The position numbers were made by a program, and so were the translations under genes. This document shows, one piece after another, positions 1-64,000 of a stretch of 64,000 nucleotides of DNA. The notes below the pieces were generated by a model, which worked only from the letters and a program-made list of their open reading frames with translations, was not told the origin of the DNA and made no database searches. The DNA lies in NCBI RefSeq assembly GCF_016019955.1, contig NZ_JAECRZ010000006.1, positions 186,001 to 250,000 of the forward strand, given 5' to 3'. How positions within the stretch are numbered: the first letter of the stretch is position 1; every line of letters starts with the position of its first letter. This DNA is from Thiosulfatihalobacter marinus (GTDB lineage Bacteria; Pseudomonadota; Alphaproteobacteria; Rhodobacterales; Rhodobacteraceae).

Positions 1-2227
1 GGATGAGGCCCAAGACACCAGCCCGGCGCAATGGCAGGTGGTTGAAAGGCTGGCTCAGGAATTCACCAGCGGCAGCGGCGCGCGCGCCGACGTGCTACGC
101 ACCATTTTCGTGGTGGGTGACAAGAAACAGTCGATCTATAGTTTCCAGGGCGCTGATCCGGCAGAGTTCGACCGGATGCAGGCCGAATTCGCGGCCCGGT
201 TGGATCCCACCGGCCATCCTCTGCAATCCCTGTCGCTGGAATACTCCTTCCGCAGTTCCCGCGCGATTCTGGAACTTGTCGATACCTGCTTTGGCACCCG
301 CGCGCAGGCCGGGTTTCCAAAGGAAAATCTGCACCGCGCCTTTCACCACGAATTGCCGGGGCGGGTGGATCTTTGGCCGGTGGTGGAAAAAGGGCCGAGG
401 CCGGAGAAATCCGATTGGTTCGATCCGGTCGACCGGTTGGGCGAAACCCATCATATCGTTGTTCTTGCCGAGCGGATCGCGGATGAAATCAAGCGCCTGA
501 TTGACACGAAAAAGCCGATCGCGGGCAAGGTGCACACCGATGGCACCATAGCGCTGCGCCCGGTTCAGGCAGGCGATTTCCTGATCCTGGTCCAGCGCCG
601 GTCAGATCTGTTCCAGGAAATCATCCGGGCCTGCAAATCGCGCAATCTTCCCATTGCCGGGGCTGACCGGCTCAAGGTCGGGGCGGAAATGGCCGTTCGC
701 GATCTGGCCGCGCTGTTGTCTTTTCTCAGCACGCCCGAAGACGATCTGTCCCTGGCCACGGCGCTACGCTCGCCGTTGTTTGGCATAAGCGAACAGGCCT
801 TGTTTGATCTGGCCCACCGCCGCAAAGGCGCGTTCCTGTGGGAAGAGCTGCGCAATCGTCGTGATGAATTCGCCGATGCGCTCGTCATGATTGACGATCT
901 GCTGCGCCAGACGGATTTCCTGCGCCCTTATGACCTGATCGACCGGATCCTGACCCGGCATGACGGGCGCCGCAAGCTGTTGGCGCGCTTGGGGGCCGAG
1001 GCAGAGGACGGCATCAATGCCCTGCTCAGCCAGGCGCTTGCCTATGAATCCGGCAATGTGCCCAGCCTGACCGGGTTTCTGTTGTGGATGGAAACCGACG
1101 ACCTGGAAATCAAGCGCCAGATGGACAGCGCGGGCAACCGTATTCGGGTGATGACGGTTCACGGATCGAAAGGCCTGGAAGCCCCGATCGTGATATTGCC
1201 CGACACTGGCAAACGGCTGGTAAAAACCGATGCGCCAATCGTGGATCTGGGGAACATAGCCGCCTGGAACACCAGCGCAGACGCGGCGCCAAAGTCCATT
1301 TCCGCCGCCCGCGATGCGATGGCCGAAGCGCAACGCGCCGAACGGCTGCGCCTTTTGTACGTCGCAATGACCCGGGCGGAAAAATGGCTGATCGTGACAG
1401 CCGCCGGGGATCTGGGGAAGGACGGCGAAAGCTGGTATGACATCATACGTCAGGGCATGATCGATGTCGGCGCCGAACCCTGCATCTATACCGGAGGTTC
1501 GGGTCTGCGGTATGAAGTTGGTGACTGGACTGGTCCGGTGAACAACGCCGCGAAGGAAGCGATCTCGGACTATCCGAACGTTCCCGCGCTTTACAACCGC
1601 TCCGCAATCGCGCCCGTCCCGCGCCCTGTACCGGTTGGGCCGTCGCAACTGGGCGGTGCCAAGGCTTTGGCGGGTGATGCGGGCCGCGACGAAGAGGCCG
1701 CCAAACGGCGCGGCACCTGTATTCACCTTCTGCTGGAGCACCTGCCGAAGTTCGAAAGGGCTGATTGGCGACGCATTACGGAAAACCTGCTTCGAACCGA
1801 AGACCCCCAGGCAGCCCCGAACGACATGGATGACATGTTGGCCGAAGCCGCCCGGGTTCTCGATTCCGCGGAATTAGGCTCTGTTTTCGCGTCAGAGACA
1901 CTGGCCGAGGTGCCGTTTACCGCAAACCTGGGACAGGCCCGATTGTCGGGGGTCATCGACCGTCTGATCGTGACACCCGGTGCCGTCACCGCTGTGGATT
2001 TCAAGACCAACATGACCGTTCCGGAACATCCGCAGCTTGTGCCGGATGGCCTGTTGCGCCAGATGGGCGCCTATGCCCACGCCTTGGCGCAAATCTACCC
2101 GGACAAGCGGATCGACACGGCGATCCTGTGGACACGAACGGCGCAGCTCATGCCACTTCCACACGATCTTGTAACAAATGCGCTTGCCGCGTCGGGGCAC
2201 CTTGACGCTTCTGCGCACGGTCCCTAG
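1..2227 (+). CDS. addA: Double-strand break repair helicase-nuclease AddA (3' part)
   Basis: The 5' end lies outside the window, and the reading frame is already open at base 2. The first visible residues read DEAQDTSP, the Walker B/motif II signature of UvrD-type helicases. Later helicase motifs follow ([13 protein letters not shown] near residue 380, then [10 protein letters not shown]). The C-terminus carries the PD-(D/E)XK nuclease core: GVIDRLI followed by AVDFKTN. AddA pairs with AddB, expected just upstream, to resect double-strand breaks for RecA-dependent repair in the cytoplasm. It ends at a TAG 35 bases before trxA, the usual Rhodobacterales neighbour. No frameshift is visible in the part seen. 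Confidence 0.95.
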
Positions 2228-2262
2228 GTTCAGCCAACCCAATTCCATTCAGGAGATCCCAA

Positions 2263-2583
2263 ATGGCAACCGTTGCTGTCACCGATGCCACCTTTGACGA
2301 AGAAGTAAAGAATTCCGCCGTGCCTGTTGTCGTGGATTTCTGGGCCGAATGGTGCGGCCCCTGCAAACAGATCGGCCCGGCATTGGAAGAGCTGTCGGCA
2401 GAGATGGAAGGCAAGGTAAAGATTGCCAAGGTGGACGTGGATTCCAACCCGAACGCCGCCGCCGCGATGGGTGTGCGGGGCATTCCGGCCCTGTTCATCT
2501 TCAAGGATGGCCAGGTGATTTCGAACCGCGCGGGCGCCGCCCCCAAGGCCGCGCTGCAAAGCTGGATCGAAGACTCGATCTAA
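2263..2583 (+). CDS. trxA: Thioredoxin
   Basis: The 106-residue product has the classical thioredoxin fold length and the active site WCGPCK around residues 31-36. The conserved cis-proline segment [11 protein letters not shown] follows near residue 75. It is a cytoplasmic dithiol/disulfide oxidoreductase that supplies reducing power to ribonucleotide reductase and other enzymes. An AGGAG ribosome binding site lies about 7 bases before the ATG. It lies directly downstream of addA and is followed by a strong hairpin terminator, so it closes that transcription unit. Confidence 0.97.
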
Positions 2584-2607
2584 GTCTCTGCTCACAGAGG
2601 TTGATTC

Positions 2608-2636
2608 AGGGCGCCCCGGTTCCGGGCGCCCTTTTT
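2608..2636 (+). terminator. Rho-independent terminator after trxA
   Basis: A perfect 9-bp stem (AGGGCGCCC / GGGCGCCCT) with a 7-base loop is followed by a run of five T. It lies 24 bases after the trxA stop. It also lies just past the 3' end of the oppositely oriented gene at 2645, so it may act in both directions. Confidence 0.88.
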
Positions 2637-2644
2637 CCTGTCGA

Positions 2645-3550
2645 TCACACCGGCCAGCCCAGCGCCGCAAAACGCGCCCGGATTTTTTCTTCGGCGTCCG
2701 GGCGGCCGGCATTGATCGACATTTTTTGCAGGAACCACCACACATAGCCCGCGAAATCCGGTACCGGCCCGCGTACGGCCTCAAACGCCCCGCCGATGCC
2801 CAGCCGGGCGACATCGGCAGCGATATGATGGAAATCTATCCGGGCGAATGTCACGCAGGGTTTGCCAAGCAAAAATCCGGCAAAGGCCACGCTGGAATTC
2901 TCGGTCACGACATAGGCGCATCTGGGCAAAAGCGCCTCCATTTCTCCCATACGCAGCTCCAGCCGGTCATGGTCCGCATCCAGCCGCTCCAACGCTGCAT
3001 AATCCGCCTCGTCATAGTGTTCCCTGGGGTGCAGGGCCGCGATCACCCGTTGGCCGGGCGCGTGGGTCAGAGCGTGGTGGATCATCTCTGTCGGGCTGCA
3101 TGTCTGAAAAGAGCGCTGTTGCGTCAGACGGCCCTGAAGCGGCACATAGACGAACCCGTCTTGTCCCACTCGTTTCGCGGCCTCGCCATAAAGCCGTTTT
3201 TGCCAGAACCGGTAAAACTTGTCTGCCGCTTCGCGGTCAACCGCGTCGGCATCGAACCGGGCCCGCGCGACATCCCAGTTCCAGCGTTCATTGGTGCGCT
3301 CGATCTGCCAGAACGGATAATAATAGGCCCGCCGTATCGTCACCGAATTGCGCGCAAACGGCTCTTGCATGTGAAACAGCGAAAAGCCCGGCGCCCGGGG
3401 GTCTGCCTGGGACGGATCCACATACGCTGCCCTGAACCCGGCATCCGCCAGCACCGCGCCGATCTTGTTCAGGAAGTTGTGCTCGCCCGCCGCCGCGCTT
3501 TGCCGCAATCCATCGGGCAGATAGAATCTGATTTGCCTTTCACCGCTCAT
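2645..3550 (-). CDS. Unassigned protein, capsular polysaccharide biosynthesis-like
   Basis: The protein is 301 residues if started at the ATG giving MSGERQIRFYL; an in-frame upstream extension reads as non-conserved sequence. No signal peptide or membrane segment is seen. The C-terminal third (ALHPREHYDEADY, then VVTENSSVAFAGFLLGKP and DFHHIA) resembles the C-terminal half of GT-B fold or capsule-synthesis proteins, where a Ser-Ser...GKP loop binds the nucleotide sugar. This is a pattern-level impression only, and no clear N-terminal acceptor domain is recognised. It lies convergent to trxA and divergent from hslV. A role in surface polysaccharide is an inference. Confidence 0.6.
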   Translation of the reverse strand: MSGERQIRFYLPDGLRQSAAAGEHNFLNKIGAVLADAGFRAAYVDPSQADPRAPGFSLFHMQEPFARNSVTIRRAYYYPFWQIERTNERWNWDVARARFDADAVDREAADKFYRFWQKRLYGEAAKRVGQDGFVYVPLQGRLTQQRSFQTCSPTEMIHHALTHAPGQRVIAALHPREHYDEADYAALERLDADHDRLELRMGEMEALLPRCAYVVTENSSVAFAGFLLGKPCVTFARIDFHHIAADVARLGIGGAFEAVRGPVPDFAGYVWWFLQKMSINAGRPDAEEKIRARFAALGWPV

Positions 3551-3651
3551 ACGCCCGACGCTAGGACGGCACGCCCCGCGCGACAAGGCCCGCCCTTGTG
3601 CCTGCGCTTCGGGACGCTCATATAGGGCGACAGACAGACAGGAGAACACAG

Positions 3652-4209
3652 ATGGCCGACGACCAGTTTCCCGGATGGCACGGCACCACGATCATTGGTG
3701 TCAAGAAGGGCGGCGAGGTAGTTATCGCCGGCGACGGGCAGGTGTCTTTGGGCCAGACCGTGATCAAGGGCACGGCGCGCAAGGTGCGCCGCCTGAAACC
3801 GGGCGGGCACGAGGTGGTTGCCGGGTTTGCCGGATCGACGGCGGACGCCTTTGCACTGCTGGAGCGGCTTGAGACCAAGCTGGAATCCACCCCCGGTCAA
3901 CTGGCCCGCGCCAGCGTGGAACTGGCCAAGGACTGGCGCACCGACAAGTACCTGCAAAAACTGGAAGCAATGCTGATCGTGTCGGATGGCAGCGACATTT
4001 TCGTGATCACCGGCGCCGGTGACGTGCTGGAACCCGAACATGATGTCACCGCGATCGGCTCGGGCGGGAATTACGCGCTGGCGGCGGCCCGGGCGCTGAT
4101 GGACAGCGATCTGAGTGCCGAAGAGGTGGCGCGCAAATCCATGGCGATCGCCTCGGACATCTGCGTTTACACCAACGGCAACCTGACCGTCGAAAAGATC
4201 ACCGCATAA
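3652..4209 (+). CDS. hslV: ATP-dependent protease subunit HslV (ClpQ)
   Basis: This is the proteasome-like peptidase of the HslUV (ClpYQ) cytoplasmic protease, 185 residues. The N-terminus reads [15 protein letters not shown]. By alignment with enterobacterial HslV, which begins M-TT-I, Thr12 is the catalytic nucleophile, so a propeptide of about 11 residues must be removed. Such an extension is normal in alphaproteobacteria. The family motif [11 protein letters not shown] and the [14 protein letters not shown] segment are present. A CAGGAG site precedes the ATG. hslU follows 60 bases later. Confidence 0.97.
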
Positions 4210-4269
4210 GAGCATCGCAACGCTTTTACCAGAAGTCTTCAGGGATTTTTGGCCCCACAAGGATACCAC

Positions 4270-5580
4270 ATGACCAACCTGACCCCCCGCGAAATCGTCT
4301 CGGAACTGGACCGGTTCATCATTGGCCAGAAAGATGCCAAGCGCGCCGTGGCTGTGGCCCTGCGCAATCGCTGGCGCCGCAAGCAGCTGTCGGATGACCT
4401 GCGTGACGAGGTCTATCCCAAGAACATCCTGATGATTGGCCCCACCGGTGTGGGCAAGACCGAGATCAGCCGCCGACTGGCCAGGCTGGCCAAGGCGCCT
4501 TTCATCAAGGTCGAGGCGACGAAATTCACCGAGGTCGGCTATGTCGGGCGCGATGTTGAACAGATCATTCGCGATCTGGTCGATGCGGCGATCATCCAGA
4601 CCCGCGAAACCATGCGCGAGGATGTCAGGGCCAACGCCTACAAGGCCGCCGAAGAGCGCGTGATCGAGGCCATCGCGGGCGAAGACGCGCGCGACGCAAC
4701 GCGCGAAATGTTCCGCAAAAAGCTCAAGACCGGTGAACTGAACAACACGGTCATCGAACTCGACATTGCCGACACGTCAAATCCGATGGGTGGCATGTTC
4801 GACATACCCGGCCAGCCCGGCGGGCAGATGGGCATGATGAATCTGGGCGATCTGTTCGGAAAGGCGCTGGGTGGCCGCACCGTCAAACGCAAGCTGACCG
4901 TGGCGGAAAGCTATGACATTCTGATCTCGGAAGAGGCCGACAAGCTGCTGGATGACGAAACCGTAACCCGCGCCGCGCTGGAAGCAGTAGAGCAGAACGG
5001 CATCGTCTTTCTGGACGAGATCGACAAGGTATGCGCCCGTCAGGAAGCACGCGGCGGCGATGTCAGCCGCGAAGGCGTGCAGCGTGACCTGCTGCCCCTG
5101 ATCGAGGGCACCACAGTGTCCACCAAACACGGCCCGGTGAAAACCGACCACATCCTGTTCATCGCCTCGGGGGCGTTCCACATTGCCAAGCCTTCCGATT
5201 TGCTGCCCGAATTGCAGGGCCGTCTGCCGATCCGCGTGGAACTTCGGGCGCTGACCGAAGCGGATTTTGTCCGCATCCTGACGGAAACCGACAACGCGCT
5301 GACCCTGCAATACACCGCGCTCATGGGCACCGAGGAAGTCACCGTCACCTTCACCGAGGATGGGATCAAGGCATTGGCCAGGATCGCGGCGGACGTGAAC
5401 CAATCCGTCGAAAACATCGGCGCCAGGCGGCTTTACACCGTGATGGAACGGGTCTTTGAGGAACTGAGTTTCACCGCACCCGACCGGTCAGGAGACGTGG
5501 TGACGGTAGATGCCGGATTTGTCGAGACAAACCTGGGCGAACTGGCCAAATCCGTGGATGTCAGCCGCTACGTGCTTTGA
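4270..5580 (+). CDS. hslU: ATP-dependent protease ATPase subunit HslU (ClpY)
   Basis: This is the AAA+ unfoldase partner of HslV, 436 residues from the ATG giving [10 protein letters not shown], with AAGGA just upstream. The Walker A site is GPTGVGKTE near residue 60. Walker B is VFLDEIDK near residue 250. The HslU-specific I-domain lies between them, including a Gly/Met-rich stretch ([16 protein letters not shown]). The C-terminus ends in SVDVSRYVL, the tail that inserts into HslV. It follows hslV in the usual order, with a terminator downstream. Confidence 0.97.
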
Positions 5581-5624
5581 TTTCGCGGGCCGGACTGGCG
5601 GTATCGGTTTCTTCACGGCATAGT

Positions 5625-5660
5625 CGCCCGGATTTCCAATGGAACCGGGCGGCTTTTGTG
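5625..5660 (+). terminator. Terminator after hslU
   Basis: CGCCCGG (5625-5631) pairs with CCGGGCG (5646-5652), and an inner TTCC/GGAA stem extends the hairpin. GCTTTTGTG follows. It lies 45 bases after the hslU stop and before the chosen MFS start, which argues against a longer N-terminus for that gene. Confidence 0.65.
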
Positions 5661-5692
5661 TCTATTCACGATCCTTTCACCGGCGGCGGCCC

Positions 5693-6928
5693 ATGACCGC
5701 AACGCGCGCCTTTCTGCGACAGAATTTCCGGTGGCTGTTGCCCGGCATGTTGCTGACCTTTCTGTCCGGTTTCGGGCAAACCTATTTTATCTCGCTGTTT
5801 GCCGGAGAGATCCGCGCCCAGTTCGGCCTTAGCCACGGCGAATGGGGCGGGCTTTATTCGCTGGGCACGGGGGCATCGGCGGTGGTGATGATCTGGGCCG
5901 GGGTGCTGACCGATCATTTCCGTGTCCGGGCACTTGGGGCGGTGATCCTGGCACTGCTCGCCGCCGCCAGCATCCTCATGGCCGAGCTGTCCGCCGCTTG
6001 GGCGCTCCCCTTCGTGATCTTTGCGTTGCGCTTTGCGGGGCAAGGGATGCTGAGCCATATCGCGGTGGTGGCCATGGCGCGCTGGTTCGTTGCCACCCGG
6101 GGCCGGGCGCTGTCCATCGCGGCGCTTGGGTTTTCCCTTGGAGAGGCGTTTCTGCCCATGGTGGTGGTGTCGGCGATGTCGGCGGCCAACTGGCAATCGC
6201 TGTGGTGGATCGCGGCAAGCGTGTCGCTGGCGGGTATTCCCGCACTTTGGGCGCTCCTGGCACAGGAACGCACCCCGCAAAGTCATGCGCGGGGATCACA
6301 GTCGCTTGGCATGAGAGGGCAGCACTGGACGCGCGCGCAATGTCTGCGCCACCGTCTGTTCTGGCTGATGGTGCCCGCGCTTCTTGGTCCGTCGGCCTTC
6401 AACACAGCGTTCTTTTTTCAGCAGGTGCATTACGCCGAGATCAAAGGCTGGGCGCATCTGGAGCTGGTGGCGCTCTACCCGTTCTTCACCCTGACAAGCA
6501 TAGCGGCGATGCTTCTGTCCGGCTGGGCGCTGGACAGATGGGGCACCGCGCGGCTGATCCCGTGGTCACAGGTGCCCATGGTGCTGGCATTTGTCCTGTT
6601 CTCGCAGGCGCAAGTGCCCGTCATGGCGTTGGCGGGGTTGTTTTTCATGGGCCTGACCGCCGGGGCGAATGCCACATTGGTGGCGGCGTTCTGGGCCGAG
6701 TTCTATGGCACCCGCCATATCGGCGCGATCAAATCGGCGGCGGCTGCGGTGATGGTTCTGGGGTCGGCGATCGGTCCGGCAATCACCGGTGGCCTGATCG
6801 ACCTTGGGATCGGACTGCCTCGGCAGTATCTGGGCGTCGCGGTCTATTTCCTGGTCACGACAACGCTGATGGTGATTGGCGTGGCACGGGCGCGGCACGA
6901 TCTGCCGCGCCGCGTTGATCCTGACTGA
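5693..6928 (+). CDS. Major facilitator superfamily transporter
   Basis: The product is 411 residues, about 12 hydrophobic segments, in two halves separated by a basic cytoplasmic loop near residues 190-220 (HARGSQ...RAQCLRHRLF). The start giving MTATRAFLRQNFRW is preferred because the upstream in-frame codons lie over the hslU terminator. The MFS fold and a GxLTDHFRVR-like loop 2-3 motif are visible, but nothing indicates the substrate. It lies between hslU and the nap genes, convergent with napC. It lacks the motifs I would expect of a NarK nitrate/nitrite transporter, so a link to denitrification is not supported. Confidence 0.85.
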   Translation: MTATRAFLRQNFRWLLPGMLLTFLSGFGQTYFISLFAGEIRAQFGLSHGEWGGLYSLGTGASAVVMIWAGVLTDHFRVRALGAVILALLAAASILMAELSAAWALPFVIFALRFAGQGMLSHIAVVAMARWFVATRGRALSIAALGFSLGEAFLPMVVVSAMSAANWQSLWWIAASVSLAGIPALWALLAQERTPQSHARGSQSLGMRGQHWTRAQCLRHRLFWLMVPALLGPSAFNTAFFFQQVHYAEIKGWAHLELVALYPFFTLTSIAAMLLSGWALDRWGTARLIPWSQVPMVLAFVLFSQAQVPVMALAGLFFMGLTAGANATLVAAFWAEFYGTRHIGAIKSAAAAVMVLGSAIGPAITGGLIDLGIGLPRQYLGVAVYFLVTTTLMVIGVARARHDLPRRVDPD

Positions 6929-6976
6929 CACCCATTCCGCCTGTCGTGTCAAAGCCGGTCATCCCCGGCAATCGCC

Positions 6977-7010
6977 GTCAGGGCGCCAGCCGCGCCCCGA
7001 CAGATTTCTT
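6977..7010 (+). terminator. Terminator between the MFS gene and napC
   Basis: GTCAGGGCGC (6977-6986) pairs with GCGCCCCGAC (6992-7001) with one mismatch and a 5-base loop. The T-rich AGATTTCTTC follows on the plus strand. It lies in the 89-base gap between two convergent genes. Confidence 0.6.
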
Positions 7011-7017
7011 CATCAGA

Positions 7018-7725
7018 TCACTTCGACCCAAGATAGGTTTTCAGATCCCCGTACGAACTGGCCGTGGCATAGCCCTTGGGAGGCGGCAGGAAGCCATCCG
7101 CCGTCAGATCGGCCACGACATCTTCATAGGCTTCCAGATATCCCGCAGGCAGCTTGTGCGCGATGCCCTGGTGACAATCGATACAGGTCTTGCCCTGATC
7201 CAGCGCAACCTGGTGGTTGTCAGCCGCCCGGTTTTCCTGCTGGGTAAAGTCCATATATTCAAAGCTGTGACAGTTGCGGCACTCTTTGGAATCCGACTTT
7301 TTCATCCGCTTCCACTCGCGTGACGCGAGGATTATTCGTCGCTCCTCGAACTTTTCCGGGGTCGAGATCGACCTGGTGATGAACTTGCCGTAAAGCTCTT
7401 TGGACGCCTGGATCTTGCGGATCATCTTTGGCCCCCAGTCCTTGGGCACGTGGCAATCAGAGCAAACCGCACGCACGCCAGAGCTGTTGTTCTGGTGAAC
7501 AGTGCCCTGATATTCGGCGTACACGTTGTCCTCCATTTCGTGGCACGAAATGCAGAAGGACTCGGTGTTGGTGGCTTCCACCGCCCAGTTGAAACCACCC
7601 CAGAACAGAACGCCGGTTACAAAGCCGACAATCAGCAGGAAACCCAGCGAAAACACGCCCGAGGGAGAGTTCACAAAACGCCACACGCGCCCGATGAAGC
7701 CCTTATTTGCGTCTTGGTCTGACAT
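7018..7725 (-). CDS. napC: Tetraheme cytochrome c NapC (quinol dehydrogenase)
   Basis: NapC oxidises quinol in the inner membrane and passes electrons to the NapAB complex. The 235-residue protein has a cytoplasmic N-terminus, one membrane anchor (about residues 22-44) and four CXXCH heme sites: CISCH 58-62, CSDCH 88-92, CRNCH 149-153 and CIDCH 181-185. The start giving MSDQDANKGF is preceded by GGAAAGGAC. It is the last gene of napFDABC, 23 bases after napB. Its N-terminal 180 residues closely resemble the protein at 22845-24635 in this window, so the two are probably paralogues. Confidence 0.95.
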   Translation of the reverse strand: MSDQDANKGFIGRVWRFVNSPSGVFSLGFLLIVGFVTGVLFWGGFNWAVEATNTESFCISCHEMEDNVYAEYQGTVHQNNSSGVRAVCSDCHVPKDWGPKMIRKIQASKELYGKFITRSISTPEKFEERRIILASREWKRMKKSDSKECRNCHSFEYMDFTQQENRAADNHQVALDQGKTCIDCHQGIAHKLPAGYLEAYEDVVADLTADGFLPPPKGYATASSYGDLKTYLGSK

Positions 7726-7748
7726 TTTTCTTGTCCTTTCCGAACGGC

Positions 7749-8183
7749 TTACTGCGAAGGCACAAAGACATTGTCCACCAACGCCGGCGCGTCGGCCTGC
7801 GGAACGTGACATTGATTACAGAACCAACGTGTCCCGGACACTGCATCCAGCTGATTGCCGTCGCGATCCAGATAATGCGTCATCGACAGGGTTGGTGCGT
7901 CGCGATCACCTGCGTTCGACCAGTCATGGCACGCCAGGCATTGATTGGCGCTCAGATCGATCTGGTACCGGTCGATCGCATGCGGGATCAGCGGGGGCTG
8001 TTGGCGATAGTTGCGCACAAAGCGCTTTTCATCCTGCTTGTAGATCTTGTCCACCGGCACGAATTCATCGACCGGCGCACCACGCAGGCTTTTGACCGAT
8101 CCGGCTTGCTGGGCGGCCGCCAGGCCACCGGCGATGACGAGAACCGCTATTGTCAGGGCGCTGATGAGGCGTTGTTTAATCAT
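7749..8183 (-). CDS. napB: Periplasmic nitrate reductase diheme cytochrome subunit NapB
   Basis: NapB is the small electron-transfer subunit of periplasmic nitrate reductase and relays electrons from NapC to NapA. The 144-residue precursor has a Sec signal peptide (about residues 1-24) and two heme c sites, CLACH 82-86 and CNQCH 122-126. Distal histidine candidates include H68 and H103. It lies between napA and napC on the minus strand. Length and motif spacing fit the family. Confidence 0.95.
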   Translation of the reverse strand: MIKQRLISALTIAVLVIAGGLAAAQQAGSVKSLRGAPVDEFVPVDKIYKQDEKRFVRNYRQQPPLIPHAIDRYQIDLSANQCLACHDWSNAGDRDAPTLSMTHYLDRDGNQLDAVSGTRWFCNQCHVPQADAPALVDNVFVPSQ

Positions 8184-8204
8184 CTTGCTATCTCCATTGC
8201 TAGC

Positions 8205-8357
8205 TCAGGCGGCCTTACCGACCTTTGGCGCAGGGTTGGATCGCACTCGGGCACGTCCCGGCGCAGGCGTCGTGGAAGTTGCCTTCGCCCCGCGCGCCGC
8301 TTCCTGCTGAAAACGGCGGCGGTCGCGATTGGTGCGGGTTGTCTTTCGGGCGGACAT
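8205..8357 (-). CDS. Small basic ORF between napA and napB (hypothetical)
   Basis: An ATG-initiated frame of 50 codons starts MSARKTTRTNRDRRRFQQ and ends TGA, 21 bases before the napB start. It begins 29 bases after the napA stop. The product would be very basic (many Arg/Lys), without cysteines, signal peptide or membrane segment. The upstream ribosome binding site is weak (GAGCAAAAGAG). The fit into the napA-napB gap is neat, but I recognise no family. It could be chance coding in a 203-base spacer. NapE, NapG and NapH are not present here. Confidence 0.3.
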   Translation of the reverse strand: MSARKTTRTNRDRRRFQQEAARGAKATSTTPAPGRARVRSNPAPKVGKAA

Positions 8358-8386
8358 GGGTTGCTCTTTTGCTCAAAGACGGGCGC

Positions 8387-10876
8387 CTAGGCGCGCTCGA
8401 CCTTGCAGGCACATTTCTTGAAGTCGGTCTCTTTCGAGAGCGGGCAGGTTGCATCCAGCGTCAGCTTGTTGGTCAACTGATGCTCGTCGAACCAGGGCAT
8501 GAACACGACACCGCGCGGCATCTTGTTGCGCCCTCGGGTCTCGACCCGGCTATTGACCTCGCCGCGCCGGGTGGCCAGCACGATCTCCTGGCCGCGCCGC
8601 AGCCCCCTGTCCTTGGCGTCTTCGGGGTGCATGAACACCACCGCCGACGGGTACGACCGGTGCAGTTCGGGCACCCGGCGCGTCATGGAACCGGAATGCC
8701 AGTGTTCCAGCACACGACCCGTCACAAGCCACAGCGGATAGTCTTCGTCCGGGCTTTCGGCAGGTGGCTCATAGGGAGCAAAGATGATGTTGGCGCGCCC
8801 GTCCGGCTTGGCATAAAACTTTACGCCCTCGCCTTCCTTGACATAGGGGTCATACCCTTCGCGGAAGCGGTACAGGGTTTCCTTGCCGTCCACCACGGGC
8901 CAGCGCAGGCCACGGGCCTGATGGTAGACATCAAAATCCGCCAGATCATGCGCCTTGCCGCGCCCAAAACTGGCGTATTCCTCGAACAGACCCTTCTGCA
9001 CGTAGTGACCGTAATATTTGGCCTCGTCGTTGTTGAACCCTTCGGCCGTTTCCGACAGCGGATATTTGTTGACCTTGCCGTTTTCGAACAACACTTCGTA
9101 GACCGACTTGCCGCGATACTCCGGTTTCTGGGCGATCAGCTCTTCGGGCCACACCTCTTCGATCTGGAAACGTTTTGAGAATTCCATGACCTGCCACAGG
9201 TCCGATTTGGCCTCGCCCGGCGCGTCCACCTGCTGGCGCCAGAACTGGGTCCGGCGCTCGGCGTTGCCATAGGCACCTTCCTTTTCCACCCACATGGCGG
9301 TGGGCAGGATTAGGTCGGCGGCCATTGCGGTAACGGTGGGATAAGGCTCGGATACGGTGATGAAGTTATCAGGGTTGCGGTATCCCGGCAGACCCTCTTC
9401 ATTCAGGTTCGGGGCGGCTTGCAGGTTGTTGTTGCACTGCACCCAATGGCAGTTCAGATCACCATCCTTCAGCTTGCGATGCTGCAAGACCGCGTGGAAA
9501 CCGGGCTTGGGCGGTATGGTGCCCTCGGGCAGCATCCATTTTTCCTCGGCAAACTTGCGGTGCTCTTCATTCATCACCACCATGTCAGCGGGCAGGCGGT
9601 GGGCAAAGGTGCCAACCTCGCGGGCTGTCCCACAGGCCGATGGCTGACCGGTCAGCGAGAAAGGCGAATTGCCCGGCTCGGAAATCTTGCCGGTCAGCAG
9701 ATGCACGTTGTACATCAGCCCGTTCACCCAGGATCCGCGCGTGTGCTGATTGAAACCCATGGTCCACAGGCTCATGACCTTGCGGTCCGGGTCGGCATAT
9801 TGCTGTGCCAGACGCAGCAGGTTGCTTTCGGGAACACCCGACAGCTTGGAAACCTTTTCCAGCGTGTAGTCGGATACATACTCCTTGTACTGCTCGAAAT
9901 CGATCTTTTCGAGCTTGCCTGAATTCGGGTTTGCCGCCGCCTGTTGCAGCGGATTGTTGTCACGCAGGCCGTAACCGATATCCGTGGCCGTCTTGGTAAA
10001 ATTCACGCTGGAATTCACAAAGTCCCAGTTCACCGCATCATTGTCGATGATGTATTTCGCGATGAAGTTCAGGATCGCCAGATCGGTTTGCGGCGTAAAG
10101 ATCATGCCGTTATCGGCCAGTTCGAACGAACGGTGTTCGAATGTCGACAGAACATGCACCTCGCTGCCCGGCTTGGTCAGGCGCGTGTTGGTCAGGCGCG
10201 ACCACAGGATCGGGTGCATCTCGGCCATGTTCGAGCCCCAAAGCACAAACGTATCGGCATGTTCGAGATCGTCATAACACCCCATCGGTTCATCGATGCC
10301 GAAGGCGCGGATAAAGCCAACAACCGCGGACGCCATGCAATGGCGCGCGTTCGGGTCGATATTGTTGCTGCGCAGCCCGGCCTTCATGAACTTTGAGGCG
10401 GCATAACCTTCCCACACGGTCCACTGGCCGGATCCGAACATCGATACAGCCGTGGGGCCCTTTTCCTTGAGGGTCTGCTTCCATTTTTCGGCCATCACGT
10501 CAAACGCCTCGTCCCAGGATACCGGGGTGAATTCACCGTTCTTGTCGTATTCCCCGTTGGTCTTGCGCAGCAGCGGCGTGGTCAGGCGGTCCTTGCCATA
10601 CATGATCTTGGACAGGAAATAGCCCTTGATACAGTTCAGCCCCCGGTTTACCGGCGCCTTGGGATCCCCCTGCGTGGCAACGACGCGGCCATCCTTGGTG
10701 CCCACCAGAACGGAACAGCCCGTACCACAGAACCGGCACGGCGCCTTGTCCCAGCGGATGTCAGGGGTGCCGACCTGCGCGCCTGCGGCATTCGGCAGGG
10801 TAATGCCCGCTGCGGATGCCGTCGCGGCGGCAGCCGAGGCTTTCAGAAAGGAACGTCGGGAAGTTGGCAATGTCAT
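8387..10876 (-). CDS. napA: Periplasmic nitrate reductase catalytic subunit NapA
   Basis: NapA reduces nitrate to nitrite in the periplasm with a Mo-bis-MGD cofactor and one [4Fe-4S] cluster. The 829-residue precursor begins with a twin-arginine signal (SRRSFLK, residues 6-12). The cluster ligands are C47, C50, C54 and C82 (CRFCGTGC ... NRGLNC). The Mo-coordinating cysteine is C180 in NARHCMAS. The C-terminal molybdopterin-dinucleotide-binding domain is complete. It follows napD with a 12-base gap, consistent with NapD acting as its Tat-signal chaperone. Confidence 0.98.
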
Positions 10877-10888
10877 GGCTGGGCCTCC

Positions 10889-11152
10889 TCAAAGCGTATG
10901 CGCGGCGGTCAGTTCTGGGCCGACCGGTTCGAAATGGTGATAAGTGATTGTGACGGTCAGCACGCCGGGGATCTGATGCATCTCCATGATCAGTTCCGAG
11001 GCGCGCTTGTCTTCGGTGTCTTCGGCGGTCACGACAATACGGCCATCGTCATGCGCATGAACGTCGCATCCGTCCATCGAATCTATCGCCTCCATGACGC
11101 TTCCGGCCATCTCTGGCATCGTGTGAACCAGGCATCCGCAGATGTTCAGCAT
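10889..11152 (-). CDS. napD: NapA maturation chaperone NapD
   Basis: The 87-residue cytoplasmic protein has the NapD ferredoxin-like fold. The start MLNICGCLVHTMPEM and the later ITYHHFEPV segment match the family pattern. NapD binds the twin-arginine signal of NapA to hold it until cofactor loading is complete. A GAGGA site lies 6 bases before the ATG. The first 7 bases overlap the end of napF, which suggests translational coupling. Confidence 0.92.
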   Translation of the reverse strand: MLNICGCLVHTMPEMAGSVMEAIDSMDGCDVHAHDDGRIVVTAEDTEDKRASELIMEMHQIPGVLTVTITYHHFEPVGPELTAAHTL

Positions 11153-11652
11153 CGTGTTTCCTCGCTGGGTATCGGGGCGGTTTGGACAAAGTCGATTGCA
11201 CCTGCCGGACAGGCGGCGGAACAAGCGCCACAGCCGATACAAAGATCGTTGTCGAAAAGCGGCTCTGACCGGCCGCCGGTTTGCAGACGGAAACGGATCG
11301 CCTGTTGTTCGCACTGATCCTCGCAGGTGCGGCAAGTGATGCCCTGGATCGACAGGCACGTGGCCTTGGGCGTTGCCCGCCAGGCCCAGGCTTTGGTGGG
11401 CAGAATGGCCTCCGGGGTGCAGACCTGGGCGCAGATTCCGCAAAACGTGCAGGCCCCTTTCGTCAGATCGACACGCGGGAATCCCTCGTCATCGCGAAAA
11501 ACGATCGCCTCTGGACACGCCGTGATACAGTTATCACACTTGGTGCAGGTATCCGCAAATTCGCCTTCAGTCACCGCGCCGGGGGGGCGCATGACCACTG
11601 GCCGGGAAAACCGGCCTTTCAGGAAGGAACGTCTTGCAGGTTGGTGGGACAT
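11146..11652 (-). CDS. napF: Ferredoxin-type protein NapF
   Basis: NapF is a cytoplasmic iron-sulfur protein implicated in NapA maturation. Four cysteine clusters are visible: CTKCDNCITACP, CTFCGICAQVC, a degenerate CRTCEDQC, and CIGCGACSAACP. The N-terminus has RRSFLKG, as is common for NapF. I chose the ATG at 11652. A GTG at 11664 is possible, but it would leave only about 10 bases after the transcription start predicted from the FNR-like box at 11709. The product is 168 residues. It is the first gene of the nap operon. Confidence 0.93.
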   Translation of the reverse strand: MSHQPARRSFLKGRFSRPVVMRPPGAVTEGEFADTCTKCDNCITACPEAIVFRDDEGFPRVDLTKGACTFCGICAQVCTPEAILPTKAWAWRATPKATCLSIQGITCRTCEDQCEQQAIRFRLQTGGRSEPLFDNDLCIGCGACSAACPAGAIDFVQTAPIPSEETRC

Positions 11653-11708
11653 ACCGGTGCTCACGAATTCGTTATCCCATGTGATAATTCGAAATCATTT
11701 CCGGCAAC

Positions 11709-11722
11709 TTGATCTGCATCAT
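11709..11722. promoter_or_regulatory. FNR/NNR-like box upstream of napF
   Basis: TTGATCTGCATCAT matches the FNR/NNR half-site pattern TTGAT-N4-ATCAA at 9 of 10 positions. A -41.5 placement puts the transcription start near 11674, about 22 bases before the napF ATG at 11652. The rest of 11653-11849, between napF and the upstream hemA, holds no gene that I can see. Confidence 0.65.
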
Positions 11723-11849
11723 TTACAGGGCAATTCGGATTATCTAAGTGCCTAAAATATATTCAGAAAACAGAATTGGATTGGTTGCGGACTGCGCCGG
11801 GCCACTGGCCGCTGGGCCTGTGCGAAAGCGGGTTTTGCCCTTGCGCTGT

Positions 11850-13076
11850 CTACTGCGCCGCGAGCGGCATCCTTGCCATCTGGCACCGGTTCCACAAGTC
11901 GGAAAGAGCGTCCAGAAGCTGCGAAACATCCGCGTCCGAATGCACCGGCGACGGCGTGATTCGCAGCCGTTCCGTGCCCTTGGGCACAGTTGGATAATTG
12001 ATCGGCTGGATGTAGATCCCGAACTCTTCCAAAAGGCTGTCCGAAATGAACTTGCATTTGACAGGGTCGCCCACCATCACCGGGATGATGTGGCTTGGAT
12101 TGGGTTGATGCGGGATGCCCAGCCGATCCAGCCCGGCGCGCACCCCGGCAACGCGGTCGCGCTGCCCCTGCCGTTCCGTGCCGGACTGTTTCAGGTAGCG
12201 CACAGACGCAGCAGCACCCGCTGCCACCGCCGGCGGCAACGCGGTTGTGAAGATAAATCCGCTGGCGAAACTGCGGACAAAATCACACAGCGCGGCAGAG
12301 GCCGCAATATAGCCTCCGACAACGCCAAATGCCTTGCCCAAAGTGCCCTCAATCACGGTCAGCCTGTGCATCAGGCCCTCGCGCTCTGCAATTCCGCCTC
12401 CGCGCGGGCCATACATCCCGACCGCGTGCACCTCGTCCAGATAGGTCATCGCGCCATACCTGTCGGCAAGATCACAGATCTCCTTGATCGGAGCGATATC
12501 GCCATCCATCGAATAGACGGATTCAAAGGCGATCATCTTGGGTGCGTCGGGATCGGCAGCGGCCAGCCGCGTCTCTAGGTCGTTCAGATCGTTGTGTTTC
12601 CAGATAACTTTTTGCGCCCGTGAGTGGCGGATGCCTTCGATCATCGAGGCATGGTTCAGCGCGTCGGAAAACACGATCAGGCCCGGTATCTCGCTGGCCA
12701 GCGTCCCCAACGCGGCCCAGTTCGACACATAACCCGAGGTAAAGAGCAGCGCGGCTTCCTTTCCGTGCAGATCCGCCAGTTCCTGCTCCAGAACAACGTG
12801 ATCATGTGTGGTACCTGATATATTGCGCGTGCCACCGGCCCCCGCGCCTGTGCGGTCCAGCGCGTCATGCATTGCGCCAATCACGTCCGGATGCTGGCCC
12901 ATTCCCAGATAGTCGTTCGAGCACCAGATCGTGACGTCCTGCCGATCCCCCGATTGCCCTGTATGTTCGGCGCGGGGAAAGGCGCCACGATACCGGGACA
13001 AGTCGGCGAAGACGCGGTAATTGCCTTCGTCCTGAAGTGCGCTCAGGCGGTTCTGGAAATATCTCTGAAAGTTCAT
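11850..13076 (-). CDS. hemA: 5-aminolevulinate synthase
   Basis: This pyridoxal-phosphate enzyme condenses glycine with succinyl-CoA to give 5-aminolevulinate, the first step of tetrapyrrole synthesis in alphaproteobacteria. It is 408 residues, the family length. Visible landmarks are [28 protein letters not shown] and the lysine in [10 protein letters not shown] that would bind PLP. The ATG giving [11 protein letters not shown] is preceded by AAAGG. It sits inside the denitrification block between nap and the regulator gene, with an FNR-like box in its promoter. This suggests it supplies heme and heme d1 precursors under anoxia. A second ALA synthase elsewhere is possible. Confidence 0.95.
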
Positions 13077-13133
13077 GGCATGCCTTTCGCGAAAGTCCTT
13101 CCAGTGTAAAATCACATTGCAGACACCGATATC

Positions 13134-13147
13134 TTGACTTTCATCAA
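13134..13147. promoter_or_regulatory. FNR/NNR-like box between hemA and the regulator gene
   Basis: TTGACTTTCATCAA fits TTGAC-N4-ATCAA, one mismatch from the FNR consensus. At -41.5 it would start hemA transcription near 13099, 23 bases before the hemA ATG. In the other direction it could serve the regulator gene, with a start near 13182 and GTG at 13250. It may control both, including autoregulation. Confidence 0.65.
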
Positions 13148-13249
13148 GGGGTTTGCGCCGCTGCGTCATGGACCTGTGCCAAATCATTTGATAGCAATTG
13201 GCGGCGGGCATGGTTGGGGACCGGCCCAGGGGAACAAGGGAAAACATCT

Positions 13250-13933
13250 GTGCCACACGAAATTCACAAGGCCATCGCGCGCAATGCGATGCTGATGAAG
13301 GCTTTGCCGGAACAGCACAGAGACACCCTTTTGTCGCGCGCGATCTGGAAGCATTATGACCGTGGTGAAACCCTGTTCCTCCAGGACGAAGAGGCCACGG
13401 CCATTCACATTGTTCTGGATGGCTGGATCAAGCTTTATCGTGTCACGCCAAGCGGAAACGAGGCGGTTGTAAGTGTATTTGCCCGCGGCGAAAGTTTTGG
13501 CGAAGCCGTCGCGCTGCGCAATGCGCCCTATCCGGTTTCCGCCGAAGCGGCGACGCCCTGCGATGTGATGCATATTCCCAGCAACGCTTTGGTTGATCTG
13601 ATCCGGCATGACAGCGAAGTGGGTCTGACCATCCTGTCGTCCACATTCAATCACCTGCATTCGCTGGTCAGTCAGCTGGAACAGCTCAAGGCGCAAACCG
13701 GGGCCCAGCGGGTTGGTTTCTTTCTACTGGCGCTGGCCGATTGCGAAACCGGGCAGTGCACGGTCAAACTGCCATATGACAAGGTGCTGATCGCGGGCAG
13801 GTTGGGCATGAAGCCCGAAAGCCTGTCGCGCAGCTTTGCCCGGCTCAAGGATGCCGGGGTAAAGATCGAAAAAGACATGGCCCGGATTTCGGATATCCAG
13901 GCGCTGCGGGATTACGTCGAAGAAGAACAGTGA
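13250..13933 (+). CDS. Crp/Fnr family regulator, Nnr/Dnr type
   Basis: The 227-residue protein has an N-terminal cyclic-nucleotide-binding-like domain and a C-terminal helix-turn-helix ([20 protein letters not shown]). The recognition helix has E190, S193 and R194, the ExxSR pattern that reads TTGAT/TTGAC half-sites. There is no N-terminal Fe-S cysteine cluster; cysteines occur only at 104, 165 and 170. A direct oxygen-sensing FNR mechanism is therefore unlikely, and an NO-sensing Nnr/Dnr role fits the context. The start is GTG after AGGGGAACAAGGG. It lies divergent from hemA and convergent with the nor operon. Confidence 0.88.
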
Positions 13934-13963
13934 TGCGGCGCGCGGTCTGGCCCTGCGATGGCT

Positions 13964-14212
13964 TCACCCCGTGAAATACAGCGCCAGCACCAAAGCGCAG
14001 AACAGGACCAGAACCATGGTAAAGCCGCGCCGCCAGGCGGGGGCCGAACGCAGGTCAAGGTAATCCGACAGGATCAGCCGCGCCTTGAGCAACGCCAGCA
14101 ACACGATCGCCGGCGCCGCCATACGTGTGGGCAGACCTGCGGAAAAAGCGGCCGCCAGCAGCGACAGTCCAACAAGAGCGCCCCAGGCGCGGGTCAGGGC
14201 AAAATGGGTCAT
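13964..14212 (-). CDS. norF: Small membrane protein NorF
   Basis: The product is 82 residues with about three hydrophobic segments and ends VLALYFTG. It lies 5 bases after norE at the end of norCBQDEF, the position and size of NorF (cytochrome oxidase subunit IV-like). NorF is thought to help the assembly or activity of NO reductase, and its exact role is not established. The assignment rests mainly on context and hydrophobicity. Confidence 0.75.
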   Translation of the reverse strand: MTHFALTRAWGALVGLSLLAAAFSAGLPTRMAAPAIVLLALLKARLILSDYLDLRSAPAWRRGFTMVLVLFCALVLALYFTG

Positions 14213-14217
14213 GACAT

Positions 14218-14775
14218 CTATCCCAACAGGTAGATCACGGGAAACAGCAGGACCCAGATCAGATCGACCATATGCCAGAACTGGGCGCCCGCCTCTATGT
14301 TACGTGGCGCGTCCTGCCAGGCGACCAGCAGCAACAGAACCACTCCGGCGGCGACATGGGCGGCGTGAAACCCCGTAAGCAGGTAATAGAAGGTAAAGAA
14401 CGGATGCGTGTCCCAGGCGATCCCGTCAGCGGCCTTGTCGGCGTATTCCGCCCCCTTGATGATCAGGAACACCACGCCCAGCGCCGCCGCGCCCACCAGC
14501 GCGATCCGCGCCCTTGCGCGCTGTCGGTCCATCCGCCACAGCAAGGCGCGCGCCGCGAGATAGCCGCTTGTGACCAGCACGCCGGTATTCAGCGCGGCGC
14601 TGGTGCTGTTGAGATGCGACTGCGCCTCGGCGAATCCCGCCGGGTCCGTCAGACGGACCGCCATGAACGCAATCAGCCCCGCCCCGAATACCAGCAGTTC
14701 CGAGATGATGAGTACCCACATCATCAACTCCCCCGGCAACGTGCCGGCGGGATGATCCGTTTGCGCCTGGGTCAT
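14218..14775 (-). CDS. norE: NorE, cytochrome c oxidase subunit III-like protein
   Basis: The 185-residue integral membrane protein has five hydrophobic segments and subunit III landmarks: ELMMWVLIISELLVFG near the start, then FYYLLTGFHAAHV and the terminal WHMVDLIWVLLFPVIYL. NorE accompanies cytochrome c-dependent NO reductase and is needed for full activity in some denitrifiers. Its start overlaps the norD stop by 4 bases (ATGA), so it is translationally coupled. Confidence 0.88.
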   Translation of the reverse strand: MTQAQTDHPAGTLPGELMMWVLIISELLVFGAGLIAFMAVRLTDPAGFAEAQSHLNSTSAALNTGVLVTSGYLAARALLWRMDRQRARARIALVGAAALGVVFLIIKGAEYADKAADGIAWDTHPFFTFYYLLTGFHAAHVAAGVVLLLLVAWQDAPRNIEAGAQFWHMVDLIWVLLFPVIYLLG

Positions 14776-16709
14776 CCAATAACCAGTTGGCGATAGATCT
14801 GAGGCAGCGCGTAGATCAGCTTGTCGGGATCCTGGATGATCGAAAACCCGCCCTGCCCGAACATGCGTGCAAACCAGCTTTTCCCGTCACGGTCCACCGT
14901 CACCCCATACACGGAATGCCCGGCGCGGCGGGCCTCGCGCACCGCCATGGCGGTGTCCTCGATCCCGTGGCGGCCTTCATAATGATCCAGATCGTTGGGC
15001 TTGCCATCTGTGATCACCAAAAGCAGGCGCCGCCGCCGCGTCTGTTCGGCCAGGTCGGCCGAGGCATGACGGATCGCGGCGCCCAGCCGCGTGTAGAACC
15101 CGGGGCGAAGCGATCCGATCCGCTGCTCCACAAGCGCGCCCATCGGTTCGCCAAAGCTCTTGCATTTCTGAATGTAAACCCGGTCGCGTTTCAAAGAGCT
15201 GAACGCGTGAATGGCAAAATCGTCGCCCACGGCATTCAGCCCCCAGGCCAGCGCATCCAGCGCCTCGCGCTCGATGTCGATCACGGCGCGCCCGCTAACG
15301 GCGCTTTCGGTTGACCGGCTGACATCCAGCAGGATCGATACCGCCAGGTCGCGTGCCTCGGGGCGGGATTGCAGCCAGATCCGATCCGATCCTTCTCCAT
15401 CGGCAATCCGGTCCACCTGCGCGCGCACGGCGGCATCCATGTCCAGCGCATCGCCATCCAGATGCCCGCGCGTCGTCACCCGTCCGGGGCGGAGCGCCTC
15501 GAACTGGCGCTTGACCGCGCGGATCCGGCGGGCGGCGGCAGGATCGCGCGCATAGGCCTGATTTTCCTCGTTGGCATCCGCATCCGATGTCAGCACACAG
15601 ACGTGATCGGCCAGATACCGGCCCGAGCGCACATCCCATTCGGGATACATGATCTTGCCCGAAAGCCTTTCGCGGTCCACGTCCTCGGGCGCCAGATCAA
15701 GGTGAAGCTTCAGTTTTGTCGGAGGCGCCTTGGAAATCTGGCCCAGCCCGATCTCGTCCTGATCATCGGCAGCCTTCTTGGCATTGTCGGGATCATCATC
15801 ATCCACACGGCGGTTCAGGTTCAGGAACTCGGCCCAGCTCAGGATGGCTTCGAATTTGTGCAATATGAAACTGTCCTGACGATTCGCCAGATCGGATTTT
15901 CGACGACGCGCGCGATGGGTTTTCTCGTTGGTATCGCCCTCTTCCGGCGGGCCTTCGGTTTCGCGGTTTTCAACCTCGTGACCCTCGGAAAACTGCACCG
16001 GGCGCAGCTCGGGCCACATGGGCACCGGACGGAATGCCTGATATCCGCGCGGGGCGGAGAACCCATCGAAATCGCCAAGCTCCATCGCTTGCCAGAACGG
16101 CCGGGCGCTGTCCGCAAGCGTTTCGCCCAGCATGTGGCGCACAATGTCATCCACCGCGGCCTCGTCCCTTGGCAGATCGGATTTGGGACGGTAATGCAGG
16201 ATGCCCTGGCTCAGGGCCTCGTAAAGTGCACGCAGCCCCGGCGCATCTTCCAGCGTATCCGCCACCATCCTGCGCGATGCCGCCAGTGCGCGCAGATCGG
16301 CGCGCAAGGGATCGTCATCTTCGACCCGGTCCGGCGCATGGGCCGCAACAGCGGCCAGCCAGACATAAAGCGCGCCATTGGCCTCTCGCGTCGGCAACAC
16401 TGCCAGGCGCGACGGCAGACGCAGGATTTCCCCGTCGAAACTGGTCCGCGGCAGCGCCTCGGCCTCGGTGGCCAGGCGGCGCTTCCAGCTGAGCCGGTGA
16501 TGGGAAACCTCGTCGGAGACGGGGCGCAGTTCCACACTTGGGCTGCCCCCCAATCCCCTGAAAAGAACTGCCAGCCGTCCGCCAACCTCGGTAAGGTTGA
16601 CTGCGGCCTCGTCATGCGCTTTTGGCGCATCAAGACGACTGGCAAAATTGTGCCATAGTTTCCCGACAGTTTCTTCGGGCTCCCATGGCTCAAAATCGAT
16701 CCTAGCCAT
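14772..16709 (-). CDS. norD: NO reductase activation protein NorD
   Basis: The protein is about 645 residues. The N-terminal and middle part is charged, with an Asp-rich stretch (RRVDDDDPDNA). The C-terminal third is a von Willebrand factor A domain with the metal-site motif DVSRST and later ITDGKPND. With the AAA+ protein NorQ it is thought to insert the non-heme iron into NorB. The ATG giving MARIDFEPW has GGTGAGG 6-8 bases upstream. A GTG at 16721, overlapping the norQ stop, is an alternative. It overlaps norE by 4 bases. Confidence 0.93.
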   Translation of the reverse strand: MARIDFEPWEPEETVGKLWHNFASRLDAPKAHDEAAVNLTEVGGRLAVLFRGLGGSPSVELRPVSDEVSHHRLSWKRRLATEAEALPRTSFDGEILRLPSRLAVLPTREANGALYVWLAAVAAHAPDRVEDDDPLRADLRALAASRRMVADTLEDAPGLRALYEALSQGILHYRPKSDLPRDEAAVDDIVRHMLGETLADSARPFWQAMELGDFDGFSAPRGYQAFRPVPMWPELRPVQFSEGHEVENRETEGPPEEGDTNEKTHRARRRKSDLANRQDSFILHKFEAILSWAEFLNLNRRVDDDDPDNAKKAADDQDEIGLGQISKAPPTKLKLHLDLAPEDVDRERLSGKIMYPEWDVRSGRYLADHVCVLTSDADANEENQAYARDPAAARRIRAVKRQFEALRPGRVTTRGHLDGDALDMDAAVRAQVDRIADGEGSDRIWLQSRPEARDLAVSILLDVSRSTESAVSGRAVIDIEREALDALAWGLNAVGDDFAIHAFSSLKRDRVYIQKCKSFGEPMGALVEQRIGSLRPGFYTRLGAAIRHASADLAEQTRRRRLLLVITDGKPNDLDHYEGRHGIEDTAMAVREARRAGHSVYGVTVDRDGKSWFARMFGQGGFSIIQDPDKLIYALPQIYRQLVIG

Positions 16710-16717
16710 TACCGGCC

Positions 16718-17533
16718 TCACCCAAAGACAGCAGTGACAAGATCGAAGAGGCCGCGTTTGATATCCTCGTCATCGGTCAGCGGTTCGATCATGGCCGCGC
16801 GCACGGCGCGATCCACGCTCATTCCCTGCGCGATCAGGGTGGCGGCATAGACCACAAGACGTGTCGACACGCCTTCTTCCAGATCCTGCCCCTTGAGGCC
16901 GCGCAGCTTGTTCGCCAGCCGGACCAGCGGTTTGACCCGCTCAAGTTCCAGCCCGCTTTCCTCGGCCACAACCTTTTCTTCGAGTTTGGGCGCGGGGAAG
17001 TCGAATTCAACCGAGATGAAACGCTGCCGCGTTGACGGCTTCAGCGTCTTGAGGATGTTCTGATAGCCCGGGTTATAGGACGCCACGAGCATGAAGCCAG
17101 GAGCGGCCTCGAGTTCTTCGCCGGTGCGGTCGATCGGCAGGATGCGCCGGTCATCAGTGAGCGGGTGCAGCACCACGGTCACGTCCTTGCGCGCTTCGAC
17201 CACTTCGTCAAGATAGCAGATCGCCCCTTCGCGTACAGCGCGGGTCAGCGGGCCATCCACCCAGACGGTTTCACCGCCCTTGAGAAGATAGCGGCCGATC
17301 AGATCTGCGGCGGCCAGGTCATCGTGACAGGCCACGGTATAAAGCGGGCGCCCCAGTTTCGCGGCCATATGGGCCACAAAACGGGTTTTGCCGCACCCGG
17401 TCGGACCTTTCAGCAGGACCGGCAATTCATTGGCATGGGCAGCTTCGAACACATCGCATTCGTCGCTTTGGGCGAGGTAGAAGGGGGCGTTTGCCGCCCC
17501 CAACTGTGGGTTCAGTGAACCATCCATGTTCAT
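16718..17533 (-). CDS. norQ: AAA+ ATPase NorQ
   Basis: NorQ is a MoxR-type AAA+ ATPase of about 271 residues. The Walker A site is GPTGCGKTRF near residue 40. Walker B is AICYLDEVVEA near residue 107. Sensor-type RQRFISVEFDFP follows. With NorD it is required for active-site iron loading of NO reductase. The start region reads GTG-ATG-AAC-ATG overlapping the norB stop. I give the second codon (ATG at 17533), and ATG 17527 is also possible with GGAG 8 bases upstream. It is translationally coupled to norB. Confidence 0.94.
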   Translation of the reverse strand: MNMDGSLNPQLGAANAPFYLAQSDECDVFEAAHANELPVLLKGPTGCGKTRFVAHMAAKLGRPLYTVACHDDLAAADLIGRYLLKGGETVWVDGPLTRAVREGAICYLDEVVEARKDVTVVLHPLTDDRRILPIDRTGEELEAAPGFMLVASYNPGYQNILKTLKPSTRQRFISVEFDFPAPKLEEKVVAEESGLELERVKPLVRLANKLRGLKGQDLEEGVSTRLVVYAATLIAQGMSVDRAVRAAMIEPLTDDEDIKRGLFDLVTAVFG

Positions 17534-18900
17534 CACTCCGCAGGTGTTTCAGAAGCGCCGCGCTCGACGATTTCCTTGCGCGGGAAAGCGATCGAGTAGA
17601 TGAACAGCAGCGCGCCAAGCACAACCGCGACACCGGCACCGAAGCGCATCCAGTAGAACAGCGCAACGGCGTCCTGAACATCCATGAAATATTCGCCCAG
17701 AACACGCTGCAAGTGGGTCTGGATCGTACCGGCAAACGTCAGCACGAATGTCATGAACACCATACCCGAGGACATAAGCCAGAACGAGGCCATGTTCAGC
17801 ACCTGGTTATAGGGATCACGGTTGAGCAGGATCGGCATCGCATAACTGATGATCGCCAGGTTGAGGGCAACATAGGCTCCGTAGAAAGCCAGGTGGCCGT
17901 GTGCGGCAGTGATCTGCGTACCATGGGTGTAAAAGTTCACGCCATGCAGCGTATGCAGGAAGCCCCAGACACCCGCGCCAAAGAAGGCCAGCGTACCACA
18001 GCCAAGCGCCCAAAGCAGAGCGGCCTTGTTGGGGTGATCGCGACGCCCTTTCCAGACCATGATAAAGGCGAATGCCATCATGGCGAAGAAGGGAATGACC
18101 TCGAGCGACGAGAAGATTGATCCAACCCACTGCCAATAGGCGGGCCCACCGATCCAGTAGTAGTGGTGGCCGGTACCCAGAATGCCCGAGAACAGGGCGG
18201 CGGCAACGATGACATAAAGCCATTTCTCGACGATCTCGCGGTCAACACCCGTCAACTTCAGCATCAGGTAGGCCAGGATCGACGCCATGATCAGTTCCCA
18301 GACGCCTTCCACCCAAAGGTGAACGATGTACCACCAGTATTGCTTGTCCAGCGAGAGGTTGTCCGGATTGTAGAAGGCAAACAGGAACAACAATGCCAGG
18401 CCCCAAAGACCCAGGAGCAGGATGTTGGTGATTGCGGTTTTCTTGCCCTTCAGAACCGTCATGCTGACGTTGTAAAGGAAGATAAGCGCAGCCACGACGA
18501 TACCCATCTTGACCCATTTGGGCTGTTCGATGAACTCACGCCCTTCCTTGCCCAGCAGCCAGTGACCTTCAAACAGGTTGAACACATAGGTCACAACCAC
18601 ACCCAACGTTCCGATCACCAGAATGGCAAGCTGAATGTAGGCGAGTTTCTCGCTGTGGATTTCCCGTTCCGATTCCTCGGGGATCAGGAAATAGGCCGCC
18701 CCGAAGAAGCCCAGCAAAAGCCAGACGATCAGCGCGTTGGTGTGAAGCATCCGAACAATGTTGAAGGGCAGAAGCTCTGACAATGTGTTCGGAGAGACAT
18801 AGATCCATCCGGCCAGAAGGCCGCTCAGAACCTGGATCGCGAACAGGCCCATTGCACATGCAAAATAGGCCAGCGCGATTTTTTGAGATTTGTATTTCAT
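17533..18900 (-). CDS. norB: Nitric oxide reductase large subunit NorB
   Basis: NorB is the catalytic membrane subunit that reduces two NO to N2O, with 455 residues and 12 expected membrane helices. Ligands can be placed by alignment with the Pseudomonas enzyme: heme b H53 and H336; heme b3 H334; FeB H194, H245, H246 and E198 (HLWVEGVWE, GHHYYWIG, TAAHGHL). This is the cytochrome c-dependent form because norC precedes it and there is no quinol-oxidising N-terminal extension. It starts 14 bases after norC. Confidence 0.98.
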   Translation of the reverse strand: MKYKSQKIALAYFACAMGLFAIQVLSGLLAGWIYVSPNTLSELLPFNIVRMLHTNALIVWLLLGFFGAAYFLIPEESEREIHSEKLAYIQLAILVIGTLGVVVTYVFNLFEGHWLLGKEGREFIEQPKWVKMGIVVAALIFLYNVSMTVLKGKKTAITNILLLGLWGLALLFLFAFYNPDNLSLDKQYWWYIVHLWVEGVWELIMASILAYLMLKLTGVDREIVEKWLYVIVAAALFSGILGTGHHYYWIGGPAYWQWVGSIFSSLEVIPFFAMMAFAFIMVWKGRRDHPNKAALLWALGCGTLAFFGAGVWGFLHTLHGVNFYTHGTQITAAHGHLAFYGAYVALNLAIISYAMPILLNRDPYNQVLNMASFWLMSSGMVFMTFVLTFAGTIQTHLQRVLGEYFMDVQDAVALFYWMRFGAGVAVVLGALLFIYSIAFPRKEIVERGASETPAE

Positions 18901-18914
18901 TGGTTCGGACCTCC

Positions 18915-19367
18915 TTAACCCGCATCATTCGGTGGCCAGCCCTGCGTGTTGATCGTGTTGATCCACAGGAAGAACTCGCTCAAGTAACGGATCTCGTCGT
19001 CACTCAGATTGAAGTTGGGCATTTGGCGGCGGCCCTCGATTCCGGAGGGCTGCGAATTCATCCAGCCTTTCAGAGTCTCGAAAGCGGCCTCCGGGTCGTC
19101 TTCGACGCCCCAGCGGGTCATGACGTTCACGAGTTCAGGCGCAAAGTATGCCCCTTCGCCGATGAGCGTATGACAGTTGATACACGCGTTGTTCTCCCAC
19201 ACCTTTTTGCCCTTGGCGACCTCTTCGGTCAGGGTTTCCTTGTTGGTGGAAGTGTTGACGATATAGCCGTGTGATTGGAACGACAGTCCCAGGAAGATGA
19301 TGATGAAAAACAGTGACCCGCCGTAGAAGATGTTTCGGGCCATGCTCTTGGTCATGACTTCGCGCAT
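18915..19367 (-). CDS. norC: Nitric oxide reductase cytochrome c subunit NorC
   Basis: NorC takes electrons from periplasmic donors and passes them to NorB. The 150-residue protein has one membrane anchor (about residues 15-30), a single heme c site CINCH (62-66) and a likely axial methionine in GRRQMPNF. The ATG is preceded by AAAGGAGAG. It is the first gene of norCBQDEF, with an NNR-type box about 70 bases upstream. Confidence 0.96.
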   Translation of the reverse strand: MREVMTKSMARNIFYGGSLFFIIIFLGLSFQSHGYIVNTSTNKETLTEEVAKGKKVWENNACINCHTLIGEGAYFAPELVNVMTRWGVEDDPEAAFETLKGWMNSQPSGIEGRRQMPNFNLSDDEIRYLSEFFLWINTINTQGWPPNDAG

Positions 19368-19405
19368 TGGGCTCTCCTTTGCGCCAGGTTAATAGTAGGC
19401 CAGTT

Positions 19406-19425
19406 ATCGGCGGGGTTCCGCCGAT
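19406..19425. promoter_or_regulatory. Palindrome between the NNR box and norC
   Basis: ATCGGCGG-GGTT-CCGCCGAT is a perfect 8-bp inverted repeat. It lies between the NNR box (19431-19444) and the transcription start predicted near 19396, in the core promoter of norC. It could be a second operator or simply a hairpin. There is no T-run on the norC strand, so a terminator is unlikely. Confidence 0.4.
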
Positions 19426-19430
19426 CTGCC

Positions 19431-19444
19431 TTAACAAAAGTCAA
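19431..19444. promoter_or_regulatory. NNR box upstream of norC
   Basis: TTAACAAAAGTCAA fits TTAAC-N4-GTCAA and differs by one base from the Paracoccus NNR box as I recall it (TTAACAAAGGTCAA). Centred at 19437.5, it predicts transcription from about 19396, giving norC a leader of about 29 bases. Confidence 0.75.
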
Positions 19445-19488
19445 GCAAAGGTGATCAGGCGTGAGGAAGTTTGAAAAGCCGCCAGTTC

Positions 19489-20673
19489 TCAGAGGCTTGA
19501 GGCGTCCACTCTGGGTTGCGTCAGCGCTGGCCACAAACACAGGGTGTACAGCCCGAAAACCACTGCCCAGGTCAGGCTGAGCGCCGCCATCAGAGGTGTG
19601 TAGCTTTCCGGAACCAACAGGCCGACAGCCCAACGGGCAAACGCGACAAAGGCCAGAACGCCGTAGGAAATCGCCACCGCACGCGGCGCGACAAGGGGAC
19701 GGCCCGAGTGACCAAGGGCCGCCCGGCTCATCACCGCCAATGTCATCCCGCCAACACCGCCGATCCCGATCACATGCAATGCCGCCAGTTCCTGTCCTGC
19801 GCCGAACAGCGCCGCGCCCCATAGAATCAGCCCGGCCCCCAGTACTCCCAGGGCCAGATGCAGCGCGAACAGGATTGGCTGACCCAAGGCCCACAAGCCA
19901 CGCCATCGCGCCAGCCGCGCCAATTGGGCCAACCCCAACACAGCAGCGATCAGCCCGATCGCGATGTCCGGCAGCCGCACCAGAACAGAAACCGGCAACA
20001 GCAGACCCAACACCACCGAGCCCCGCTCTGCCACCTTGCTGGCAACTGGCCACGCGGCCTCGGGCAGCCCGGCGCGCTTCATGGCATTCCGGGTAAAGGC
20101 AGGCGTGATGCGCCCCCCCAGCACGACAATCATCGAAACCAGCGCGAAAACACCGCCCCGCAACCCAATATCGGCGGTATCCGCCGTAATGCCGACCCAC
20201 TCCAGATGCACCATCAGATTGGACACCCAAAGCAGGGCCAATATCGCCAGGAACATCATGTTCTGCGGCTTTGGCCGCTTGATCAGCTGGCCGGCAATTT
20301 TCAGGGCCAGGACCGGTACAAACGCCAGATCCACCACCATTACCCACTCGGCGGGAAGCCCTCCGGACAGCCACACTCCAACGCGCCCGGCCAGCCACAG
20401 CCCGGCCGCGACACCCAGAAATACGGGTCGCGCTGCCGGCGTGTTGGTCCAGTTCGGTACTGCCGTCAGGAAAAACCCGCCCAGCGCCGCCCCGGCATAG
20501 CCAAATATCATCTCATGCGCATGCCATTGCCGGGGATTGCCCGTCCAATCCAGCCCGGCGCCGATATCCAGCAGCCACGCTGCCCAGACAAGCCCGGTGA
20601 AAATTCCGTAAAGACCGGCAAACAGGAAAAAAACCCGAAACCCTTCGCTGAGAATTCGCTTGAGCACTGCCAC
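19489..20673 (-). CDS. nnrS: NnrS family heme-copper membrane protein
   Basis: NnrS is a polytopic membrane protein that contains heme and copper in characterised relatives and relieves NO-linked stress. The product is 394 residues with about 12 hydrophobic segments. It shows the family motifs WHAHEMIFGYAGAALGGFFLTAVPNW near the N-terminus, ALHVIGIGGVGGMTLAVMSRAALGHSGRPL, and RITPAFTRNAM. I chose GTG 20673 because GGAGA lies 7 bases before it; GTG 20700 is the longer option. It is divergent from nirS, with two NNR-like boxes in between. Confidence 0.92.
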   Translation of the reverse strand: MAVLKRILSEGFRVFFLFAGLYGIFTGLVWAAWLLDIGAGLDWTGNPRQWHAHEMIFGYAGAALGGFFLTAVPNWTNTPAARPVFLGVAAGLWLAGRVGVWLSGGLPAEWVMVVDLAFVPVLALKIAGQLIKRPKPQNMMFLAILALLWVSNLMVHLEWVGITADTADIGLRGGVFALVSMIVVLGGRITPAFTRNAMKRAGLPEAAWPVASKVAERGSVVLGLLLPVSVLVRLPDIAIGLIAAVLGLAQLARLARWRGLWALGQPILFALHLALGVLGAGLILWGAALFGAGQELAALHVIGIGGVGGMTLAVMSRAALGHSGRPLVAPRAVAISYGVLAFVAFARWAVGLLVPESYTPLMAALSLTWAVVFGLYTLCLWPALTQPRVDASSL

Positions 20674-20808
20674 CTGATTCTCTCCATCAACGCGACGCAC
20701 GGGGGGAATACCGCGCGCGATTGTTCCTGGCCCGCCGCCCTGTCCAGGCCGGGTTCGGCGCGCCGACTGCTCACTGTTGTCAGGATATGAGCAAATCCGC
20801 GAGCGAAC

Positions 20809-20822
20809 TTAACATCGGTCAA
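20809..20822. promoter_or_regulatory. NNR-like box 1 in the nnrS-nirS spacer
   Basis: TTAACATCGGTCAA fits TTAAC-N4-GTCAA. It lies 136 bases before the nnrS start and 143 bases before the nirS ATG, and is more likely to serve the divergent nnrS promoter. The spacer 20674-20964 holds only these boxes and no visible gene. Confidence 0.65.
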
Positions 20823-20888
20823 TCCCGTCCAGCTTTTTGGCGTGCAGATCACGAAATCCCGCGACAAATCACAAAATCGAGAGCGCAA

Positions 20889-20902
20889 TTAACGAAAGTC
20901 AA
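20889..20902. promoter_or_regulatory. NNR box 2, nirS promoter
   Basis: TTAACGAAAGTCAA, centred at 20895.5, predicts a start near 20937 and a nirS leader of about 28 bases. The same 14-mer occurs, in reverse complement, upstream of the nos genes at 41593-41606. Confidence 0.75.
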
Positions 20903-20964
20903 GGATAGCCGCCTGTGACTCCCGACATACCCGTTGTGCCTCACCAGCAAACCGGAGAGTGATC

Positions 20965-22641
20965 ATGTCGCTTGGAATCACCTACAGGAAAACACGTCGG
21001 GCACTGGGAGTCGGCTTTGCGCTTTCGCTTGGCCTGACCGCATTGCCCGCAGTTGCCCAAAGTCCCACTTTGAGCGAGGAGGCGTTCGAAGCCTCCAAAC
21101 AGCTATATTTTGAACGGTGCGCAGGGTGCCACGGCGTGCTCCGCAAGGGCGCGACCGGCAAAAGCCTTGAGCCCGTCGTCAAGAAGAAGAACGCCGACGG
21201 AACCGTGACCGAAACCGGCACGCTCAAACTCGGCCAGGAACGTCTTGAAAAAATCATCGCCTGGGGAACCGAAGGCGGGATGAACAACTTCTCGGACATT
21301 CTGACCGAGCAGGAAATCAAGGATATGGCGACCTACATCCAGATGGACCCGCCGAAACCGCCGGAAATGTCGCTGGCGCAGATGAAAGAGACCCGCAAGG
21401 TCTATGTTGAAGAAGCGGATTACCCGACGGAGCCGCTGCATGGCCGTAACTGGCAGAACTTCTTTGTCGTCATCGAACGTGACGTGGGTAAAGTCGCCAT
21501 CATCGACGGTGACACCAAGGAGGTGCTGACGCACATCCCGACAGGCTACGCGGTGCACGTGATCAAGGGTTCTGAAAAGAGCGATATCGCGGAAGTCGAA
21601 AATCCCGGCCGCTTCTGGTACACGATGGGCCGCGACGGCAAGATGACCAAGATCGACCTCTGGCAGACGCCGGACAAGATGCTGGTTTCCGAAGTCAAGA
21701 TCGCCTATGACGCGCGCGACGTTGCCGTGTCCGGCGACGGCAAATACGTGATCGGTGGAGGCTACTGGCCGCCGCACTTTGTGATCGCCGACGCGGTTAC
21801 TCTGGAGCCGCTGAAAGTTGTTTCGACCCGTGGCGTCAGCATCGACGGCGAATATGTCGAAGAAGCCCGCGTGGCCGCCATTTACAACACGCCGAACGAC
21901 CCCACCTGGCTCGTCGCCGTGAAAGAGCTGGGCCAGATGTGGCAGGTCGACTATTCCGATCTGGACAATCTGCGGATCGACAAGATCGACTCGTCCAAGT
22001 TCCTGCACGATGGTTTCTTTGACCCGACAGGCCGTTACTTCCAGATCGCCGCAAACGCGTCGAACCAGATGGTTGTCGTGGATGCCAAAGAACGCAAGCT
22101 CGAAGCCATCATCGATACGGGCACTCTGCCGCACCCCGGCCCCGGCGCCAACTGGGTCGATCCGACCTGTGGCCCTGTCGCCGCAACGCCTCACCTGGGT
22201 GAAGGCACCGTGACCGTCTGGGGCAACGATCCCGAAGGTCGCCCGGATGAAGCCTGGAAAACCTGCTATAAGGTGGAAACCGATGGCGCGGGCCTGTTCA
22301 TCCGGACACACCCGAATTCGGATTACGTCTGGGTTGACCAGACCAAGCACCCCGAAGCCGACGTTCAGCAATCGGTGCAGGTCATCTCGAAAGAGACCGG
22401 CGAAATCGTGAAAACGATCCGTGTCACCGAGGAAGAAGGCAACGTTGCCGTACACTTCGAGTTCAACAAGGACGGCACCGAGGTTTGGGTCTCCAAGTGG
22501 AACCGCGCGACTTCGAAAGAACCGAATGGCGAAATAGTGATCTACGACGCCAAGACGCTGGAAGAGATCGGTCGCGTCAAAGGGCTGTATGCTCCGACCG
22601 GCAAGTTCAACGTCTACAACCGGTCGAACCACGTGTCCTGA
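20965..22641 (+). CDS. nirS: Cytochrome cd1 nitrite reductase NirS
   Basis: NirS reduces nitrite to NO in the periplasm. The precursor is 558 residues with a Sec signal (residues 1-32, LPAVAQ). A heme c domain carries CAGCH at 52-56, followed by an eight-bladed propeller that holds heme d1. H348 (KFLHDGFF) and H390 (LPHPGPGANW) are 42 residues apart, the spacing of the two distal-pocket histidines in the Pseudomonas enzyme. H198 in YAVHVI is a candidate axial ligand. The ATG is chosen over the GTG two codons upstream because CGGAGAG is better spaced. It has its own NNR box and a downstream terminator. Confidence 0.98.
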   Translation: MSLGITYRKTRRALGVGFALSLGLTALPAVAQSPTLSEEAFEASKQLYFERCAGCHGVLRKGATGKSLEPVVKKKNADGTVTETGTLKLGQERLEKIIAWGTEGGMNNFSDILTEQEIKDMATYIQMDPPKPPEMSLAQMKETRKVYVEEADYPTEPLHGRNWQNFFVVIERDVGKVAIIDGDTKEVLTHIPTGYAVHVIKGSEKSDIAEVENPGRFWYTMGRDGKMTKIDLWQTPDKMLVSEVKIAYDARDVAVSGDGKYVIGGGYWPPHFVIADAVTLEPLKVVSTRGVSIDGEYVEEARVAAIYNTPNDPTWLVAVKELGQMWQVDYSDLDNLRIDKIDSSKFLHDGFFDPTGRYFQIAANASNQMVVVDAKERKLEAIIDTGTLPHPGPGANWVDPTCGPVAATPHLGEGTVTVWGNDPEGRPDEAWKTCYKVETDGAGLFIRTHPNSDYVWVDQTKHPEADVQQSVQVISKETGEIVKTIRVTEEEGNVAVHFEFNKDGTEVWVSKWNRATSKEPNGEIVIYDAKTLEEIGRVKGLYAPTGKFNVYNRSNHVS

Positions 22642-22666
22642 TCCGTGGATCAGTCACTCTTCTTGG

Positions 22667-22700
22667 AAGGGCGGGCCCAGCGCCCGCCCTTCTATTCTTT
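22667..22700 (+). terminator. Hairpin terminator after nirS
   Basis: AAGGGCGGGC (22667-22676) pairs perfectly with GCCCGCCCTT (22682-22691) around a 5-base loop. CTATTCTTTT follows. It begins 25 bases after the nirS stop. It may be a full terminator or an attenuator that sets the nirS excess over the next gene. Confidence 0.78.
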
Positions 22701-22713
22701 TACCAGCGGTGCC

Positions 22714-22788
22714 GGATTGCAAAGATCGCGGGGTAAGCCCCGGGCCAGCAGACAAGACCCGGATGATGCCCCCCGCTCCTTGCAATCC
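22714..22788 (+). other. Long imperfect hairpin between nirS and the NapC-like gene
   Basis: GGATTGCAA (22714-22722) pairs with TTGCAATCC (22780-22788). Inside it GCGGGG (22728-22733) pairs with CCCCGC (22771-22776), and a short CCGGG/CCCGG stem lies near the tip. The element is about 75 bases and ends 56 bases before the next ATG. No ORF or NNR box is visible in this spacer. It could be an mRNA stability or leader structure, or a small RNA; its function is unknown. Confidence 0.45.
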
Positions 22789-22844
22789 AAGACCCAAGAT
22801 CCCGGCCAGACGGGGCCTTTATCAGAGACATACGGAGCCTGGAA

Positions 22845-24635
22845 ATGACCCAGACAAACGAAAACGAACCCAAAAAGCCCCTCTGGCGGCGATATGTCCT
22901 GTGGGGCGTACCGATCGGCGGGATATTGGCGGCCTTTATCGCCGGTATCGTCTTCTGGGGCGGTTTCAACACCGCCATGGAAGCGTCCAACTCCTTGCCT
23001 TTCTGTGTCTCGTGCCACGAGATGAAAGACTACGTGTACAAGGAATACCAGGGCACGATTCACGACGTGAACCGGTCGGGCGTGGGCGCGGTCTGCTCTG
23101 ACTGTCACGTGCCCAAGGACTGGACCCACAAGATCATTCGCAAGATCAAGGCGTCCAAGGAGCTGTATGGTAAAGCCGTGGGTTCCATCAACACACCCGA
23201 AAAGTTTGACGCCAAGCGATTACAATTGGCAAAGAACGAATGGGAGAGGATGAAAAAAACCGACTCACGAGAATGCAGGAATTGTCACGATTTCACATCG
23301 ATGATGCCGGAATTCCAGAAACCGCGCGCCCGACAACAACACCTCAACGCCATGAATACCGGCCAGACGTGTATCGACTGTCACAAGGGTATCGCCCATA
23401 GCGATGTCCGTGACCGGGCCGATGACGACTACCTTGCCACTCTTGAGGCGCCGAACCCCGATTTTATCCGGGAGATTCCGCAAGCCTACATCGAAAGCCT
23501 CGCCCGAATAGAGGCAAAGGAGGCCGCCGAGGCCGAGGCGGCAGCAGAGGTCAAGAAGGCTGAAAAAGAGGCTGTGGCCGCGCGTATCGCTGCCGCCGTA
23601 GAAGCCGCCCGCGAGGAAGAACGCGCCCTTGCCGCCGGCACACAGCAGGAGGCGGCAGCCGGGTCCGATGTTGGCGGCAACATCAACTGGGATGCGGTGG
23701 ACGTTACCGATCTGACCTTGTTCTATCCGGGTCAGGCCAGCTTTGAGTTTGTGCAGAACGGCAAACAGCACGGCGGCGCCCGTCCGCTGACCAAGGGCGG
23801 CGACGCCTGCTCGACCTGTCACGCCAAGGAGCTGGAAACCATCGGCAACAAGATCGTTGCGGGCACTGAAAATACCGAGCCCACGCCAATCCCGGGCAAA
23901 CCCGGCATCATCGGCGCCACGCTTCAGGCGGCCCATGACAGTGAAAATGTCTATTTCCGCATTCAGTTTGATGGCGCCAGCCACGCGCCGGTGCCGTTTG
24001 TCGAAGGTGGCAAAATGGATCCGGACAACGAGATCAAGGTGGCCATGATGATCACCGGAACCGGGATCGAACTGGGTGATCAGGTTGGCTGCTGGGCAAC
24101 ATGTCATGCCGACAATACCTATATGCCGTTCGATCCGGGGGCCGATGCCATCGCCGCCGCGACCGATGTTGCTGCTCAGCTCCAGGCCGAAGGGACAATC
24201 ACCAAGTACCTGAGCGAAAGCCGAACAGAGGTCGAGATCAAGGGCCGGCGCGGCGCGGCTCAGGGCGGCTGGGACAAGCTGAAGCCAGCCGACGAGATCG
24301 AGCAGTATCTCAACGACGGCACTTACATGGACCTGATGCGCGTTTATGCCGACGGGTCGGCGACCAACGGCTATCTCCTTGATCGCCGGGTCGAAAACGG
24401 CGGCGAAATCAGCGCCTCGGCCAGCAAGGATGCCGCCGGCACCTGGACGGTTGTCTTCTCTCGCCCGCTTAACACCGGCGCTCAGGGGGATATCCCGCTG
24501 GAACCGGGCAAGACCTATACCGTCGGCTTCGCCATCCACGATGACTTTGCTGCGGCGCGGTTCCACCATGTCACGCTCAACACGACGCTGGCGCTGGACA
24601 ATGCCGAGGCTCAGATCAACGTGATCGGCCAGTAA
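22845..24635 (+). CDS. NapC/NirT-type tetraheme cytochrome fused to an ethylbenzene dehydrogenase-type heme domain
   Basis: The product is 596 residues. Residues 17-38 form a membrane anchor. Residues 54-180 carry four heme sites (CVSCH 54, CSDCH 84, CRNCH 144, CIDCH 176) and closely resemble NapC of this window. Residues about 215-270 are Ala/Glu/Lys-rich, probably a coiled-coil linker. The C-terminal part (about 280-596) resembles ethylbenzene dehydrogenase-like heme-binding beta domains. It has CSTCH at 322 and an unusual CX3CH, CWATCH at 416. A quinol-to-periplasm electron transfer role for NirS or related enzymes is inferred from the fold and the position after nirS. I do not recognise an established name. 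Confidence 0.8.
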   Translation: MTQTNENEPKKPLWRRYVLWGVPIGGILAAFIAGIVFWGGFNTAMEASNSLPFCVSCHEMKDYVYKEYQGTIHDVNRSGVGAVCSDCHVPKDWTHKIIRKIKASKELYGKAVGSINTPEKFDAKRLQLAKNEWERMKKTDSRECRNCHDFTSMMPEFQKPRARQQHLNAMNTGQTCIDCHKGIAHSDVRDRADDDYLATLEAPNPDFIREIPQAYIESLARIEAKEAAEAEAAAEVKKAEKEAVAARIAAAVEAAREEERALAAGTQQEAAAGSDVGGNINWDAVDVTDLTLFYPGQASFEFVQNGKQHGGARPLTKGGDACSTCHAKELETIGNKIVAGTENTEPTPIPGKPGIIGATLQAAHDSENVYFRIQFDGASHAPVPFVEGGKMDPDNEIKVAMMITGTGIELGDQVGCWATCHADNTYMPFDPGADAIAAATDVAAQLQAEGTITKYLSESRTEVEIKGRRGAAQGGWDKLKPADEIEQYLNDGTYMDLMRVYADGSATNGYLLDRRVENGGEISASASKDAAGTWTVVFSRPLNTGAQGDIPLEPGKTYTVGFAIHDDFAAARFHHVTLNTTLALDNAEAQINVIGQ

Positions 24636-24643
24636 ACCAAACA

Positions 24644-24680
24644 GAACGGCCGGGACATGTCCTGGCCGTTCCTTCTTTTG
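24644..24680 (+). terminator. Terminator after the NapC-like fusion gene
   Basis: GAACGGCCGGGACA (24644-24657) pairs with TGTCCTGGCCGTTC (24658-24671), with one G-T pair. CTTCTTTTG follows. The hairpin starts 8 bases after the stop codon. It sits just before the ribosome binding site of the cupredoxin gene. Confidence 0.65.
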
Positions 24681-24695
24681 GCAAGGAGTGGACCC

Positions 24696-25112
24696 ATGCG
24701 AGTGACAAAAACTCTTCCAATCGCCCTTCTGTCCCTGGCGGCAACCTTTCCCGCGTTCGCGGATGAAGACGACAAGACCGCGCTGTGCGCCGAGGCCGAA
24801 GAGCGGTATGTGGACATCTTCGGCGCGCCGTCCTCCGAGGCCGATGGCGTGGTTGTCGTGACCATGTACAAATACAGTTTCTGCCCCCCCGAGATTACGG
24901 TAAAGCCGGGTACAACCGTGCGCTGGGTCAATGTCGACAAACGGACCAGCCACAGCGTGCTTTCACCCGATGCCGAAATGCCGGAATCCGACCGCGCCTT
25001 CCCGGAAGAGAGCGTCGAATTCACCTTTCTCGAACCGGTCGATGCCCAAACCCTGTGTGGCCCGCATTGGGAAACCCGGAACATGATCGGAATGGTTCGC
25101 GTTCAGGATTAA
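24696..25112 (+). CDS. Periplasmic blue copper protein (cupredoxin)
   Basis: The precursor is 138 residues with a Sec signal (about residues 1-22, PAFA). The plastocyanin-like fold is indicated by PPEITVKPGTTVRWVNVD. Copper ligands are predicted as H86 (TSHSV), C121, H124 and M130 (CGPHWETRNM). The C-x2-H-x5-M loop is one residue longer than in plastocyanin (x4). Two further cysteines, C31 and C63, could form a disulfide. AAGGAG lies just upstream of the ATG. Between nirS and nirE, it is a plausible electron donor to NirS in place of a cytochrome c, an inference from context. Confidence 0.85.
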   Translation: MRVTKTLPIALLSLAATFPAFADEDDKTALCAEAEERYVDIFGAPSSEADGVVVVTMYKYSFCPPEITVKPGTTVRWVNVDKRTSHSVLSPDAEMPESDRAFPEESVEFTFLEPVDAQTLCGPHWETRNMIGMVRVQD

Positions 25113-25138
25113 ACCTCTATTTGTAATAGATATTTTTC

Positions 25139-25170
25139 AGGCGCATCTATTTGGGTGCGCCTTAACTTTT
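25139..25170 (+). terminator. Terminator after the cupredoxin gene
   Basis: AGGCGCATC (25139-25147) pairs with GGGTGCGCCT (25153-25162) around a 5-base loop, followed by TAACTTTT. The descending arm abuts the NNR box of nirE. Confidence 0.6.
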
Positions 25171-25175
25171 GTCAA
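25162..25175. promoter_or_regulatory. NNR box upstream of nirE
   Basis: TTAACTTTTGTCAA fits TTAAC-N4-GTCAA. Centred at 25168.5, it predicts transcription from about 25210, 89 bases before the nirE ATG. It would drive the nirE-C-F-DL-G-H-J-N operon for heme d1. Confidence 0.7.
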
Positions 25176-25298
25176 GGAAGCAATGGCCGCAAAGCGCGAG
25201 TCTCCACCCCATGAAACGCCAGGATTTCCACGTCTTTTGCTTTCCTTTTGCCGTGTCAGCGGTGCGTGGGCGCATCCTATCGAACGAGGGAGACCCCT

Positions 25299-26066
25299 AT
25301 GACCGGTAAAGTTACCCTGATCGGCGCCGGACCAGGTGATGCAGAGTTGATGACCGTGCGTGCGCAACGCATGTTGCGCGAGGCGGATGTGGTTGTTTAC
25401 GACCGGCTGGTTTCGGACGAGATCATGGCGCTGTGTCCCGAAGGGGCCACATTGATCCCGGTTGGAAAATGCCCGAAAAACCATCCCGTCCCCCAGGATC
25501 GTATCAACGAAATCCTGTGGGAGCAGGCCACCGCCGGGCATGTGGTGGCGCGCCTCAAGGGCGGTGACCCGATGATCTTTGGCCGCGGTTCCGAAGAGGC
25601 CGCCTATCTGATCGAGCGCGGTATCACCGTGGAGTATGCCCCCGGCATCACTGCGGCGCAGGGGGCCAGCTGTTCAACCGGCGTACCGCTGACCCATCGC
25701 GGACTCGCAACCGGCGTGCAATATGTCACCGGCCACCGGCAGGCAGACAAGACCCTTGATCTGGATTGGAAACGGCTGGCGGATCCCGACACAACCCTTG
25801 TGGTCTACATGGGTGTGTCGAATATCGGCCAGATCGCCGTCGGCCTGATGACCGAAGGCCTTTCCCCCGCGACTCCGGTCATGGCCATCTCGCGCGCCAC
25901 TTCCGCACAAGAGGAACGCATGGTCTCGACCCTTGGAACCGTCGCACAGGATACCCGCGATGCCGGGCTAAAGCCGCCAACCCTGTTCATTATCGGCAAG
26001 GTCGTGTCGCTTTACGCCCAAAAACCCCAAGACCTGCCTATCGAGGCGGTGCGGGCCAATGGCTAG
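25299..26066 (+). CDS. nirE: Uroporphyrinogen-III C-methyltransferase NirE (CobA type)
   Basis: NirE transfers two methyl groups from S-adenosylmethionine to uroporphyrinogen III to give precorrin-2, the entry to heme d1. The 255-residue protein has the family motifs VTLIGAGPGDAELMT at the N-terminus, VVARLKGGDPMIFGRG near residue 85, and YAPGITAAQG. There is no CysG-type dehydrogenase domain. It starts at ATG after CGAGGGAG. It is the first gene of the heme d1 operon. A cobalamin CobA role is possible by sequence alone, but the context favours NirE. Confidence 0.93.
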   Translation: MTGKVTLIGAGPGDAELMTVRAQRMLREADVVVYDRLVSDEIMALCPEGATLIPVGKCPKNHPVPQDRINEILWEQATAGHVVARLKGGDPMIFGRGSEEAAYLIERGITVEYAPGITAAQGASCSTGVPLTHRGLATGVQYVTGHRQADKTLDLDWKRLADPDTTLVVYMGVSNIGQIAVGLMTEGLSPATPVMAISRATSAQEERMVSTLGTVAQDTRDAGLKPPTLFIIGKVVSLYAQKPQDLPIEAVRANG

Positions 26067-26436
26067 ATGCCACCAGACATATCGCACCCCGGCCCCGCCC
26101 CGGCCCCGACGCCGCAACACGCTGACAAAAATCGCTGTTTTCGCGGGCATGGTGTCGATGGCCACAACGGCGCTTGCGTCGGAAACGCTGGATACAGACG
26201 CGCTGAAACGCCTGGTGTTGCAGGATTGCGGATCTTGCCACGGACTGACGCTCAAGGGCGGGCTTGGCCCCGATCTGCGGCCTGAATCCCTCGCGCATTA
26301 CGATGTCGATGTTCTCATGAGCGTCATTCTTGACGGCATCCCCGATACCCCAATGCCACCCTGGCGCCCGCTGATGAGCGAGGAAGAAGCCGAATGGGTG
26401 GCGCGCTATCTCTTGCAACCGGAGTCCATGCAATGA
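26059..26436 (+). CDS. nirC: c-type cytochrome NirC
   Basis: The precursor is 125 residues with one heme c site (CGSCH near residue 58). A methionine-containing segment (PDTPMPPWRPLMSEEE) gives the likely axial ligand. The N-terminus is long and Arg/Pro-rich (MARCHQTYRTPAPPRPRRRN) before the hydrophobic signal core, so the true start may be further in. The ATG used overlaps the nirE stop by 8 bases. NirC is a small periplasmic cytochrome linked to NirS maturation or electron supply. Confidence 0.85.
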   Translation: MARCHQTYRTPAPPRPRRRNTLTKIAVFAGMVSMATTALASETLDTDALKRLVLQDCGSCHGLTLKGGLGPDLRPESLAHYDVDVLMSVILDGIPDTPMPPWRPLMSEEEAEWVARYLLQPESMQ

Positions 26437-27575
26437 AACGGCTTGCCCTGACGATTGCGGCGGCGCTTATGGCGTCATCCGTGCTTGGTGAACCCACCGC
26501 CACAGGCGATCTTGGCCTGGTGATCGAACGCGCCAAGGGCTCGGTCCTGCTGGTCGATCAATCCGACCGTGCCGCGCTGGCGCGGATTGATGGCCTGGGT
26601 GATCTCAGCCATGCCTCGCTGGTTTATTCGCCAGACGAGCGTTTTGCCTATGTCTTTGGCCGCGATGGCGGCCTGACCAAGGTTGACATCGTCAAACGCG
26701 AAATCGCCAACCGCGTGGTACAGGCCGGCAACGCCATTGGCGGCGCGATCTCGGATGATGGACAATTGGTTGCCGTGTCCAATTATGAACCGGGCGGCGT
26801 GCGGATTTTTGATGCCGACACGCTTGAAATGGTTGCCGATATTCCCACCGGCAGCAAGACCATCGGTCTTGTCGATGCGCCGGGCCGCCGGTTTGTCTTT
26901 ACCATGTGGGACACGGGCGAAACCTGGATTGCCGACCTGTCCAAAGAGCTGGACATCACCCGGATCCCCGATATGGGCGATCGCCCCTATGATGCCCTGA
27001 TCACCGCAAACGGGCGCACTTACATCACCGGCCTGTTCGGCGAAGACGGCCTGACCGCGCTGGATCTCTGGGATGAATCCCCGGCACCGATACGGGTGCT
27101 GCCCAATTACGGACGCGGACAAGAAGATCTGCCGGTCTACAAGATGCCTCACCTCGAGGGCTGGGCCCTTGCCGGCAACGAATTCGTTCTCCCCGCCGTG
27201 GGCCACAACGAAGTTCTCTGGATCGACGCGAATACACTACAGGAAACCGGACGAACCCAAACCTATAGCCAGCCGGTATTTGCCATGGCGCGTCCCGACG
27301 GGCGTCAGGTGTGGGTGAATTTTGCGCACCCGAAAAACGATACGATCCAAGTGATCGACACGGTCACAAAGAAAGTGATCCACGAATTCAAGCCCGGCCC
27401 CGCAGTGCTGCACATGGAATTCACGCCGCGTGGAAATGAGGTCTGGATCAGCGTGCGCGATGCTGGAAAAGTCATGATCTACAACACCCAAACATTTGAA
27501 AAAATTGGCGAAATTGATGCCGATAGCCCTTCTGGAATATTCTTTACGGCGCGTGCGCACAGGACAGGATTGTAG
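26433..27575 (+). CDS. nirF: Heme d1 biosynthesis protein NirF
   Basis: NirF belongs to the same beta-propeller family as the d1 domain of NirS but has no heme c site. It acts in the periplasm late in heme d1 synthesis. The precursor is 380 residues with a signal peptide (about 1-21, ASSVLG). No lipobox cysteine is seen, unlike lipoprotein NirF of some pseudomonads. Propeller repeats such as FAYVFGRDGGLTKVDIV and VWISVRDAGKVMIYNTQT are visible. It overlaps nirC by 4 bases (ATGA). Confidence 0.92.
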   Translation: MKRLALTIAAALMASSVLGEPTATGDLGLVIERAKGSVLLVDQSDRAALARIDGLGDLSHASLVYSPDERFAYVFGRDGGLTKVDIVKREIANRVVQAGNAIGGAISDDGQLVAVSNYEPGGVRIFDADTLEMVADIPTGSKTIGLVDAPGRRFVFTMWDTGETWIADLSKELDITRIPDMGDRPYDALITANGRTYITGLFGEDGLTALDLWDESPAPIRVLPNYGRGQEDLPVYKMPHLEGWALAGNEFVLPAVGHNEVLWIDANTLQETGRTQTYSQPVFAMARPDGRQVWVNFAHPKNDTIQVIDTVTKKVIHEFKPGPAVLHMEFTPRGNEVWISVRDAGKVMIYNTQTFEKIGEIDADSPSGIFFTARAHRTGL

Positions 27576-27578
27576 GCC

Positions 27579-28580
27579 ATGAAAATCGTCGCAGACCCCA
27601 TAGACCGCCTGCTGCTTGACGAATTTCAGCGCGATTTTCCGATTGCGCCACGGCCTTTTGCGGCACTGGCCGACAGGTTGCAGATTGACGAGGCCGATGT
27701 GCTGGCCCGGTTGGAGCGGATGCGCGGAAACGGCCGGATTTCGCGGGTCGGCGCCACCTGTGCGCCCAACACGGTGTCGGCCAGCACATTGGCTGCCGTT
27801 GCCGCGCCGGATGAACGGATCGAGGAAGTGGCCGCGATCATCGGGCAGGAACCCGGTGTCAATCATTCCTACGAACGCGAAGACCGCTGGAATCTATGGT
27901 TCGTCGCCACCGGCCCGGACCGCGCCCATGTCAATGCCGCGCTGAAACGTATCGAACAGCGCACCGGACTGGAAGTGCTGGACCTGCGCCTGGTGCGCCC
28001 GTTCAATGTCGATCTGGGGTTTCGGCTGACCGGTGGCGAAGGCACCAAAGGCGCGCCGCCTCGGGCACGCCCGGTGGATTGCAGCGTCATTCAGAAGGAT
28101 GACCGGAATATCATTCAGGCACTGATGCGCGGATTGACAATCACCGCACGTCCCTACGAGGCCCTGGCCCGCAAACTGAACCTTGGCGATGCGGATCTTC
28201 TGGAGCGCGTTCAGGTGCTGCATGACGCCGGCATTATCTCGCGCCTTGGCGTGATCGTGCGCCACCGCGCGCTTGGCTGGCGCGCCAATGCCATGGTTGT
28301 GTGGGACTTGCCGCATGACGCAATCACAGCCGCAGGGCCCAGACTGGCCGCGCAGCCGGGGGTGACACTGTGCTACGAGCGCCGCCCGATTGCGGGCAAA
28401 TGGCCCTATCGCCTGTACTCCATGATCCACGCCCGCAGCCGTGGTGAGGCCCTGGGCGCGCTGGAAAACGCCGCCCGCCTGCCGGAACTGGCGGGTGTGG
28501 CGCACAGGACCCTGTTCTCGACCCGTTGCTTCAAGCAGACCGGTGCGCTGATCACCGCGCCCAAGGAGAGCGCCGCATGA
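27579..28580 (+). CDS. nirD: Siroheme decarboxylase subunit NirDL (fused NirD-NirL)
   Basis: The product is 333 residues, about twice the length of NirG and NirH. It contains two tandem AsnC/Lrp-like units (about residues 5-145 and 165-325). Each has a helix-turn-helix-like part and an alpha/beta domain with an NHSYERE or TLCYERR histidine/tyrosine motif. Such proteins are not regulators; they decarboxylate siroheme to didecarboxysiroheme in heme d1 synthesis. The fusion of NirD with NirL is as described in Paracoccus. It starts 3 bases after nirF and overlaps nirG. Confidence 0.92.
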   Translation: MKIVADPIDRLLLDEFQRDFPIAPRPFAALADRLQIDEADVLARLERMRGNGRISRVGATCAPNTVSASTLAAVAAPDERIEEVAAIIGQEPGVNHSYEREDRWNLWFVATGPDRAHVNAALKRIEQRTGLEVLDLRLVRPFNVDLGFRLTGGEGTKGAPPRARPVDCSVIQKDDRNIIQALMRGLTITARPYEALARKLNLGDADLLERVQVLHDAGIISRLGVIVRHRALGWRANAMVVWDLPHDAITAAGPRLAAQPGVTLCYERRPIAGKWPYRLYSMIHARSRGEALGALENAARLPELAGVAHRTLFSTRCFKQTGALITAPKESAA

Positions 28581-29029
28581 GCCCCCTCACCCAGACCGAC
28601 CGCACGCTGATCAATCGTCTTCAGGACGATCTGCCCCTTGCCAGACGCCCATTTGCCGACCTGGCCAAAGAGCTTGGCCTGAGCGAGGACGATCTTTTGA
28701 CCCGCATCGCGCGCCTGAAATCCGACGGTATCCTGACCCGTTTTGGCCCGTTCTTTGATGCTGCCGAGATGGGCGGCGATTTCTGCCTTTGTGCCATGGC
28801 CGTGCCCGAGCACGCATTCGATGCGGTGCTAACCAAAGTCAATGCGCATCCCGAGGTGGCGCATAATTATGAGCGCACACACCGGCTGAACATGTGGTTC
28901 GTGCTGGCCTGCGAAACCCCCGAGGGGATCACCCAGACCGCCGATGCCATCGAGGCCGAAACCGGGATCACCGTCTTTCGGTTTCCCAAACTGCAAGAGT
29001 TTTTCATCGGGTTTCGGGTGGCCGCATGA
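28577..29029 (+). CDS. nirG: Siroheme decarboxylase subunit NirG
   Basis: The 150-residue protein has a single AsnC-like unit: an N-terminal helix-turn-helix-like region (LINRLQDDLPLARRPF) and the EVAHNYERTHRLNMWFVLA motif. It acts with NirDL and NirH on siroheme. The ATG overlaps the nirDL stop by 4 bases, and GGAGAG lies upstream. The NirG/NirH assignment follows gene order and could be swapped. Confidence 0.87.
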   Translation: MSPLTQTDRTLINRLQDDLPLARRPFADLAKELGLSEDDLLTRIARLKSDGILTRFGPFFDAAEMGGDFCLCAMAVPEHAFDAVLTKVNAHPEVAHNYERTHRLNMWFVLACETPEGITQTADAIEAETGITVFRFPKLQEFFIGFRVAA

Positions 29030-29511
29030 CCATGGACGCAACAGACCGCCGTATTGTCGAGGCGCTTCAGGGCGGCTTGCCGCTTGTGGCCGAGCCCTAT
29101 GCAAGGGTCGCCGCCGAACTGGCGCTGCCCGAAGGCGAATTGATCGACCGGTTGCAAGCCATGAAAGACAGCGGCGTCATTCGCCGGATCGCCGCCGCGC
29201 CCAATCATTACAAACTGGGCATGACGGCGAACGGCATGACGGTCTGGGACGTGGCGGATGACCGTCTTGCCGAGCTGGGTGCAAAGATCGGCGCCCTGCC
29301 CTTTGTGACCCATTGCTACGAACGCCCGCGCGCCCTGCCCGACTGGCCCTATAACCTGTTTGCCATGGTGCACGGTTCTTCACGCGAAGAAGTGGCCGAA
29401 AAACGGGCGGCGATCACTGACATCCTGGGGGACGCGCTGAACGGCTGCGATATCCTCTATTCCACCCGGATTCTGAAAAAGACCGGGTTGCGGCTTAGAA
29501 AGCGGGGATAA
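29026..29511 (+). CDS. nirH: Siroheme decarboxylase subunit NirH
   Basis: The 161-residue protein is the fourth AsnC-like unit of the cluster ([18 protein letters not shown], then [22 protein letters not shown]). It is most like the second half of NirDL (TLCYERRPIAGKWPYRLYSM). It acts with NirDL and NirG. The start overlaps the nirG stop (ATGA); a second ATG lies two codons later. nirJ follows after 4 bases. Confidence 0.88.
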
Positions 29512-29515
29512 ACCC

Positions 29516-30730
29516 ATGTTCCGACTGACCGAATATATGCAGCAACTGGCCAACCCGACCCCGGTGCGCCTGCGCAATCCCGACCGCGCCGTCAAACCGG
29601 TTGTGATCTGGAACCTGACCCGCCGCTGCAATCTGAAATGCCGCCATTGTTATACCGTGTCCGCGGACGTGGATTTTCCCGGCGAGCTGTCGCAGGAACA
29701 GGCGTTTGACACGCTTGAGGACCTGGGCCGGTTCAGGGTTCCGGCGATCATCCTGTCCGGTGGCGAACCGCTGGACAGCCCCTACCTGTTCCCTCTTGCC
29801 GAACGCGCCCGCAAACTGACACGCGTGCTGGCCCTGTCCACCAATGGCACGCGGATTCACGGCGAAACCGCCGATCGCGTCGCTGATATCGGGTTCAACT
29901 ATGTCGGGATTTCCATCGACGGCATTGGCGAGACCAACGATTGGTTCCGTGGCGTGGACGGCGCTTTTGATGACGCGCTGCGCGGTGTTCGCGCGCTCAA
30001 GAAGCGGGGCGTCAAGGTGGGTTTGCGCTTTTGCCTGACCGAGGGCACTCACCACCACCTGCCCGACCTCTTGAAGCTGTGTGACGACGAAGGTGTGGAC
30101 AAATTCTATCTTTCCCACCTGGTCTATTCGGGCCGCGGCGACAAGAACCGGGGCGAGGACGCGCATCACCAGCGCACCCGCAACGCGCTTGACCTGCTTC
30201 TGGATCGCGCCTGGCTTGCGGCTGCCGACGACATGCCGCTGGATATTGTCACCGGCAACAACGATGCCGATGCCGGCTATCTGCTGCGCTGGGTGCGGCG
30301 CAATTTCGATGATGACAAGGTCGCGCATCTGCGCGAACACCTGGCCGCCTGGGGCGGCAACTCGTCGGGTCTGGGGGTCGCCAATATTGATTTTCTGGGC
30401 CGCGTTCATCCCGATACCTACTGGTCGGATTACACGGTCGGAAACGTGAAAACGACCCCGTTTTCCGATCTGTGGACCGGGAATGATCCGATGCTGGCCA
30501 CGCTGCGCACCCGTCCGCGCCCGCTCAAGGGCCGCTGCGGAGAGTGCCGGCTCAAGGATGTCTGCGGTGGCAACACCCGCATTCGCGCGCTTCAGTTGAC
30601 CGGTGATCCCTGGGCCGAGGATCCGGCCTGTTATCTGACAAATTCCGAGATTGGTGTCGCACAGTCAGAGAGGCTGCAAGTCACCCCGTTCCGAGGCAAG
30701 AGCCATGATCCGCAGCACCAGTTTTTCTGA
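29516..30730 (+). CDS. nirJ: Radical SAM heme d1 biosynthesis protein NirJ
   Basis: NirJ is a cytoplasmic radical S-adenosylmethionine enzyme that removes propionate side chains from didecarboxysiroheme on the way to heme d1. The 404-residue protein has the [4Fe-4S] motif CNLKCRHC (C38, C42, C45) and the SAM-binding [10 protein letters not shown]-terminal SPASM-type cysteine region ([13 protein letters not shown] ... CYL) would bind a second cluster. The gene ends 61 bases before the chosen nirN start. Confidence 0.95.
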
Positions 30731-30762
30731 CATTTCCGACGGCGCGCGCGCTGTTCCCGAGG

Positions 30763-30797
30763 GGGCCTCCGGCGGGAGTATTTTTGGCAAAATGAAG
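30763..30797 (+). repeat. Rhodobacterales-type intergenic motif before nirN
   Basis: The segment GGGGCCTCC GGCGGGAGTATTTTTGGCAAAATGAAG matches a sequence I recall as recurring after genes in Roseobacter-group genomes. It follows nirJ. Its final ATG is used here as the nirN start. Only one copy is visible in this window, so the repeat status rests on memory of other genomes. Confidence 0.35.
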
Positions 30798-32339
30798 ATC
30801 GGACGGGTGCTGGCAACCTTGGTCGCGATCAGCGCCTCAGGGTTTGCGCTGGCCGGGCCGCAGGAGGATTACGGCCAGTATTGCGCCTCGTGCCATGGTG
30901 CGGATCGGCTTGGGGGTACTGGCCCGGCGCTGATCCCGGAAACGCTGCGCCGGTTTCGCGATGCGGGGCTGAGCCAGGTTGTTCTGAACGGGCGTCCGGC
31001 CACGCAAATGCCTGCATTCGGCGAATTTCTCGACCAGCCTGGCGCCGACGCCATCGTGGCGTGGTTGAAAACGCCATTGGATTCGGTGCCACCCTGGGGC
31101 GAGGCCGAAATCATGGCCAGCCGCCAGATGAATCCGGATTACGTGGCGGTTGATGCGCCTGTTTGGGACAGCGATCCGATGAATATCACCCTGGTGGTCG
31201 AAACCGGCGATCACCATGTCAGTGTTCTGGATGGAGACACTTTTGATGTACTGGACCGTTTTCCCACGCCATTCGCCGTGCATGGTGGCCCGAAATACGA
31301 TCCCACCGGGCGATATGTCTTCATCATGTCCCGCGATGGCTGGGTTCAGAAATACGACATTTACGGGCTCAGGGAAGTGGGCCGGGTGCGCGCCGGATTG
31401 AACAGCCGCAATATTGCCATGTCGGCGGACGGCAAGTGGCTGGCTGTGGCCAATTACCTGCCCAACACGCTGACCATCCTGTCTACCGAGGATCTGAGTG
31501 TTGCCAAGGTGCAGGAAATCAAGGGCAAGGATGGCACGCCCAGCCGGGTATCCGCCGTATATCAGGCGCCACCGCGGGAAAGTTTTGTGCTTGCCCTCAA
31601 GGACGTTCCCGAGATCTGGGAAATCTTCTATGGGGCAAACCCCCCGCAATTCGGGTTCGGCCATGATTGGCGTATCGAGGGGCCTGTGCCTCAGGATACC
31701 CCTTTCCCGGTGCGCAGGATTTCGACCAAGGGCTATCTGGACGATTTCTTTTTCGACCAGAGCTACGAGTACATCATGGGCGCGTCGCGCAGCGATACCG
31801 GCGAGGGCACCGGCGGACAGGTGATCGACCTGGTGATCGGCCAGAAGATCGCCGATCTCGACCTGCCCGGCATGCCGCATCTCAGCTCTGGCATCACGTG
31901 GGAGCGCAATGGCACCACGATCATGGCAACGCCGCATATTCGCGATGGCGTGGTTTCGGTGATCGACATGTCGACCTGGGAAACAATCAAGCTGATCGAG
32001 ACCGAGGGCCCGGGATTCTTTGCCCGCAGCCACGAGACCTCTCCTTATATCTGGGTGGATGTTTTTTTTGGCCCGAACAAGGACAAGATGCATGTCATCG
32101 ACAAGCAAAGCCTTGAGATTGTCGCCACCTTGCAGCCCGAGCCGGGCAAGACGGTGGCGCATGTCGAATTCACACGGGACGGGCGGTATGCGCTGGTGTC
32201 GATCTGGGAAGATGATGGCGCCGTGATCGTCTATGATGCCAAAACACTGGAAGAGGTGCGTCGCCTGCCGATGCGCAAACCCTCGGGGAAATACAATGTC
32301 TGGAACAAGATCACCTTCTCGGAAGGCACCAGCCACTGA
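30792..32339 (+). CDS. nirN: Cytochrome cd1-like protein NirN (dihydro-heme d1 dehydrogenase)
   Basis: NirN is a NirS-like periplasmic c-type cytochrome with a d1-binding propeller. It catalyses the last step of heme d1 synthesis and delivers the cofactor. The ATG at 30792 gives a normal signal peptide (MKIGRVLATLVAISASGFALA) and a 515-residue precursor. The heme site CASCH follows near residue 34. Propeller landmarks are ATPHIRDGVVSVIDM and HVEFTRDGRYALVSIW. An ATG at 30705 inside the nirJ end would add 29 residues that do not look like a signal. It is the last d1-pathway gene here. Confidence 0.93.
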   Translation: MKIGRVLATLVAISASGFALAGPQEDYGQYCASCHGADRLGGTGPALIPETLRRFRDAGLSQVVLNGRPATQMPAFGEFLDQPGADAIVAWLKTPLDSVPPWGEAEIMASRQMNPDYVAVDAPVWDSDPMNITLVVETGDHHVSVLDGDTFDVLDRFPTPFAVHGGPKYDPTGRYVFIMSRDGWVQKYDIYGLREVGRVRAGLNSRNIAMSADGKWLAVANYLPNTLTILSTEDLSVAKVQEIKGKDGTPSRVSAVYQAPPRESFVLALKDVPEIWEIFYGANPPQFGFGHDWRIEGPVPQDTPFPVRRISTKGYLDDFFFDQSYEYIMGASRSDTGEGTGGQVIDLVIGQKIADLDLPGMPHLSSGITWERNGTTIMATPHIRDGVVSVIDMSTWETIKLIETEGPGFFARSHETSPYIWVDVFFGPNKDKMHVIDKQSLEIVATLQPEPGKTVAHVEFTRDGRYALVSIWEDDGAVIVYDAKTLEEVRRLPMRKPSGKYNVWNKITFSEGTSH

Positions 32340-32580
32340 GGCCGGTGGCGCGGACGCGCCCGTTTATTGGACGATCTGGCGCTTGTCGGCCTGGTTTTTC
32401 GTCTTTGTCTGGGGGGCTGTTGCGATCAACCTCTATTTTGTCGGGTTGATGTGGCAGGCGATTGGATGGACCGCGATTGATCCTGTCACGACCATCCTGG
32501 TGTCTTTCCCGCTTGCCTTTCCGGCCACCTGGGCGACGGCCCGGTGGATTCGTGGGCTGATGGACGAAGCGGAGGCCTGA
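32296..32580 (+). CDS. Small two-helix membrane protein downstream of nirN
   Basis: The product is 94 residues. After about 22 hydrophilic residues it has two hydrophobic helices (about residues 26-50 and 60-78) and ends RWIRGLMDEAEA. The only ATG that covers the frame overlaps the nirN end by 44 bases; a later TTG start is possible. The overlap suggests co-expression with nirN. It might correspond to small membrane genes seen in other nir/nnr clusters (for example nnrT), but I cannot confirm the family. Confidence 0.6.
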   Translation: MSGTRSPSRKAPATEAGGADAPVYWTIWRLSAWFFVFVWGAVAINLYFVGLMWQAIGWTAIDPVTTILVSFPLAFPATWATARWIRGLMDEAEA

Positions 32581-32593
32581 AAGCCCGCTGCCG

Positions 32594-33466
32594 TCAGGTG
32601 CTGATTTCGATTTTTGCACCCGGATATCGCGCAACCAGCGCGTCCCCCTCGGCGGGGGGCAGCAGGCAAAGCGCGGTTGACAGGCCGTCGGCCAAAACGG
32701 CGCGTGGGGCGGAAACCGCAACAAGGTTGCGGGTTGGCGGTGTCCCGTTCGGGTTCATGATGTGGCCCGCCTTGCCCACCATCGTGCCGGTTGGCGCGGA
32801 TGTAGCCAGCGCGCGGTCGCGCAGTGTCAGCCTGTGAACGACTTCGCCTTCGGGGGTGGCCACCCCGGCGCGCCAGACCGAACCGTCCGCGCGTGTACCC
32901 ATGGCGGCAACCTCGCCCATATCCATCAGTACATCGCGCAGCCCTTCGCTTTGCAGCAAGGCCGCGATCCTGTCGGTGATGTAGCCTTGCGCAATGCCGT
33001 TCAGGGTCAGCGCCATGCCCGGCTTCATCTCGATCTTGCGCGCGTCAAAGCGCAGGTTGCCCCATCCCAGAGGGCCGGTCCTGTCGGACAGGCCCGCCCT
33101 GGCCAGCCACAAGGGCTGAACGCTTGGGTCAAACACGCCGCCGCTGGCCCGCCAAAGCCCGTCCGACAGGCTTAGCACCTCAAGCAATTCCGCTGACGGC
33201 GCCGCCAGCCGCGCGTCACTGTTCAGGCGCACAAGTTCACTTTCCCGGTACAGGGAGAATATGCCTTCCAGCCGAAGCAGTTCCTGCTCGACTCGGACAA
33301 AGATGGGCGCGGCCTGTGTCGCGCTGATCCCGGCCAGCGTCATCACGGTTGGCGCACCCATCGCCTGTCCGCGCCAGGTGGCGGATTCAGCCGCCAACGC
33401 GCCTTTGGGCAAGGCCAGGCTTGCGGCTGCGATGCTCAGGAAACGGCGGCGGTTCATCCTGGTCAT
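32594..33466 (-). CDS. nosX: FAD:protein FMN transferase NosX (ApbE family)
   Basis: NosX covalently attaches FMN to the periplasmic flavin domain of NosR. The 290-residue precursor has a twin-arginine signal (NRRRFLS, residues 5-11). ApbE motifs include WRGQAMGAPTVM, GVFDPSVQPLW, TLNGIAQGYITDR and VLMDMGEVAAMG. The target motif SGAT is present in NosR of this window. It is the last gene of the nos operon and overlaps nosL by 4 bases. Confidence 0.93.
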   Translation of the reverse strand: MTRMNRRRFLSIAAASLALPKGALAAESATWRGQAMGAPTVMTLAGISATQAAPIFVRVEQELLRLEGIFSLYRESELVRLNSDARLAAPSAELLEVLSLSDGLWRASGGVFDPSVQPLWLARAGLSDRTGPLGWGNLRFDARKIEMKPGMALTLNGIAQGYITDRIAALLQSEGLRDVLMDMGEVAAMGTRADGSVWRAGVATPEGEVVHRLTLRDRALATSAPTGTMVGKAGHIMNPNGTPPTRNLVAVSAPRAVLADGLSTALCLLPPAEGDALVARYPGAKIEIST

Positions 33467-33984
33467 GACGGGGTCTCCAGCGTCATATTGATATCGACGG
33501 CACCCAATGCCGCGTCATCCGGGATCGCGTTCAGCGATACGGCCTTGCCGCCCCAGCGTGCAACAAATCCCTCCGCGGCCCCGGCGCTTGCAAACGGCAC
33601 GATTTCCGGCGCGCCCATGCCCCCACGGACAGGCGCGCCCACCACAAAGACAGCGTCCTCTGCGGCGATCCAGTTGTCTATTCCCGGCGCGTCCCAGCTT
33701 TCGGCGGTCCCCATGTCGCTGACGTAGACGGCCACGATCTCGGCGTCCCTTTCGGGACTTTTGAGATAGGCCACCATATCCCGGACCTGCGCAAAAAACA
33801 GCGGCGCCGGCAGGTTCGCCAGATGGATCTGCCCCTTGGGGCCACCATGTTCCAGCACGTTCATCTGGCAAAAATAGCTGAGCGCCTCTTCGGTCAGATC
33901 CACGGGTGGTGGTGGCGCCTTGGCCACATCGTCCTTGCAGGCGCCCAGCGCCAGGGCCGCCGCCAGAACCAGCGCCAGCCTCAT
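33463..33984 (-). CDS. nosL: Copper-binding lipoprotein NosL
   Basis: NosL is an outer-facing lipoprotein that binds Cu(I) and delivers it for NosZ assembly. The precursor is 173 residues with a lipobox, LGAC, at C16. The metal-site motif C39-x-M41 with H46 (CQMNVLEHGGPKGQI) is intact. The start is the ATG giving MRLALVLAAA, which overlaps the nosY stop by 4 bases. The C-terminal SLNAIPDDAALGAVD segment is typical. Confidence 0.92.
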   Translation of the reverse strand: MRLALVLAAALALGACKDDVAKAPPPPVDLTEEALSYFCQMNVLEHGGPKGQIHLANLPAPLFFAQVRDMVAYLKSPERDAEIVAVYVSDMGTAESWDAPGIDNWIAAEDAVFVVGAPVRGGMGAPEIVPFASAGAAEGFVARWGGKAVSLNAIPDDAALGAVDINMTLETPS

Positions 33985-34802
33985 GGCTCCAGCCTCCGGA
34001 ACGCGCCGCGCGCCGCGAGAAACCCCAATAGCGGCCACAGAATCAATGACAGGGGCGCGGCCCATTTTGGCAGGGCCTGCGCCGCGCCAACCATCCCCGA
34101 AGACAGCGCCACGCCCTCGGATCCGGCAATGTTCCAGACCCGGAACGCATCCGCCGGGTTGGCGACCATCACCCATGGGAACAAAGACTGCGTGAACCAA
34201 CCCCCCGAATCCATCACCACCGCGCCCAGCAGGCCAAGATCGTACAGCACCACGAAAACCAGCCACAGCCCGGCCGACATGCCCGCCGCCGCTGTCGAGG
34301 ATTTTGCCAGCGACGACACCAGATAGCCCAGCGTCAGGAACACCCCGCCAAGCAACACGCTGGTGGCCACAAGCCGACCAAGCGCGACCAGGCTTTCCGG
34401 CCCGGCACCTCCCAAAAAGGCGGCAACAGCCCCGGCCGATCCGAACCCGACAATCATCGCAATGGTCAGCGCGGCAAGATGCGCCACGAATTTCCCGATC
34501 AAAATCTCTCCGCGACCGGCCGGATAAGTCAGCAACAGGCCCAGCGATCCGCGCTCGGCCTCTCCCGCCACGGCGTCAAAGGAAATCATCAGCGCCAGTA
34601 GCGGCGCCAGATACACCGACAGCGTGGTCATCGACGCCACCGAAACGGTCAGCATGTCCACACCCAGCGATCCGGTCGGCGCACTGCCCGCAAATGTCAG
34701 CGCCAATGCAAACAGCACCATGATCAACGTCGCCATGAACAGCCAGCGATTGCGGCGCAGAATGCGCATTTCGCACTGTGCGATAGCCAGAAAACGGATC
34801 AT
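33981..34802 (-). CDS. nosY: ABC-2 type permease NosY
   Basis: This 273-residue membrane protein has about six hydrophobic segments and is the permease of the NosDFY complex, which prepares the CuZ centre of NosZ. It starts MIRFLAIAQCEMRILRRNRW, with the amphipathic N-terminus usual for ABC-2 permeases, and contains AGEAERGSLGLLLTYP. It overlaps nosF by 4 bases. Confidence 0.93.
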   Translation of the reverse strand: MIRFLAIAQCEMRILRRNRWLFMATLIMVLFALALTFAGSAPTGSLGVDMLTVSVASMTTLSVYLAPLLALMISFDAVAGEAERGSLGLLLTYPAGRGEILIGKFVAHLAALTIAMIVGFGSAGAVAAFLGGAGPESLVALGRLVATSVLLGGVFLTLGYLVSSLAKSSTAAAGMSAGLWLVFVVLYDLGLLGAVVMDSGGWFTQSLFPWVMVANPADAFRVWNIAGSEGVALSSGMVGAAQALPKWAAPLSLILWPLLGFLAARGAFRRLEP

Positions 34803-35701
34803 TGCAGCGCCCCCTTCGCATAATGGCGATACAGGTCTTCCAGCCGCGGCGGCGTGATCTCCAGATCCGCGACAGCCTCGCCCATCGCCGCGATTTCGCG
34901 CAGCGTTGCCATCTTGTCGGCGGCCTCGATCTCGATCTCGACAGACGCGCCATTCACCCGCTGCCCGCCAGTCCGCACCGCCAAAGCCCCGGCATCCTGG
35001 CTGGCAAGTATACGTACGCGGGTCGGCAACCCGGCCTTGGCGCTCAACCCTGCCAGAGTGTCATTGGCCACCAGATGGCCCTTGCGCATGATCGCGATCC
35101 GATCGGTGCGCGCCTCAACCTCGGTCAGCGCGTGGCTGGCGATCAGAACGGCGGTGCCCTGTGCGGCCAGCTCGTCGATAATGGCATACAGATCCTGCCG
35201 CGAAATCGGATCAAGCCCGCTTGTCGGTTCGTCCAGCAATGCCAGTTTGGGCTTGCCCAACAAAACTTGTGCCAGACCCAGGCGCTGCCGCATCCCTTTT
35301 GAATAGGTGCCGATCCGGCGGTCCAGCGCATCGCCAAGACCTACCCTTTCCAGCAATCCGGCGACATCGGCCCGGACTCCTGCCAGCCGGGCAAACAGCG
35401 TCAACTGTTCGCGCCCCGTGACAGCAGGATGAAAGCTCACGGCTTCGGGCAGAAACGCGGTTGCCGCCCGCGCCCTGGCACTGCCCGGCTTGTGCGAACA
35501 GATCGTTATGTCGCCGCTCTCGGCCTTGATCAGGCCCAAAACCGCCTTGATCAGGGTCGATTTTCCGGCGCCGTTATGGCCCAAAAGCGCCACCCGCTCT
35601 CCGGCAAACAGTTCCAGGTCGATATCATGCAGCACCTGAATACTGCTGCGAAATTTGTTCAGGCCCTGAATCGTCAGGACGGGCGCGTTTCCCTTATCCA
35701 T
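34799..35701 (-). CDS. nosF: ABC transporter ATPase NosF
   Basis: NosF is the cytoplasmic ATPase of NosDFY. The Walker A site is LLGHNGAGKST near residue 43, the signature is YSKGMRQRLGLAQ, and Walker B is LALLDEPTSGLDP. The product is 300 residues from ATG 35701. A GTG one codon earlier is the alternative, and both overlap the nosD end. A C-terminal domain after residue 225 is typical for this group. Confidence 0.94.
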   Translation of the reverse strand: MDKGNAPVLTIQGLNKFRSSIQVLHDIDLELFAGERVALLGHNGAGKSTLIKAVLGLIKAESGDITICSHKPGSARARAATAFLPEAVSFHPAVTGREQLTLFARLAGVRADVAGLLERVGLGDALDRRIGTYSKGMRQRLGLAQVLLGKPKLALLDEPTSGLDPISRQDLYAIIDELAAQGTAVLIASHALTEVEARTDRIAIMRKGHLVANDTLAGLSAKAGLPTRVRILASQDAGALAVRTGGQRVNGASVEIEIEAADKMATLREIAAMGEAVADLEITPPRLEDLYRHYAKGALQ

Positions 35702-36950
35702 CACTCATCACCTTTCTGCCCGCTTCGGGCATCTGCGGCGTCATCAACGGGTTGCTGTCAATCACGCCACCGGGCCGCAGGGCCGGGAAAGCGGCCTGTG
35801 ACCAGCGTACCAGCTGGACCGCAGGAGACCCCATCAGCAACTTGGCCGCCGGTTGCGTCCAAAGCACATGATCCATGCTGTCATTCGGGCGAAACGGCTG
35901 ATCCGCGATCCCGTCGCCATCCACGTCAAAGCCTGAATTGTCGCTCCAATAATTGCCCCGGCCGTTCTCGGACCACTCATACCATTTGGTCGTCACCAGC
36001 TTGACCTGCGTTCGGTTGGCGACAAAGGAATTTCTGACGATCCGGTTCTTGTCGGACCCGGTAAAGTGAATGCCGATATCGCAGCTTTCAAACCAGTTCC
36101 CCGAAAAGTCGTTCTTGTGGGAATTATACAGGAACGCGCATTTCTGCTGAGCGCCGCGCACATAATTGTCGCGGATTTCGCTGCTGTTCGTGTAGTTGAA
36201 CGCAATGCCGTGTTCCCTGTCATTCATCGACGCGTTTCCGATGACGCGCACACCTGTGGTAAACATGATCGCGTACCCCAGATCATTGCCTTCCGACACG
36301 TTTCCGCTAACTTCGCTGCCGTCTGCATACATGAAATGCACCGCAAAACGCAGATCTCGAAGCTTGTTGTTACGTAAAACATTGTCACGGCTGGAATTGA
36401 CAAAGATACCATCCCGGCCCCAGCGAATATCGTTGTTTTCCACTATGGCGCCGGGCGCGTTCCAGATGTAAACGCCATTGCCCCGATCATTCATGCGCTG
36501 GTCCAGCCGTCCTTCGATGACGTTGTCGCTGGCGATTGCGTTTTTCGCGCCGTGAATATCTATGCCGTAAAGGTTGCCTTTCACCACATTGCCGCGCGCA
36601 ATCGCGCGATCCGCGGTCTCGGTCAGCTTGATGCCGCTGTCGATCTCTTCATGATCCGAGCCCGACCCGATCACCGTCACTCCGGTTACAACCGCGTCTT
36701 TTGCGGTCACGGTTATCACCGTTCCGCTGCCCTGCCCGTCAATCGTGGCCTGACCTTGCCCGTCCAGCGTGATCGGCCGGTCAACCACCACGTTTTCAGT
36801 ATACGTGCCAGGACCAAGCCGAAGAACGTCGCCGTCCGCCGCCTTGGCCATTGTCTCGGAAATGGCCCCTGCCCGCACCGGCACGTCCCATTCCGCCGCA
36901 CCAAGGGGGGCGGCGATCAGGATTACAAGTACAGGCAGGAACCGTTTCAT
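35694..36950 (-). CDS. nosD: Periplasmic copper-processing protein NosD
   Basis: NosD is a right-handed beta-helix protein that works with NosF and NosY on CuZ assembly. The precursor is 418 residues with a signal peptide (MKRFLPVLVILIAAPLGAA). Short parallel-helix repeats are visible, such as AIARGNVVKGNLYGIDIHG, VENNDIRWGRDGIFV and VRNSFVANRTQVKLV. The ATG is preceded by GAGATG and lies 5 bases after the nosZ stop. Confidence 0.94.
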   Translation of the reverse strand: MKRFLPVLVILIAAPLGAAEWDVPVRAGAISETMAKAADGDVLRLGPGTYTENVVVDRPITLDGQGQATIDGQGSGTVITVTAKDAVVTGVTVIGSGSDHEEIDSGIKLTETADRAIARGNVVKGNLYGIDIHGAKNAIASDNVIEGRLDQRMNDRGNGVYIWNAPGAIVENNDIRWGRDGIFVNSSRDNVLRNNKLRDLRFAVHFMYADGSEVSGNVSEGNDLGYAIMFTTGVRVIGNASMNDREHGIAFNYTNSSEIRDNYVRGAQQKCAFLYNSHKNDFSGNWFESCDIGIHFTGSDKNRIVRNSFVANRTQVKLVTTKWYEWSENGRGNYWSDNSGFDVDGDGIADQPFRPNDSMDHVLWTQPAAKLLMGSPAVQLVRWSQAAFPALRPGGVIDSNPLMTPQMPEAGRKVMSDG

Positions 36951-36955
36951 TGCGT

Positions 36956-38866
36956 TTACATCTCGCGAGGCTCGACCAGCATCCGGCCGCGCATTTCCAT
37001 GTGAAGCGCGTGGCAGAACCACTGGCAATAGAACCAGTGAACACCAGGACGCTCGGCGATAAAGGTCACAGACGATGTTGCCTGCGGCCCGATCTCCATG
37101 GCAATGCCAAAGTTCGCCATACAGAAGCCGTGGGTCAGGTCATCGATGTCATCCAGATTGGTCACAAAGACAGTAACCTCGTCACCCTGCTTGACGGTGA
37201 ACTTCTCCAGGCTGAAGTTCGGCGCCTGGCTCGACATATAGACGCGAACCTTGTTGCCGTCACGAATGATCGTGTCCTGATAGTCGTCCAGATCCACACC
37301 GTCGGCTTCGGCCTGGGCGCGGGCATCGTCCCACATCGGGTCATTGCGCTGCCAGGTTTCGGCCGGGCTTACCTTGGAACGGTGAACGATGATCGAATCG
37401 TGCGGCTCGGCAAAGGTCGGACCATCGTGGACCACCTTCATCTTGTCGCCCGAAATATCGATCAGCTGTTCGTTCTCCGGCTTGAGCGGACCCACGTTCA
37501 GGAAGCGGTCTTTCGAGAACTTGTTCATCGAAACCAGCCACTTGCCGTCTGCGTCAAGGGTTTCACCCATCGAGGTCGAGTTGTGGCCCGGCTGATACTG
37601 CACGTCCACCTTGTCAAGGATCGGATCAACATCCTTGCCGGCATAGGCGTCGATCGCCTTCTGGATGTCCCACTTCACCACCTGGCTGTCCAGGAACAGC
37701 GTGGTATAGGCGTTGCCCTTGTTGTCGAACGCGGTGTGAAGCGGACCAAGGCCCAGCTGCGGCTCTGCAACAACGGCGGACCGGGGATCGGCGTTTTCCG
37801 AGAACAGCGCGTCAACCTTGTCCACATCGATCACGGAAACGGTCGGCGACAGCTTGCCGTTGATCATGATGTGTTTCTTGTCCGGCGCGGCGTTCACGCC
37901 ATGCGGCGAGTTCGGGATCGGGATATAGCGGGTCAGGTTGCCCTTGGCCCCTTTGCGCCCGTCCACGATCTTGGCGCCGTTCAGCTCCTGGTATTCGCCG
38001 GCTTCGATGGCCGCTTCGATCGCCTTGATGTTGAACACCACCACGTGGTCCATCTCGCTCGCGGTCATCTCGGCCAGGTTCATGCCCATTTCCGAGTTGT
38101 AGGAGGACGAGAACGCGTATTTGCCCAGATAGTCACAATCGGTGTTGTCCAGGTTCCCGGACACAGTCACCTGCCATGCAACCTCCATCGTGTCACCGTC
38201 AATGGCGGTGAACACGTTCACGTACTTGTCGGGCTCATCCAGGATCTTGCCGTCGTTGATCAGCGGCGCTTCGTGCTCGCCATTGGCAAAAACATAACCT
38301 GTGCGCGGGAATTTCTGCGGACGCAGGCCGTGAATGTCCTTGGCGTTCGGGATCTCGATGATCTTGTCGCACTTCATCACGTCGCAACGCACGCGCGCCA
38401 CACGGGTGTTGGCCTTGTCGTTCATGAACAGATAGCGGCCGTCATAGGTGCCTTCCGTAAACGACATATGCGGGTGGTGCAGGTCGCCGTTTTCGTAGGT
38501 GACTTTACCATTCGCGGCCAGAAACTCCTTGGTTTCGGGCAGCAGGCCTTCGGTCAGAATCTTCAGCGATTCATTGGTCTGGCCCCAGCCGGTGGCCGAG
38601 CAGCGGTTGAACACCGGCACGCGCATCAGTTCGCGCATGGACGGCACGCCCAGAATGCGAAGCTCGCCCGTCTGGCCCGAGGACCAGAAGCCGTAATACT
38701 CATCCAGCTCGCCTGGTTCGAGAGCATACTTGCCGGCCGCTTTCGCCGGGGTTGCTGTCAACATCGAGCCGCCCACGCCCGCGGTGGCCAGAACGGCCCC
38801 CGTGGCGGTCGCGCCAAGCATTCCCCGACGGGTCATGCTCAGGCCTTTTTTTACCTCTTCAGTCAT
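36956..38866 (-). CDS. nosZ: Nitrous oxide reductase NosZ (clade I, Tat-exported)
   Basis: NosZ reduces N2O to N2 in the periplasm. The 636-residue precursor has a twin-arginine signal (TRRGMLG at 12-18), typical of clade I. The seven-bladed propeller carries CuZ histidines, including DLHHPH. The C-terminal cupredoxin domain has the CuA motif with C614, C618, H622 and M625 ([12 protein letters not shown]). A strong AAGGAGG site precedes the ATG. It lies between nosR and nosD. Confidence 0.98.
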
Positions 38867-38878
38867 GGTTTTCCTCCT

Positions 38879-41059
38879 TCAAGAAGCGGTGGGTTTTGCG
38901 TTAGGGTGGTTGGCCGGCGGAGCCTTTGTAGGGATCTTGATCTCCGCCGAGCCGGTCTTCTCGCGCCGTTTCAGCTGGCGGATAACGACCGGGCATTTCT
39001 CGTTGGACTGGTACAGGACCTGGCAATGCAGGCAGTCCACGCATTCATTCGGATTGATTTCCCCGGTGGGGTGGATCGCCTGAACCGGACATTCGTTGGC
39101 ACAGGTCTGACAGGGGCTGCCGCACTCCTTGTACCGGCGCAGCCAGTCAAACATCCGTATCCGCGCCGGAATCGCCAGCGCCCCGCCCAGCGGGCACAGA
39201 TAGCGGCAATAAAACCGTTCGATGAACAGCCCCGCCAGCAAAAGCAGCAAGGCATAAACGACAAACGGCCAGTCCCGCACAAATTTCAGGATGATCGCCG
39301 TCTTGAACGGCTCAACCTCGGCATATTGCTCGGCCAGCGGGATCGACACCATCGACAAGCCAAACAACCCCAGGAAAATCATGTATTTCAGCGGCCACAG
39401 ACGCTCATGCAATCCCCATGGCAGCGTCCATTGCGGCACCCGAAATGCGCGCGCAATCTTGTTCAGCAATTCCTGAAGCGCGCCGAACGGGCACAGCCAG
39501 CCGCAATAAGCGCCCCGTCCCCAGAACAAAAGCGCCGCGGCAATCGCGAACCACTGGATAAATACCAGCGGGTCCATCAGGAACGCGTCCCAAGTAAAGC
39601 CCGACCGCAGCGATCCGGCCAGCGCCATCAGGTTGACAACACTCAGTTGCGCGTTGGCGTACCAGCCAAGGAACACAAGCGTGACGGTCAGGTATCCGAT
39701 GCGGAACCAATAGAACACGCGGGCATTCGCCGTCGCCTGAAACTGGAAAAAGAAAACACCGGTCAGCACCAAAAGCATCAGGCCCAGAACGCCGATCTCG
39801 ACGGTTTTATCCTTCCAGATCCGTTTCCAAAGGGCCGATTTGGCCGCCGCCTCGGCACTGGCATCTTCCACCACCTTCGGTGCCTTCGCGGGCTTCAGAT
39901 AGTGCTCGGGCAGCTTGTAGCCCAAATCATACGTAATGAAGGTCTTTTCGATTGCCCCAACCGCGCGCTGCACCAAAAGCTGCAACCGGAACGGCTGGGC
40001 CGGATCAAACTCGCTGTCCGCCGGAATCTTGAAAATATCCAGCTCGGTAAAACTTGGTGCGCCTGTTGCCGCCACCTCGCCCAGCCGGCGCTGCTGCTTG
40101 TCAAAGAACCGGACCGAGTTGTCGCCCTGAATCAGCTGAATACGGTCAAAAATGCCACCACGCACATAGCCTGACCCCTTGTAGCTGTAGGCCCCGCGCC
40201 CGAGCACCAGAATTGCATTCTCGCCCTCCTCGAGCCAGCGCGTCAGGTTCTGGTATTCCGCCTCGCCCAACAGGCTGAGACCAATCGCCGGCACGCTGAC
40301 CAAAGCCATTTGCATGTCAATGAAAGTGTCGCCGGGATCACCCGCTTCCGGCCGCGCTATGGCCCGCGCGTCGCCGGTTTCTGCGAAGGCCCGATTCACC
40401 TGCCCCACATCAACCGACATGCGCCGGACAGAACCGTCACCCGACAGGGTGTCCCAATCTTCAACCGTGGTCTTGGTCAGATCCAGTTCGCGCTTCGGGC
40501 CCAACTCGACCGGGGACAATCCGCCCAATCCCAACGCCCGCGCCACTTTGATGCCACCGCGCACAAGGCTGTCATCGATCACCATGATCGTCACCGTCGC
40601 GCCCGAAATGATGTCAAGATCGTGCCCTTCGCCGCCGGTTGCAGCCTCTCGCTTGAGGTCCAGCCCGGCATAGCTTTCGGTCAGCTTGACCATCTTGCTG
40701 TTGGGAATCCCTATCAGCACAATCGGTTCGCTATGTTTTACCAGCTTCACGCCGGTCAACACGGCATCGGCATCCATTGCCGCCACCACGTAAATCGGCT
40801 TGCCGGAATATCCGGTCGTCCCGACAAAGTCGGATGTCAGAAAAGCCCAGGCAACCGTTTCGCCATTCTTCAATACAGGCGCAACCTTGACATCGTCGCG
40901 CACCGGACCAAACGCATCGGCGCCGGGCGCAAGTTCGCTTGGCTCGATTTCCTGAAGAAAACTGTCCAGACTGTCGGCACGTACCTCGGCGGCAACGATC
41001 GCACTCAGGATCAGGATAACAGCACTCAACCAGGAAAAAATGTAGCGGCTCGCCTTCAC
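38879..41059 (-). CDS. nosR: Nos expression and electron-transfer flavo-iron-sulfur protein NosR
   Basis: NosR is a polytopic membrane protein needed for nosZ expression and for N2O respiration. The precursor is 726 residues with a signal peptide (cleavage near residue 28) and a periplasmic FMN-binding domain (SGAT at 152-155, the flavinylation site). About six membrane helices follow, with two CX3CP motifs (YCGWLCP, YCRYLCP). Two C-terminal [4Fe-4S] ferredoxin clusters are present (CQTCANECP, CVDCLHC). The start is GTG with GAGGA 9 bases upstream. It overlaps the preceding small gene by 4 bases (GTGA). Confidence 0.96.
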   Translation of the reverse strand: MKASRYIFSWLSAVILILSAIVAAEVRADSLDSFLQEIEPSELAPGADAFGPVRDDVKVAPVLKNGETVAWAFLTSDFVGTTGYSGKPIYVVAAMDADAVLTGVKLVKHSEPIVLIGIPNSKMVKLTESYAGLDLKREAATGGEGHDLDIISGATVTIMVIDDSLVRGGIKVARALGLGGLSPVELGPKRELDLTKTTVEDWDTLSGDGSVRRMSVDVGQVNRAFAETGDARAIARPEAGDPGDTFIDMQMALVSVPAIGLSLLGEAEYQNLTRWLEEGENAILVLGRGAYSYKGSGYVRGGIFDRIQLIQGDNSVRFFDKQQRRLGEVAATGAPSFTELDIFKIPADSEFDPAQPFRLQLLVQRAVGAIEKTFITYDLGYKLPEHYLKPAKAPKVVEDASAEAAAKSALWKRIWKDKTVEIGVLGLMLLVLTGVFFFQFQATANARVFYWFRIGYLTVTLVFLGWYANAQLSVVNLMALAGSLRSGFTWDAFLMDPLVFIQWFAIAAALLFWGRGAYCGWLCPFGALQELLNKIARAFRVPQWTLPWGLHERLWPLKYMIFLGLFGLSMVSIPLAEQYAEVEPFKTAIILKFVRDWPFVVYALLLLLAGLFIERFYCRYLCPLGGALAIPARIRMFDWLRRYKECGSPCQTCANECPVQAIHPTGEINPNECVDCLHCQVLYQSNEKCPVVIRQLKRREKTGSAEIKIPTKAPPANHPNAKPTAS

Positions 41060-41535
41060 AGCGCAATTCCTCTGTCGGCAATGTGCGCGCGGATCGGGGC
41101 GCGCGTCTGGAACACGGCCAGTTTGGTCAACTCGCCGGAACCCGGGCCCGACGAGGGCTGATGCACCGCTGGCTTTGGCATCCGGCGACCTGCACCCACA
41201 ACAAGGACGCAGAATGTGGGCGCAGGGCCGGACACTGTCGCAGCCACTGGCTGGGCTGCGGCTATCGCCACCGCGCATGGTGCGCGGTCGCGGAATTCTC
41301 CTTTTGTCGGATCGGCCGATTTCGGCCTCTCCTTATCGTCCGCGCCGCTCCAGGCCGCGCCTTCGGCACGTTTCGAATCGCCCCGGATCGCGCCTGTGGC
41401 CGGCACGACTTTGGCTGCCATGGGCACCGTTGACCGCGCCTTCCAGGCGACCGACGCCACAACCGGAAAGGCGGTTTGCGCCAAGCCGGAGTTGCACCGG
41501 ATCTGGCGAAAGTCACTTGCCGGGCGGCGATACAT
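41056..41535 (-). CDS. nosC: NosC-position protein, translationally coupled to nosR
   Basis: The 159-residue product starts MYRRPASDFRQIRCNSG, is rich in Ala, Pro and Arg, and lacks recognisable domains, heme motifs or a clear signal peptide. Support comes from context. A good AGAGG site lies 5 bases before the ATG. The NNR box at 41593 predicts transcription from about 41558, 23 bases before this ATG. Its stop overlaps the nosR GTG (GTGA). Paracoccus nos clusters have nosC in this place (nosCRZDFYLX). However, the CXXCXXC motif I recall for NosC is absent, so orthology is uncertain. Confidence 0.55.
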   Translation of the reverse strand: MYRRPASDFRQIRCNSGLAQTAFPVVASVAWKARSTVPMAAKVVPATGAIRGDSKRAEGAAWSGADDKERPKSADPTKGEFRDRAPCAVAIAAAQPVAATVSGPAPTFCVLVVGAGRRMPKPAVHQPSSGPGSGELTKLAVFQTRAPIRAHIADRGIAL

Positions 41536-41592
41536 CTGGACCTCTTCCGATTCAGGTTGGCCCTTGTCTAGAATCGCTCGGCTGCGCGTGAC

Positions 41593-41606
41593 TTGACTTT
41601 CGTTAA
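41593..41606. promoter_or_regulatory. NNR box upstream of the nos operon
   Basis: TTGACTTTCGTTAA is the reverse complement of the nirS box at 20889-20902. Its centre lies 41.5 bases before a predicted start near 41558, which suits the gene at 41056-41535 and not nosR itself, 534 bases away. Confidence 0.72.
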
Positions 41607-41638
41607 TTGCCCCGGCCATTTTTCGCACCCACGCGAAA

Positions 41639-41666
41639 CCGACGTAATACCGACGTAATGCCGACG
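41639..41666. repeat. 11-bp tandem repeat upstream of the nos promoter
   Basis: CCGACGTAATA, CCGACGTAATG and a partial CCGACG follow each other directly. They lie 33 bases upstream of the NNR box. The rest of 41607-41716 shows nothing else. Confidence 0.5.
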
Positions 41667-41716
41667 CGGGTTTTTACCGTTGCATCAAATGGTTAATAGA
41701 GAAATCCGAACAGCGT

Positions 41717-42295
41717 TCAGCGACGGCGCAAATAGACGTAATACGCCCCGCTGCCACCGTGGCGGACATGCGCCTCGGCGACCTGCAAAACGGCGGATCG
41801 CAGCGGTGGCAATGACAGCCATTGAGGAACCTGGTGTTTCAGAACGCCACGTCGCGTTGGGATCGGACCGTCATCCGAGCGGGTCTTGCCCTTGCCGGTT
41901 ATGACCAGAACCAGCCGTTTCCCTTCGGCCTGCGCGCGCAGGATGAAGCCGGTCAAAGCGGGGTGTGCCTGATCCGTTGTCATCCCGTGCAGATCGATCC
42001 GGCCTTCGGGTAAAACCTTGCCCCGCTTCATTTTTCCGAACTTCTTACGGTCCATCTGAACGGGTTGCCTGGCCATTCTGTCTGATATGCCCGGCATCAG
42101 ATCATGGCCTGGCATCCGCACCGCCGACCGCGCGCCTATCTGGAAATCAGGCCGGTGAGGGTGGGGCGCCTTGGTGGGCTTGGGTTTGGGGTGCGGCAGC
42201 TCGTGTCGCGTGCGTTCCGGATGCAATCGCTGGGTCGCATCCGCCACCTTGCGCCACAACGCAACCTCGTCCTGTGTCAGCTTGCGGCGACTCAC
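41717..42295 (-). CDS. Smr domain protein
   Basis: The 192-residue protein has a C-terminal Smr domain, with the motifs RIDLHGMTTDQA and later VITGKGK ... LPPLRSAVLQVAEAHVRHGGSGAYYVYLRR. The N-terminal half is basic and disordered-looking. Smr domains bind or nick nucleic acids; this family is commonly annotated as DNA mismatch repair or MutS-like, but its role is not established. The start is GTG overlapping the mltA stop (GTGA), with GGAG 8 bases upstream. Confidence 0.9.
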   Translation of the reverse strand: MSRRKLTQDEVALWRKVADATQRLHPERTRHELPHPKPKPTKAPHPHRPDFQIGARSAVRMPGHDLMPGISDRMARQPVQMDRKKFGKMKRGKVLPEGRIDLHGMTTDQAHPALTGFILRAQAEGKRLVLVITGKGKTRSDDGPIPTRRGVLKHQVPQWLSLPPLRSAVLQVAEAHVRHGGSGAYYVYLRRR

Positions 42296-43329
42296 ATCAC
42301 CGACTCCGGTAACATCGCATAGGCCCGCTGGATCGGCAGCAAAACAATCATCCGCCCCCCGTCCTTCAACTTCCCAGCCGCCCGCCCAGCCTCATCTCCG
42401 GTACCAAAAAAGATATCCGCCCGCTGCGCCCCCTTGATGGCCGAGCCGGTATCCTGAGCAATCATCAATCGTCGTAGCGGGGTCTCGCCATCCTTTTCGA
42501 TCCAGACGGGAGCACCAAGCGGTACAAAGCCTGGGTCAACCGCTACGGTCCGCATCGCGGTAATCGAACGGTTCATTGCTCCCAAAGGTCCGCTTTCTGG
42601 CGCGACACCGCTGATAGTCCGGAAAAACACATAGCTGCCATTGTGGCGCAGCAGCTCAACGCCGTCTTCCGGGTTTCGCCGCACCCAATTCTTGATAACC
42701 TGTGCGCTAACCTGGTGCGCGCCGTATATACCGCGCCGAACAAGCTCGACACCGATAGAGCGGTACGGGCGTCCATTTGCGCCACCATACCCCAAACGGA
42801 TGTACGAGCCATCAGGCAGACGAATTCGTCCAGATCCCTGAATTTGCAGGAAAAACAGCTCGACCGGATCATCGACCCACGCAATTTCCAGCCCGCGCCC
42901 CTCCATGATCCCCGTTGTCTCAATCTCGCGTCGGGTCAACCAGGTTGTAACTTTGCGCGCTTCTGGCGGCATTTTGTACAGCGGGAAGCGGAATCGCGCA
43001 TCCGGAACCAAGGACCCGTCCAGTTCCGGCTCAAAATATCCGGTAAACAGCCCGGCGGTACCGTCTTGTATCAACACCGGGCGAAACAGAAGCTCGAAAA
43101 AGGCGCGGGCGTCAGGGATGCCGCTGGCGGCGGCACACAGGGACTGCCAATCCGGCCCGTCCAGATCCGAGCACGTATTCAGAAATACCTGCCTTGCGGC
43201 CTCGTGGTCATCTTGTTCCCACCCCTCCAGATCCTGGAACGAAAGAATTCTAAGGTTCGTTTCGGACAAGGCGCTGCTCCCGGCCACAAGGAAAGCGGCC
43301 GTCAGCACCGTCCGAAACGCGCGAATCAT
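42292..43329 (-). CDS. mltA: Membrane-bound lytic murein transglycosylase A
   Basis: MltA cleaves peptidoglycan glycan strands with formation of 1,6-anhydro ends. The precursor is 345 residues with an N-terminal signal (about 1-20, SSALS) and no lipobox cysteine. It has the MltA core (GLFTGYFEPELDGS, FFLQIQGSGRIRLPDGSYIRLGYGG) and the C-terminal 3D domain with the catalytic Asp region AQDTGSAIKGAQRADIF. It overlaps the upstream Tim44-like gene by 4 bases. Confidence 0.95.
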   Translation of the reverse strand: MIRAFRTVLTAAFLVAGSSALSETNLRILSFQDLEGWEQDDHEAARQVFLNTCSDLDGPDWQSLCAAASGIPDARAFFELLFRPVLIQDGTAGLFTGYFEPELDGSLVPDARFRFPLYKMPPEARKVTTWLTRREIETTGIMEGRGLEIAWVDDPVELFFLQIQGSGRIRLPDGSYIRLGYGGANGRPYRSIGVELVRRGIYGAHQVSAQVIKNWVRRNPEDGVELLRHNGSYVFFRTISGVAPESGPLGAMNRSITAMRTVAVDPGFVPLGAPVWIEKDGETPLRRLMIAQDTGSAIKGAQRADIFFGTGDEAGRAAGKLKDGGRMIVLLPIQRAYAMLPESVM

Positions 43330-43985
43330 TCGCCAGTGGCAACAAGCTGCCAGTTGGGATCGTTTGACCCCAGTTTCCGCGCAAAGGTCCAGATGTCCTT
43401 CTGGCGCTTGATCTGGCTTTCGCTGCCCTCCACGATATCGCCCGCTCGGTCGCGAACAACATGCGTCAGCTCTCCGACAAACCTGACGGCGATTTCGCCA
43501 TCGGAAGTGTCGGGATCAAAGTTCGCGCGATGCAATCCCATTTCGCGGATGCCGACAAACTCGCTCTCGATCGAAAGGCCCTGCTTTTCTCGCGCCTCGA
43601 CAACTTCCGCAAAGGTTTCATACACTTCATCGCCCAGGAAAGGTTTGATTGAAGCCAAGTCTCCTTTCTCGAAGGCCATAAGAATCATCTCATATGCGCC
43701 GCGCGCACCCTGCAAGAAATCCGTTACGCCGAATCCCGGTTCGGCCGACTTCATCGACGCCAGCGCCAGAGCCGATTCACTACCTTCTTCAACGTGGTCC
43801 AGAATATCACGATCCGGGCCACCTTCGATCACTTCAAGATCAGGACCCCGCTTTGCGACCGGTTTTGCGTCGATCTCGCGGGGTGGTTCAAAGCCGTCCC
43901 GCGTCCCCAGCACGTTTTTCAGCCGCAGGATCAAAAACACGGCGATTCCGGCAAGAACCAGCAACTGGAGTATGGGAGAATTCAT
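43326..43985 (-). CDS. timA: Tim44/TimA-like membrane protein
   Basis: The 219-residue protein has one N-terminal membrane anchor (residues 4-22) and a C-terminal Tim44-like domain (FLQGARGAYEMILMAFEKGDL ... WTFARKLGSNDPNWQLVATGE). Alphaproteobacterial relatives are called TimA and are related to mitochondrial Tim44, but the bacterial function is unsettled. It is divergent from fxsA and immediately upstream of mltA. Confidence 0.88.
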   Translation of the reverse strand: MNSPILQLLVLAGIAVFLILRLKNVLGTRDGFEPPREIDAKPVAKRGPDLEVIEGGPDRDILDHVEEGSESALALASMKSAEPGFGVTDFLQGARGAYEMILMAFEKGDLASIKPFLGDEVYETFAEVVEAREKQGLSIESEFVGIREMGLHRANFDPDTSDGEIAVRFVGELTHVVRDRAGDIVEGSESQIKRQKDIWTFARKLGSNDPNWQLVATGE

Positions 43986-44087
43986 CAGGACCTCGGTTGA
44001 GCATGGAAACAGGTGTGTACGGCACTTATGTAAGTCACCGGCAGGGTCAAGTCCACCTTGCCAAAAGTCGAATGGAGTATTGAAATT

Positions 44088-44573
44088 ATGTGGCTGTTAT
44101 TGGCATTTGTCGCGGTTCCCCTTATCGAGATCGCGCTTTTCATTCAGGTGGGAGGCGCAATTGGGCTTTGGCCGACGCTGGTGATCGTGCTGTTGACGGC
44201 TCTGGCCGGGACCTGGCTCGTTCGAACGCAGGGCGCAATGGCCATCGGAAAGTTGCAGCGATCGTTCTCGGAACTGGACGACCCGACCGAACCGTTGGCG
44301 CATGGCGCCATGATCATTGTCGCCGGTGCGTTGCTTTTGACCCCCGGGTTCTTTACCGACGCAATCGGTTTTGCGCTGCTGATGCCGCCTGTTAGAGTTG
44401 CCGTGTTCAGGTACCTCCAGCGAAATATACGTGTTCAACGGTTTTCGATGGGAGAAACGCAAGCCCCGCGACACTCTCGCGCCGGGCGTGCAGATATCAT
44501 TGACGGCGAGTTTTCCGAGGTCGAACCCCCAAAGACACCAACACATAGGCCTTCGGGCTGGACAAAGCATTGA
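44088..44573 (+). CDS. fxsA: FxsA family membrane protein
   Basis: The 161-residue protein has about four hydrophobic segments in the first 110 residues (MWLLLAFVAVPLIEIALFIQVG at the start). The family motifs WPTLVIVLLTALAGTWLVRTQG and LLLTPGFFTDAIGFALLMPPVR are present. The hydrophilic C-terminus is variable. FxsA relates to phage F exclusion in E. coli when overproduced; its normal role is unclear. It lies upstream of secB, in the usual alphaproteobacterial order. Confidence 0.9.
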   Translation: MWLLLAFVAVPLIEIALFIQVGGAIGLWPTLVIVLLTALAGTWLVRTQGAMAIGKLQRSFSELDDPTEPLAHGAMIIVAGALLLTPGFFTDAIGFALLMPPVRVAVFRYLQRNIRVQRFSMGETQAPRHSRAGRADIIDGEFSEVEPPKTPTHRPSGWTKH

Positions 44574-44628
44574 GGCTCTGATCCTGAACTGGTAAAGCGG
44601 CCGAAGCACATTTTTTAGGAGAATTCGC

Positions 44629-45129
44629 ATGTCGGAAAACGACACAGAGAACGGCGCTGGCCAAAAGGCGACAGAACAACCGCAGATCAGGATGAATGTT
44701 CTGGCTCAGTTCGTTCGCGACCTTTCGTTCGAAAACATCCTGGCGCAGAAAGGTGCCTCGGGCAACGCGCAGCCCGACGTGCAGGTGCAGGTCAATCTTG
44801 ACGCCAAGAAGCGGACGACCGAGCACCAGTACGAGGTTGTTATCAAGCTGAAGATCACGTCGAAGAACAAGGAAGACGGCGCTGAGATGTTCATTCTTGA
44901 AATCGACTACGGCGGAGTCTTCCACATCGAGGGGGTGCCGGACGATCAAATGCATCCGTTCTTGCTGATCGAATGTCCGCGCATGTTGTTCCCGTTCCTG
45001 CGCCGCATTGTCAGCGATATCACGCGGGATGGTGGCTTCCCGCCGCTGAATCTGGAAAACATCGATTTCATGGCGCTTTATCGCAATGAACTGGCGCGTC
45101 GTGCAGCCGAACAGGGCGCTGTAAACTAA
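44629..45129 (+). CDS. secB: Protein-export chaperone SecB
   Basis: SecB keeps precursor proteins unfolded and hands them to SecA for Sec export. The 166-residue cytoplasmic protein shows FVRDLSFENILAQ, YGGVFHIEGV and LIECPRMLFPFLRRIVSDITRDGGFPPL, all family hallmarks. An AGGAGA site precedes the ATG. It is convergent with dnaQ. Confidence 0.97.
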   Translation: MSENDTENGAGQKATEQPQIRMNVLAQFVRDLSFENILAQKGASGNAQPDVQVQVNLDAKKRTTEHQYEVVIKLKITSKNKEDGAEMFILEIDYGGVFHIEGVPDDQMHPFLLIECPRMLFPFLRRIVSDITRDGGFPPLNLENIDFMALYRNELARRAAEQGAVN

Positions 45130-45133
45130 TTCA

Positions 45134-45166
45134 GGTTGGGTGCGGCTTGGATCGCTGCACCTAACC
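45134..45166. terminator. Convergent hairpin between secB and dnaQ
   Basis: GGTTGGGTGCGGC (45134-45146) pairs with GCTGCACCTAACC (45154-45166), with two G-U pairs and a 7-base loop. It overlaps the dnaQ stop and may terminate both genes. There is no strong T-run on the plus strand. Confidence 0.45.
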
Positions 45167-45892
45167 CCCCCGGCTCCACAAGGCGCCATCTCCGAGTTTT
45201 TCGACAAAGGTGCGATGCGCTGCTTCATCTTGCGGGGTGAGCCGTGGGGGCAGGGGCTTTTGCCGTCGTTTCGGCCGCCATTCTTCGGACATTAGGGTGT
45301 CGGTTCTGGTTGGCGCGCCCGATGCCAGAACAAGATCTGGCTGGCGCCCACCGATCAGCTCCAGATAGACTTCGGCAAGGATCTCCGAGTCCAGAAGCGC
45401 CCCGTGCAAGGTACGATTGGCATTGTCGATTCCGAATCGCCGGCACAATGCGTCCAGAGAGGCGGGGGATCCGGGAAATTTCTGACGGGCGATTGCAAGC
45501 GTGTCGATCGCCTGCTCCCAGGGAATCTGTGGCAGATTTATCCAACGCAGTTCGGCATTGAGGAACTTTATGTCAAATGCGGCGTTGTGGATCACAAGTT
45601 TTGCCGAACCGATGAATTCAAGAAATTTCTGCCCGACATCGCGAAACAGTGGTTTGTCCTTGAGCGTAACCGACTTTGGCTCTGGTGTTTGGGGAGGGTC
45701 AAGCAGATCCGGCCCGATGCCATGCACCTGAAATGCATCCATTGGCATTGTGCGCTCCGGGTTCATGTATTCATGAAATGTGTTTCCCGTGGGCAGGTGA
45801 TTGTACAGTTCCACCGCCCCGATTTCGACGATCCGATCGCCGGATTCGGGGTCAAACCCAGTTGTTTCCGTGTCCAGGACCACTTCACGCAT
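45161..45892 (-). CDS. dnaQ: DNA polymerase III epsilon subunit (proofreading exonuclease)
   Basis: DnaQ is the 3'-5' proofreading subunit of the replicative polymerase. The 243-residue protein has Exo [12 protein letters not shown], Exo [19 protein letters not shown] and Exo [21 protein letters not shown]. The C-terminal tail (from residue 190) is Arg/Pro-rich. Its start overlaps the coaE end by 8 bases. Confidence 0.96.
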
Positions 45893-46478
45893 CGTCGAGT
45901 TGCTCCCTGATGGTGTTCAGAATGTTCAACACTTGCGCGCGAGTTTGGTCAAGTGTGTCGGTTTCGATCACAAAGTCAGACTTGGCGCATTTTTCATGGT
46001 TAGGCATCTGTTTTGCTCGTAATTGTTCGAACTGTGCCGCGCTCATCGTACCACGCGCCAGCACTCGCTCCTTTTGAAGTTCGGGTGAAACAGTGACACA
46101 TGCAATCGCATCCATTTCCCGGTGCCCGTTGCCTTCGAACAGAAGTGGGATGTCGAAAACCAGAATTTCGGTAGTGGCGGCATCTTCAAAACCAGCGCGG
46201 TCAAGCGCTACCAGCGGGTGCACAATCTGCTCAAGTTGTTTCAGCACACTCGAATCCTGCGATATCAATTTCCTGAGTTCCGTGCGGGAAACGGCCTCGT
46301 CAATGATCGCTGCGGGCAAAATGGCGCGGATCGGCTCAACCGCACCGCCGCCCCTGGCATAAAGCCGGTGCACGGCAGCATCTGCATCCCACACAGCGCA
46401 GCCCGCATCGGCAAACATCTTTGCGGTGGTCGACTTTCCCATGCCGATCGAGCCGGTTAGCCCAAGTTTGAAACTCAT
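45885..46478 (-). CDS. coaE: Dephospho-CoA kinase
   Basis: CoaE phosphorylates dephospho-CoA in the last step of coenzyme A synthesis. The 197-residue protein has the P-loop [12 protein letters not shown] at the N-terminus, [19 protein letters not shown] and [12 protein letters not shown]. It overlaps aroE by 4 bases and dnaQ by 8 bases, a tightly coupled run. Confidence 0.96.
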
Positions 46479-47308
46479 GCCAGGACCGCCTGGCGTGTCG
46501 CGTCATCGACCTCCGGGCGCCGGCCGAACCAACGCTCGAACCCCGGCACGGCTTGGTGCAGCAGCATGCCCAGCCCATCAACTGTTACACACCCTTTGTC
46601 AGACGCTATTTTCAACAGCTGGGTTTGCAGCGGCGCATATACCAGGTCAGTTACCACCGTTCCTGCCGACAGTCCGTCTAGAGGCACTCGAAGCTCTGGT
46701 TTGCCCTGCATTCCCAGCGAAGTGGTATTCACCACCGTCTTTGCCTTTTCGAGGATGTTACCCGCCTGTACCCAATCGATTACCTTAACTCGCGCGCCAA
46801 AATCGTCGCGCAACTGTTCGGCACGCACGCGCGTGCGATTGGACAGTAGGATTTCTGGAACTCCCGCGTCCAACAGCGATGCCACCACGGCCCGCGCGGC
46901 CCCACCGGCCCCAAGGACAACAGCCGGGCCGGAGCCAGCGTCCCAGTCGGGGGCGCCTTGACGCAGGTTTTCGATAAACCCGTAGCCGTCGGTATTGTCG
47001 CCGAGAATTGAGCCGTCCGCACGAAACACCAGCGTATTCACCGCGCCGATCAGGGTTGCGCGATCTGTGATATGGTCGACATGTTCCAACACGCGTTCCT
47101 TGTGTGGAATTGTCACGTTCGCACCAACAAATCCCATGCGCGGCATGGCCTTCAAAACCTCGCCGAGATCGTTTGCCGCAACGTTTAGCGGAACGAAATG
47201 GCCTGCCAACCCGTGCTTTTTCAACCAGTATCCGTGCAAAATTGGCGATTTGGAATGCGCGACCGGGGATCCGATCACCCCGGCAAGCGGTATCGGCGAA
47301 TTTGTCAT
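46475..47308 (-). CDS. aroE: Shikimate dehydrogenase
   Basis: AroE reduces 3-dehydroshikimate to shikimate with NADPH in aromatic amino acid synthesis. The 277-residue protein shows VIGSPVAHSKSPILHG, GANVTIPHKE with the catalytic lysine, GDNTDGYGF, the nucleotide-binding GAGGAARA, and VDGLGMLLHQA. It overlaps both coaE and maf by 4 bases. Confidence 0.97.
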   Translation of the reverse strand: MTNSPIPLAGVIGSPVAHSKSPILHGYWLKKHGLAGHFVPLNVAANDLGEVLKAMPRMGFVGANVTIPHKERVLEHVDHITDRATLIGAVNTLVFRADGSILGDNTDGYGFIENLRQGAPDWDAGSGPAVVLGAGGAARAVVASLLDAGVPEILLSNRTRVRAEQLRDDFGARVKVIDWVQAGNILEKAKTVVNTTSLGMQGKPELRVPLDGLSAGTVVTDLVYAPLQTQLLKIASDKGCVTVDGLGMLLHQAVPGFERWFGRRPEVDDATRQAVLA

Positions 47309-47904
47309 TGTGGCAACTCTCCGTTCAGCGTCAGGTATGACAGTATTTCAACAAGTGGCATCCCTAGAACCGAAAAATAGTCTCCGTCGATCTTTTCGAA
47401 CAACCGCACACCTTCTGCTTCCAGCATGTACCCACCGACGCAGTGCCGTACATTATCCCAATTGCGCATGATGTAGTCGTCCATGTAGGCATCACTGAAG
47501 TCGCGCATATTGAGGCGGACCTGACCAATGAAACGCCAAACTGAAACACCATCGCGGCAGATCACGGCACCTGAAAGCAATCTGTGTTGGTGCCCCCGTA
47601 GCTCTTGCATCTGCGTCCGCAATTCCGCTTGGCTGTCCGGTTTGGAATAAATCTTTCCGTTGAATTCCAGTACCTGGTCGCAACCTAACACCAGGGCGCC
47701 TTCATGCTTGTTGCTGATCTTGCGGGCTTTGGATTCTGCAAGAGCATCAACAATATCGCGGGCTGTGGCGCCATCGGCTTCCAGGCTTCGCCGGATCATG
47801 TCTTCGTCCAGTTTTGCCGTTTCGATACTGAAAGGAACGCCGGCATTTTCCAGCAGCCTCGCCCGCACGGACGAGCCAGAGGCCAATATCAATCGAGACG
47901 CCAT
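47305..47904 (-). CDS. maf: Maf-type nucleotide pyrophosphatase
   Basis: The 199-residue protein has the Maf fold: LILASGSSVRARLLENAG at the N-terminus, LVLGCDQVLEFNG, and the C-terminal EKIDGDYFSVLGMPL. Maf proteins hydrolyse non-canonical or modified nucleoside triphosphates. This one is nearer the YceF type, because VLGCDQVLE replaces the VISADTVV-type motif. It is the first gene leftward of the putative origin. Confidence 0.93.
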   Translation of the reverse strand: MASRLILASGSSVRARLLENAGVPFSIETAKLDEDMIRRSLEADGATARDIVDALAESKARKISNKHEGALVLGCDQVLEFNGKIYSKPDSQAELRTQMQELRGHQHRLLSGAVICRDGVSVWRFIGQVRLNMRDFSDAYMDDYIMRNWDNVRHCVGGYMLEAEGVRLFEKIDGDYFSVLGMPLVEILSYLTLNGELPQ

Positions 47905-48318
47905 GTGAATAACCTCGTGGAGAAGCGTAAGTGTTTCTTAAGCATTTCTGCCGGAAAGTTAAGGTTTCTTCCCAACAGCAGGGACAATCTGGGTGCCTCG
48001 GGCTGAGATCCCGCACTCTCTCAACAGGGGATTAGAACAACTTTGGCGCTGGGGGTAGCGCCAGGAATACCTGGTTGCTGACAGACTTATCCACAGCGTC
48101 CGGACATGCATTTCTTTCGTATGTCTCTGAAACTATTTGATTTATTGTCAATACTCGATCTAAGCACTTAGCACAGGCACAAGTCTGTCCCACGGTGGAT
48201 AAGGCTTGGGGAAAGGCATTAATCCCAAGATGACGAGTTCCCTACAAAATCATCATCCTTTTCTAAATATATATATTAATTTAGGAGGGTCGGAGGGATA
48301 TTCGCGGGGCTATAAGGC
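47905..48318. other. oriC: Putative chromosomal replication origin (oriC)
   Basis: This 414-base segment between the divergent maf and hemJ has no gene. It contains a perfect DnaA box TTATCCACA (48087-48095) and a near-match in the other orientation, GGTGGATAA (48194-48202). There is a matching ACAGACTT/AAGTCTGT inverted pair (48081-48088 and 48181-48188). Two short hairpins (48045-48062, 48061-48074) and an AT-rich palindrome CTAAAT...ATTTAG (48263-48284) complete it. Genes point outward on both sides, parAB and parS lie 3-7 kb away, and maf/aroE/coaE/dnaQ flank the origin in Caulobacter. Function is inferred. Confidence 0.7.
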
Positions 48319-48768
48319 ATGAGTAACTTTCTGGTGGACGCATATCCGTACGTCCTGACCTTTCATATTGTTGCGGTGATGTCCTGGATGGCCGGTTTGT
48401 TTTATTTGCCTCGTTTGTTTGTCTATCATGTCGAGCGCGCTCTACCCGGCGATCAGCTTGATGAAACGCTGAAGGTCATGGAGTTCAAGCTTCAGCGCTA
48501 TATCATGTCGCCTGCCAGTATCGCCACCTGGGTGGCGGGGCTGCTTCTTGTCTTTACTCCTGGAATTGTCGATTGGAGTTCTGTATGGCCGTACACCAAG
48601 GCAACCGGGGTGATCGGCATGACCGTTTTTGATCATTGGTTGATGATCAAACGCAAGAAATTCGCTAGGGGTGAGAACACGTTGACCGGTCGAACTTACC
48701 GGATCATGAACGAAGTCCCGACGGTTTTGATGTTGGTGATCGTGGCATCTGTCGTGATCAAGTTCTGA
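48319..48768 (+). CDS. hemJ: Protoporphyrinogen IX oxidase HemJ
   Basis: HemJ oxidises protoporphyrinogen IX to protoporphyrin IX in the inner membrane. The 149-residue protein has four hydrophobic segments. It shows the family pattern FHIVAVMSWMAGLFYLPRLFVYHVE at the N-terminus, with the conserved histidine, and KATGVIGMTVFDHWLMIKRKKFARG later. It is the first gene rightward of the putative origin; in other alphaproteobacteria heme genes also sit there. Confidence 0.93.
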   Translation: MSNFLVDAYPYVLTFHIVAVMSWMAGLFYLPRLFVYHVERALPGDQLDETLKVMEFKLQRYIMSPASIATWVAGLLLVFTPGIVDWSSVWPYTKATGVIGMTVFDHWLMIKRKKFARGENTLTGRTYRIMNEVPTVLMLVIVASVVIKF

Positions 48769-48887
48769 AAGAATTGACTCTTTCTCATACAGGTCTTAGA
48801 TAGCGGCTTAACAGGCCCGTCCGGGCTTTGTGGCTTCCACATACAGACTGCACGACCTGCCTGAACTGGCAGGCACAGGATATTTTC

Positions 48888-50159
48888 ATGACTCAAGAAA
48901 AACTTGCGCTGGCCGAACTCAAGGCCAATAGCCCCAAAGACCTTCTGGCGATGGCCGAAGAACTGGAGATCGAAAACGCTTCGACGATGCGCAAGGGCGA
49001 AATGATGTTCCAGATCCTGCGCGAACGCGCGGACGAGGGCTGGGAGATTTCGGGTGAAGGTGTTCTTGAAGTGCTCCAGGACGGATTTGGCTTTCTGCGA
49101 GCGCCTGAAGCGAACTATCTGCCGGGCCCCGACGATATCTATGTTTCGCCGGAAATGATCCGCAAACACTCTTTGCGTACTGGTGATACGATCGACGGTG
49201 TAATCAAGGCGCCCGAGGATAACGAACGCTATTTTGCTTTGACCAACGTGGCTCAGATCAACTTTGAGCCGCCGGAAAAAGCCAAACACAAGATTGCCTT
49301 CGATAACCTGACACCGCTTTACCCGGATGAGCGTTTGAAGATGGAGATCGAAGATCCGACCATCAGGGACCGTTCCGCCCGAATCATCGATCTGGTTGCA
49401 CCGATTGGGAAGGGTCAGCGTTCCTTGATCGTTGCGCCGCCGCGGACGGGTAAAACGGTATTGTTGCAGAATATCGCTCACAGTATCGAGGCCAACCACC
49501 CTGAATGCTATTTGATCGTCCTGTTGATTGACGAACGGCCCGAGGAAGTTACGGACATGCAGCGTTCGGTGAAAGGCGAGGTAATTTCTTCCACTTTCGA
49601 TGAACCCGCCACCCGGCACGTTGCCGTTTCGGAGATGGTCATCGAAAAAGCCAAGCGTCTGGTTGAACACAAGCGAGATGTAGTGATCCTTTTGGATTCG
49701 ATCACCAGACTTGGTAGGGCGTTCAATACCGTGGTTCCATCGTCGGGCAAAGTTTTGACTGGTGGTGTAGATGCAAATGCACTGCAACGCCCCAAGCGGT
49801 TCTTTGGTGCAGCTCGAAATATCGAAGAGGGCGGGTCGCTTACAATCATTTCGACCGCTTTGATCGATACCGGATCGCGGATGGATGAGGTTATCTTTGA
49901 AGAATTCAAGGGAACCGGCAACTCGGAAATCGTTCTGGATCGTAAGGTTGCGGACAAGCGTGTGTTCCCCGCGATAGACATCCTGAAATCCGGTACCCGG
50001 AAAGAAGAACTTTTGGTGGACAAGGTTGACCTTGCCAAGACCTTTGTACTGCGCAGGATTCTGAACCCAATGGGAACGACAGATGCGGTTGAATTCCTGA
50101 TTTCCAAGCTGAAGCAAACCAAGACCAATTCCGAGTTCTTTGACTCGATGAACACGTAA
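48888..50159 (+). CDS. rho: Transcription termination factor Rho
   Basis: Rho is the hexameric RNA helicase that ends transcription at C-rich sites. The 423-residue protein has an N-terminal RNA-binding cold-shock-like domain ([21 protein letters not shown]). The ATPase domain has P-loop [12 protein letters not shown] and Walker [12 protein letters not shown]. The Q-loop and R-loop regions are intact. AGGA lies 8 bases before the ATG. The 119-base leader (48769-48887) has small hairpins (for example GCCCGTCCGGGC) and no gene. Confidence 0.97.
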
Positions 50160-50168
50160 AGAGGCTTC

Positions 50169-51467
50169 ATGGCTTACGAGCCAGACACAATTTTCGCACT
50201 GGCAACGGCCCCCGGTAAAGCGGGGGTCGCTGTCGTTCGTGTGTCCGGTTCTTTGGCCGGTCAGGCGGGGCAGAGACTGATTGGGGATTTACCTCTGCCC
50301 AGGGTGGCGGCGATACGGGCATTGAAGGATAGCAGCGGACGTCGATTGGATCAGGCTTTGGTGATCCATTTCCCTGAGAAAAACAGCTTCACAGGCGAGG
50401 AGGTTCTGGAACTGCATCTGCACGGATCGGTTGCGGTGGTGAAATCTGTGCTTCGCGAACTGGGTAACATGGCTGGATTGCGATTGGCGGAGGCGGGGGA
50501 ATTTACCCGCCGTGCCCTGGAGAACGGATGTTTGGATCTGGCGCAGGTGGAGGGTCTCGCCGATCTGATAGACGCCGAGACAGAAGCGCAGCATCTCCAG
50601 GCCTTGCGAGTTCTTTCGGGTGATTTGGGGAAGCTGGCCGATGGATGGCGCACCAAGCTTATTCGTGCGGCGGCTTTGCTGGAAGCGACGATAGATTTTG
50701 CGGACGAAGACGTTCCAGTTGATGTTACCCCCGAGGTTCAAGACCTTCTGGGGCAGGTGCGCTTGGAACTGTCTGCGGAAATTGCCGGTGTTCCTATTGC
50801 CGAACGTATCCGCTCTGGATTCGAGGTCGCCATTCTTGGTGCTCCCAATGTTGGTAAATCGACACTTTTGAATGCTTTGGCAGGCCGAGAGGCGGCGATT
50901 ACATCAGAGTATGCGGGAACAACCCGCGATGTCATTGAAGTGCGAATGGATCTGGCGGGTCTGCCGGTGACGATGCTTGACACGGCTGGCCTGCGTGAGA
51001 CCCGGGATCATGTAGAAGGGATTGGAATCGCCAAGGCGCGTGAACGGGCTTACGCCGCCGACCTGCGCATTATTTTGGTCAATCCAGGAGAATTTCCCGA
51101 CTTTGAGCCGCGAGAAGGTGATCTAATAAGGATCGCCAAAGCCGACATTCATGTAGAAGACGAAAAAGCCGTTTCCGGAAAGACCGGCCAGGGTATATCA
51201 GAACTGGTCAAGGACATCGCGGACAGCCTCTCGGAAAGAGCGAGTCAATCGGGCGTTGCGACGCGGGAGCGGCACGGCAAGGCGATGGTAAATGCCAGTG
51301 CGTCACTAGAGGACGCGAAGTCTGTTTTGGAACTGGGGTCGGACCATTATGAACTGGCCGCTGAGGAGCTTCGTAGTGCAATTAGGGCTTTGGACTCGAT
51401 CGTTGGTCGCGTAGATGTCGAAAACCTTCTGGACGAAATCTTTTCGAGCTTCTGCATCGGCAAGTAA
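50169..51467 (+). CDS. mnmE: tRNA uridine-5-carboxymethylaminomethyl GTPase MnmE
   Basis: With MnmG, MnmE modifies the wobble uridine of certain tRNAs. The 432-residue protein has the N-terminal tetrahydrofolate-binding domain and G-domain motifs [10 protein letters not shown] (G1) and [10 protein letters not shown] (G3). The C-terminal FCIGK carries the essential cysteine. The G4 motif reads AKAD instead of NKxD, so the guanine-specificity Asn is replaced. The protein is somewhat shorter than the E. coli form. It starts 9 bases after rho. Confidence 0.96.
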
Positions 51468-51472
51468 GGAGA

Positions 51473-51487
51473 GTTTCACGTGAAACA
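51473..51487. promoter_or_regulatory. parS site at the mnmG start
   Basis: GTTTCACGTGAAACA matches 15 of 16 bases of the ParB-binding consensus TGTTTCACGTGAAACA. The GTG start codon of mnmG (51480-51482) lies inside it. Confidence 0.88.
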
Positions 51488-53342
51488 TTTTGATGTCATC
51501 GTTGTCGGGGGAGGCCATGCCGGGGTAGAAGCCGCGCACGCGGCCGCGAGGATTGGCGTGCATACGGCATTGATCACGCTCAAGACCTCGAACATTGGTG
51601 TCATGTCCTGCAATCCGGCGATTGGCGGGCTTGGAAAAGGCCATCTGGTGCGCGAGGTAGACGCATTGGATGGGTTGATGGGCCGTGTAGCTGACAAAGC
51701 AGGCATCCAATTCCGGCTGTTGAATCGGCGCAAGGGGCCGGCTGTTCAAGGACCCCGCGCTCAGACCGACCGTAGGCTCTATCGAGACACGATGCTGTCC
51801 GAAATTCAGGCCACACGCAATTTGATTGTGATCGAGGGGGAAGTCACAGACTTGCGCATGGAGAACAATCAGGTTCGCGGGGTTGTTCTTGGTTGTGGAT
51901 CGGAAGTTTCCGCCGGGTCGGTTGTTTTGACGACGGGCACGTTCCTTCGTGGGGTAATCCACATTGGAGAGGAAACGCGTCCGGGCGGCCGAATCGGCGA
52001 TAAGCCCTCTATTCGCCTGGCAGAGCGTATCGACAGTTTTGGGTTGCCTTTGGGGCGGCTGAAAACCGGTACGCCCCCTCGGCTGGACGGAAAGACGATC
52101 CACTGGGATATGCTGGAAAAACAGCCGGGCGATGACGAGCCTGTGATGTTTTCCTTCCTGAACTCGAAACCGTTTGTACAGCAGGTCGCGTGCGGCATTA
52201 CCTACACGAATGAGAGAACGCACAGAATTATTCGCGAAAACCTTGCTAGATCTGCCATGTATGGGGGCCGGATAGACGGCGTCGGTCCAAGATATTGCCC
52301 TTCTATCGAGGACAAAATTGTACGATTCGCCGATAAGTCGTCCCATCAGGTGTTTTTGGAACCTGAAGGATTGAACGATGATACGGTCTACCCCAACGGT
52401 ATTTCGACATCCTTGCCAGTGGAGGTTCAGGAATCTTATGTTCGTTCGATTGCCGGTCTTGAAGACTGCGAAATAACTCAGCCCGGATATGCGATTGAGT
52501 ATGACTATGTTGATCCGCGCGCTCTGGATTCAGCGCTTGGAGTCAAGACTGTGCCCGGTCTTTATCTGGCGGGACAGATCAACGGGACGACTGGTTACGA
52601 GGAAGCGGCGGCGCAAGGGCTTGTTGCCGGGCTGAACGCTGCGTTATCTGCAAAGGGCCAGCCCCCGCACACGTTTCAGCGAACAGATAGCTACATCGGA
52701 GTGATGGTAGATGATCTAATTATGCGCGGGGTAACAGAGCCCTACCGCATGTTCACGTCGCGGGCTGAATTTCGGCTGTCCTTGCGAGCGGATAATGCTG
52801 ACCAACGCCTTACTCCTATCGGGCGGGCCATTGGCCTTGTTGGCGAAGAGCGAGGAGAGGTTTTCGACAAAAAGTCTGAACGACTTGAGCGCGGCAAGGT
52901 CCTTCTGAAGGCAGAGCACTATACTCCCAAACAAATCAATTCCGCCGGAATATCCGTAAACCAAGACGGCAAGCGCCGCACCCTTTATCAGGTCCTTTCC
53001 TTTCCCAACGTAGCGTTTGAAGATCTTTTGGGTTTGGATTCCGGCTTGGAGTCCGTGGACACTGAAACCCGAAACCAGCTGGAGCGCGACGCACTTTACG
53101 AGAACTACATTCAGCGTCAAAAGCGCGATGTAGAAGCCATGCAGCGCGACGAGATGCATGGCATACCAAGGGGCTTTGATTATAGCGCGATTAACGGGCT
53201 TTCCAACGAGCTCAAGTCCAAGCTTGAACAGGTTCGACCGGAAAACCTATCGCAGGCAAGCCGAATTGACGGTATGACGCCGGCCGCCCTGACCTTGTTG
53301 TTGGCTAAGCTGCGCCAGTCTTTGAGGGAGAAGTCTGCGTGA
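51480..53342 (+). CDS. mnmG: tRNA uridine-5-carboxymethylaminomethyl enzyme MnmG
   Basis: MnmG is the FAD-dependent partner of MnmE. The 620-residue protein begins with the dinucleotide-binding [19 protein letters not shown]. It has the GidA motifs [11 protein letters not shown] and [17 protein letters not shown], and the C-terminal helical domain with YENYIQRQ and IPRGFDY. The start is GTG within a parS sequence, after AAGGAGAG. It overlaps rsmG by 4 bases. Confidence 0.97.
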
Positions 53343-53965
53343 TCTCTGGCGCCAACGCTCACTCCGAAAGACTTGATGTTTCACGTGAAACAATGGAGCG
53401 CCTGGAGATACTGGCGGCGCTTCTGGAGAAGTGGAACAAGCGAATCAACCTGGTATCCAAATCCACGATCACCAACCTATGGGCGCGCCACATTCTTGAT
53501 TCCGCTCAGGTCGTCCGAACAGCGCCGTATAATATACCCCATTGGGTGGACATTGGAAGCGGGGGCGGGTTTCCGGGGCTGGTGATTGCAATTCTTGCCG
53601 CCGAAACTGGAAGCCCGCAGCGACTGACGATGATCGAAGCAGATCAGCGTAAATGCGCCTTCTTGCGCACTGTTCTGCGGGAGACGGATGTGAATGCGAA
53701 AGTAATTTCGCAACGCATTGAAGAAGCGCCCAGGCAGCAAGCCCAGGTGTTGTCGGCGCGCGCCCTGGCTGATTTGACGACTCTTCTGTCCTATTCGGAC
53801 AGACATCTGTGCGACGGGGGCCACGCCATCCTGCTCAAGGGCGCAACTTGGAAAAAAGAGATCGCAGAGGCGCGGAAATCGTGGTCATTCACCCAAGAGG
53901 TGATACAAAGCATCACAGAACCCAATGCTGTTGTTTTGAAGCTCGGAGAAATTGGACGTGTCTGA
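53339..53965 (+). CDS. rsmG: 16S rRNA (guanine-N7) methyltransferase RsmG
   Basis: RsmG methylates G527 (E. coli numbering) of 16S rRNA with SAM. The 208-residue protein has [12 protein letters not shown], the HILDSAQ segment and the SAM-binding [16 protein letters not shown]. The N-terminal LDVSRET is encoded by a perfect parS site. It starts at GTG overlapping the mnmG stop (GTGA). It runs 8 bases into parA. Confidence 0.95.
53377..53392. promoter_or_regulatory. Perfect parS site inside rsmG
   Basis: TGTTTCACGTGAAACA is an exact 16-bp match to the ParB-binding consensus. It is embedded in the rsmG coding sequence, where it encodes the VSRET residues. ParB spreading from here would help place the origin region. 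Confidence 0.95.
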
Positions 53966-54767
53966 TCCAACGCGCCCCAGGGGCCCGAAAATAATCGCTG
54001 TGGCCAATCAAAAGGGCGGAGTAGGGAAAACCACAACCGCCATCAACCTGGCAGCGGCACTGGCAGAGCAAAAATGCAGAGTTCTGGTTGTCGATCTAGA
54101 CCCACAGGGCAACGCCTCGACCGGCTTGGGTATTGATAACGACGACCGGGAATTCACAACTTATGACCTGTTGTTAGATGATGCCTCGCTTGCCGAGGTG
54201 ATCCGCCCAACGCAAACAGACGGGATGTCGATTATCCCTGCGACGGTGGATCTCAGTTCGGCAGATATCGAGCTGATCTCTAATGAAAAACGCAGTTTTC
54301 TGCTGCACGACGCTTTGCGCCAACCGGCCATGGATAGCTTTGCCTGGGACTATATTCTAATCGATTGCCCGCCATCGCTTAACTTGCTGACAGTCAATGC
54401 GATGATTGCCGCACATTCAGTGCTGATACCCTTGCAAAGCGAGTTCTTTGCGCTTGAGGGGCTTTCGCAGCTCATGCTGACTATTCGCGAAGTGCGCCAA
54501 TCGGCGAATCCGGGTCTGCGCGTCGAGGGGGTGGTTCTGACAATGTTCGATGCGCGCAACAACCTGTCTCAGCAAGTGGAAAAGGATGCGCGCGACAATT
54601 TGGGCGCCCTGGTTTTTGAAACGAAAATTCCACGAAATGTGCGTGTTTCAGAGGCGCCGTCTTTTGCGCAGCCGGTACTGGATTATGATCCCCTGTCAAA
54701 AGGGGCCGAAGCGTATCGCGATCTGGCAAAGGAATTGTTGGTCAAGCATCTGAAAATCGCGGCATAA
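53958..54767 (+). CDS. parA: Chromosome partitioning ATPase ParA
   Basis: ParA is the Walker-type ATPase that moves ParB-parS complexes. The 269-residue protein has the deviant Walker A motif KGGVGKTTT near residue 20 and [13 protein letters not shown] and [11 protein letters not shown] further on. I chose GTG 53958 because CGGAGA lies 8 bases before it; it overlaps the rsmG end by 8 bases. Confidence 0.96.
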
Positions 54768-54784
54768 AAAGGGGCAACCACAGT

Positions 54785-55672
54785 ATGGCAGACAAAAAGA
54801 AAACCCGCGGCCTTGGACGCGGCCTTAGTGCACTGATGGCCGATGTAAATGAAGACCGCATCAATCAGTCAGGCGAATCGCCACGCCGCGCCGACATGCT
54901 TGTTCCGATTGAGAGAATTCACCCAAACCCGGACCAGCCGCGTCGCGACTTTACGCAGGATCAGCTTGATGATCTGGCCAACTCCATTCGGGAAAAGGGC
55001 GTCATTCAACCGCTTATCGTTCGAGAGCAGGCCGGCGGAACCTTTGAAATCGTTGCAGGCGAGCGTCGCTGGAGAGCGTCGCAAATGGCGCAGCTGCACG
55101 AAGTGCCTGTTATTGTACGGGAATACGACGATTCAGAAGTACTTGAAATAGCGATAATAGAGAACATTCAGCGCGCGGATTTAAACCCGGTCGAAGAGGC
55201 CATGGGATATCGCCAACTGATGGAAAAATTTGGGCACACTCAGGAAAGGCTATCTGAAGCTCTTGGAAAAAGTCGCAGCCACATAGCCAACCTGATGCGG
55301 TTGTTGCAACTGCCCGATGACGTTCAGGAAATGCTGAAGAAAGGAGATCTGTCGGCTGGACACGCGCGCGCTTTGATCACCAGCGACAAAGCATCGGACT
55401 TGGCTCGGAAGATCATAAAGGGCGGGCTTTCGGTGCGTCAGACCGAAGCTCTGGTTAAAAAGAGCCACGAGCCAACGACACGGAAAACTTCGAAAAGCAG
55501 ACCGTCGGGCAAAGATGCTGATACTGTGGCTCTAGAGGGCGACTTGTCGGCAAACCTTGGCATGAAAGTGTCTGTAGAGCACAAATCCGGAGGCGAAAGC
55601 GGACAGGTGACAATCCGGTACGAATCGCTTGATCAGCTGGATGAAATCTGTCGCATTCTGTCGGCTAGCTAG
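54785..55672 (+). CDS. parB: Chromosome partitioning protein ParB
   Basis: ParB binds parS and spreads as a CTP-dependent clamp. The 295-residue protein has the ParB/Srx domain (NPDQPRRDF, then IVAGERRWRAS), the ENIQRADLNPVEEA helix and the DNA-binding SEALGKSRSHIANLMRLL. A basic linker and a C-terminal dimerisation domain (from residue 235) follow. It starts 17 bases after parA. Its last 8 bases overlap the convergent DUF454 gene. Confidence 0.96.
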   Translation: MADKKKTRGLGRGLSALMADVNEDRINQSGESPRRADMLVPIERIHPNPDQPRRDFTQDQLDDLANSIREKGVIQPLIVREQAGGTFEIVAGERRWRASQMAQLHEVPVIVREYDDSEVLEIAIIENIQRADLNPVEEAMGYRQLMEKFGHTQERLSEALGKSRSHIANLMRLLQLPDDVQEMLKKGDLSAGHARALITSDKASDLARKIIKGGLSVRQTEALVKKSHEPTTRKTSKSRPSGKDADTVALEGDLSANLGMKVSVEHKSGGESGQVTIRYESLDQLDEICRILSAS

Positions 55673-56018
55673 TTGGCCGCGTCCAGATAAAGGCCAAGAC
55701 ACAGCCCAGGACCAAACCCTGGATGATGATGACGACCAGGTTGATTTTGAGAGCGAGCGATACAGCCAAGACCAAGATGATGGAAAGTGTCGCGATGCGC
55801 TTTGCCTTTGGGCGGATCGCACCTCGAGCCTGCCAGTCTTCGATCAAGGGGCCAAAAGTGGAATGGGACAACAACCAATAATGCAGCCGCTCTGACGATC
55901 GGGCAAAGAAGAAGGCCGCCAACAACAGAAATGGAACAGTCGGCAGCAAAGGCAGAACCATTCCAACCAGGGCCAGCCCAACACAGATCAAGCCCAGAAA
56001 TGCCCAAAGGTAACGCAT
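55665..56018 (-). CDS. DUF454 (YbaN-type) membrane protein
   Basis: The 117-residue protein has three or four hydrophobic segments. It carries the YbaN pattern GLALVGMVLPLLPTVPFLLLAAFFFARSS near the N-terminus and the central HYWLLSHSTFGPLIEDWQARGAIRPKAK. The function of the family is not known. It starts directly next to the hemW stop, so it is probably co-transcribed with hemW and rdgB. Confidence 0.88.
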   Translation of the reverse strand: MRYLWAFLGLICVGLALVGMVLPLLPTVPFLLLAAFFFARSSERLHYWLLSHSTFGPLIEDWQARGAIRPKAKRIATLSIILVLAVSLALKINLVVIIIQGLVLGCVLAFIWTRPTS

Positions 56019-57176
56019 CTACTCCACCAGTAGTTCTGTCAAAACGGAGTTCAGCAGGATGCGACCCGCAGGATTGACGACAAGCCTTTGATTTTCAATA
56101 CAAATCAACCCATGTTCAAGTAGTTTATCGACCCTGGGACCAGCCAGCTTGTGCCCGGACAGAGACTGGTACCGTCGCAAATCAACCCCCTCGCCAAGGC
56201 GTAGACCCATCAAGAGTAACTCGGTGGCCTGAGAGTTGAAATCAATCGGTTCGCGTAGGGATTCCGCATTGCCACGCTCCGCCTGGTTTAACCATTTTGC
56301 CGGGGCCCTCCAGTTTTCAATGGCATATCGCTGGCCAGCAAGGGTAAGGCGGGCGTGGGCTCCGGGGCCGATACCGGCGTAATCGCCGTAGCGCCAATAG
56401 ATCAGATTGTGGCGTGACTCCGACCCGGGAGTAGCGAAATTCGATATTTCGTAGGGCAACTTCCCCCGTGAGCTACAGAAATTCTGGGTTCTTTCGTACA
56501 TGTCGGCCGCAAGATCTTCCCCGGGAAGGCCCCGAAGTTTGCCGCGAGCATAACGATCACCGAATGCGGTGCCATTCTCGACTGTCAGTTGGTAAAGCGA
56601 CAGATGATCTACCGCCATCGACAACGCTTCGTTCAGCTCTGAGGTCCAGGCATCCAGCGACTGATCCTGGCGGGCATAAATGAGATCAAAGCTAACGCGG
56701 TCAAACGTATGGCGCGCGATATCAAAGGCTGTTCTGGCTTCCTGAACCGTGTGAGTTCTGCCAAGCCGCTGTAGATCACGATCATTCAGGGCCTGAATCC
56801 CCATGGATACCCTGTTGATACCACCTTGGCCAAACGCCATGAACTTCCCCGCGTCGACAGACCCGGGATTGGCTTCCAGGGTGATTTCCATGTCATTGGA
56901 TGTCGGCCAAAGCCTTCGACAACGCGCCATAATCTCGGCGACGGTCTCTGGCTTCATCAAGCTTGGCGTTCCGCCCCCGAAAAACACAGTGTTCAGCACG
57001 CGACCTTGTGTTTCGGCAGCGACTCTGTCCAGTTCACTCAGATACGCAGACAGCCACCGCGCGTGATCTATCTCGCGGGCGACATGGCTGTTGAAATCGC
57101 AATACGGACATTTCGCCTGGCAAAAAGGCCAGTGAATGTAGAGCCCAAAGCCTCCGTTCTGCCAATCCTCAGCCAA
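56019..57176 (-). CDS. hemW: Radical SAM heme chaperone HemW
   Basis: HemW (formerly HemN-like) is a radical SAM protein that inserts heme into target proteins. The 385-residue product has C19, C23 and C26 (CQAKCPYC) for the [4Fe-4S] cluster, FFGGGTPSLM and NRVSMGIQAL. It lacks the second cysteine motif of HemN coproporphyrinogen dehydrogenase. The start is uncertain. I use TTG 57176, which overlaps the rdgB stop and gives [21 protein letters not shown] at 57206 inside rdgB is the alternative. Confidence 0.9.
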   Translation of the reverse strand: MAEDWQNGGFGLYIHWPFCQAKCPYCDFNSHVAREIDHARWLSAYLSELDRVAAETQGRVLNTVFFGGGTPSLMKPETVAEIMARCRRLWPTSNDMEITLEANPGSVDAGKFMAFGQGGINRVSMGIQALNDRDLQRLGRTHTVQEARTAFDIARHTFDRVSFDLIYARQDQSLDAWTSELNEALSMAVDHLSLYQLTVENGTAFGDRYARGKLRGLPGEDLAADMYERTQNFCSSRGKLPYEISNFATPGSESRHNLIYWRYGDYAGIGPGAHARLTLAGQRYAIENWRAPAKWLNQAERGNAESLREPIDFNSQATELLLMGLRLGEGVDLRRYQSLSGHKLAGPRVDKLLEHGLICIENQRLVVNPAGRILLNSVLTELLVE

Positions 57177-57780
57177 AGCAGCCTGCAACGAATTGCTGCA
57201 CCGCACGCCCGCGATGGCTGATCTTGTTCTTTTCCCAACGATCCATCTCGGCAAATGTTACGTTGTGGCCCTCGGGAACAAACATTGGATCGTACCCGAA
57301 ACCGTCTTTGCCCCGGATTGGCCACACCAGATGTCCGGGCGCTATGCCTTCAAAAATCTCATCATGGCCATCGGGCCAGGCCAGAACAAGGGTGCATCGA
57401 AACTGTGCCGTCCACGGCTTTGGCGCGCCCAAGGCGACCAATTCATCATGGGCTCGGGTCATCGCCATCAGGAAGTCCCGTCCATTGCCGGTTTCTGCCC
57501 AATCGGCAGTGTATACTCCGGGCGCCCCACCAAGGGCATCTATCGTGATACCGCTATCATCAGACAAAGCGGGAAGCCCCGTAGCGCGGGCGGCCGCACG
57601 CGCCTTTATCCGGGCGTTGCCAACAAACGTGTCCTCTGTTTCGTCCGGCTCAGGAAGTTCCAGAGATGCAGCGCCAACGACCTTGACGCCAAATGGCTTC
57701 AGAAGATGCGCCACTTCCTCCAGCTTGCCGGCATTGTGGGTGGCAACCAAAAGGGTATTGTCCGAAAATTTCCGCGTCAT
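57169..57780 (-). CDS. rdgB: Non-canonical purine NTP pyrophosphatase RdgB (ITPase)
   Basis: RdgB hydrolyses ITP, dITP and XTP to keep them out of nucleic acids. The 203-residue protein shows [18 protein letters not shown] at the N-terminus, [43 protein letters not shown] and [12 protein letters not shown]. It overlaps rph by 4 bases and hemW by a few bases. Confidence 0.96.
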
Positions 57781-58490
57781 GAAACGGCAGCCAACTGAAC
57801 CGAGACGAGCTCATCCACACCTTTCTCGGCCAGATCCAACAGCAGGCTCATCTGGTCGCGCGAATAGGTTGCGCCTTCTGCGCTCATCTGAACCTCGATC
57901 ATTTGCTTGTTGCCCAGCATTATGAAGTTGCCGTCAACACCCGCCTCGGAATCCTCAGGATAGTCTAGATCCAGCACCGGCTGACCCGCATAAATCCCAC
58001 ATGACACGGCCGCGACAGGAGATATCAATGGATCGGTGACGACGTCCCCAACCTTCATCAGCTTGTTCACGGCCAGCTTCAATGCCACCCAGCCACCAGT
58101 GATCGAGGCGCAGCGTGTTCCGCCATCCGCCTGAATCACATCGCAGTCCACGGTAATCTGACGTTCACCCAGCGCCACCCTGTCTACGCCCGCGCGCAGT
58201 GAACGCCCGATAAGGCGCTGAATTTCGACGGTGCGCCCGCCTTGCTTCCCGGCGGCTGCTTCACGCCGCATCCGGCTTGTCGTGGACCGCGGCAGCATAC
58301 CATACTCGGCCGTAACCCACCCCAATCCAGAACCCTTGATAAAGGGTGGTACACGATCTTCTATCGTGGCGGTGCACAAAACATGGGTGTCACCCACGCG
58401 GATCAGGCAAGAGCCTTCGGCATGTTTGGTCACGCCGGTCTCGATCGACACGGGCCGCATTTCATTCAACTGTCTTCCGGACGGGCGCAT
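57777..58490 (-). CDS. rph: Ribonuclease PH
   Basis: RNase PH trims tRNA 3' ends phosphorolytically. The 237-residue protein begins [14 protein letters not shown] and shows [70 protein letters not shown] and DLDYPEDS. In-frame codons upstream of this ATG do not look conserved. It is divergent from hrcA. The 117-base spacer holds promoters for both, and I see no CIRCE (TTAGCACTC/GAGTGCTAA) element. Confidence 0.96.
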
Positions 58491-58607
58491 GGCAGTATTT
58501 CCTCTTGTTTTCTGAACATCCGCATATCCGTCGGGGAGGGGGCTGTGCAACCCCGATTGACCTTTGCGCCGACGGGGCCTTTATTGATTGGTGGAAGACA
58601 GGCAACC

Positions 58608-59672
58608 ATGACAGACAGCTCAAAATTACTTGAAGAACTCAATGACCGCTCGCGAGAGGTATTCCGCCGGGTTGTCGAAGGTTATCTGGAAAGCGGAGAT
58701 CCGGTTGGTTCGCGCACTTTGACTCGCACGCTTAGCGAGAAAGTAAGCGCGGCTACTGTTCGCAACGTCATGCAGGACCTCGAGTTTCTGGGGCTTCTGG
58801 ATAGCCCCCATGTATCGGCCGGACGTGTCCCCACGCAATTGGGGCTGCGGATGTTTGTCGATGGACTTCTGGAAGTTGGCGATCTGGACAACGATGACCG
58901 GGAAAAAATCGATGCAACCATGGGCGCAAATTCTGGCGATGTCGGCACGATGCTGGATCGCATCAGCACCGCGCTGTCCGGCGTAACCCACGGCGCGTCT
59001 TTGGTTCTGGCTCCTAAACATGAAGCGCCGATCAAGCATATCGAGTTTGTAAGTCTGGGCCAAAACAGGGCTTTGGTAGTATTGGTGTTTGCGGATGGCC
59101 ATGTCGAAAACCGTTTGTTTGCTCCGCCGCCCGGACAAACGCCCAGTTCAATGCGGGAGGCAGCCAATTTTCTGAATGCCGTCGCAGAGGGACGAACGCT
59201 GTCCGAACTCCAAAAAGCCGTCAGAACGGAAATCAGTAACCGCCGTCAGGAAATCGACAAACTCGCGCGAGAGCTTGTGGAGAATGGGCTCGCCCTGTGG
59301 GCTGGCGAGGGGGATCACAACGAGCGATTGATCGTTCGTGGCAGGTCGAATCTTCTTGGCGCCGATGCGGAAGAACAGGACCTGGAACGTATTCGCACGC
59401 TGTTCGATGATCTGGAGCGCAAGCGGGATATCGCCGAATTCCTGGAGCTTGCCGAGCAAGGTGATGGGGTGCGCATTTTTATTGGCTCCGAGAACAAACT
59501 TTTTTCACTTTCGGGTTCCTCTTTGGTGGTCTCTCCATATATGAACGCTGATCGTAAGATCGTGGGCGCTGTCGGGGTTATCGGACCCAAGCGTCTGAAC
59601 TATGGACGTATCGTGCCGATCGTGAATTACACGGCACAGTTGGTCGGCAAGATGATTTCCGACCGCGGTTAG
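58608..59672 (+). CDS. hrcA: Heat-inducible transcription repressor HrcA
   Basis: HrcA represses groESL-type heat-shock operons through the CIRCE operator. The 354-residue protein has an N-terminal winged helix (VVEGYLESGDPVGSRTL, VSAATVRNVMQDLEFLGLLDSPH). The GAF-like core and the C-terminal GAVGVIGPKRLNYGRIVPIV motif are present. The ATG giving MTDSSKLLEELN is preceded by GGAAGACAGG. It lies next to grpE, 9 bases upstream, as in many alphaproteobacteria. Confidence 0.95.
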   Translation: MTDSSKLLEELNDRSREVFRRVVEGYLESGDPVGSRTLTRTLSEKVSAATVRNVMQDLEFLGLLDSPHVSAGRVPTQLGLRMFVDGLLEVGDLDNDDREKIDATMGANSGDVGTMLDRISTALSGVTHGASLVLAPKHEAPIKHIEFVSLGQNRALVVLVFADGHVENRLFAPPPGQTPSSMREAANFLNAVAEGRTLSELQKAVRTEISNRRQEIDKLARELVENGLALWAGEGDHNERLIVRGRSNLLGADAEEQDLERIRTLFDDLERKRDIAEFLELAEQGDGVRIFIGSENKLFSLSGSSLVVSPYMNADRKIVGAVGVIGPKRLNYGRIVPIVNYTAQLVGKMISDRG

Positions 59673-59681
59673 AGGTGAAAG

Positions 59682-60242
59682 ATGGCGGAGCCCAAAGAAG
59701 AAGAGTTTCTGGATGATATCGCAGAAGCCGAGGCCGAAGAATATGCGCAAAGCCTGGACGAGCTGGAAGACGAGGCCGTCGAGCTGGACGAGCTTCGCGC
59801 CGAACGGGACGAGATGAAAGACCGCTGGATGCGCGCTCTGGCCGACGCCGAAAATGTTCGCAAGCGCGGAGAGCGCGCGCGCCGCGAGGCTGAACAGTAT
59901 GGCGGATCAAAGCTGGCACGGGACATGCTTCCGGTGTTCGACAATATGAAGCGTGCGATAGAATCGATCACCGAAGAGCAGAAAGAGGCGTCCGCGGCTT
60001 TGATTGAAGGTATCGAGCTTACAATGCGTGAATTGCTGAACACGTTTTCAAAGCACGGGATCGAAGTTGTATCGCCCGATGTTGGCGACAAGTTCGATCC
60101 AAAACTGCACGAGGCGATGTTCGAAGCACCTGTGCCGGGCACCAAATCTGGAGAAATCATTCAGGTGTCGGCAGAAGGGTTCATGCTGCATGACCGCCTT
60201 CTGCGCCCCGCAAAAGTTGGCGTTTCTTCGAATCCCGGCTAA
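59682..60242 (+). CDS. grpE: Nucleotide exchange factor GrpE
   Basis: GrpE releases ADP from DnaK. The 186-residue protein has an acidic N-terminus, a long coiled coil (RDRWMRALADAENVRKRGERARRE pattern) and the C-terminal beta domain (SPDVGDKFDPKLHEAMFE ... VSAEGFMLHDRLLRPAKVGVS). It follows hrcA and is convergent with mutS. Confidence 0.96.
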   Translation: MAEPKEEEFLDDIAEAEAEEYAQSLDELEDEAVELDELRAERDEMKDRWMRALADAENVRKRGERARREAEQYGGSKLARDMLPVFDNMKRAIESITEEQKEASAALIEGIELTMRELLNTFSKHGIEVVSPDVGDKFDPKLHEAMFEAPVPGTKSGEIIQVSAEGFMLHDRLLRPAKVGVSSNPG

Positions 60243-60270
60243 ATGGTATTGGGCAACCTCAAAGCATTGG

Positions 60271-60291
60271 CGGTGGGCATCTATCCCACCG
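60271..60291. terminator. Hairpin between grpE and mutS
   Basis: CGGTGGG-CATCTAT-CCCACCG is a perfect 7-bp stem between the convergent grpE and mutS. It overlaps the mutS stop. T-runs are weak on both strands, so its termination role is uncertain. Confidence 0.35.
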
Positions 60292-62959
60292 ACTCTTCAT
60301 TCAGCGCCTTCAGTTCATAGAGGAGATCAAGCGCTTCACGCGGGCTAAGGCTGTCGGGATGTACGTCCGCCAGTCTCTGTTCCAGCGGATTTGGCCCGGT
60401 TTTCACGATTTCAGTCGGTGATGGGCTGGCAGCAAATAGCGGCAAATCGTCAATCAAAGCTTTCTGCGCCGGCCCTTCGCGCTCACCTTTCTCCAACGCC
60501 TCCAATACGACACGGGCCCGATCAACAACAGCTTTTGGTAGCCCGGCCAATTGTGCAACTTGCACCCCATATGACCGATCCGCCGCACCCTGCTTGACCT
60601 CGTGAAGGAAAATTACCTCGCCCTCCCATTCACGAACCGACACAGTCGCATTTGCCACGCCGTCCATCTTTCCGGCAAGCTGCGTCATCTCGTGGTAATG
60701 GGTGGCAAAAAGCGCGCGTGACTTGTTCACGTCATGCAGGTGCTCCAGCGTCGCCCAGGCAATCGAAAGCCCGTCATACGTTGCCGTTCCGCGCCCGATT
60801 TCGTCAAGAATGACCAGCGCCCGATCATCTGCCTGATTGAGGATCGCGGCGGTTTCAACCATTTCAACCATGAATGTCGATCGACCCCTGGCCAGATCGT
60901 CTGATGCGCCGACACGGCTGAAAAGCTGGCTTACCAGCCCGATGCGGGCCTTGCGCGCGGGCACGAAGCTGCCCATCTGCGCCAAGAGGGCAATCAGGGC
61001 GTTTTGGCGCAGAAAGGTTGACTTGCCCGCCATGTTGGGGCCGGTCAACAGCCAAATGCGCGCGGCATCACCACCCGAAAGATCGCAATCATTGGCGACA
61101 AACGGCTCGCCCGTCCTGCGCAAAGCTGACTCCACAACCGGGTGTCGGCCGCCCTGTATCTCGAAATCCCGGCTGTCGTCGATATCGGGACAGCACCAGT
61201 TCTCCGACACGGCAATTTCCGCCAAAGCGCAAGCGAGGTCAAACTCCGCAAGGGCTTTGGCGGCCGCCGAAACCTGCACGCAAGCCTCCAAAACCGCTTG
61301 CTTCAGCCTTTCATAGAGCCGTTTCTCAATTTCAAGCGCCCGATTGCCGGCGTTCAGGATCCTGGTCTCCATTTCGCTTAGCTCAACGGTTGTGAACCGC
61401 ACTTGATTGGCCGTTGTCTGCCGGTGGATGAACGTTTCCGAAAGAGGCGCTGACATCATTGATTCAGCATGTTTTGCCGTCGTTTCGATGAAGTAACCCA
61501 GGACATTATTGTGCTTGATCTTGAGTGAGGAGATGCGCGTCGTTGCGGCATACTTTGCCTGCATTTTCGCGATGAGCGACCGCCCCTCATCACGCAGTTC
61601 ACGGGCTTCATCCAGATCGGAGTCAAAGCCAGGCGCAATGAAGCCGCCATCCCTGGCCAACAGGGGCGGAGCGGCAATCAGGGCTTTGTCCAGCAACTCC
61701 AGCAGGGCGTCGTGGCCGCGTAGCGCGTTTAGCGCGTCTTGCAAGTCACCGGGCAGCTGTTGGCTTGAGCACAGAGTCGCCAACAGGTGCTCCGCTTGCG
61801 CCAAGCCACTGGCGATGGCAACCAGGTCCCGCGGGCCGCCCCGGTCCAGCGAAAGCCGCGAAAGAGCGCGATCAAGATCAGGGACTTTACGCAAGGCGCC
61901 GCTCACCTGTGTGGCTTCGGATCGGTTTGATACCATGAAGCTGACTGACTCCAGGCGCCGATGAATGATGTCCAGCCGCATGGAGGGGGAAGACAAGCGC
62001 CTTTCCAGCAAACGAGCGCCACCTGCGGTGACGGTTCTGTCAACTGCCGCAAGCAAAGAGCCGGTACGCCCACCGCCCAGACCGTGAGTCAATTCCAGGT
62101 TCCGCCGGGTTGCTGCATCAATCTGCATGATCCCGCGAATGGCCTCGCGCTCTGGCGGCTGCAACAACGGCAACCGTCCTTTTTGTGTCAATTCAAGGTA
62201 ATCGACAATGGCGCCCAGCGCGCCAACCTCGGCGCGAGAAAACGTGCCAAATGCCTCTAGTGATGCAGTCTTGAACAACGCGGACACGCGCTTTTCGGCA
62301 GAAACCGAGTCAAATCCGCCTCGCGCGACTGTCGTCAGAGGTATCCCCAGATCGTCCGCAATTGCGCTGACGCCAGGCTCGCTTCCCTCCGCCACCAAAA
62401 GTTCCGACGGCGCCAGCCGCGCCAGCTCGGGTGCCAGCAATACGGGCGCAAGCGGCATCACGTGAAGCGCACCTGTCGAAATGTCTGTCCAGGCCAGCGC
62501 GGCGTCTCCGCGCACCACATTAAGGGCCGCCAGAAAATTGTGACGCCGCGCGTCCAGAAGAGATTCTTCTGTCAATGTGCCGGGCGTGACAAGACGCACC
62601 ACGTCACGTTTCACAACCGACTTGTGGCCGCGCTTCTTGGCTTCGGTTGGGCTTTCCAGCTGTTCGCATACAGCGACACGAAACCCCTTTCGGATCAAGG
62701 TCAGGAAATAGCCTTCGGCGGCGTGATGCGGCACGCCGCACATTGGAATTTCTGCGCCGTCGTGCTTGCCGCGCTTTGTAAGCGCGATATCCAGCGCTTC
62801 GGCGGCGGCTACGGCGTCATCAAAGAACATTTCGTAGAAATCGCCCATCCGGTAGAACAACAGGGCATCTTGATGCCGCGCCTTGATCTCCAGATATTGC
62901 GCCATCATCGGCGTGGCGCCGGATTTGCCTGCACTCAACGGAAGAACCCCCACCTTCAT
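60281..62959 (-). CDS. mutS: DNA mismatch repair protein MutS
   Basis: MutS recognises mismatches and starts repair. The product is about 892 residues. The mismatch-binding motif FYRMGDFYEMFFDDA lies near the N-terminus with the intercalating Phe. The Walker A site is TGPNMAGKSTFLRQ and Walker B is LVILDEIGRGTATYDG. The helix-turn-helix and C-terminal tail are complete. I chose ATG 62959; a TTG three codons earlier, or the ATG at TPMMAQYLEIK, are alternatives. It is divergent from the ribokinase-like gene. Confidence 0.96.
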   Translation of the reverse strand: MKVGVLPLSAGKSGATPMMAQYLEIKARHQDALLFYRMGDFYEMFFDDAVAAAEALDIALTKRGKHDGAEIPMCGVPHHAAEGYFLTLIRKGFRVAVCEQLESPTEAKKRGHKSVVKRDVVRLVTPGTLTEESLLDARRHNFLAALNVVRGDAALAWTDISTGALHVMPLAPVLLAPELARLAPSELLVAEGSEPGVSAIADDLGIPLTTVARGGFDSVSAEKRVSALFKTASLEAFGTFSRAEVGALGAIVDYLELTQKGRLPLLQPPEREAIRGIMQIDAATRRNLELTHGLGGGRTGSLLAAVDRTVTAGGARLLERRLSSPSMRLDIIHRRLESVSFMVSNRSEATQVSGALRKVPDLDRALSRLSLDRGGPRDLVAIASGLAQAEHLLATLCSSQQLPGDLQDALNALRGHDALLELLDKALIAAPPLLARDGGFIAPGFDSDLDEARELRDEGRSLIAKMQAKYAATTRISSLKIKHNNVLGYFIETTAKHAESMMSAPLSETFIHRQTTANQVRFTTVELSEMETRILNAGNRALEIEKRLYERLKQAVLEACVQVSAAAKALAEFDLACALAEIAVSENWCCPDIDDSRDFEIQGGRHPVVESALRRTGEPFVANDCDLSGGDAARIWLLTGPNMAGKSTFLRQNALIALLAQMGSFVPARKARIGLVSQLFSRVGASDDLARGRSTFMVEMVETAAILNQADDRALVILDEIGRGTATYDGLSIAWATLEHLHDVNKSRALFATHYHEMTQLAGKMDGVANATVSVREWEGEVIFLHEVKQGAADRSYGVQVAQLAGLPKAVVDRARVVLEALEKGEREGPAQKALIDDLPLFAASPSPTEIVKTGPNPLEQRLADVHPDSLSPREALDLLYELKALNEESVG

Positions 62960-63069
62960 AGGCTTCAAGGTCTAGCAAACTTGCGACCGCGTCGAAAAGC
63001 CGAAATGGCGCAGGGCATGGACAATCCCGCAGGCATTTGTTCGACTGGAGTTGCCAAAAGGGGTGCATC

Positions 63070-63939
63070 ATGACGGTTTTCAATCTGGGTTCGATCAATA
63101 TCGACAATGTGTATCGGGTCCCGCATCTTCCATCCCCCGGTGAGACACTGGCGGCAACAGGCTATGAGCGCGGATTGGGGGGGAAGGGCGCGAACATGTC
63201 GGTAGCAGCAGCCCGCGCCGGAGCGCGCACCATACACATAGGCGCGGTGGGCGCAGACGGTGGCTGGGCCTGCGAACAGATGCGGGACGCCGGCGTTGAT
63301 ATTCGCCATATCGCGAGGCTGACGCACACACTCACAGGTCACGCCATAATCAATGTGGATCGGAAGGGTGAAAATGCCATCGTCCTGGTGCCTGGTGCCA
63401 ACCGCGAAATCCCAGAAAATGCGCTGGTTGCCGCGCTTGCCGAAGCAAAACCAGGGGACACATTGCTGCTTCAGAACGAAACCATCCTTCAGACGCGTGC
63501 CGTTGAAATTGCGCGCGACCATGGGCTGTTTACGGCATTCGCAGCTGCACCGTTTGAAATTGAGGCGACAAACGTTTTGTTGCCCTGGCTTGATTTTCTG
63601 ATCCTGAACGAGATCGAGGCGCATCAACTGACCAGATCCACGGGAAAGACCCTTGCCGAGTTGGATGTGGATCATGTGATCGTCACGTTGGGCGCTAAAG
63701 GCGCGCGCTGGTTTCACGGCGGGCAGGTACAGGAGTTCCCGGCATTGCCCGTTACACCTGTGGACACGACGGGGGCAGGGGATACGTTCACCGGATATGT
63801 GCTCGCGGCGCGGGACCAGGGCCTGCCCATGGGAAAGGCTATTGATTTGGCCGGGCGCGCCGCAGCATTGGCGGTTACGCGGCATGGAGCAGTCAACGCA
63901 ATCCCCGCGTTAAAGGAAGTGCGCGAGGCCCAGTTTTGA
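63070..63939 (+). CDS. PfkB family sugar kinase (ribokinase-like)
   Basis: The 289-residue protein has the PfkB N-terminal pattern NLGSINIDNVYRVPHLPSPGET followed by GGKGANMSVAAARAG. The C-terminal signature DTTGAGDTFTGYVLAA carries the catalytic aspartate. LILNEIEAHQL and VIVTLGAKGARWF also fit ribokinase. The substrate is probably ribose or a similar sugar, but no ribose transporter is seen next to it. An AAGGGG site precedes the ATG. The last 61 bases of the window hold no further recognisable gene. Confidence 0.9.
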   Translation: MTVFNLGSINIDNVYRVPHLPSPGETLAATGYERGLGGKGANMSVAAARAGARTIHIGAVGADGGWACEQMRDAGVDIRHIARLTHTLTGHAIINVDRKGENAIVLVPGANREIPENALVAALAEAKPGDTLLLQNETILQTRAVEIARDHGLFTAFAAAPFEIEATNVLLPWLDFLILNEIEAHQLTRSTGKTLAELDVDHVIVTLGAKGARWFHGGQVQEFPALPVTPVDTTGAGDTFTGYVLAARDQGLPMGKAIDLAGRAAALAVTRHGAVNAIPALKEVREAQF

Positions 63940-64000
63940 CCCTTCAAAAAGGAAAAGCTGCCAAAGATCTTCGTTCGGATGTGTTTCACGGACAAACGAA

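Follow-up and report, generated by a model that had tools for sequence, protein, structure and literature searches.

The open reading frame at positions 22845-24635 of the window (the whole stretch of DNA analyzed here, 64,000 nucleotides of Thiosulfatihalobacter marinus) is best read as nirTB, a gene in which NirT and NirB are joined in one membrane-anchored protein. The joining of NirT to NirB is real and well conserved, and such fusions have been mentioned in print before; what is less ordinary in this family is a CX3CH site in the NirB part and a form in which NirB is doubled. The best explanation for the gene, and one that we consider probable, is that the fusion carries quinol electrons via a neighboring cupredoxin to the nitrite reductase NirS.

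The nirTB gene and its neighborhood

As the first-pass annotation had it, the frame lies on the + strand and encodes 596 aa, with an ATG at 22845 and the last nucleotide of the stop codon at 24635. Two Pfam domains were found: PF03264 (Cytochrom_NNT, hereafter NNT) at residues 27-187, with 234.1 bits (cut-off 24.1), and PF09459 (EB_dh) at residues 332-576, with 95.1 bits (cut-off 33.3). The former agrees with the NapC-type quinol dehydrogenase part of the earlier annotation, quinol oxidation itself being predicted, and the latter bears out the EB_dh-type heme domain proposed there. The highest 19-residue hydropathy (2.23) starts at residue 18, and the AlphaFold model places a helix at residues 13-48. 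In the same model the linker is a single long helix (residues 213-264), in a region where Ala and Glu are abundant (residues 190-281); the whole-protein model has a pLDDT of 71.6 and a pTM of 0.64, and its NapC part is weak. The parts of the gene are as follows.

22845..24635, + strand: nirTB fusion gene, 596 aa (ORF list, Pfam)
22896..22952, + strand: N-terminal membrane anchor, residues 18-36 (hydropathy, model helix)
22923..23405, + strand: NapC/NirT tetraheme domain, residues 27-187 (PF03264)
23481..23636, + strand: long Ala/Glu-rich helical linker, residues 213-264 (AlphaFold helix, composition)
23688..24632, + strand: NirB-type EB_dh domain, residues 282-596 (PF09459; Foldseek matches EBDH gamma 2ivf_C and NXR-C 7b04)

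The gene lies 203 nt downstream of the end of nirS (22641), on the same strand, and is followed by a cupredoxin and by genes for heme d1 synthesis, several of them identified through homologues in other loci read (L numbers). The names nirDL, G, H, J, and N are in part our presumption.

20959..22641, + strand: nirS, cytochrome cd1 nitrite reductase (PF02239, 386.8 bits, plus a cytochrome c domain)
24657..25112, + strand: cupredoxin, a type-1 Cu protein, in the nirM position (PF00127)
25248..26066, + strand: nirE, uroporphyrinogen-III methyltransferase, heme d1 synthesis (homologue annotated cobA in L032)
26059..26436, + strand: nirC (cytochrome c domain)
26394..27575, + strand: nirF (85.6% homologue in L032)
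27579..32339, + strand: presumed nirDL, G, H, J, and N, heme d1 synthesis and insertion (gene order, annotated homologues in L032 and L034)

The cupredoxin frame begins 21 nt past the nirTB stop. Its true start is probably 24696, where a plausible signal peptide begins, which would make the gap 60 nt. An FNR-box scan allowing up to 2 mismatches gave 29 matches (22.2 expected), none of them in 18971-30819, and no sigma-70-like site was found at 20600-25400. Hairpins followed by T-rich runs are present at 22664-22694, between nirS and nirTB, and at 24644-24671, between nirTB and the cupredoxin; the number of hairpins in the region (4) is no higher than in shuffles (mean 5.9).

A full-length NirTB homologue is present in 34 of 390 genomes of the order, Rhodobacterales (68-100% identity), and nirS and a cupredoxin flank the fusion in all 30 of the loci read among these 34 genomes (L001, L003-L031), indicating that nirTB is not a product of chance. 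The same NNT-EB_dh fusion is also carried by plasmids of Ruegeria, Aliiroseovarius, and Azospirillum. Given its recurrence in the order and on plasmids, we rejected a chance juxtaposition or a misassembly.

Identification as NirTB

A fused NirTB has been found in Halomonas sp. 2A (PMC13086519, excerpt, citing Li et al. 2018), and the same excerpt cites NirT as required for nitrite reduction in strain ZoBell. In Pseudomonas stutzeri RCH2, Psest_0817, annotated “Ethylbenzene dehydrogenase,” follows nirS (Psest_0815) by two locus numbers, and its value of -2.1 equals those of nirS and nirF (PMC5554334, excerpt). This annotation and gene order, together with the split forms described below, led us to equate NirB with the EB_dh protein. 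In the open-access literature searched, the term “nirTB” occurs in one paper, and we found no experiment on a fused NirTB; the excerpts of a Marinobacter paper (PMC6152468), a coral Ruegeria paper (PMC13187470), and a D. shibae paper (PMC5954134) do not mention a nirTB gene.

The NapC/NirT part

Residues 27-188 of NirTB are 61% identical to the NapC encoded in the window, which is the only other match in the genome at E <= 0.001. The paralogy noted in the first-pass annotation thus holds, and the stretches WGGFN, CSDCHVPKDW, and ASKELYGK on which it drew are present.

7018..7812, - strand: napC of the nap operon, paralogue of the NirTB N-terminal domain (61% identity)

NirTB falls below the cut-off of NCBIfam TIGR02161 (napC_nirT; 261.9 versus 310.6), and the NapC, TorC, and NrfH equivalog models are likewise all under cut-off. 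Its assignment to the NapC/NirT group is therefore based on Pfam and on anatomy, four CxxCH motifs standing behind a single N-terminal membrane helix. A TorC/DorC identity was rejected, the score for TIGR02162 being 226.3 versus a cut-off of 478.2. A NirT-like protein, ImoA, oxidizes quinol (PMC9600427, excerpt).

We built a tree of 99 NNT domains, leaving out five of 104 candidates in which the domain was not detected or was incomplete. Its deep forks are unsettled and long branches were flagged, NapC rows included, so that the tree is mute on the kinship of NirT and NapC and on the number of fusion origins. At shallower depth, the window's fusion clusters with six more from its order (100/99), and the eight split NirT of Rhodospirillaceae form a group with three fusions of Azospirillum (100/95).

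Five conserved heme motifs and a putative sixth with CX3CH spacing

The heme motifs of NirTB are listed below, with their conservation.

23004..23018, + strand: heme motif 1, CVSCH (54-58), then M60; C54, C57, H58, and M60 in 41/41 aligned fusions
23094..23108, + strand: heme motif 2, CSDCH (84-88); C, C, and H in 41/41 aligned fusions
23274..23288, + strand: heme motif 3, CRNCH (144-148); C, C, and H in 41/41 aligned fusions
23370..23384, + strand: heme motif 4, CIDCH (176-180); C, C, and H in 41/41 aligned fusions
23808..23822, + strand: heme motif 5, CSTCH (322-326; C322, C325, H326); CxxCH once per EB_dh domain
24090..24107, + strand: putative heme motif 6, CX3CH, as CWATCH (416-421; C416, C420, H421); once per EB_dh domain

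The first-pass annotation had counted two more heme motifs in the C-terminal domain. One is indeed a CxxCH, at residue 322; the other, at residue 416, is a CX3CH and not a CxxCH. Each of the 102 EB_dh domains counted (partial domains left out) in the best 80 of 389 loci likewise carries a single CxxCH and a single CX3CH, which in every case reads CWxxCH. Moreover, C322, C325, H326, C416, C420, and H421, as well as H565 and H574, are invariant in 17 diverse EB_dh sequences, the window's included.

NirB is described as a diheme cytochrome (PMC13086519, excerpt); if so, the second heme would most obviously be bound covalently at CX3CH. CX3CH has been reported as an atypical putative heme motif in ImcH and CymA homologues (PMC6295460, excerpt) and, looked for by that word, is a little-documented heme signature in the open-access literature. 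If it does bind heme covalently, the NirB domain would offer a testable case of a non-standard attachment motif. Two proteins met in the wider searches have further CX3CH motifs: in L175 (5960-7657) the fusion contains two CX3CH beside four CxxCH, and in L177 (7004-7642) the NNT protein contains one CX3CH beside three CxxCH. To judge by these sequences, the longer spacing may occur at NapC-type heme sites as well.

Fold of the EB_dh domain

A model of the EB_dh domain (pLDDT 80.8, pTM 0.84) was compared with known structures using Foldseek. The first match was the EBDH gamma subunit 2ivf_C (E 8.7e-9; TM 0.61 by target and 0.43 by query, rmsd 7.4) and the second NXR-C, 7b04_C (E 4.4e-8, TM 0.38 by target), followed by weaker matches to carbohydrate-binding CBM9-like folds (1.4e-4 to 5.4e-4). 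The whole-protein model again gave 2ivf_C (E 4.5e-9) and 7b04 as the top two, and sequence profiles of the domain agree with the fold (7b04_C, 6.8e-7; 2ivf_C, 2.2e-6).

These matches, with the gamma subunit first at both E values, are what one would expect if the domain were a genuine gamma subunit belonging to a molybdenum dehydrogenase in the DMSO-reductase family. Nevertheless, TIGR03477 gives 20.8 bits against a cut-off of 169.85 and the neighboring genes are nir, on which grounds we ruled this identity out. In addition, the EBDH C-subunit and NXR-C each hold a single b-type heme, with Met155 and Lys305 as ligands in NXR-C (PMC8387239, excerpt), whereas the NirTB domain has two c-type-like motifs; we give the gamma-subunit reading practically no credence. 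The profile alignment stops at NXR-C R301, which pairs with NirTB R572, and H574 lies two residues and Lys305 four residues further on, which puts the invariant H574 near the position of the NXR-C lysine. The heme-b pocket of the EBDH-gamma fold may have been turned into the CX3CH site.

Fused, split, and doubled forms

To survey the family, genome contigs were scanned with a profile made from the C-terminal alignment, which gave 389 relatives, of which the best 80 loci were kept and read. Of these, 47 hold NNT-EB_dh fusions, some of them truncated at the end of a contig; 22 have two EB_dh domains; in 8, NNT and EB_dh are separate genes; and 3, located at contig ends, have EB_dh alone. A nirS gene was detected in 72 of the 80: in 63 it is adjacent, upstream and on the same strand, in 8 it is divergent, and in L048 it is upstream and outside the adjacency rule, the stop-to-stop frame there overrunning. 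The eight divergent loci are all eight of the split forms (in L039, nirS is only a 96-residue piece at the contig end), which belong to Magnetospirillum and other Rhodospirillaceae. Among the eight loci without nirS, seven have a frame that begins within 137 nt of a contig end, and the other, L068, shows no nirS match across 6 kb of upstream DNA. Azospirillum sp. TSO22-1 has two fusion copies, both cut by contig ends: L072, which adjoins nirS, and L068, with none within 6 kb upstream. The link to NirS drawn in the earlier annotation is thus upheld, both by conserved linkage and by other genomes in which NirT and NirB are encoded separately next to nirS.

Profile matches were also found in 17 of 385 genomes of the class and 17 of 398 genomes of the phylum, several of them weak or partial, and 13 regions around these matches were read (L169-L181). 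Two show the gene order nirS-NNT-EB_dh (L170, L171), two have fusions beside nirS (L175, L176), and three have EB_dh without an NNT match (L173, L174, L179). In the remaining six (L169, L172, L177, L178, L180, L181), NNT and EB_dh are separate genes, the CX3CH site is present, and the stretch that was read contains no nirS; L181 has a weak NNT match (44 bits). The pair is therefore not tied to NirS everywhere and, from gene content, may serve other systems too.

In the 22 doubled forms among the best 80 of 389 loci, one NNT domain is joined to two EB_dh domains, with 6 CxxCH and 2 CX3CH in each.

Double-EB_dh loci, first half: L037, L041, L044-L046, L050, L051, L055, L066, L070, L074
Double-EB_dh loci, second half: L089, L090, L092, L094, L098-L100, L107, L110, L112, L113

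The paired EB_dh copies of a single protein share 69-92% identity. In a quick tree, 21 of the 22 first copies have a first copy as their closest neighbor outside their own protein, and 15 of the 22 second copies have a second copy; neither first nor second copies form one clade.

The fusion tracks one NirS lineage in the window's order

Using the window's NirS as query (1e-100) against the 390 genomes of the order, we found matches in 76, of which 35 have 81-100% identity and 41 have 45-49%. All 34 genomes with the full-length fusion fall among the 35 with NirS at >= 81%; in the 35th (G234), a contig end truncates the fusion gene after about 83 residues. In contrast, none of the 41 genomes with NirS at 45-49% has an EB_dh profile match at 0.001, the same profile detecting the domain in carriers in the class and phylum searches. 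The fusion therefore tracks one NirS lineage in the window's order, and NirS in general does not need NirTB. In the three of the 41 genomes that were read (L182-L184), nirE directly follows nirS, then C, F, and DL-type genes; the D. shibae operon is given as nirSECFDGHJN (PMC5398030, excerpt). Such a sharp split within one order provides natural pairs for testing the NirTB route.

The position of nirTB among heme d1 synthesis genes could also suggest that it serves heme d1 insertion or NirS maturation, for instance by taking electrons from NirN, and not respiration. We consider this very improbable, since the 41 genomes have NirS with no EB_dh match and, where read, nirE, C, F, and DL genes after nirS, and since maturation has no obvious need of a membrane quinol dehydrogenase.

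Proposed electron route

We propose that the likeliest route runs from quinol through NirT, NirB, and the cupredoxin to NirS. The NirT part, anchored by one helix, would oxidize quinol at the membrane; electrons would pass through its four hemes; the long helical linker would let the NirB domain act as a tethered periplasmic relay; and the neighboring cupredoxin would take the role of NirM and bring electrons to NirS.

A cupredoxin lies within 800 nt downstream in 57 of the best 80 of 389 loci. Among the 23 without one by this rule, 6 have less than 800 nt of downstream DNA, three (L043, L097, L103) have a cupredoxin match in a frame that the rule missed, and the remaining loci have none near. 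The Cu-site H, C, H, and M and a P are kept in 47 of 47 aligned cupredoxins, and the G of CGPH in 45 (44 sequences from the 80 loci, from frames under 170 aa within the set distance, plus those of the window, Ruegeria, and Azospirillum). In three loci the cupredoxin slot holds a small frame with one CxxCH (L094:8943-9404, L100:8931-9413, L110:8931-9413), with a PF00034 match in L094 and L100, and L110 judged by place and a similar C-terminal sequence.

NirM is stated to carry electrons from NirT to NirS (PMC9600427, excerpt), and a type-1 Cu protein stands in NirM's place here, so that a soluble carrier appears more likely than direct contact between NirTB and NirS, with the cupredoxin probably replacing NirM. 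The first-pass annotation had advanced the hypothesis that NirTB could feed NirS directly and bypass the bc1 complex; such a supply would need no soluble carrier. The adjacency of nirS and nirTB, the tethering of NirB by a long helix, and the 23 loci without a cupredoxin by the rule would fit such a supply; against it stand the 57 loci with the copper protein next, the invariant copper ligands, the small frames with one CxxCH that fill the same slot in L094, L100, and L110, and the stated role of NirM, and we find direct supply decidedly improbable.

We also searched for cytochrome c1 (PF02167) in 56 genomes that carry the fusion, its split counterpart, or an EB_dh relative standing alone (13 of the order's 34, 27 of the 80 contig-scan genomes, and 9 and 7 from the class and phylum searches, respectively). 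It is present in 55, the window's genome included, indicating that NirTB coexists with bc1 and is no stand-in for a missing one, and that the usual bc1 route is available in carriers. The sole genome without a match is that of L070. As it is metagenome-assembled, with completeness not given, the absence is not trustworthy, and we did not retain L070 as a bc1-free carrier favoring a bypass.

This coexistence would also suit a role of NirTB mainly as an activator, whose first electrons switch oxidized NirS to its active state while the bulk flows via bc1 and the cupredoxin. NirT is possibly an essential activating partner (PMC13086519, excerpt), and the title of Zajicek et al. points the same way. 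Nevertheless, a six-site relay and the need for NirT in strain ZoBell suit steady flow equally well, and 41 genomes of the order have NirS without NirTB. We regard an activating role as unlikely, though less so than direct supply, and retain the quinol-to-cupredoxin route as our preferred reading.

If this route holds, nitrite reduction in denitrifiers of this NirS lineage could be supplied with electrons taken before bc1. Both energy yield and the competition of nitrate and nitrite for electrons, discussed for nitrite accumulation in PMC13086519 (excerpt), would then change. A more ambitious version, in which NirTB and the cupredoxin would form a dedicated, bc1-independent quinol-to-NirS chain of one NirS lineage, the CX3CH pocket would be covalent and c-type, and NirB would be doubled to give eight heme sites in genomes labeled Gammaproteobacteria, Rhodospirillales, and Acidobacteriota, is put forward only tentatively, as we judge it somewhat more apt to fail than to hold in its entirety.

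Comparison with known systems

The NapC of the nap operon (7018-7812) shares the tetraheme domain with NirTB, but it lacks an EB_dh domain and sits, unlike NirTB, in a nap operon. TorC/DorC is, like NirTB, a NapC-type domain extended C-terminally by a heme domain. It has five heme sites (PMC9600427, excerpt), whereas the C-terminal domain of NirTB is of EB_dh type with two sites. EBDH gamma and the Kuenenia NXR-C share the fold of that domain and weak sequence similarity with it, yet each has one heme b where NirTB has one CxxCH, one CX3CH, and a conserved His.

The closest likeness is found in nirSTBM of Pseudomonas (Stutzerimonas) stutzeri, in which genes for a tetraheme NapC/NirT protein and an EB_dh-type cytochrome likewise come right after nirS; NirTB was set beside P. 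stutzeri NirT and NirB and the Halomonas NirTB by description and annotation. In Stutzerimonas, nirT and nirB accompany clade-1b nirS and are absent from clade-1a strains (PMC13086519, excerpt), so that both systems are tied to one nirS clade, in print for Stutzerimonas and here in the window's order. In contrast to nirSTBM, NirTB is one polypeptide with a long linker, and a cupredoxin stands in the place of NirM.
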